IMG/VR virus record: IMGVR_UViG_3300025141_000334
Coordinates: 1-36,116 of that record
Length of the DNA: 36,116 bases
From: a virus
Strand: one strand, 5' to 3'
Numbering within the stretch: the stretch's first letter is position 1; each line of letters opens with the position of its first letter. A program made the translations under genes and the position numbers. Shown piece after piece: positions 1 through 36,116 of this stretch. Under the pieces are notes generated by a model, which did not search any database, had not been told where the DNA came from, and saw nothing but the letters and a program-made list of their open reading frames with translations.

Positions 1-66
1 AACGGTTGCAAATTAGTGAAAGTTTTTTCCCGCAACCAAAAGATGGAAACTAATTACGGATTTTAA
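1..66 (+). CDS. possible 3' end of a gene (partial)
   Basis: Frame 1 is open from the window edge to a TAA at 64-66 (last residues METNYGF). Frame 3 is also open, to a TAA ending at 53 (last residues PQPKDGN). Either could be the tail of an upstream gene, because a strong rho-independent terminator follows at 84-113. Codon use does not separate the two frames, and neither fragment is recognisable. Reported only because a terminator needs an upstream transcript. Confidence 0.25.
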   Translation, partial: NGCKLVKVFSRNQKMETNYGF

Positions 67-83
67 ATTACTTATGAGTTGCT

Positions 84-113
84 AAAAAACCCTGACGACG
101 GTCAGGGTTTTTA
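84..113 (+). terminator. rho-independent terminator
   Basis: Perfect inverted repeat with arms CCCTGAC and GTCAGGG around a GACG loop. The stem is extended by an A-run on the left pairing with a T-run on the right. The T-run on the + strand marks the end of a transcript entering from the left edge. The matching A-run could also let it work in the opposite direction. It insulates the gene starting at 142. Confidence 0.85.
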
Positions 114-129
114 TATGCAATAATAATAG

Positions 130-136
130 TATTTAT
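130..136 (+). promoter_or_regulatory. TATTTAT motif, candidate phage promoter
   Basis: TATTTAT lies 5 nt before the ATG at 142. It is one of at least ten such copies placed just upstream of starts in this window and reading in the direction of the gene. If it acts as a -10 box, the transcript would start at or next to the ATG and be nearly leaderless. Confidence 0.45.
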
Positions 137-141
137 AGTAT

Positions 142-1113
142 ATGAAATTAATAGGTATTATAGGTAAACTTATATTAGAACGGGCTGAAGATGAAGAAGT
201 TGAGTTTGGAGACATTCCCATGGATGCAGAAGATAGACCAAGAGATGAAGATAGACCAAGAGATGAAGATAGACCAAGAGATGAAGATAGACCAAGAGAT
301 GAGGAAAGACCACGTGAAGATAGGGAAGCCCCTAGGATAGGAAATTGGGTGTGTCTAGACCCAGTACGGCATCCAGGATGTAAAAAAGTTGAAGGTGAGG
401 AAGATATCGACTTCATTACTACTTATGGTTTTCCATTCTATCGTTCACAAGATGAGTGTGTAGAGTCTTCAGCATGCAGGGGGGAAAGAAGACCAACCAC
501 ACCAACAAAACCAACCACACCAACAAAACCCACCAAACCAGTAATACTTACCAAACCAAAAGCAAAACCTGAACAATCAACAGCTGTACAGACAGGAGAT
601 AAAAAACCAACTCCAACAACAGACACTGTAGATGTACCTGATATTAATATGACTACAAAGTATGATAGTGATGGTAATCTGAGTATAGAAAAAATACAAT
701 CAAAGAAATTTATACAAGTAGTTGAAGACAAACTAACCAAACAATTAGAGTTACAACCCCTACACATAAAACAAAAACTAAAACAATTTAATATAGAACC
801 CAAAAATATGTCTTTTCTGGTACCCCTATCTATTGAAACCGGAACCCTAATGTATAAAATGGAGCTAGACGGTTTAAATTTACCTTTGATGATGCTACTA
901 TATAAGAATACAGAAAGTTTATATAAATCTATGGTAGAAAATAAGCCATTTAAAGAATCACAAGCAAAACCAGTAACGGGAACTATCGGATATAAGAATT
1001 TTTGGAAATGGAATGAAGAGGTTTATAGTGGTTGGGGGACTTGGTTAAAAAATAATGTGGTAGAGAATTTTCCAGAAATAGCAAAAAATTCATTCCCTTC
1101 TTTATCTTTTTGA
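142..1113 (+). CDS. unidentified repeat-containing phage protein
   Basis: 323 aa; I do not recognise the family. Residues about 31-60 are four near-identical DRPRDE units encoded by an 18-bp tandem DNA repeat (from 232), with a degenerate fifth. Residues about 70-110 hold four cysteines (C71, C79 and the pair near C105/C110), with an aromatic stretch YGFPFYRS before the last two. This resembles a small disulfide or metal-bound fold. Next comes a Thr/Pro/Lys linker containing a second 18-bp repeat (493-528, PTTPTK twice), then about 150 residues that look globular. The start has no Shine-Dalgarno but follows a TATTTAT motif by 5 nt. The 3' end overlaps the convergent gene by 12 bp with no terminator between them. 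A virion or cell-surface-binding role is possible but unproven. Confidence 0.75.
   Translation: MKLIGIIGKLILERAEDEEVEFGDIPMDAEDRPRDEDRPRDEDRPRDEDRPRDEERPREDREAPRIGNWVCLDPVRHPGCKKVEGEEDIDFITTYGFPFYRSQDECVESSACRGERRPTTPTKPTTPTKPTKPVILTKPKAKPEQSTAVQTGDKKPTPTTDTVDVPDINMTTKYDSDGNLSIEKIQSKKFIQVVEDKLTKQLELQPLHIKQKLKQFNIEPKNMSFLVPLSIETGTLMYKMELDGLNLPLMMLLYKNTESLYKSMVENKPFKESQAKPVTGTIGYKNFWKWNEEVYSGWGTWLKNNVVENFPEIAKNSFPSLSF
232..321 (+). repeat. 18-bp tandem repeat inside the 142-1113 gene
   Basis: Unit GATAGACCAAGAGATGAA begins at 232, 250, 268 and 286, with one change in the last copy. A diverged fifth unit covers 304-321. Being a multiple of three, it keeps the reading frame and encodes DRPRDE. 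Copy number could vary by slippage. Confidence 0.95.
493..528 (+). repeat. second 18-bp tandem repeat, PTTPTK linker
   Basis: Two perfect copies of CCAACCACACCAACAAAA (493-510 and 511-528), encoding PTTPTK twice. The sequence is unrelated to the first repeat in the same gene, but the unit length is the same. Confidence 0.9.
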
Positions 1114-1572
1114 TTGGATTCTAGTTAAATAGGGACCTGTTAAAATACTTCTATAAATTTTTTGAGCTAATATTTTAAAAGCATCATTAATAGTTTTATC
1201 ATCCAGAGATAAATTTTGAGTCTCTACAAACCTTAAAGTAGCTCGAGTCATTAAATCTCTTATTTTTTGAGAGTTTTCCCAGATATATCGTAATGGTTCT
1301 AGTTGGTTTTCCATAAATTCTGACATATTAACAGGAAATTCTCCAGTTTCTTTAGCGTAAAGTAGTATTTCGTGAGATAGTTCTCCTTCTATAACAGACT
1401 TAGCGTCAGTTAAAAATGGACTTAAATCTGTAGTTATCATATTATATTTACCCCACAACCTAAGTTGTTCTATAAAGCGTGCCACGTCGTGTCTCTCTGG
1501 ACTAGTCAAAGTTAGTAGAGGTCCACCCTGCGTAGGGTCTAAATCGTCTATAAGTCTCTCAAAATCACTCAT
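1102..1572 (-). CDS. hypothetical phage protein
   Basis: 156 aa, beginning MSDFERLIDDLDP. A GTG at 1581 lies in frame, but it sits inside the end of the preceding gene. The ATG at 1572, 2 nt past that gene's TAA, is the better start. No family recognised. The sequence looks all-alpha, with amphipathic stretches and no cysteines, membrane segment or signal peptide. It follows the lysozyme-phosphatase gene so closely that the two are probably cotranscribed and translationally coupled, so a role with that enzyme (folding, inhibition or virion assembly) is possible. Its stop overlaps the convergent gene at 1102-1113. Confidence 0.7.
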   Translation of the reverse strand: MSDFERLIDDLDPTQGGPLLTLTSPERHDVARFIEQLRLWGKYNMITTDLSPFLTDAKSVIEGELSHEILLYAKETGEFPVNMSEFMENQLEPLRYIWENSQKIRDLMTRATLRFVETQNLSLDDKTINDAFKILAQKIYRSILTGPYLTRIQSKR

Positions 1573-1574
1573 AA

Positions 1575-3302
1575 TTACCACGAATTTTCATAGTTTTCTA
1601 TATAATCAGGGTCACAAGAAGGGCAATTCTTTCTCCATTCATCACCACCTTCACACCAATCTCTTAATGGAAGAAAGGCCTCCATATATTTGATATACCC
1701 CCAGTTACCTCCAGGCTTACAAACACTTCCTCCTTCACCACCCCAATGATTAAAGCCTGTCGCATAATCCCATATCTCTTCCGGTGTTCCCCACCCATTA
1801 TCAGATAGAAAAGCACCAACCATTTGTCCTGTTCTATCAGCACCATTTCTACAATGTACTAAAACATTACCTTGTGCTATAAGTTCTACAACTTTCGGAA
1901 CACTTCCTCCTGGAATATTCCTACCTTTTCCTGGTTTCCCTTTTCCATGTGAACTATAAAAACTACCACCAGAAAGGTGTTCGGTATCACCATACCACTC
2001 AACATCAAAATATTCCGCTATTTCTTCTTCATTTTTTGTTGTAAGACAACCACCACATCTTGCCGACTTATCATTGGGCTTATCACCATTCATTCTAACA
2101 ATATGTTTTATACCATAAGTTTCAATAATCCAAACTAATTCCTCAGCTGTAGGTTGCCCACTTCTCCAAGCATTACTACTATTAGGGATTTGTTCTAGTT
2201 GTAACTCAGGACATGGGGCTTTTGGTGTAATTTCCGAAACATCTCCTATATCATATTTTACATTACATTTATCAATCCCCTCCTCTTCATCAGTCTTATC
2301 AGTCTTATCTGTTTTTACTATGTTTTCTTTTGTTTTTCTTTGCCATTTACACCAGTTAGAATCTTTACAATATTCTTTTTTACATCCACCACTCTTACAA
2401 CAATACCCTACTTTACCTTCTTCTAGAGCGTAAAAAGTACACGGACCAATAATACCATCTGGTTTTAAACCAAACCTTCTTTGAAATTCTAAAACAGCAT
2501 CCTGAGTATCTTGTTGGAACACACCATCAATACCACCTTCACCCAAATCTATTTCATAATCGTAAAGTAACAAGGTTTGTATAATAGTAACTAACACACC
2601 CTTGTCTCCTTTTTCCATAACATCTATAGATTGTAATATATCCTCAGGATTGGTTGGGCCGTACGTATCTTTTGTAACTATAACTTCCACATCTTCTACA
2701 TCTTCAGGCTCAACACCTAAAGCTTTGGTATACCACCCATTAATCTTTTTAAAACAATGAGCTTTATCAATGTTATTAGCTCCAAATTTACTATTACAAT
2801 CACCAAAATGAAGAATATATGGAAGTGAAGCCCAAAGGTTAGCTAATTGGTCTACAATTTCATGAGTTAATTGGTCCGGTAAGTTATCCCAATCACCAGG
2901 AAGTCTTTTAACTAGCCCCCACCCAAGCTCATCTTGTTTTTCTTTAGTCATTATATCGTCTTCATCAGCTAAATCAAATTTATATATAATATCATGCAGA
3001 GTATCTTTTATAATTTGATAAGCCCCAGTAGCTGCAGTTTTAAATGAATAATCTACCTCACCACCACCAAATCGCTCAGGTAGTCTTTGAGTGTCTTGAG
3101 TATTCCACCATTCCTTTGCGGTCATTTGAGTTAGTTCTGGGTATTTAGCTCGACCTACAACTACAATATATGGATTATCCCAATCAGTATAATGATGTTC
3201 AGCTTGTCTAAGTACTTGTAATAAGGCAGCCTTTTTTGCTGACTGCGAAATTACTTCAGTTAATAAAGGTAATAAACTTATAGGTTTTTTAATAATACTC
3301 AT
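1575..3302 (-). CDS. lysozyme (lambda R/GH104-like), PG-binding and tyrosine-phosphatase-like fusion
   Basis: 575 aa, three modules in order. Residues about 20-200 resemble the lambda endolysin R: a catalytic Glu (E35 in RQAEHHY), IVVVG, TAATGAYQI (residues 89-97, matching the family's GAGRYQ) and LANLWASLP (family IWASLP). This fold cleaves the glycan strand of peptidoglycan. Residues about 233-293 are a PG_binding_1 domain (GVFQQDTQDAVLEFQRRFGL, DGIIGP). A Cys-rich linker (C301, C302, C307, C312, C318) and a Lys/Asp/Thr linker follow. Residues about 375-560 are a cysteine-phosphatase domain with the signature HC(X5)R at H483-C484-R490 (HCRNGADRTG). I cannot place the general-acid Asp. There is no signal peptide, so it is either a virion-borne enzyme or an endolysin needing a holin; no holin is visible. 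The lysozyme and phosphatase calls are strong; the purpose of the fusion is unknown. Confidence 0.85.
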   Translation of the reverse strand: MSIIKKPISLLPLLTEVISQSAKKAALLQVLRQAEHHYTDWDNPYIVVVGRAKYPELTQMTAKEWWNTQDTQRLPERFGGGEVDYSFKTAATGAYQIIKDTLHDIIYKFDLADEDDIMTKEKQDELGWGLVKRLPGDWDNLPDQLTHEIVDQLANLWASLPYILHFGDCNSKFGANNIDKAHCFKKINGWYTKALGVEPEDVEDVEVIVTKDTYGPTNPEDILQSIDVMEKGDKGVLVTIIQTLLLYDYEIDLGEGGIDGVFQQDTQDAVLEFQRRFGLKPDGIIGPCTFYALEEGKVGYCCKSGGCKKEYCKDSNWCKWQRKTKENIVKTDKTDKTDEEEGIDKCNVKYDIGDVSEITPKAPCPELQLEQIPNSSNAWRSGQPTAEELVWIIETYGIKHIVRMNGDKPNDKSARCGGCLTTKNEEEIAEYFDVEWYGDTEHLSGGSFYSSHGKGKPGKGRNIPGGSVPKVVELIAQGNVLVHCRNGADRTGQMVGAFLSDNGWGTPEEIWDYATGFNHWGGEGGSVCKPGGNWGYIKYMEAFLPLRDWCEGGDEWRKNCPSCDPDYIENYENSW

Positions 3303-3319
3303 CGAGACATAGTTTTTAA

Positions 3320-3326
3320 ATAAATA
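3320..3326 (-). promoter_or_regulatory. TATTTAT motif, candidate phage promoter (minus strand)
   Basis: The plus strand reads ATAAATA, so the minus strand reads TATTTAT, 17 nt before the ATG of the lysozyme fusion at 3302. It begins right after the helicase stop (3328-3330). The copy on this strand faces its gene just as the plus-strand copies face theirs, which argues that orientation matters. Confidence 0.5.
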
Positions 3327-3327
3327 C

Positions 3328-5067
3328 CTAGAGTGATTGCATTTCCTCCAGAAGACTTAACATCAAATCCTCATCTTCAATATGGTCACCCAGTACAGTA
3401 TCTATTACTCTTTTTTTCCTTTGCACCATATTATAGATGATTTTTTCTATAGTATTATCGAATATTGGATATAGACAAGATACATTTTTCTTTTGGCCAA
3501 TTCTAAAAGCTCTATCTTCTGCTTGTGACATATCAGAAGGAACAAAAGATAAATCATTAAAAATTACAACTTCACCAGCAGTTAATGTGATACCAACACC
3601 ACCAGCTTTTATATTGGAAACAAATATTTTTGTTTTTGGGTCATTTTGAAATGAGTCTACACTCTCCTGCCTTTGTTCTTGATTCATTTTCCCATATAAA
3701 GGAACAGCCATTTTCTTATACTTAGACCAAATTTCCATTAAAGGTTCCGTAAAATTGGTAAAGACTATCACCTTTTTATCTTGTTCCAAACATTGGTCTA
3801 TTAGTTCAAAAGTGTTTTTTAATTTTTCATTTGCTATAATTTGTCTAACACTCATTAGTTTATTTAATTGTATAGTTAAACTTTGATTTTGATTTTCATT
3901 TGCCCAATCTAGGTACTCACCAACTTCTTTTTTATACTCAACCGAATCAATTTCTAAAAATATAGGAGTTATAATCTTGTCTGGCAAATCTAATATTTCT
4001 TCTTTTAATCTACGTAATACTTTTTGTTTGGTCCTATCCCTTAACTCATCAAGATTAGAAGCACCATGAGTTAACCATATTTTTCTACCACCTTTTGTTA
4101 TTTGATACCCTTCACAATATCTTATAACATAACTCACCCAGTTTCTAGCGACCCTAGATTCTACCACCTTTAAAAGATTATAATAATTCATAGGTCTTGA
4201 GGTCATTGGGGTCCCAGTTAGTAACCATACTTTTCCTACTTTATTTGTAATATTATTAATAAGTTTGGTTCTTTGGGCTTTTGTATTAGAAATATAATGA
4301 GCTTCATCTATAATTATTAAATCAAAATTCTCATCCAAAAGAGTAGTAATGCCTTCTTTTTTATCTAAACTATGAAAGTTTTTAAGGATATCATAATTTA
4401 TAATTACAAATTTAGCAGATAACCATTCCTTACCACGTATAATAGAAACGTCATCATCACTATAATTTTCAATTTCCCTTTTCCAATTTAATTTAAGAGT
4501 AGCGGGACATACGATTAAAACTTTTTTTGATTTACTTTCTATAGCAGCAATAATTGCACTAGTAGTTTTACCAACACCCATATCATCAGCTAGAATATAT
4601 TTATCGTTTCCTAATAATTTTTCTATAGCAATTTTTTGATGTTCATATGGTGGCCTATGTGAATAAGTAGAATAATCTACCACTACTTCTCTTTCAGTAT
4701 TTGGTACTATTTGGTTTTTAGGTACCCAGAAATCGTAAAATTTTTGAGAATCCAATACCTTACCCCAAATATGAAAAGCTTTAGGACGTTCAGCTAATAT
4801 CTTCTCTACCCAGATAGATTTAGGTTTTTCAGTTAAAAGACTATTAGTCATTAGACTTTCACTAAAATAATCATCTATCTCCACCCATTTTCTTGCAATC
4901 TTTGGTGATTTATCGTAATTATTAAGTACATAATCTGATTGAGACCTTGTTAAGGTTCTAGATTTATATATTTCATAGTAAGATTTTAGATTAAGAATAT
5001 AGTTATTGGCTCCAGAATAATCTGAAAGAATTTTTTTTGCTTCTATTTCCGGTAAAGTTAATTCCAT
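3328..5067 (-). CDS. SNF2-type superfamily 2 DNA helicase (UvsW-like role)
   Basis: 579 aa from the ATG at 5067 (MELTLPEI). An in-frame ATG at 5097 is rejected because a host-type promoter lies between the two. Visible motifs: Walker A DDMGVGKTT (K167), DEAH (D254-H257), LLTGTPM after it, and motif VI QAEDRAFRIGQ (515-525), the SNF2 family hallmark. The enzyme is an ATP-driven duplex DNA translocase. In T4 the comparable job is done by UvsW, which reverses forks and R-loops and helps switch replication from origin to recombination mode; this protein is closer in sequence to SNF2/HARP-like helicases. It is transcribed away from the structural genes under its own promoter, consistent with earlier expression. 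The helicase call is firm; the exact pathway is inferred. Confidence 0.92.
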   Translation of the reverse strand: MELTLPEIEAKKILSDYSGANNYILNLKSYYEIYKSRTLTRSQSDYVLNNYDKSPKIARKWVEIDDYFSESLMTNSLLTEKPKSIWVEKILAERPKAFHIWGKVLDSQKFYDFWVPKNQIVPNTEREVVVDYSTYSHRPPYEHQKIAIEKLLGNDKYILADDMGVGKTTSAIIAAIESKSKKVLIVCPATLKLNWKREIENYSDDDVSIIRGKEWLSAKFVIINYDILKNFHSLDKKEGITTLLDENFDLIIIDEAHYISNTKAQRTKLINNITNKVGKVWLLTGTPMTSRPMNYYNLLKVVESRVARNWVSYVIRYCEGYQITKGGRKIWLTHGASNLDELRDRTKQKVLRRLKEEILDLPDKIITPIFLEIDSVEYKKEVGEYLDWANENQNQSLTIQLNKLMSVRQIIANEKLKNTFELIDQCLEQDKKVIVFTNFTEPLMEIWSKYKKMAVPLYGKMNQEQRQESVDSFQNDPKTKIFVSNIKAGGVGITLTAGEVVIFNDLSFVPSDMSQAEDRAFRIGQKKNVSCLYPIFDNTIEKIIYNMVQRKKRVIDTVLGDHIEDEDLMLSLLEEMQSL

Positions 5068-5078
5068 ATATATTATTA

Positions 5079-5112
5079 CAAATATAATAAAATCCATAAC
5101 ATAGACAACAAA
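5079..5112 (-). promoter_or_regulatory. Bacteroidota-type promoter for the helicase
   Basis: On the minus strand TTTG (5112-5109), a 22-nt spacer and TATATTTG (5086-5079) match the Bacteroidota primary sigma consensus TTTG-N17-23-TAnnTTTG exactly. The expected transcript start is near 5074, about 7 nt before the ATG at 5067. It overlaps head-to-head with the TATTTAT box of the divergent gene (5114-5120), so the two are regulated from one 59-bp spacer. Confidence 0.6.
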
Positions 5113-5113
5113 C

Positions 5114-5120
5114 TATTTAT
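5114..5120 (+). promoter_or_regulatory. TATTTAT motif, candidate phage promoter
   Basis: TATTTAT ends 6 nt before the ATG at 5127. The -33 box of the divergent helicase promoter is only 2 nt away, so occupancy of one could exclude the other. Confidence 0.45.
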
Positions 5121-5126
5121 TATTAT

Positions 5127-5645
5127 ATGGCTGAACAGAAAAAAATACCAATTACTCGAATATCACGTTTCTTTGGTTCTGAGGATTTTAACCTAGAACA
5201 GGAGATGGGGATGGAATGGTTACATGGTGATATGAATTTTACTATGGTGTTATTTAGGGTTGATAGTAAGAAATCAGATGTGGATGATGTTTATGGTGAA
5301 GCGGGACCAGAAGAGATTAGATATAAAGCACCAGTAGAATTTAATGCTTATGTAAGTATTGCAGACCCACAAAATAAAGCATACGCTGCAGGTTTAGTAA
5401 ATCAAATGGAACCAGGAAATATGACAATAAATGTTTATATGAAACATCTAGTAGAATTAAATATTGATATATCATATGGTGATTATATTGGTTATGCAGA
5501 AACAGAGGATAGAATGAGGTATTATGTAGTAACAAATGACGGAAGAGTAACATCAGACTTAAAACACACTATAGGAGGTTATAAACCTTTCTATAGAACA
5601 ATAGTGTGCTCATATGTGAGCCCTAATGAATTTAAAGGAATATAA
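5127..5645 (+). CDS. putative virion protein (neck/head-tail joining type)
   Basis: 172 aa. It contains FRVDSKKSDVDDVYGEA (about residues 46-62) followed by a beta-rich stretch and YGDYIGYAETEDRMRYYVV. The pattern of a V-D-x(3-5)-D-V-D-D-x-Y-G-E segment followed by beta strands recalls neck or joining proteins of T4-like marine phages, but I cannot assign a gp number. There are no membrane segments. It overlaps the next gene by one base (TAATG), so the two are translationally coupled and likely act together. The start has no Shine-Dalgarno and follows a TATTTAT motif. Confidence is high for the gene and modest for the role. Confidence 0.75.
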   Translation: MAEQKKIPITRISRFFGSEDFNLEQEMGMEWLHGDMNFTMVLFRVDSKKSDVDDVYGEAGPEEIRYKAPVEFNAYVSIADPQNKAYAAGLVNQMEPGNMTINVYMKHLVELNIDISYGDYIGYAETEDRMRYYVVTNDGRVTSDLKHTIGGYKPFYRTIVCSYVSPNEFKGI

Positions 5646-6745
5646 TGGCAATACCAAAAAAAGTTAAAACAGACATTAATATTAGTCCTAGACAACCGCA
5701 ACCACAATACGATAGTGGTTATAATGGTTTGTCTACACCTAATAGAAGACGAGAACTTAGTGAACTTATAACTGAAGACGGTACTTTCTTGCCAAAATCA
5801 GTTATGCATGAAGATATGGATAAAGGTATGTTAGATTTTGTACAAAAAGAGTTAGATACCAGTACTTCCGGTAAAAAAATACCAGTAATAGATAGAATTT
5901 TAACATTACAAAGATGGGGAGAATTTGCACAAACATGGCAATTTGCTAATGAAGATAAAAATGTAGAACTACCATTTGTGGTTGTAGTTAGAAATCCAGA
6001 CGTACAATACGGTAGCAATCCTTCTCTACTTTATACGATTCCTGATAGAAAACAATTTCATTTCGCAAAAGTACCAACCTGGGACGGTACCCGAAAAGGG
6101 GTAGATATATACAGTATACCACAACCGATACCTGTGGATATTACTTATGATGTAAAAATAATTTGTAATAGAATGAGAGAACTAAACCAGTTTAATAAGG
6201 TGGTAATGCAAAAATTTAGTTCTAGACAAGCTTATACATTTGTAAAAGGACATTATATACCTATAGTTCTAGAAAGTTTGGGGGACGAAAGTGTGATAGA
6301 CACAGAAGATAGAAGATACTATCAACAAAATTATAAGTTTCAGTTACAAGGGTTTTTAATAGATGAGGATGAGTTTGAAGTTAAACCAGCAATTAGTAGG
6401 TCATTATTGTTTTTTGATACTAATACCTCACATAAGAAAATAGGGCCAGAAGGTAGTCCGTCATATGTTAGACAACAGGGAATTAATATATATAATAAAA
6501 ATAAATTTAGAAGAAAATTAGATTATACAGCGGTAGCAACCACCCAAACAGTCTCATATGCTTATAAAGCTCTTATTACGTTAGTTAGGTCAGATAATGT
6601 TTCTAGTGTGAGTTATAAAATAAACGGAACAGCCACAGAAGGTAAAGTACAAGTAGATATTGGGGATGTTTTGGTGATTACCATAGTTAAGAGTGTTGGG
6701 GGTAGTATCGCTCAAGTAGTTTTAGAAGAACTAATCTATAGTTAA
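5645..6745 (+). CDS. putative virion protein (neck or tail-end type)
   Basis: 366 aa. It contains PIPVDITYDVKIICNRMREL, then FNKVVMQKFSSRQAYTFVKGHYIPI and FQLQGFLIDEDEFEV. This arrangement is seen in conserved structural proteins next to sheath genes of T4-like phages and could correspond to a gp15-like tail terminator. That assignment is from memory and weak. Residues 1-80 are polar and rich in Pro/Gln/Asn. It is coupled to the preceding gene by TAATG. Its stop (6743-6745) lies in a TTAA shared with the stop of the oppositely oriented small gene at 6742. Confidence 0.72.
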   Translation: MAIPKKVKTDINISPRQPQPQYDSGYNGLSTPNRRRELSELITEDGTFLPKSVMHEDMDKGMLDFVQKELDTSTSGKKIPVIDRILTLQRWGEFAQTWQFANEDKNVELPFVVVVRNPDVQYGSNPSLLYTIPDRKQFHFAKVPTWDGTRKGVDIYSIPQPIPVDITYDVKIICNRMRELNQFNKVVMQKFSSRQAYTFVKGHYIPIVLESLGDESVIDTEDRRYYQQNYKFQLQGFLIDEDEFEVKPAISRSLLFFDTNTSHKKIGPEGSPSYVRQQGINIYNKNKFRRKLDYTAVATTQTVSYAYKALITLVRSDNVSSVSYKINGTATEGKVQVDIGDVLVITIVKSVGGSIAQVVLEELIYS

Positions 6746-6894
6746 TTTTTTTCACCATAAATATCTTGTTTTTCACTACATTTTTCTTTTATAAGTTTTT
6801 CTAAAAACCTAGACATGACTAGCCCCTTCTTTTTACAATACTCTTTTAATAGTTTGTGGTACTCTGGTCTTATTTTAAGGTTTTTTATCTTCAT
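6742..6894 (-). CDS. small ribbon-helix-helix-like protein, putative repressor
   Basis: 50 aa, beginning MKIKNLKIRPEYHKLLK and ending DIYGEKN. A short N-terminal strand (KIKNLKIRPE) followed by two helices (YHKLLKEYCKKKG and MSRFLEKLIKEKC) is the layout of CopG/Arc-type ribbon-helix-helix DNA-binding proteins, which bind as dimers. The composition is basic, as expected. It lies alone on the minus strand between two virion genes, and its TAA shares the palindrome TTAA with the stop of the gene before it. Just upstream of its ATG are a GGTAGAAA direct repeat with an 11-bp period and an 11-bp repeat, ATATTGGTTAA. Both are possible operator sites for it. The fold is inferred from pattern only. 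Confidence 0.6.
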   Translation of the reverse strand: MKIKNLKIRPEYHKLLKEYCKKKGLVMSRFLEKLIKEKCSEKQDIYGEKN

Positions 6895-6955
6895 ATTGGT
6901 TAAAGGTAGAAAAAAGGTAGAAAATATTCCTACTCTATATAATTATATTGGTTAA
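6893..6955. repeat. direct repeats upstream of the small RHH gene
   Basis: ATATTGGTTAA occurs at 6893-6903 and again at 6945-6955. GGTAGAAA occurs at 6905-6912 and 6916-6923, an 11-bp period, or about one helical turn. They sit between the divergently transcribed small RHH-like gene and the tail sheath gene, where an operator would be expected. Confidence 0.6.
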
Positions 6956-6982
6956 TAAGTAAACTTTTGGAATTGAAATCAA

Positions 6983-6989
6983 TATTTAT
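6983..6989 (+). promoter_or_regulatory. TATTTAT motif with A-rich leader, sheath gene
   Basis: TATTTAT lies 36 nt before the sheath ATG at 7026. The leader between them is almost entirely A and T with long A stretches. The tube gene has the same arrangement (motif, then a ~32-nt A-rich leader), suggesting a design for very high expression. Confidence 0.5.
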
Positions 6990-7025
6990 CTAATAAATTA
7001 TAAAATAAATAAAATAGTATAAAAA

Positions 7026-14591: not shown

Positions 14592-16790
14592 ATGTTTAAT
14601 CTAAACAAACAACTTTATATAGAGGGTTTCTTATCCAAAGGAAGACCCTATTTAGCCTCCCACCCAGAACTGGGAGTGCCGTTAGGAGTATTTAATACTT
14701 TTGATGAACCTGACCATGCGTCCCGAATTAAATCCATTAGAAAATTAGGAAAAGAAGGTAACCCACTTTCTTTAAAATTGGCAAAGAAAATGGGGATAAA
14801 AAACCCAATACCATCATTTCCAGTAGACTTAGTTCAATATCCGAGTGGTGACGTAATAAAAGTAACAGACGCAAGTTTCGAAAAAGCTATAAGAAAAGCA
14901 GGATATACAAAAGATACTGGACAAAGCTACAGTTATAAAGGAACTGGAGATTCTGCTATTTTATCCACAATTAATAGAAGTTTAGAAGAATTATCTGTTA
15001 CTAGAAGTCAGGCTGATTTAACTATGGGTAAAGCATTAGATATGATGCAAACCATGACATTTATAAGTGGTAAATCAGTTAAAGACAATTTAGGAGATAT
15101 CCAAGCTGTTTATTTAGACATTCTTTCTTTAACAGATGTATTCCGTAAAGATATAATTTCAAATCTTGGCGTGGATGAAGGTATGATGGAGGGTGTAATA
15201 CTGGGCATAACGGACGCAAGAAGAGAATTTGAAGGGTACGCAATTACAGTAAATGATGCATTTGAAACACAAATGGCTGTTTCAGAAGCGACAGGAAGAT
15301 TATTTATTTTACCTAAAGAGGCTTTAGTAGAAGCTACTAAATTACAAAAATTATACAAATCAGCTGGTCTTGATATGGGTGAGGTGATAGGGCAATTTGA
15401 AAAAATTGGTAAAGGGTCTCTTGAGGCTAGTGAAACTACTAGTAGAGCAATTGCTACCGCTGGAAAATATGGGGCGGTAGTGTCTAAATTTTTACCCACA
15501 GTTACTGCAAATATTGATAAAATTAATACCTACGGGTTTCAAGATGGTGTTGATGGACTATCAAGAATGGTTGCTGAGGCACAAGTACTAGGTTATAATT
15601 TTGAGAATGTAATGCAAATGGCGGATATGGCTTTCAGTCCTGAAGGGGCTATAGAAATGGCCGCAAAATTACAAATGATTGGTGGAGCAGCTAGTGAACT
15701 ATTAGACCCATTCCAATTAATGTACATGGCTCAAAATGATGTTGAGGGACTAGAAAAAGCAATTATTAAAACAGCAGAAAGTGCTGTAACATTTAACAAA
15801 GAAACTGGAGAGTTTGGTATATCACCAGGGGAAAGAGCTAGATTAAAGGCAATGGCAGAAGCCACAGGACAAGATTATAATAATCTTGCTGAAACGGCTA
15901 TTAGAGCCGCAAAGAGAACTCAGGCAATAGGAAAATTAGGAGGTATTCCAGAATTAAACGAACAAGATAAAAAGTTAATTGCCTCCATGGCGGATATAGA
16001 TGCTAGTGGGGAATTTATGGTTAAGTTAGGTACTGAAGAGATTGGTTTTGACCAATTAGGAGACATGATAGATAAAGATTCGACCATAATGGAAAGATTA
16101 CGAAAACAAAGTGAAAAAGATTCCATGGACCTTGACTCAGTTAATAAGGCACAATTATCTGTCCAAGAAGGTATGGCAGCTAATGTAGCAATAATCCAAA
16201 ACTACTTAACAGACATGGCAGCTTCAGGTATGTTAGGAACCTCAGCACAAGATTTTGCTCATGCACTAGCTACTTCAGGTTTAGGTAACGAATTAGTACA
16301 AGGTCAAATCGAGTTATTTGAAGGTGGTCAAGGACTAGAAACACCCAGTCTCAACGACATGATTAATACCACAACTGATTTGTTCGGTAAAGCTATTGAG
16401 AAGACTGCGAGTGGTACTGGTATTGGGAGAGCGTGGGGAGATGCCACTACGGATACTAATAGGAACGAACCTATCGATATGTCTGGATTCCCAACCGGAG
16501 GAGCGTTTGGTGGAACATTTAACCCAAACGACATTACAGCATTTCTAGAAAATACCCCAGAAGGACAAGATATATTAAACAATTATAATAATACAAATAC
16601 AATTAATAATAATACAGTAGGTAACCCAGATGAGGTTAAAGTGGTATTTTCACCTTTAGAGATAAGGTATGATGGTAACACCATCAAACTAACACCTAAT
16701 CAAGTCAGAGAGGTATTACCACCATTATTTGATGAAATAGCAATGGGTGTTAGTAAAAGCAACACCAAATCCACAACACCTAATGGTTAG
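14592..16790 (+). CDS. tail tape measure protein
   Basis: 732 aa, mostly helical with few cysteines, directly after the assembly chaperone region. Family-typical stretches: FQDGVDGLSRMVAEAQVLG, MADMAFSPEGAIEMAAKL, QMIGGAASELLDPFQLMYM, then FNKETGEFGISPGERARLK and TEAIRAAKR-like helices. The C-terminus (VVFSPLEIRYDGNTIKLTP) looks like a small beta domain anchoring it to the hub. It sets tail length. By the usual rule of about 0.15 nm per residue, a tail near 110 nm would be expected (inference). T4 gp29, the equivalent, has 590 aa. The start codon follows a TATTTAT motif. Confidence 0.88.
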   Translation: MFNLNKQLYIEGFLSKGRPYLASHPELGVPLGVFNTFDEPDHASRIKSIRKLGKEGNPLSLKLAKKMGIKNPIPSFPVDLVQYPSGDVIKVTDASFEKAIRKAGYTKDTGQSYSYKGTGDSAILSTINRSLEELSVTRSQADLTMGKALDMMQTMTFISGKSVKDNLGDIQAVYLDILSLTDVFRKDIISNLGVDEGMMEGVILGITDARREFEGYAITVNDAFETQMAVSEATGRLFILPKEALVEATKLQKLYKSAGLDMGEVIGQFEKIGKGSLEASETTSRAIATAGKYGAVVSKFLPTVTANIDKINTYGFQDGVDGLSRMVAEAQVLGYNFENVMQMADMAFSPEGAIEMAAKLQMIGGAASELLDPFQLMYMAQNDVEGLEKAIIKTAESAVTFNKETGEFGISPGERARLKAMAEATGQDYNNLAETAIRAAKRTQAIGKLGGIPELNEQDKKLIASMADIDASGEFMVKLGTEEIGFDQLGDMIDKDSTIMERLRKQSEKDSMDLDSVNKAQLSVQEGMAANVAIIQNYLTDMAASGMLGTSAQDFAHALATSGLGNELVQGQIELFEGGQGLETPSLNDMINTTTDLFGKAIEKTASGTGIGRAWGDATTDTNRNEPIDMSGFPTGGAFGGTFNPNDITAFLENTPEGQDILNNYNNTNTINNNTVGNPDEVKVVFSPLEIRYDGNTIKLTPNQVREVLPPLFDEIAMGVSKSNTKSTTPNG

Positions 16791-16807
16791 AAAACGGTTA
16801 GATAACC

Positions 16808-16814
16808 TATTTAT
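16808..16814 (+). promoter_or_regulatory. TATTTAT motif with adjoining inverted repeat
   Basis: It lies 17 nt before the ATG at 16832. It abuts a small inverted repeat GGTTA-GA-TAACC (16796-16807), which could be an operator half or chance. Confidence 0.42.
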
Positions 16815-16831
16815 AACAAAAGACTTTAATT

Positions 16832-19800
16832 ATGTCAGTACCTAAAAATACAGGAGTAACATGGCCATGGTGGCAAGGAGATTTCGACATCTCAATTCGA
16901 AGTACACAAATTCTTCGAGACACGCTGCTTTCTAGAAATCTTGATGGTTCCTATTTAGATAGAGGAAACCCAATACCACCAAACGGTGACCAAAAACCGG
17001 GTAGTGTTGTGGTAGATTCACAAAGATGGGTACCAGTTAAAGATTCTCCAGTGCCTGAGAACGTTAAGGATATGAATGGCATACCTTTAAAAGAGACACA
17101 ATTTTTAGTAAACAAATACGGTCCTCAGGTAGGTTATGGTAACCCACTTTCTATAAATGTAGTTAATTTAGTTACTGACGCCCAATTACAATATGTTAGT
17201 CCTAATACTTTACAACCCCTGGGATTTGCTCCCGGCATATCCTTTGACAATTTTTCCTATTCTAATTATACAGCAATAGAGATAATGCAATCCGTTACTA
17301 GTAACAATGGACAACTAGTAACTATAAACTCAATGGTATTAGATGATTCAGAGTTGATACGTTCCTCTTTTCCTTATTTAAAAGATAATTTAGGTTTTAA
17401 TTTAGCTAAATTTGATTTTAATATAAGTGAGGATGGAGACGCTACTTTAAATGTGACAGCACCACCAGGAGAGTTAATACCACCAAAATCAGACTACCTT
17501 TCTAGGTTGGAAGGAGTATACCCACATTGTGAATCACCGATACCAGGTAACTATTTTACACCTGTAACCCCATTAGATATTAATAGTATTGCCGGACAAG
17601 GAGCCAATAATATCTCACAAACTAATATGTTAACACAAGCAACTAACATAATAAATTCAATATGGAATGGCATAACAAACTCAAATCCTTTACCTAATAC
17701 ACCGTCTAGTGTACCCGCACCATCGGATAAATTTATAGAGTATATGGGCAAAGACCAACAATCAGAACTTTTTGATGGGCTAAACTTCAATAGATATAGA
17801 CCAGACTATACTAGGGCAGAAGTTGACCCATCTACGGAAGCACCATTAGCCAATTATTATGTAGGTAGTAAAAATACAGAACCTAATTTAATCCAATCAC
17901 CAGTTGAAGCCACACCTAAAGATGTGTTTGGTAGACAGATTAAAGCTTTAGTTTATGGGCCTTCAGAAGTATATAAAGAGTTTGATAATGTTGACGGTAG
18001 AGCATTATGGAGATATTACCAAATTGGTCCACTAGGTAGAGCCACAATAGATGGTGGGACTATTGAAGGAGGATTTACATGGTTCGGTAGAAATTCAATA
18101 TCTTCAGGAGAACAATCTATGATGTTCTTTTCAACTAGGTCGGATTTAAAGCCAAAGAAAAAAGGAAGTTTATTAGACTACACTCAAAAACTTATAGATT
18201 CAGCACCATCCTATGGTGGAGCTAAATGGAAACATGCTGGTAATGCCATAGACCAAGTATCTAAAGTTTTTAATGATGGGTATAAAAACATATCTAAAGG
18301 TTCTAGAGTAGTAGATTTTGCACCAGGAGAGGTTGTTTGGAATTGTGTAGAATATTGTAGAGCTTGGACAAAAGATAGACCGTATTCTAAATATAGTAAT
18401 CTAGTTAAATCATCAGGTAATCAGTGGAAAAATACTGATTCTGTATTAGATTCTACATTTAATTTAAATATAGCACCTACTAATCTAGACGGTGGCAAAT
18501 CTACATCTATGCCAGAAGGTACTAAAGTTAAGAAATATATGTTCTCTATTGAAAATTTAGCATGGAGAGGAACTGGAGAACAAAGTAACTTACCAGCTTC
18601 TGAAAAGGGACCTAATGGAGGAAGAATAATGTGGTTTCCCCCATACGACATACAAGTAGGAGATACTAATTCTGCAAACTGGAGTCGTACTGATTTTTTA
18701 GGCAGACCAGAACCTATATACACTTATAATAGTGCTGAAAGAATTGGGACACTATCATTCAAAATTATTGTTGACCACGCTTCTATAATGAATGCAATTA
18801 TTGATACACAATTAAAAGGTATGCCGGATGCAGAAGCAGATGCGGTATTAGAGTCGTTTTTTGCGGGATGTAGAAAATATGATATATACCAATTAGCAGA
18901 ACAATACCCAAATCTTAGTTTTGATTTTATTAGTGCTATACAAGTGTCAGTCGCTGGTGGTTCCCAAGAAGTTACAACTGATGTCAAATTAGACGCAACT
19001 AATACAGTGGTTAATCACGATTCTAGTGAAAAAGATATGGGAGGACATTTAAAAGAAGAAGAAGCTGAAACCATAGAGAAAAATCAAAACACTGATGCTG
19101 AAAGTGGACATCTTAATGTTGATAATGTTAATGAAGGAACTGTTAGTGACGGATTCCGTATAGGATATACAGATAGAAGAGCAACTATGACTAGTATAAT
19201 TAGAAAATTACTAGGAGAGGCAAATTATTTTACATTTCTACGAGAACAATACCCATTTATATATCAATCATTAAGAGATAATTTAAAATTTTTCCACCCA
19301 GCTTTTCACTCTATGACACCAGAAGGACTTAACTCTAGGCTAACTTTTATGTTACAATGTTTAAGGCCAGGAGAGACAATACCAACTGTCACAGACCAAG
19401 GAACTACCATGGTAGATGCGGATAATACAGCTTTTGGACCACCACCAGTCTGTGTATTAAGAATAGGTGATTTCTACCACTCTAAAGTGGTTTTCGATTC
19501 TGTAAGTTATTCTTATGACGATAATTTATTTGATTTAAATCCAGAAGGAATAGGAGTACAACCAATGATAGTAAGTGTACAAACTAACTTTAAATTTATT
19601 GGTGGACAAAGTCTTGAAGGCCCTGTCAGTAAATTACAAAACGCTTTATCGTTTAGTTATTTTGCGAACACAGAACTTTATGATGAACGAGCACAAAAAC
19701 CAACAAAGGTATCAGAATATGACTTAATGTCATTAGATGAGATAGCTAATAATATGGTAAATCTATTTAAAAAACCAGAAGGTGCAACGGTTAACTCTGA

Positions 19801-19843
19801 TTCAGAAACTGGTGAAGGGCATTTAAAAGAAGAAACTGAATAA
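16832..19843 (+). CDS. baseplate structural protein (tube-cap/hub type)
   Basis: 1003 aa. The middle carries KYMFSIENLAWRGTG, RIMWFPPYDIQVGD and IYTYNSAERIGTLSFKIIVDH. The C-terminal part has PPPVCVLRIGDFYHSKVVFD and GIGVQPMIVSVQTNFKFIGG. These beta-rich patterns resemble baseplate or tube-initiation (gp48/gp54-like) proteins, but I cannot assign one gp number. A low-complexity Glu/Asn segment near residues 735-770 contains GGHLKEEEAE, and the C-terminus repeats it as GHLKEETE. The 18-nt stretches at 19043-19060 and 19817-19834 match at 17 of 18 positions. Position after the tape measure and coupling to the next gene (TAATG) support a baseplate role. Confidence 0.7.
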   Translation: MSVPKNTGVTWPWWQGDFDISIRSTQILRDTLLSRNLDGSYLDRGNPIPPNGDQKPGSVVVDSQRWVPVKDSPVPENVKDMNGIPLKETQFLVNKYGPQVGYGNPLSINVVNLVTDAQLQYVSPNTLQPLGFAPGISFDNFSYSNYTAIEIMQSVTSNNGQLVTINSMVLDDSELIRSSFPYLKDNLGFNLAKFDFNISEDGDATLNVTAPPGELIPPKSDYLSRLEGVYPHCESPIPGNYFTPVTPLDINSIAGQGANNISQTNMLTQATNIINSIWNGITNSNPLPNTPSSVPAPSDKFIEYMGKDQQSELFDGLNFNRYRPDYTRAEVDPSTEAPLANYYVGSKNTEPNLIQSPVEATPKDVFGRQIKALVYGPSEVYKEFDNVDGRALWRYYQIGPLGRATIDGGTIEGGFTWFGRNSISSGEQSMMFFSTRSDLKPKKKGSLLDYTQKLIDSAPSYGGAKWKHAGNAIDQVSKVFNDGYKNISKGSRVVDFAPGEVVWNCVEYCRAWTKDRPYSKYSNLVKSSGNQWKNTDSVLDSTFNLNIAPTNLDGGKSTSMPEGTKVKKYMFSIENLAWRGTGEQSNLPASEKGPNGGRIMWFPPYDIQVGDTNSANWSRTDFLGRPEPIYTYNSAERIGTLSFKIIVDHASIMNAIIDTQLKGMPDAEADAVLESFFAGCRKYDIYQLAEQYPNLSFDFISAIQVSVAGGSQEVTTDVKLDATNTVVNHDSSEKDMGGHLKEEEAETIEKNQNTDAESGHLNVDNVNEGTVSDGFRIGYTDRRATMTSIIRKLLGEANYFTFLREQYPFIYQSLRDNLKFFHPAFHSMTPEGLNSRLTFMLQCLRPGETIPTVTDQGTTMVDADNTAFGPPPVCVLRIGDFYHSKVVFDSVSYSYDDNLFDLNPEGIGVQPMIVSVQTNFKFIGGQSLEGPVSKLQNALSFSYFANTELYDERAQKPTKVSEYDLMSLDEIANNMVNLFKKPEGATVNSDSETGEGHLKEETE

Positions 19844-20934
19844 TGGCATTAACAGGTGAATCAAAATATAAAATTCTTTATAATACGTTTTTAACGAACG
19901 CAAAAGATTATAGCGAATTTACAAATACTGGGTTTATAGATTTATATAATCAAAAAGGACATGGTGTACTAGAGGAAGTTTTTAGAGAAATTAAATACGA
20001 ATGGGGAAATATTATGGATACCGGTATGGATTTGTTAGGTTTCCCATACAATGGTTTAAAAAGAATCGATAGCAAATATGTAGAACTCTATAATTCAATA
20101 ACAGCACAAACTACCGGAATACAAAAAGAATTACCTTTTGGTGCGGATACATTAGATAAGGAATATGTAAAAAAAGTTTTATTAAAACATGCTAAAAAAT
20201 CATGGCTAGACCTTAGAAGTCTAACTTTACAATTCTTGATAGAGCTAAGAGATAACCAATTAAAATTATCAAACTCAGTAGATAAATTAAATTTAATATC
20301 ATCTAGTATGGGTGGGTATTTAACTGGGACATCTAATAATGGTCTTGTAAGTCTTAATTTAACCACAGGCACTAGTACAACTAATCTAATTAGTGAGGTT
20401 TCTGCAACCTCAAAAACGCTAGAAATATTTTGTGCAAATATGTATGGTTCTGTTAGTCCAGAATATACAGATAATCTAACATATCCTAACGAATACCTAT
20501 TTTTTATTGATAAGTTAATGAGTAGTGAGATTGTTAGATATATGGATTCTTATGATAGGTACGAATACGCACAGACACTAATATCATATAGAAGTAATGA
20601 ATTAATAAAAGACCTAACCAAAGTTAAAAGAAAATATAGTGACGGCATAAAAAAAGATATTGTGGAACCATACACACTTAATTTATTAAAACTTGCTATA
20701 ACTTTTTTAAATTATGATACAAAGAAATATAAAAAATATTTTGATAAAACAGAGATTGTTGACAAACTTAAACAAATGAAAGGCATACCTAAAGCGATAG
20801 ATAATTTTGAAGTTAACTTTACACAAAGTAATAGTGAGTTATCATTAGTAAGAAGATTTTATGATTCTACTGTTATGGGGACTAACAATAGTAGTTATAA
20901 TTTAAAAATAATAAAAAATATAAGCATAACATAA
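19843..20934 (+). CDS. hypothetical baseplate-module protein
   Basis: 363 aa, family not recognised. The N-terminal half is helical and lysine-rich (KHAKKSWLDLRSLTLQFLI). A Ser/Thr/Gly stretch near residues 153-180 separates it from a second helical half (LISYRSNELIKDLTKVKRKY). There is no signal peptide or membrane segment. It starts on the last base of the previous stop (TAATG) and ends one base before the gp53-like gene, so it is made in step with baseplate parts. A structural or assembly role in the baseplate is the natural guess. Confidence 0.68.
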   Translation: MALTGESKYKILYNTFLTNAKDYSEFTNTGFIDLYNQKGHGVLEEVFREIKYEWGNIMDTGMDLLGFPYNGLKRIDSKYVELYNSITAQTTGIQKELPFGADTLDKEYVKKVLLKHAKKSWLDLRSLTLQFLIELRDNQLKLSNSVDKLNLISSSMGGYLTGTSNNGLVSLNLTTGTSTTNLISEVSATSKTLEIFCANMYGSVSPEYTDNLTYPNEYLFFIDKLMSSEIVRYMDSYDRYEYAQTLISYRSNELIKDLTKVKRKYSDGIKKDIVEPYTLNLLKLAITFLNYDTKKYKKYFDKTEIVDKLKQMKGIPKAIDNFEVNFTQSNSELSLVRRFYDSTVMGTNNSSYNLKIIKNISIT

Positions 20935-20935
20935 A

Positions 20936-21253
20936 ATGTCATATTATAATAGATATAAAGATTTTGAAGTTAATGGGGTGACTAAGACAGTTCCTCAGAT
21001 AGACATACCTAAGAAAACTTCAGATAGATATTTGGTATATAAGGTTGGACGTAGTAGGCTAGATAAAATATCACAACAAATATATAATACACCATATTTT
21101 GGGTGGTTAATTTTACAAGCAAATCCAGAATATGGTGGACAAGAATGGAACATTAAAGACGGTAGAATAATTAGAGTACCGTTTCCACTAACAGTTAGCT
21201 TACAAGATTACAAAAGTGAATTAGATAAACATTTTTTATATTATGGCAGATGA
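20936..21253 (+). CDS. baseplate wedge protein gp53-like (LysM-like fold)
   Basis: 105 aa. It matches the gp53 core: YLVYKVGRSRLDKISQQIY, then YFGWLILQANP, GRIIRVPFPL. This is a LysM-like pattern used in baseplates to bind neighbouring wedge subunits. T4 gp53 is longer (196 aa), so this is a minimal version. It overlaps the next gene by 11 bp, giving close coupling with the large hub protein. Confidence 0.85.
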   Translation: MSYYNRYKDFEVNGVTKTVPQIDIPKKTSDRYLVYKVGRSRLDKISQQIYNTPYFGWLILQANPEYGGQEWNIKDGRIIRVPFPLTVSLQDYKSELDKHFLYYGR

Positions 21254-24200
21254 TATTCTTAACGCGGGTGAAAGTGTGTATGTCCAACAAGTTTGTGATA
21301 ATTTAGTTTTAATAGACCCTAATAAAATAACAAGTCCTGACGGTAAAACTATAGAAGACAGACTAGTTAGACATGAAGATTTAGTAATTTATATAAATTT
21401 AGTTGCTACAGTAATACCTCGTTCTAAAATAATAGTTGATAAGGCGTCTTCAGATAATACTGGTGTAAAAGTTGATTTATTTAATGGAGAAATAAATTTT
21501 TTAAAACCTGTAGGTAAAAAATCTTTAGATAGTGATTGGACAGAAGCGTTTGGCCCATCTGTAAATAAAATAAGAAGACAAGAAGATGTAACTGAAAAGG
21601 GAGAAACTTTTATTACTAAGACAATAGATAATAAAAATGACTTTCAGGGGTTTGGTATAAAAAATATAGATATAAAAATAAGTTCTTCTTTTGTGCCACA
21701 AGTTACTATAAATTTTGTAGATGTAAGGGGGAAAACTCTTTTTGAACAAGCAGAAACAAATACACCATATACAGCTTTTTTTCATTTACCATATCCACAA
21801 TTTGATTTAACAGTTAAAGGGTATTACGGACAGGCGGTAAAATACCAACTAGCCTTAACTAATTTTCAGGCTAGTTTTGACAGTGGTTCAGGTGATTATA
21901 ATATCTCAGCTACTTTTATAGGTAACCATATTGCTTTATTAAACGATATTAATCTACAACAAGCAATGTTAGCTCCTTATATGTACCCGTCTACCAGACT
22001 AATATCTACAAATGTAGAAGAACAATCAAAAGGTTTAGGTAGAAAGATTATGGATGATGTTTATAACATATATAAAAAATTAGGATATCTAGCCCCAAAT
22101 TTCCCCCACCTAACAATTTATGAATTAATTGGTAAAGTAGAAACTTTTACTGATAACCTAAAGAAAAATTTTACAAAAGTTGACCTACAATTTACTAATG
22201 ACCAAAAAACATATGAGTTAAAACTTAAAAATTTTTATGAAGCTATTTTTGGAACTAATGGATGGAAGACAACTTATCTTCTCCCAGAAGACTCAAAAGA
22301 AAATGTACCTTTAGATATGGATATAGGTTCAGCTACCGATAACGGTGGGAAAAAAATAAAAGCTTTAGCTTATAGACTTATAGACAACACCAACGAAGGG
22401 ATAGAAAAGGCAGAGAGTAAATTGAGATACATAATAGACGGTTATAAAAGTATTTTAAAAGACAACCCTACTTTTGGTGTCGATAAAGGTGAAGGTTCAG
22501 TTAATTTAATAAGAGATTTTTTCACAGAACATCAAAGAGCAAGAAGTAATAATGCCCATAATATAAATGAGGTACCAGAAAAAGGTTACTATGTTTTAGA
22601 TAAGACCCCTAAAAGTTTTGGTGGTGTGTTTACCAGAGTTATGGCAGAATTTGAAAAAAATTATAATAGGATACAAAGCGAAGTAACCCAAAAACTAAAT
22701 AAAATATTTAAAGAAAGTTTAACAATCGAACCAACTATTAGAAATTTAGTAGCGGTAGTTATAGCGGGGGTTGACACTTATTTAAGATTAATGGATAAAG
22801 TTCATACTGATGCTTTTAACCAAAAAGATGCGGAAGATAGAATAAAAGTAATAATTACAGACAAAAAAGCCTATGCGGATACCGTAAAAGGTGAACACAC
22901 CGTTTTCCCATGGCCTCAATACTATGAATTTGATGACCAAGAAAATAAACTTGTATTAAAATATCCTGGAGCGGCAGGAAGTTTATCAATGACTAAAGCT
23001 TATGATAGGGCGTTATGGCCAGAGGTAGAATTTATAGAAGAATATACAAAAACTGTAGCTTTTAGGAGAAATGAAATAGTTGCACCAATATCGAATGATG
23101 CTAAATTTATAGAAGTAATCCCAATATCAGTAAGAGAATTTCCTTTTACGGGCATTGAGGCATATCAAATAAATAGTAATGACGGTTTAGGAACAATAGG
23201 CTCTATATTATGGGAAATATTAGATAGGGCAGATGATTTTACTAATTATGTTGGTGTTGTTGGGTATGAACTAATGAAACAACAAAAACTTGCTGATGTA
23301 ATATTTCAGGCAGCGGAGAACGACAGTAAAAATCTAGAAAATTCCATTAAGGAAAATTTACCTTTACTGGAGTTCTTTAAAGATAACAATTTTAACCGCC
23401 TAACCTTATCATCTTATTTTAAAAGTAATACACCCGATAAAGAGATATTATATCAAAATGCTTATATTAATACACCATATATAAATGATAGAGTAAATAA
23501 ACAAAGTGTACCATTAAAAGGAACCAATTTTGGACTATACCCCCAATCGGTTACAAAAGAAAGTTATACCAATAACGGGGAATTCTTAAAATATAAGGAC
23601 CTTTACTCGACTAGTAAAAAAGCATCAGACGGACTTTTTGATTGTTACCCATTTATTTTTTCTAATGTAAGTGGTTTAGGTGCTAGGTTAGCTGATGGTA
23701 TTCCCGCTCCTATAGGAACAGACTTTTTTGATATAAATGAATTAACTATCCCACCACAAACAAATGTTTACGCAACAGAAAATCATAAGTTATTTTTTAG
23801 TAATTTAAATTGGGATAGTGAGAAGTATGGAAATAGTAAAACTTTACCCACATTATCCTCATATACATTAGAACACCAGTGGGTAGAACATTATGAGACC
23901 ATAGAAAAAGATATATTGTTACAACCATTAACAGAAGGTATAAATAATACTGGCCAATTCGAAAACCAATGTGTTTCAATGTTAAACACACCGTGGTTCG
24001 CAAATGCAATATATAAAGGTTTTACACAAGAAGGGGCGTTACAACCATTACCATACGCTGAAGCTGCTTATCTGTTTTTAAACTCATTACCATTAAGTAG
24101 TACATTAGAAAAAATAATTACAAGTTTCGATTCAAAAAACCAATATGGTGGTTATACAGCTCAAGTAATTAAACAATTAGCAAGTTATCATGATTTACCT

Positions 24201-27200
24201 TATGCTTTTATTTTAAAAATGGGTTCATTGTGGTGGAATTATAAGAATGCACCGACAAATAAAGCAGATGGTATATTTGGTGGACTAGGTGCTGGAGATG
24301 GTGGTACTATGGGTAATGATGGTGATATTAGATGTAATGAATGGTATGTAGACCCGGCTAACGCAAATGGTAATGGCTGGTATGACTATACTTATGATGG
24401 AAATATTTTACCTGGTTTAGACACCACTAAAATAACTCTAGGTTTTTGGCCACGCCTTATAGACGCTGTGCACAAAATTGTTACAGATAAAAATATATTA
24501 AACCCTGTAGGGAGTTGGACCCCAACGCCAGACGCACAATCAAATTTCTTAAACACATTCCAACTCCAAATGGAAAGGGAATCCCATTTAACTTTTGATA
24601 AGGATAGTATCTCTTATAATTTTTATACAACGTTTGCTGATTCTGCTTTTATAGGGGCGTCAGGGTTAGATAGTGTAGATGCAGCTACTGACCCGTATTA
24701 TATTTTATATCCTTCAGCTGGTGGATTAGTAAATACAGATTTAAGTTTTATGACTGATAATATAAATACAGCTGGTTTTGATGGTAGTGCAAGATTTTTA
24801 TGGGCAGGAGCAGGATATGGTGCTTTTGATGTAAAAGAACCTCAGGGACAAACTGGAGCTGGAGGTTACGGTGCTATATACGGTAGAGTTCCTAGAACTA
24901 GATATTTAAAAAGGATTAAAAATACAACACCAGAACAAGAAGCTTGGAATATAAATCTTACAGATTTAAATGACAATAATACAAAGTATGATGATTTTAC
25001 TGAGTTACTATCAGTATTCCCAACACAAGTCCTAGAGGGGTTTGAAAGAGAATTTTTAAATTTTTCAGAACCAGTTAACCCAGATGCTAGTATAGTTGAA
25101 GGGAAATATACAGAATTTAAGAAAATATTTACAGACCTAATGTTTGTTAAAAAATCAGAAGTCGAATCAGTTGGAGCATCACCTACTACGCAGGAATTAG
25201 GAACAGCACAATACACAAAGTTTTTAAATGTTTGTAGAATATTTTTAAACCAGTCTGTAATATATAAACATGGTTCTGTAAATGGTTTGGATATTGTAGT
25301 AAACCCCACAAATAGCCCTTCTACGGTTGATACAACAACAACAAAATCGTTAGTTTATTATCTAGTAGACACTGGTACTATTAGGGCGTCCTTACCCCTA
25401 CCTAAATTTGATAACTCAGTTACACTACCAACAGCATCGTTTTTATTGGATATTTCTCTTTGGGTAATTCCTAGAAAAGAAATAGGTAGTAATTCACAGT
25501 TTAATAGGATGGTTAATATATGTTTTGACTTCTTTAAAAATTATGATATTTCACACACATTGGTTTTACAATTTGCACCAATACTTAAACTGTATATGAC
25601 TTTCACTGAACAAGATTCTCCTGGTGGAAACGTGGGATTAGACGAAGCAACTTTTACAAAAAGATTAACTAGTATGTTAACCATGATGGACAATGCCTCT
25701 ACAGAGTATGTAGATAAATTATTGAAACTAATGGCTAAGGTAAACCCATTTAAATCACTTAACGAAGAAGATGGTGACGATAGTGATGATGAAAGACCTA
25801 AAATTGTGGCAGATAATTTAAAATTAGAACTATATCAGGTTTTTAAAACATTTAACGATAAATGGATATCAGGTACTAAAGTACAGGGAGAAGACACCCA
25901 AACAAACAGAACATCTAACACATCCATACCTTCATATAATACGGTGATGGAAAGATTTATGTTTTTAGATAGGGGTAATAGAGATATTGGTAGTAAGGCA
26001 ATGATTGATATATATACGTTTTTGGGGTTAGACACTCCATTTACTAAAGAACCTAGTACTTCTGTTAAACAAACGGTTGCTGGGTTTATAAGTCATATAT
26101 GTTCTATAAATCATTTTAATTTCATACCATTACCATCTTATGTTAATTTTTATAATATGCAGGGTAATAATACACAGGCACAAGGTGATACTATGTTTGG
26201 TACTTTTAAAGAAGTTGATACTACAAAATCATCCCCTAAATATCTATGTCAATATGTTGGGCCACCATCAACAAGTCTAGATATAAAAACTATGAATTAT
26301 GGATATAATAATGATTCTTTTGTTTTAAATAGAGTCAGCCCAAATCCACTATGTGGTCCTGTGCCTAACACTGAAGAAGAAAGACAATTAAGCAATAAGA
26401 TTATGGCTTTTGCTGTTGATTTTGGAATCCCAAATCAACAAGTATTTGAAAATTTATCTTTGGACCAGTCAGAATTCCCAAACACAAGTGAGTCTTTTAG
26501 AATTTTGGAAGACTTAGGTAAAATGGCTAGTGGGTCCAAAGTTTCAACTAACTCATTAAATTTATTTAATTTGTACAAATCTAGGTCCTATAAATGCCAA
26601 GTAACAGCGTTAGGAAACGCTCTAATTCAACCAACAACCTATTTTCAACTAAGGTATGTTCCTATGTTTAGTGGTCCCTATCTTATTACGGACGTTAGCC
26701 ACTCCATATCACCAAATGAAATGCAAACAACATTTTCAGGAGTAAGAGTTGGTATTACAAGTTTACCTAAAATAACAGATTTACTTAGTACTATACAAGA
26801 ACAATTAACTAAACACCTAGACCAACTAGACGACGTTGTAGAAACCAACCAGAAGGAGCTTAAACTGGATGTATTTGATTTTACGGAACAAGAACTTGAG
26901 AATGACATAATAGATAACGAGTCCGACATCCAGACACTAACATTCCCAATTGGAGACCCTGTAGATTTAACCAAAATTCAGGAACCAAGCCCAGGACAGA
27001 AATTCTGGGTTCTAAGAACAAATAAAACCACCAAAAAAACATATAACCATAGAGGAATAGACTATTCACCTAATACAAAATCCCAAGGAGAAGATATTGT
27101 AATTAAATCACCGGTTTCTGGTATTATCACCCACATTAAGACTGGTTGCTTCCCTCGTCTATCCGCTAATGATGACAGTATTACTGGAAATGCTTGTGGA

Positions 27201-27524
27201 GGTGGTTATGGTAATTCTATGTATATAGAGAAGAGATTAATTGGAATGACAGATATAAGTGCGTGGGTAGAAGGTGCAGTTTCTAGATATGAGTTTAGAG
27301 TAGCACATTTAAAAGAAAACACTATGACAACTTTTACAGTTGGTGAAGCTATAACTAAAGGCGCTCAAATAGGTCTTATGGGTACTACTGGAAATTCTGA
27401 CGGAGTTCACCTACACTATGAAATAAAAAAATATTTTATTAATAAAAACTTGAAAGAAGAAATGAAATATTTAAACCCAAATAACTTTAATACAGAATAT
27501 CTTAAGGAAGAAAAATCAGCATAA
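21243..27524 (+). CDS. giant baseplate hub-type protein with C-terminal M23 peptidase
   Basis: 2093 aa. The N-terminal 250 residues (VPQVTINFVDVRGKTLFE, HLPYPQFDLTVKGYYGQAV) look like a baseplate beta domain. A second conserved stretch near residues 1770-1850 (QPTTYFQLRYVPMFSGPYLI, TDVSHSISPNEMQTTFSGV) resembles hub or gp27-like domains. The last ~170 residues are a LytM/M23 zinc peptidase: HRGID (H1936, D1940), RVAHLK (H2022) and HLHYEI (H2056, H2058), with IGLMGTTGNSDGVHLH as the family signature. The peptidase would cut peptidoglycan cross-links during injection, the job done by gp5 lysozyme in T4. Much of the middle is unrecognised. Hub plus enzyme in one chain is unusual at this size. 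Confidence 0.85.
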   Translation: MADDILNAGESVYVQQVCDNLVLIDPNKITSPDGKTIEDRLVRHEDLVIYINLVATVIPRSKIIVDKASSDNTGVKVDLFNGEINFLKPVGKKSLDSDWTEAFGPSVNKIRRQEDVTEKGETFITKTIDNKNDFQGFGIKNIDIKISSSFVPQVTINFVDVRGKTLFEQAETNTPYTAFFHLPYPQFDLTVKGYYGQAVKYQLALTNFQASFDSGSGDYNISATFIGNHIALLNDINLQQAMLAPYMYPSTRLISTNVEEQSKGLGRKIMDDVYNIYKKLGYLAPNFPHLTIYELIGKVETFTDNLKKNFTKVDLQFTNDQKTYELKLKNFYEAIFGTNGWKTTYLLPEDSKENVPLDMDIGSATDNGGKKIKALAYRLIDNTNEGIEKAESKLRYIIDGYKSILKDNPTFGVDKGEGSVNLIRDFFTEHQRARSNNAHNINEVPEKGYYVLDKTPKSFGGVFTRVMAEFEKNYNRIQSEVTQKLNKIFKESLTIEPTIRNLVAVVIAGVDTYLRLMDKVHTDAFNQKDAEDRIKVIITDKKAYADTVKGEHTVFPWPQYYEFDDQENKLVLKYPGAAGSLSMTKAYDRALWPEVEFIEEYTKTVAFRRNEIVAPISNDAKFIEVIPISVREFPFTGIEAYQINSNDGLGTIGSILWEILDRADDFTNYVGVVGYELMKQQKLADVIFQAAENDSKNLENSIKENLPLLEFFKDNNFNRLTLSSYFKSNTPDKEILYQNAYINTPYINDRVNKQSVPLKGTNFGLYPQSVTKESYTNNGEFLKYKDLYSTSKKASDGLFDCYPFIFSNVSGLGARLADGIPAPIGTDFFDINELTIPPQTNVYATENHKLFFSNLNWDSEKYGNSKTLPTLSSYTLEHQWVEHYETIEKDILLQPLTEGINNTGQFENQCVSMLNTPWFANAIYKGFTQEGALQPLPYAEAAYLFLNSLPLSSTLEKIITSFDSKNQYGGYTAQVIKQLASYHDLPYAFILKMGSLWWNYKNAPTNKADGIFGGLGAGDGGTMGNDGDIRCNEWYVDPANANGNGWYDYTYDGNILPGLDTTKITLGFWPRLIDAVHKIVTDKNILNPVGSWTPTPDAQSNFLNTFQLQMERESHLTFDKDSISYNFYTTFADSAFIGASGLDSVDAATDPYYILYPSAGGLVNTDLSFMTDNINTAGFDGSARFLWAGAGYGAFDVKEPQGQTGAGGYGAIYGRVPRTRYLKRIKNTTPEQEAWNINLTDLNDNNTKYDDFTELLSVFPTQVLEGFEREFLNFSEPVNPDASIVEGKYTEFKKIFTDLMFVKKSEVESVGASPTTQELGTAQYTKFLNVCRIFLNQSVIYKHGSVNGLDIVVNPTNSPSTVDTTTTKSLVYYLVDTGTIRASLPLPKFDNSVTLPTASFLLDISLWVIPRKEIGSNSQFNRMVNICFDFFKNYDISHTLVLQFAPILKLYMTFTEQDSPGGNVGLDEATFTKRLTSMLTMMDNASTEYVDKLLKLMAKVNPFKSLNEEDGDDSDDERPKIVADNLKLELYQVFKTFNDKWISGTKVQGEDTQTNRTSNTSIPSYNTVMERFMFLDRGNRDIGSKAMIDIYTFLGLDTPFTKEPSTSVKQTVAGFISHICSINHFNFIPLPSYVNFYNMQGNNTQAQGDTMFGTFKEVDTTKSSPKYLCQYVGPPSTSLDIKTMNYGYNNDSFVLNRVSPNPLCGPVPNTEEERQLSNKIMAFAVDFGIPNQQVFENLSLDQSEFPNTSESFRILEDLGKMASGSKVSTNSLNLFNLYKSRSYKCQVTALGNALIQPTTYFQLRYVPMFSGPYLITDVSHSISPNEMQTTFSGVRVGITSLPKITDLLSTIQEQLTKHLDQLDDVVETNQKELKLDVFDFTEQELENDIIDNESDIQTLTFPIGDPVDLTKIQEPSPGQKFWVLRTNKTTKKTYNHRGIDYSPNTKSQGEDIVIKSPVSGIITHIKTGCFPRLSANDDSITGNACGGGYGNSMYIEKRLIGMTDISAWVEGAVSRYEFRVAHLKENTMTTFTVGEAITKGAQIGLMGTTGNSDGVHLHYEIKKYFINKNLKEEMKYLNPNNFNTEYLKEEKSA

Positions 27525-27558
27525 ATAAACTAATATAGAATTTATTTATTTTTACTAA

Positions 27559-27565
27559 TATTTAT
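27559..27565 (+). promoter_or_regulatory. TATTTAT motif (pair)
   Basis: It lies 15 nt before the ATG at 27581. A second overlapping-phase copy lies at 27543-27549. The 56-bp spacer after the hub gene holds no obvious terminator. Confidence 0.45.
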
Positions 27566-27580
27566 ATAATAAACAATACT

Positions 27581-27823
27581 ATGATAACAGAAAATTTAAA
27601 ACGAAAATTAGATAATTTTTTAGGAAAGGACACCAACGCGGTTCAAAAAACTAGTTCTGTAGATGGGGCTTCTCAAGAAGTGTGTGATATGGATACTGGT
27701 ATTTGTTATACTATAAGAACTAGAGACGGATTAATAGAAAGAGTAGATAATGAAACTAGACTTAATAGAAAAGTACAAGTAGAATCACCTAATGGGGATG
27801 TAAAACAATTATTAAATGGATAA
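27581..27823 (+). CDS. small hypothetical protein
   Basis: 80 aa, beginning MITENLKRKLDNFLGK. Residues 35-50 contain a pair of cysteines in CDMDTGICYTIRTRDG, with strands on either side. There are no membrane segments. It overlaps the next gene by 8 bp, so the two are coupled. Function unknown; a small virion or assembly component is possible given the late-type motif upstream. Confidence 0.68.
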   Translation: MITENLKRKLDNFLGKDTNAVQKTSSVDGASQEVCDMDTGICYTIRTRDGLIERVDNETRLNRKVQVESPNGDVKQLLNG

Positions 27824-28577
27824 TTTAGAAAAAAGTCTAAACGAAGAACTTAAAAGATTTAACCAAATAGGTTATAATTCTATAAACCTAGAAGAACAAA
27901 TGTTAGGTAGCGTGGGTGGAGGCTCCGGTTTTATGACAAAACAAGGTGACTCTGAAAGATTGAAAAAATTTGAAGCAAGACAAATAGAAATGTCTGAACA
28001 AGAAGATGTAGAAGCTCCAGCAGTAGACGATACGATGATGGACGATGCAGAAATAACATCATTTGATGAAATGGGTGTAGGTGACGAAGAAGTTGCTGTT
28101 GATATAGAAGGAGAAGTCGATGCCACAGCACCGCCAGCACCACCAACACCTCCAGTGCCCCCAGCAGAACCTGAAGTGCCTGCAGAAGCTGAACCAGCGG
28201 CTGAGGTTGAAGTTGAAGTTGGTGACTTGATAGATAAACAGGAGACCCTAGAAAAAAGTTCAGAAGAAACAAATACTAAATTAGACTCATTAATGTCTAT
28301 GTTAGATGGTATGGAAGAAAAACTAGAAGGTATGGACCAACTAATGGCCCAGATAAATAACCTAGAAGAAAAAATAGAAACATTTAGACCACAAAGTGAA
28401 CAAGAAAAATTGGACTCAAGAAAAATGGATTCTGGACCGTATGACCAAACACTTTCAGATTTTTGGGATGATAGCCAAGACAAGTTTGAAGCACAGGGTA
28501 AAGAAGAATACATCCTTACAACAGATGATGTAGATAATTTTTCAGATTCAGAGATACAAAAAAGTTTTAATTTATAA
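27816..28577 (+). CDS. acidic Pro/Glu-rich coiled-coil protein, possible scaffold or virion component
   Basis: 253 aa, strongly acidic. The N-terminus SLNEELKRFNQIGYNSINLE is an amphipathic helix followed by an NLEEQ element, a pattern I associate with packaged or core proteins of phages of this type. Residues about 65-135 are a Glu/Ala/Pro linker (TAPPAPPTPPVPPAEPEVPA). Residues about 145-195 are a heptad-like coiled coil (LMSMLDGMEEKLEGMDQLMA). The rest is acidic with aromatic residues (YDQTLSDFWDD). A strong terminator follows. Prohead core, tail-fibre chaperone or internal protein are all open. Confidence 0.68.
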   Translation: MDNLEKSLNEELKRFNQIGYNSINLEEQMLGSVGGGSGFMTKQGDSERLKKFEARQIEMSEQEDVEAPAVDDTMMDDAEITSFDEMGVGDEEVAVDIEGEVDATAPPAPPTPPVPPAEPEVPAEAEPAAEVEVEVGDLIDKQETLEKSSEETNTKLDSLMSMLDGMEEKLEGMDQLMAQINNLEEKIETFRPQSEQEKLDSRKMDSGPYDQTLSDFWDDSQDKFEAQGKEEYILTTDDVDNFSDSEIQKSFNL

Positions 28578-28602
28578 TTAATTATAAAAATATACTATAT
28601 TT

Positions 28603-28627
28603 AAAGCCCTTTAAGTGGGCTTTTTTT
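28603..28627 (+). terminator. rho-independent terminator closing the structural block
   Basis: Arms AAAGCCC (28603-28609) and GGGCTTT (28617-28623), 7-nt loop, T-run 28621-28627. It separates the late structural genes from the replication module. Confidence 0.88.
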
Positions 28628-28651
28628 ATTTAATTATTTTTTATAAGATAA

Positions 28652-28680
28652 TTGACAACCTAGAATAAGTTAGTTATCAT
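28652..28680 (+). promoter_or_regulatory. candidate promoter of the replication module
   Basis: TTGACA (28652-28657), a 17-nt spacer and TATCAT (28675-28680) form a near-consensus sigma-70-type promoter. The transcript start would be near 28687, giving an A-rich leader of about 33 nt before the ATG at 28720. No TATTTAT motif is found here, and no Bacteroidota TAnnTTTG box. A Bacteroidota host may not read this type, so function is uncertain. Confidence 0.4.
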
Positions 28681-28719
28681 TAATCAAGTAAATTAACTAT
28701 TAAAAAAAAAATATAAGAT

Positions 28720-29589
28720 ATGAGTTCAAGTTTAGACGCTGTATTAGCCCAATACGAAAAAAACAAACAGACAACATCTTCAACGCCAAGAATGTCGGAT
28801 GAAGATAGACTAAAACAATATTTCACCATCGCTCTACCTAAAGGAGTTAAGGCGGGTGAAAAAAGAATCAGAATACTACCTACAAAAGATGGTAGTTCAC
28901 CATTTAAAGAAGTGTTTTTCCACAACACACAAGTACAAGGTAGATGGATGAAAATTTATGACCCAGGTAAAGACTCTACTGGCAAACCAACAGGAGAAAG
29001 AAGCCCATTAAATGAAGTAGAAGAAGCTTTAAGATTAGCTGGTGACGCACAATCAAAAGAATTAGCACGAAATTATCGTTCACAAAAATTTTACATAGTA
29101 AAAGTAGTTGATAGAGATAAGGAAGAGGACGGTGTTAAGTTTTGGAGATTTAAACATAATTGGAAAGGTGATGGACCAATTGATAAAATTATACCTATTT
29201 GGAGAAATAAAGGTGATATTACTGATATTAATGAAGGTAGAGATTTAATTCTTATACTACAAGCGGTTCCATTACCAGGTGGTAGAGGTGAGTATACTAC
29301 AGTATCTTCTGTTATGTATGAAGACCCAGGTAAGTTAACAGAAGATAACTTAAAGGGGACAGAATGGACTTCAGACGAAAGAACATGGAAAGACGTGTAC
29401 GCTCAAAAACCAGTTGAGTACTTAGAGGCTATATCTAAAGGTTTAGACCCAGTTTGGGACAGTGAGTTAAAAAAATACACATACGACGACCCAAATTCTA
29501 AAACAAATAGTACTATTGACATAAGTTCAACAAGTAATACGGTAGACCCACAAGCAAACGAGAAAGCAGACGAAGACTTACCATTTTAA
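28720..29589 (+). CDS. gp32-like single-stranded DNA-binding protein
   Basis: 289 aa (T4 gp32 is 301 aa). It shows the family layout: a polar N-terminus, a core with IALPKGVKAGEKRIRILP, the FYIVKVVDRDKEEDGVKFWR strands and WKDVYAQKP, then a Ser/Thr-rich linker and an acidic tail. It coats single strands at forks and recombination intermediates and recruits partners through the tail. Two differences: the chain has no cysteine, so the zinc finger of T4 gp32 is absent; and it ends DEDLPF, like the tip of bacterial SSB (DDDIPF). It leads an operon with UvsX 11 nt downstream. The long A-rich leader fits high expression. Confidence 0.85.
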   Translation: MSSSLDAVLAQYEKNKQTTSSTPRMSDEDRLKQYFTIALPKGVKAGEKRIRILPTKDGSSPFKEVFFHNTQVQGRWMKIYDPGKDSTGKPTGERSPLNEVEEALRLAGDAQSKELARNYRSQKFYIVKVVDRDKEEDGVKFWRFKHNWKGDGPIDKIIPIWRNKGDITDINEGRDLILILQAVPLPGGRGEYTTVSSVMYEDPGKLTEDNLKGTEWTSDERTWKDVYAQKPVEYLEAISKGLDPVWDSELKKYTYDDPNSKTNSTIDISSTSNTVDPQANEKADEDLPF

Positions 29590-29600
29590 ATTTTTAACAA

Positions 29601-30605
29601 ATGGCACTAAAGAAAAGAAGTTTTTCAGAAATAAAGAGCAAATTCTCTAAAAAGGCTAAATTCAAATCAGACAAATTTTTTGACCTAGGACCAGCATTCC
29701 TTGATGCGACAGGAATACCTGGTCCAGCAATGGGTCATTTACAAATGTTTTTAGGACATTCCGATACTGGTAAAACAACAGCACTTATTAAGACAGCTGT
29801 TGATGCACAGAAAAAAGGAATATTACCTGTAATAATAATAACAGAACAAAAATGGGGATTTAATTATGCAAAGTTGTTAGGTTTTGATTGTGAAGAAGTA
29901 GTAGATGAAGAAACAGGGGAAATAGATTGGGATGGGTTTTTCTTATTTAATAATGATTTTGAATATATAGAACAAATTACAGATTATATAAATTCTTTGT
30001 TAGATGCTCAAGAAAAAGGTGATTTAGATTATGATTTATTATTCTTATGGGATTCTGTAGGTTCTATACCATGTAAAATGACATTTGACGGTAAAGGTGG
30101 TAAAATGCATAACGCTGCAGTATTTGCTGATAAAATAGGAATGGGAATCAACCAAAGAATAGGAAAGTCTAGAAGAGAAGACTCAAAACACACAAATACA
30201 TTAGTAGTGGTAAATCAGCCTTGGGTTGAACTACCAGATAATCCTTTTGGTCAACCAAAGATTAAAGCAAAGGGTGGAGAAGCTTTATGGTTAAATTCTA
30301 CACTAGTTTTTAGATTTGGAAATCAAAAAAATGCTGGTACAACTAATATTTCAGCAGTTAAAGAAAAAAGAAAGGTTAAATTTGCAACCAGAACCAAGAT
30401 TACTATTATGAAGAACCATGTTAATGGTTTGGGTTATGAAGATGGTAAAATTTTAATGACACCACACGGATTTTTGGCTGGTAAAGACCCTGCTGAAGAA
30501 AAAAAATCAATAGAAAAATATAAACAAGAACATGCTACCTTTTGGTCTGAACAATTAGGTGTTGGTGGTGAATTCGATATTAAAGAAGAAAAAGAAAATG
30601 ATTGA
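29601..30605 (+). CDS. uvsX: UvsX/RecA-like recombinase
   Basis: 334 aa (T4 UvsX 391). Walker A is GHSDTGKTT (52-60, K58). The Walker B region is LLFLWDSVGS (D151). RecA-family segments follow: MGINQRIGKS, TLVVVNQPW and KAKGGEALWLNSTLVFRFG. It forms filaments on ssDNA, loaded from the SSB encoded just upstream, and promotes strand exchange for recombination-dependent replication and repair. The C-terminus is shorter than in T4 and rich in Glu/Lys. Its last codons overlap the start of a 33-aa membrane peptide gene. Confidence 0.9.
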   Translation: MALKKRSFSEIKSKFSKKAKFKSDKFFDLGPAFLDATGIPGPAMGHLQMFLGHSDTGKTTALIKTAVDAQKKGILPVIIITEQKWGFNYAKLLGFDCEEVVDEETGEIDWDGFFLFNNDFEYIEQITDYINSLLDAQEKGDLDYDLLFLWDSVGSIPCKMTFDGKGGKMHNAAVFADKIGMGINQRIGKSRREDSKHTNTLVVVNQPWVELPDNPFGQPKIKAKGGEALWLNSTLVFRFGNQKNAGTTNISAVKEKRKVKFATRTKITIMKNHVNGLGYEDGKILMTPHGFLAGKDPAEEKKSIEKYKQEHATFWSEQLGVGGEFDIKEEKEND

Positions 30606-30699
30606 CATAGTAAGTTTAGTGATAGCATTTGGGGTGGGAATAGCTGTAGGTATGTATATAGCAAGTCAAATAGAAAACAATATAAATAAAAGAAAATGA
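30598..30699 (+). CDS. 33-aa single-pass membrane peptide
   Basis: MIDIVSLVIAFGVGIAVGMY, then IASQIENNINKRK. One hydrophobic segment of about 18 residues with Gly spaced at four (GVGIAVG, a packing pattern) is followed by a basic tail, so the C-terminus should face the cytoplasm. The ATG overlaps the end of UvsX by 8 bp, and the TGA overlaps the next ATG as ATGA, so it is translationally coupled on both sides, which supports a real gene. No family recognised. It could tether a partner to the membrane or be a small toxin- or holin-like peptide. Confidence 0.6.
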   Translation: MIDIVSLVIAFGVGIAVGMYIASQIENNINKRK

Positions 30700-31130
30700 G
30701 TAATATAAAAATAGGTAGTAAAGTAAAAGTACATTATATAGGTACACTAAAAGATGGTGAGGAATTCGACAATTCAATAAAAAGGAAAGAACCTTTAAAA
30801 ATGGTTATAGGTGAAGGTAAGGTATTAAAGGATTTTGAAAACACTGTTAGAACAATGTCAGTTGGTGATAAAAAATCAGTGGAAATTTTATGTGAGCAAG
30901 CTTATGGAGAAGTTAATCCGGAAGCTATAGTAAAATCTCCACGAAATGAATTTCCTGAAGGATTTAGGTTTATAATTGATGAGAGAATACAAGGAAATAC
31001 GAAAAGTGGAAATCCGGCTACAGCAACTATTTTGGAAGTTACCAAAACAGAAGTTACCTTAGACATGAACCATCCTTTGGCTGGAAAAGATTTAAATTTT
31101 GAAATAGAACTTTTAGAAATAGAAAAATAG
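30696..31130 (+). CDS. SlyD-like FKBP-type peptidyl-prolyl isomerase
   Basis: 144 aa. The FKBP domain is interrupted as in SlyD: VHYIGTLKDGEEFDNS, then MVIGEGKVLKDFENTV, GDKKSVEILCEQAYGE, an insert-in-flap region (about 75-120), and the closing signature NHPLAGKDLNFEIELLEI. It catalyses cis-trans isomerisation at proline and acts as a folding chaperone in the cytoplasm. The metal-binding His-rich tail of bacterial SlyD is absent. The start overlaps the stop of the membrane peptide (ATGA). In a phage it probably helps fold an abundant virion protein or a replication enzyme. Confidence 0.88.
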   Translation: MSNIKIGSKVKVHYIGTLKDGEEFDNSIKRKEPLKMVIGEGKVLKDFENTVRTMSVGDKKSVEILCEQAYGEVNPEAIVKSPRNEFPEGFRFIIDERIQGNTKSGNPATATILEVTKTEVTLDMNHPLAGKDLNFEIELLEIEK

Positions 31131-31154
31131 TATTTAACCCTCTAAGTAAAAAAA

Positions 31155-32165
31155 ATGACCAAAACTCTTCTTATTGATGGGAACTCACTACTCCAACTAG
31201 GATTTCATGGGTTAAAAAATTTCCAAGATAAAAACGCAAATCTTGGTGCAGTATTTTATTTCCTTAATACTATAAAAAAATTAATAACAGAATATAGTTT
31301 TAATAAAGTTGTAGTTGCTTGGGACGGTCCAAAAAACTATGAAAGTAGAAGAAAGGTTTATAAAAACTATAAAATTAAAAGAGCAAATAAAAGATTAAGT
31401 GACGAACAAACTGAATCACTATATTCTCAGAAAGTAAGAATCCAACAATACCTAGAAGAAATTTTTATAAGACAATGTGAGTTTGAAGGATATGAAGCGG
31501 ACGATTGCATAGCTTTCTATTGTTTAAATAACAGTAATGAAGAAGTAACAATATTATCCAACGACAGAGACCTAACCCAACTAGTATCCGACAAGGTTAA
31601 TTTAAAACTTTTAAATAAACCAGATGTTATTAAAAAGGGTGATAAAATTAAATTTGAAAAACATTTTATTCCAGTAGAAAATATAAAGGTTATTAAAATC
31701 ATATGTGGTGATTCTTCTGACGATATAAGTGGTATAAAAGGAGTTGGTATAAAAACAGTTATAAACACAGTACCTGAAATATTAGAAAAAAATATAAATC
31801 TTGAATATTTTTTATATATGTGTAGAGACAAGTTCCTTAAAGGGGAAAGTAATTTTAGAGTTAATAATATAATAAGAGGACTTACTAAAGAAGGTGAGTT
31901 AGGAGATAACTTCTTTGAAAGAAATAAATTTTTGGTAGACCTTAGTAAAACACTACTACCAAAAGAAGCTCAAAAAGAGATTAAACAATTAATAAAAGAA
32001 AATATGGACCCAGAGGGGCGTTCATATAAAAATCTATTAAGAATGATGATGCAAGATGGTTTATTTAATTTTATTGGAAATTCTGACGAATCTTTTCTAA
32101 ATTTTACTAAACCATTCTTAATGTTGACTAGAATAGAAAAAAATAAATTTAAAAAAATTTTATAA
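31155..32165 (+). CDS. 5'-3' exonuclease (T4 RNase H/FEN family)
   Basis: 336 aa (T4 RNase H 305). Metal-binding acids occur in the expected places: LLIDGN (D8), VVAWDGP, FEGYEADDCIA, LSNDRDLTQL and CGDSSDDISG. The helix-hairpin-helix DNA-binding turn is SGIKGVGIKT. It removes RNA primers and 5' flaps from lagging-strand fragments. The gene sits in the replication operon one base before the next ORF. The C-terminal ~100 residues are less conserved and probably contact SSB or the helicase. Confidence 0.88.
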   Translation: MTKTLLIDGNSLLQLGFHGLKNFQDKNANLGAVFYFLNTIKKLITEYSFNKVVVAWDGPKNYESRRKVYKNYKIKRANKRLSDEQTESLYSQKVRIQQYLEEIFIRQCEFEGYEADDCIAFYCLNNSNEEVTILSNDRDLTQLVSDKVNLKLLNKPDVIKKGDKIKFEKHFIPVENIKVIKIICGDSSDDISGIKGVGIKTVINTVPEILEKNINLEYFLYMCRDKFLKGESNFRVNNIIRGLTKEGELGDNFFERNKFLVDLSKTLLPKEAQKEIKQLIKENMDPEGRSYKNLLRMMMQDGLFNFIGNSDESFLNFTKPFLMLTRIEKNKFKKIL

Positions 32166-32166
32166 A

Positions 32167-32595
32167 ATGAAAAAATTTGAAGATAAAGAGAAATTTGAAT
32201 TCCTATTATCGATAAACGATAATATAATATGCCAAAGATTTTTCACAGTAAAAAATCATAATCCAGATACAATTTATTCCGTAGACCTTTATGAATCTGT
32301 TAAATATATAAAAGATATTATAAATAAAAAATTAATTTTAAAAACTATAGACATTATAGATGAATTTTTTAAAGAAGATATGTCAAAATTACAGGAAGAA
32401 AGTGGATATTTTACGATAAACATTAAAAAAGGTAATAGAACGATAATGGAGAGAATTTTCTCTGCCGAGCTCTACCCACCTAAAGTTAGATTTTCTGTAG
32501 ATATAAGACCACAAATTTCTTATATTTTGAGAGAGTTAACTGACGTTTTGTCAGATAAAAATCCAGATTGTTATTACCTAGATAAGCAACTTTAA
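32167..32595 (+). CDS. hypothetical protein between exonuclease and helicase
   Basis: 142 aa, family not recognised. A mixed alpha/beta pattern: NDNIICQRFFTVKNHN near the start, a helical middle (SVKYIKDIINKKL), then strands (YFTINIKKGNRTIMERIFSA) and a final helix (ISYILRELTDVLS). It starts one base after the exonuclease stop. Position between replication genes suggests an accessory factor of the replisome, for instance a helicase partner, but no motif proves it. Confidence 0.68.
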   Translation: MKKFEDKEKFEFLLSINDNIICQRFFTVKNHNPDTIYSVDLYESVKYIKDIINKKLILKTIDIIDEFFKEDMSKLQEESGYFTINIKKGNRTIMERIFSAELYPPKVRFSVDIRPQISYILRELTDVLSDKNPDCYYLDKQL

Positions 32596-32608
32596 TCACT
32601 AATTTTAG

Positions 32609-32615
32609 TATTTAT
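32609..32615 (+). promoter_or_regulatory. TATTTAT motif before the DnaB helicase gene
   Basis: It lies 15 nt before the ATG at 32631. It is the only clear copy in the replication module, so the helicase and reductase may have extra expression from the motif-dependent system. Confidence 0.42.
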
Positions 32616-32630
32616 TTTTAAACACCATAT

Positions 32631-34004
32631 ATGACAAAAACAGAAAATTTCGGATACTTAGGGTATAACTTTCAGTTAAAAATACTGAATTTAATTATTA
32701 CAGATAAGACATTTGCACAGTCTATTATAGACAGTATACAATCTAAATATTTTGATAACCAATACTTTAAATTAATTATGCAAATGATGAAAGAGTATTA
32801 TGAAAAATACCAGTCAGTTCCTTCTTTTGAAGGTGTGGAGCAGTTAACACAATTGGAAATTTCTTCTGAGATGGCTAAGAAATGTGTTATTGATATGTTA
32901 AGAGAGATAAAAGAAGCTTCTTTTGAAGACCATCTTTTTATTAAAGAAAAAACAATAAAATTTTGCAAACAACAAGAACTTAAAAAAGCTATAAGAAAAG
33001 TAGAAAGTATATTAGAAAAGGGTGAATTTGAAAGTTATGATAAGTGTGAAGAGTATATTAGAGAGGCTATAACTATAGGTGATGGTGATAATGGAAATCT
33101 AGAGGTGTTTCATAACCTAGAGGAAGTTTTAAAAGAGGATTATAGACACCCAATTCCCACTGGTATAGATGGTATCGACAATTTATTGAATGGTGGGCTC
33201 GCAAAAGGAGAGTTAGGTGTTATACTTGCACCAACAGGTGTCGGTAAGACTACAATCCTAACAAGATTTGCCAATACAGCTTTTAATATGGGATATAATG
33301 TACTACAAATATTTTTTGAAGACAACCCAAAAATAATACAAAGAAAACATTTTACTTGTTGGACGGGAATATCACCACAAGAATTAAGTGATAATAAAGA
33401 AAAAGTCCTACACAAGGCGGATGAGATGAAAAAAAATGGTGGTAGGTTAATATTAAAAAAATTAGCATCTGACGAATTTACCATCGCACAGATTAAAAAC
33501 CAGGTTAGAAAAATAATGTCAGAAGGTGTAAATTTAGATATAGTGGTATTAGATTATATAGATTGTGTTATACCGGATAGAAGTTACAATGACGAATGGA
33601 AAGGTGAAGGTTCTGTTATGAGGAAATTTGAAGGTATGTGTCATGAGTTAAATTTAGTTGGTTGGACCGCAGCACAAGGGAATAGGTCTTCTATTTCTTC
33701 GGAAGTTGTCACCACAGACCAAATGGGGGGGTCTATTAAGAAGGCACAAGTAGGACATGTCATAATTTCAGTGGCAAAAACACTACAACAAAAAGAATTA
33801 GGGTTAGCTACAATAGCTATAACTAAGTCACGATTAGGTAAAGATGGTATTATATTTGAGAACTGTACATTTGATAATGCTACACTAGAAATAGACACCC
33901 AGTCAACACAAACATTCTTAGGTTTTGAAGAAGATAAAACTCAGAGAAATAGAAAAAGAGTACAGGATGCTCTAGAAAGAAGAGAAAAAATACTAAATAA
34001 ATAA
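32631..34004 (+). CDS. DnaB/gp41-like replicative helicase
   Basis: 457 aa (T4 gp41 475). The N-terminal DnaB domain is about 1-140. The RecA-like core starts at GIDGIDNLLNGGLAKGE, with Walker A APTGVGKTT (200-208, K206), Walker B IVVLDYID (D308) and LVGWTAAQGNR, the usual sensor region. It unwinds DNA 5'-3' at the fork as a hexamer and carries primase. The C-terminal tail is basic (TQRNRKRVQDALERREKIL). It is followed after 11 nt by the ribonucleotide reductase. No primase gene is in the window. Confidence 0.92.
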   Translation: MTKTENFGYLGYNFQLKILNLIITDKTFAQSIIDSIQSKYFDNQYFKLIMQMMKEYYEKYQSVPSFEGVEQLTQLEISSEMAKKCVIDMLREIKEASFEDHLFIKEKTIKFCKQQELKKAIRKVESILEKGEFESYDKCEEYIREAITIGDGDNGNLEVFHNLEEVLKEDYRHPIPTGIDGIDNLLNGGLAKGELGVILAPTGVGKTTILTRFANTAFNMGYNVLQIFFEDNPKIIQRKHFTCWTGISPQELSDNKEKVLHKADEMKKNGGRLILKKLASDEFTIAQIKNQVRKIMSEGVNLDIVVLDYIDCVIPDRSYNDEWKGEGSVMRKFEGMCHELNLVGWTAAQGNRSSISSEVVTTDQMGGSIKKAQVGHVIISVAKTLQQKELGLATIAITKSRLGKDGIIFENCTFDNATLEIDTQSTQTFLGFEEDKTQRNRKRVQDALERREKILNK

Positions 34005-34015
34005 AAATAAAAAAT

Positions 34016-35938
34016 ATGGAAGTTTCAAATAAAATACTGTCTGATATAACTGTGTATATGAAGTACGCAAAATATCTACCAGAAAAGAATAGAAGAGAAT
34101 CGTGGGAAGAACTCGTAACTAGAAATAAAAATATGCATATAAAGAAGTATCCACAATTAAGAGGAGAAATTGAAGAAAAGTATAAACTAGTTTATGATAA
34201 AAAGGTATTACCATCGATGAGAAGTATGCAATTTGGTGGTAAACCGATTGAAATTTCCCCAAACAGAATATACAATTGTGCTTATATGCCAATTGACAGC
34301 ATTGATTCTTTTTCAGAATGTATGTTTTTGTTGTTAGGTGGAACAGGAGTAGGATATTCAGTTCAAAAACATCATGTAGAAAAATTACCATGCATTCAAA
34401 AACCGTACCCAAAGAGAAAAAAGAGATTCTTAGTTGGAGACTCAATTGAAGGATGGGCTGATTCAGTTAAAGTTTTAATGAAATCTTATATGAATGGTGG
34501 TGGCTCAAGAATTGAGTTTGACTTTTCGGATATTAGACCAAAGGGAGCAAGACTTATTACTTCAGGAGGAAAAGCTCCAGGACCAAGACCTTTAAAGGAA
34601 TGTTTAGTTAAAATTGAAGGAATATTATATGAAAAAGAAAATGGTGACCATTTAACAACATTAGAAGTACATGATATTATTTGTTATATTGCAGATGCTG
34701 TATTAGCCGGTGGTATTAGAAGAGCGGCTCTTATTAGTTTATTTAGTGCAGATGATAATTCTATGATTGGTTGTAAAACAGGAAAATGGTGGGAATTAAA
34801 TCCTCAGAGAGGTAGAGCAAATAATTCAGCTTGTTTAATGAGACATAAAATAACAAAACAATTTTTTATGGATTTATGGAAAAGAGTTGAGCTGTCAGGA
34901 GCAGGAGAACCTGGGATTTATCTTAACAACGACAAAGATTGGGGAACTAATCCTTGTTGTGAAATAGCTTTAAGACCATATCAATTCTGTAATTTATGTG
35001 AAGTAAATGTATCAAATATAGAATCACAGGAAGATTTGAATGAAAGAGTTAAGACCGCAGCGTTTATTGGGACACTTCAAGCAGGATATACAGCGTTTCA
35101 TTATCTTAGAGAGGTATGGCAAGAAACTACTGAAAAAGATGCACTTATTGGTGTTAGTATGACAGGAATTGGTTCAGGTAAAGTATTAAAGTACGATATG
35201 AAAAAAGCTGCAAGTTTAGTAAAAAGAGAAAATACAAGAGTTTCTAAATTATTAGGAATCAATCAAGCAGCAAGAACAACAACAGTAAAACCAGCAGGAA
35301 CAACATCATTAACATTAGGAACTTCATCTGGAATTCACGCATGGCACCATAATTTCTACATTAGAAGACTTAGAGTAGGAAAGAATGAAGCGATATATAC
35401 ATATTTAAAACTATACCATCCAGAACTTTTAGAAGATGATTATTTTAGACCAGGAGATACCGCGGTGATATCTATCCCACAAAAAGCTCCTAAGGGCTCA
35501 ATTCTAAGAACAGAATCACCTTTCCATCTTCTAGAAAGAGTTAAAAAAGTAGCACAAGAATGGGTAAATTCAGGACATCGAAAAGGGTCAAACTCTCACA
35601 ATGTGTCCGCAACAATAAGTTTGAAAGATGATGAATGGGATAAAGCTGGTGAATGGATGTGGGAAAATAGAAAATTTTATAACGGACTATCGGTATTACC
35701 ATATGATGGAGGAACATATATCCAAGCACCCTTTGAAGATATTATTGAAGAAAAATATCATGAATTAATGAAAACTTTAATTGATGTAGATTTAACAAAA
35801 GTTATAGAATTAGAAGATAATACTGACTTATCTGGTGAGTTGGCTTGTTCAGGTGGTCAGTGTGAAATAGATGTAGATTTAAAATCATTAGATGGTAATG
35901 GTGAAGAAGTAAAAGTAAGTGAAACACAAATTCAGTAA
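34016..35938 (+). CDS. adenosylcobalamin-dependent (class II) ribonucleotide reductase
   Basis: 640 aa, monomeric RTPR type. The catalytic finger loop is NPCCEI (C314, E316), with a resolving cysteine C325 eleven residues later and its partner C88 (IYNCAYM). Signature PAGTTSLTLGTSSGIH is present. C-terminal redox cysteines are C611 and C616 in ACSGGQCE, as in Lactobacillus RTPR. It converts ribonucleotides to deoxyribonucleotides using coenzyme B12, so it needs neither oxygen nor an NrdB subunit. None is encoded beside it. It supplies dNTPs for the replisome genes upstream. The host must make or import B12 for it to work. Confidence 0.93.
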   Translation: MEVSNKILSDITVYMKYAKYLPEKNRRESWEELVTRNKNMHIKKYPQLRGEIEEKYKLVYDKKVLPSMRSMQFGGKPIEISPNRIYNCAYMPIDSIDSFSECMFLLLGGTGVGYSVQKHHVEKLPCIQKPYPKRKKRFLVGDSIEGWADSVKVLMKSYMNGGGSRIEFDFSDIRPKGARLITSGGKAPGPRPLKECLVKIEGILYEKENGDHLTTLEVHDIICYIADAVLAGGIRRAALISLFSADDNSMIGCKTGKWWELNPQRGRANNSACLMRHKITKQFFMDLWKRVELSGAGEPGIYLNNDKDWGTNPCCEIALRPYQFCNLCEVNVSNIESQEDLNERVKTAAFIGTLQAGYTAFHYLREVWQETTEKDALIGVSMTGIGSGKVLKYDMKKAASLVKRENTRVSKLLGINQAARTTTVKPAGTTSLTLGTSSGIHAWHHNFYIRRLRVGKNEAIYTYLKLYHPELLEDDYFRPGDTAVISIPQKAPKGSILRTESPFHLLERVKKVAQEWVNSGHRKGSNSHNVSATISLKDDEWDKAGEWMWENRKFYNGLSVLPYDGGTYIQAPFEDIIEEKYHELMKTLIDVDLTKVIELEDNTDLSGELACSGGQCEIDVDLKSLDGNGEEVKVSETQIQ

Positions 35939-36116
35939 AGAAATATTATATCACTTTAATTGTGGTAAATGCAATAAATGGTGGTCAATAGCTGACCACC
36001 ATTTATTGTCTAATAATGTACCAAAAAAAGAAGAAATGGTACCTAATTCTATAATATGTCCTCATTGTGGACATGAAGAACAAGTTGAATATATTTATAA
36101 GAGTAATGAAACATCT
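35919..36116 (+). CDS. zinc-ribbon protein (truncated by window end)
   Basis: 66 codons to the edge, starting at a GTG that overlaps the reductase end by 20 bp. No in-frame ATG occurs until codon 38, which lies between the two knuckles. Two knuckles are visible: HFNCGKCNKWWSI and IICPHCGHEEQ, a CxxC...CxxC zinc ribbon with a Trp pair after the first. Small Zn-ribbon proteins of this look occur near nucleotide-metabolism genes of T4-like phages. The coding sequence contains a perfect 15-bp inverted repeat (35973-36007). The function is unknown. Confidence 0.7.
   Translation, partial: MKHKFSKEILYHFNCGKCNKWWSIADHHLLSNNVPKKEEMVPNSIICPHCGHEEQVEYIYKSNETS
35973..36007 (+). repeat. perfect 15-bp inverted repeat inside the zinc-ribbon gene
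   Basis: Left arm AATAAATGGTGGTCA (35973-35987), 5-nt loop, right arm TGACCACCATTTATT (35993-36007). It would form a strong hairpin in the mRNA 54 nt after the GTG start. No T-run follows, so it is not a standard terminator. Confidence 0.9.

Follow-up and report, generated by a model that had tools for sequence, protein, structure and literature searches.

Here, we find that a single gene of a T4-like phage joins a wall-cutting lytic transglycosylase (LT) to a peptidoglycan-binding domain, a conserved cysteine motif and a cysteine phosphatase, and that related phages keep the phosphatase while exchanging the enzyme in front of it. The reading we favor, tentatively and at somewhat less than an even chance, is that the product is a virion-carried, ejected protein that helps the phage penetrate the envelope by cutting peptidoglycan and bringing a phosphatase there. 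In this analysis we computed the domain make-up, the LT exchange, the conservation of C484 and R490, the purifying selection on the phosphatase, the statistics of the N-terminal leaders and, for the phosphatase, its further occurrence in baseplate-type and apparent signal-peptide forms.

A fusion gene in a marine-type T4-like phage

The window analyzed here is a whole 36-kb IMG/VR virus fragment (36,116 nucleotides), and the L-numbered loci and contigs cited below come from phages compared with it. Gene content of the window is T4-like, including a tail sheath-like protein, a tail tube, a hub and a UvsW-like helicase, and the tail tube is ~40% identical to those of Microcystis phage Mel-JY01, Flavobacterium phage immuto and Rhodothermus phage RM378. 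The source of the fusion gene is a marine-type T4-like phage. By eye, a flavobacterial-looking exported protein (MKKLILTSAIALSTLFASAQ) lies close to the fusion locus in L013, L030 and L032, which hints at a Bacteroidota host for these phages. The hub-like protein (positions 21243–27524, 2093 residues) has a C-terminus resembling an M23 peptidase, with weak matches to phage peptidases, and it could be a second wall enzyme in the virion. PADLOC returned no defense family.

The fusion open reading frame encodes 575 amino acids, from an ATG at 3302 to a stop at 1575–1577, and the plus strand across the same interval carries many stops. Its features and neighbors are collected in Table 1.

Table 1. 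Features of the fusion gene and its flanking genes in the window
Feature	Position	Strand	Basis or remark
Whole fusion gene	1575..3302	-	Putative leader, LT, peptidoglycan-binding domain, Cys motif, DSP-type phosphatase
Putative N-terminal leader, residues 1-16 (MSIIKKPISLLPLLTE)	3255..3302	-	By analogy with EEINR-type leaders
Lambda-R-type (GH104-like) LT, residues 17-200	2703..3254	-	phrog_90; WASLP block and Glu aligned with lambda R; same type in L030
Candidate catalytic Glu35 of LT	3198-3200	-	MAFFT alignment to lambda Glu; pairwise support weak
PG_binding_1 domain, residues 227-296	2415..2624	-	Pfam PF01471, 1.2e-11
Cys motif CCx4Cx4Cx5C, residues 301-318	2349..2402	-	Conserved in relatives
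Lys/Asp-rich spacer, variable, residues 320-345	2268..2345	-	Comparison with relatives
DSP-type cysteine phosphatase domain, residues 372-550	1653..2189	-	Pfam, PDB profile searches, alignment
His452	1947..1949	-	Conserved in 10/12, in the stretch where DSPs carry the general-acid loop
P-loop HCRNGADRTG, residues 483-492	1827..1856	-	C484 at 1851-1853, R490 at 1833-1835
UvsW-like helicase, upstream neighbor, same direction	3328..5097	-	phrog_62, 9.6e-98
159-aa gene, downstream neighbor	1102..1581	-	Likely start ATG at 1572; 85% conserved in L001

Wall-cutting modules and a conserved cysteine motif

The original prediction read this chain as a lambda-R/GH104-like lysozyme followed by a peptidoglycan-binding domain, a Cys-rich part and a cysteine phosphatase, and profile searches confirmed that make-up. 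Residues 16–196 match the endolysin profile phrog_90 at 3.8e-13 to 2.6e-12, and lambda R matches the same region of that profile at 3.9e-62. Direct BLASTP of the LT against lambda R returned just a 15-residue match ending in WASLP, and a PDB search with the LT module gave no match. From these sequence comparisons we regard the module as homologous to lambda R, itself a single-domain lysis enzyme, and as carrying a putative catalytic Glu. The PF01471 match spans residues 246–293 and scores 45.1 bits against a cut-off of 23. No signal peptide was visible by eye in the sequence of the window fusion protein.

Between the wall-binding and phosphatase domains, the Cys- and Lys/Asp-rich stretch had been taken as a linker at which the parts might separate. 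Its five cysteines are conserved, so this segment is not merely flexible, and the Lys/Asp-rich stretch that follows them is the sole variable part. Given the conserved cysteines, we rejected a disordered linker that lets the parts come apart; separation at this point finds no support, and a cut, if there is one, is likelier at the N-terminal leader.

The phosphatase domain is conserved and under purifying selection

PDB chains matched by phosphatase profiles built from 3 and 11 sequences belong nearly all to the PTP superfamily. Single-sequence Pfam scores of the window phosphatase fall just below the curated cut-offs (PTP-NADK 4.5e-6, 26.6 bits against a cut-off of 27; Y_phosphatase3 6.8e-4; DSPc 0.0012), and homologues in L034, L033, L026 and L030 pass the Y_phosphatase3 cut-off. 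By sequence, the domain belongs to the cysteine-based PTP/DSP phosphatase superfamily, with an HC(X5)R(S/T) P-loop, HCRNGADRT, set in a homologous domain. The intact HC(X5)R loop of the original prediction thus holds up at the level of superfamily, with C484 and R490 exactly where it had placed them.

Relatives in which these two residues are not conserved had been named as evidence that would count against a phosphatase. Because 9 of the 12 phosphatases in our alignment were retrieved by a P-loop pattern, our evidence for P-loop conservation is confined to the comparison of the window with L001 and L011. These two were retrieved without the P-loop, at ~73% and 33% phosphatase identity to the window respectively, and both keep C484 and R490. 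Conservation outside the P-loop, and hence independent of retrieval, extends to R380, Q383, P384, N405, E425, G460, W511, Y513, N518, W520 and Y539. The phosphatase domain is under purifying selection (dN/dS ~0.14–0.32 in the pairs measured), and its identity among relatives exceeds that of the other modules.

The usual PTP/DSP catalysis needs a general-acid Asp on a loop before the P-loop, which homology does not. Between E425 and C484 we found no Asp common to the 12 aligned sequences, and for this reason we claim homology and not tyrosine-phosphatase activity. The lack of a conserved Asp, with just His452 standing in that region, speaks for a phosphatase-like domain that is catalytically dead or non-protein in its specificity and binds a phosphorylated ligand, for instance a phospho-sugar, a lipid or a nucleic acid. 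Retention of the complete HC(X5)R loop in L001 and L011, together with the low dN/dS, argues against such a domain, and we consider it very unlikely.

Four C-terminal cysteines (528, 550, 560 and 563 in the window) are present in the fused forms and all missing from two stand-alone forms described below; they could form paired disulfides or bind a metal.

The wall-cutting enzyme is exchanged while the phosphatase is constant

The original prediction proposed a search for the same architecture in other phages, and five further uncultured T4-like phages proved to carry it at the same locus. L001 was retrieved with the whole protein, L011 and a further phage, L013, through the neighboring 159-aa gene, and L026, L030 and L032 by a DNA pattern for the P-loop. 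The order helicase, fusion gene, 159-aa gene is common to six phages (the window, L001, L011, L026, L030 and L032), and all five relatives retain the peptidoglycan-binding domain, the Cys motif and the phosphatase. In L013, the seventh phage, nothing lies between helicase and 159-aa gene; the fusion locus is therefore accessory.

The LT in front is of two types. The window and L030 carry the lambda-R type; L001, L011, L026 and L032 carry the SLT type (E-S/N...GLFQ). With two types of LT beside the same phosphatase, what changes between phages is the wall-cutter, and what stays is the phosphatase.

N-terminal leaders resemble capsid-targeting tags

The T4 prohead protease cleaves after L/I-X-E, the first 10 residues of T4 internal proteins target them to the head, and Alt and some of the internal proteins are ejected (PMC9026906). 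The window leader ends in L-T-E, fitting this [LI]xE motif, a single match (LLTE) that is weak when taken alone. The motif SLLPLL recurs in the leaders of the window and L011 despite the different enzymes that follow it; this SLLPLLTE-type leader, which is not of EEINR type, was found only in these two. IKE occurs in the leaders of all five relatives. L001, L026, L030 and L032 start REEINRV(R/N)EIMG...IKE whichever LT type follows, so that four of the six fusions carry an EEINRxxxIMG...[IL]xE leader.

A DNA pattern for EEINR[IV]xxIMG recovered 17 loci from IMG/VR, every one (17/17) at the N-terminus of an open reading frame, and the proteins bearing the leader are of about nine kinds that otherwise have no relation to one another. 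An [IL]xE lies within 10 amino acids of the leader motif in 11 of 12 distinct leaders, compared with a mean of 1.1 and a maximum of 5 in 2000 shuffles. Two leader-bearing contigs, G012 and G017, encode an S77 prohead protease and gp23, and by eye their gp23 proteins show LINE/S and LISE/T where T4-like maturation cleavage would fall (at the slash), before the mature-like part. We detected no S77, S78 (PF03420/PF04586) or gp23 on the fusion-bearing contigs, all of which are fragments without a detectable head module. Because the front ends of the relatives look like packaging tags, and the LT is exchanged while the phosphatase is kept, the fusion protein is probably carried in the virion.

Other leader-like N-termini, MKLxxIIxKVILE and LTESDLxxIVxxVIxEQ, close with [ILV]xE and stand repeatedly at the front of unrelated proteins (window 142–1113, 11142–11963 and 12047–12907; L042, L027, L030, L032, L057 and L058), a pattern that would suit the tagging of many head-packaged proteins. 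The first of the window proteins (142–1113) carries an RPRDED repeat after its leader-like N-terminus, and the number and sequence of the repeats vary among related phages. L042 has three genes of ~150 amino acids with the common leader VINLTESDLxxIVKxVIKEQ that differ afterwards.

The same phosphatase occurs in baseplate-type and putatively exported forms

In L029 and in L025, L028 and L031, which are organized like it, the phosphatase follows a ~170-residue domain common to tandem neighboring genes. The C-termini of these neighbors are hydrolase-like (phrog_27932 'baseplate hub subunit and tail lysozyme' 4.4e-5, Glucosaminidase 0.018, SLT 0.09), and the opposite flanking gene of L029 matches Phage_lysozyme2 at 0.085; of these matches phrog_27932 alone is convincing, and most are below curated cut-offs. 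A gp25 baseplate wedge gene (2.3e-15) lies near the phosphatase gene in L029. The tandem arrays, with a common N-terminal domain and differing C-terminal domains, one of them the phosphatase, occupy 2479–6648 of L028 and 8795–12901 of L029, both on the minus strand. A PDB search with the shared N-terminal domain gave no match, and so lent no support to our initial idea of a gp5-like OB fold. L033 (2210–2848, minus strand) and L034 (189–842, minus strand) encode stand-alone phosphatases behind N-termini that look, by eye, lipobox-like or signal-like; judging from these, they could be exported in infected cells.

These forms bear on two other readings. The fusion might be an endolysin with an extra domain, made late for lysis, its phosphatase acting earlier in the cytoplasm or serving as a binding module. 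Its best family matches are indeed endolysins, and the gene sits beside the UvsW-like helicase, with the tail genes of the window encoded on the other strand. However, the locus is accessory, the leaders of the relatives match an N-terminal tag otherwise found on unrelated proteins, and the phosphatase occurs without an LT in the baseplate-type and signal-peptide forms, so that we judge an endolysin unlikely.

Alternatively, the same virion-carried protein could release its phosphatase activity in the cytoplasm, like T4 Alt, on host proteins, nucleic-acid ends or signaling molecules, which we consider unlikely. The leader with its [LI]xE follows the same logic as T4 internal proteins that enter the cell, among the PDB chains nearest to the phosphatase profile are a baculovirus polynucleotide 5'-phosphatase and mRNA-capping triphosphatases with HCTHG P-loops, and plasmid-borne bacterial homologues are annotated as ordinary DSP-family proteins. 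Yet the window P-loop is HCRNG, not HCTHG, and the fusion to LT and peptidoglycan-binding domains, the baseplate-type forms and the signal-peptide forms all point to the envelope. Among cultured phages we found no relative of the phosphatase at E<0.1 except a weak match to an Acinetobacter phage 'Protein tyrosine/serine phosphatase' (0.01), and scans of GTDB genomes confirmed none.

A proposed model for envelope penetration

We infer packaging, leader cleavage, ejection, catalysis and substrate as follows for the favored virion-carried protein. The capsid-targeting-like leader would take the fusion protein into the prohead, where the phage protease would remove it after [LI]xE, and at infection the protein would leave the virion along with the DNA. 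Held by the peptidoglycan-binding domain, the LT would cut the wall locally, and the C-terminal cysteine phosphatase would act in the periplasm or envelope on a phosphorylated host component. We place it there because the envelope is the compartment common to all three architectures. The original prediction had raised a virion-borne protein that breaches the wall and delivers a phosphatase into the cell; virion carriage and delivery gain support from the leaders, by analogy with capsid-targeting sequences, and from the occurrence of this phosphatase next to baseplate genes in other phages, and we would move the site of action to the envelope.

By analogy, the most economical description is an ejected protein in the manner of T7 gp16, with a phosphatase added. 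T7 gp16 is an internal head protein ejected into the envelope with an N-terminal LT, and the proposed likeness is that an LT rides on an ejected protein of the virion; relatives of gp16 exchange their wall-hydrolase domain (PMC8954989), as members of the fusion family do. Unlike gp16, the fusion belongs to a myovirus-type phage and its C-terminal partner is a peptidoglycan-binding domain with a phosphatase instead of a channel-forming region; the proposed likeness is one of layout. With T4 Alt and the internal proteins IPI–III, which have capsid-targeting sequences, it shares a short N-terminal leader ending in [LI]xE, whereas the leader sequences differ, the cargo is a wall enzyme plus phosphatase, and packaging and cleavage are putative, read here from sequence.

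The periplasmic dual-specificity phosphatase TpbA of Pseudomonas aeruginosa provides a precedent for a DSP in that compartment (PMC4409338), and our phosphatase profile matches its DSP-type domain at 1.4e-3. TpbA differs in being a host enzyme with neither LT nor peptidoglycan-binding domain, in its general-acid Asp105 and in its P-loop, HCKHGNNR as opposed to HCRNGADR or HCTHGADR in the phage family. Phage-encoded PTPs as such are already known (PMC12038007). The open-access literature we searched yielded neither a fusion of a phage wall enzyme with a phosphatase nor a virion phosphatase like this one, an absence that is weak evidence.

The leader analysis offers a means of recognizing the head-packaged proteins of uncultured T4-like phages by sequence alone. 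More broadly, it is possible, if doubtful, that cysteine phosphatases of one family help phages of marine-type environments to penetrate the envelope, as a further tool alongside wall hydrolases and depolymerases, mounted on ejected head proteins, baseplate proteins and lipoproteins, with a phosphorylated envelope component as the target. If the favored reading is true, a phosphatase reaches the host envelope aboard the virion, which is an activity without description in the literature searched, and a phosphorylated envelope substrate important for infection should exist.
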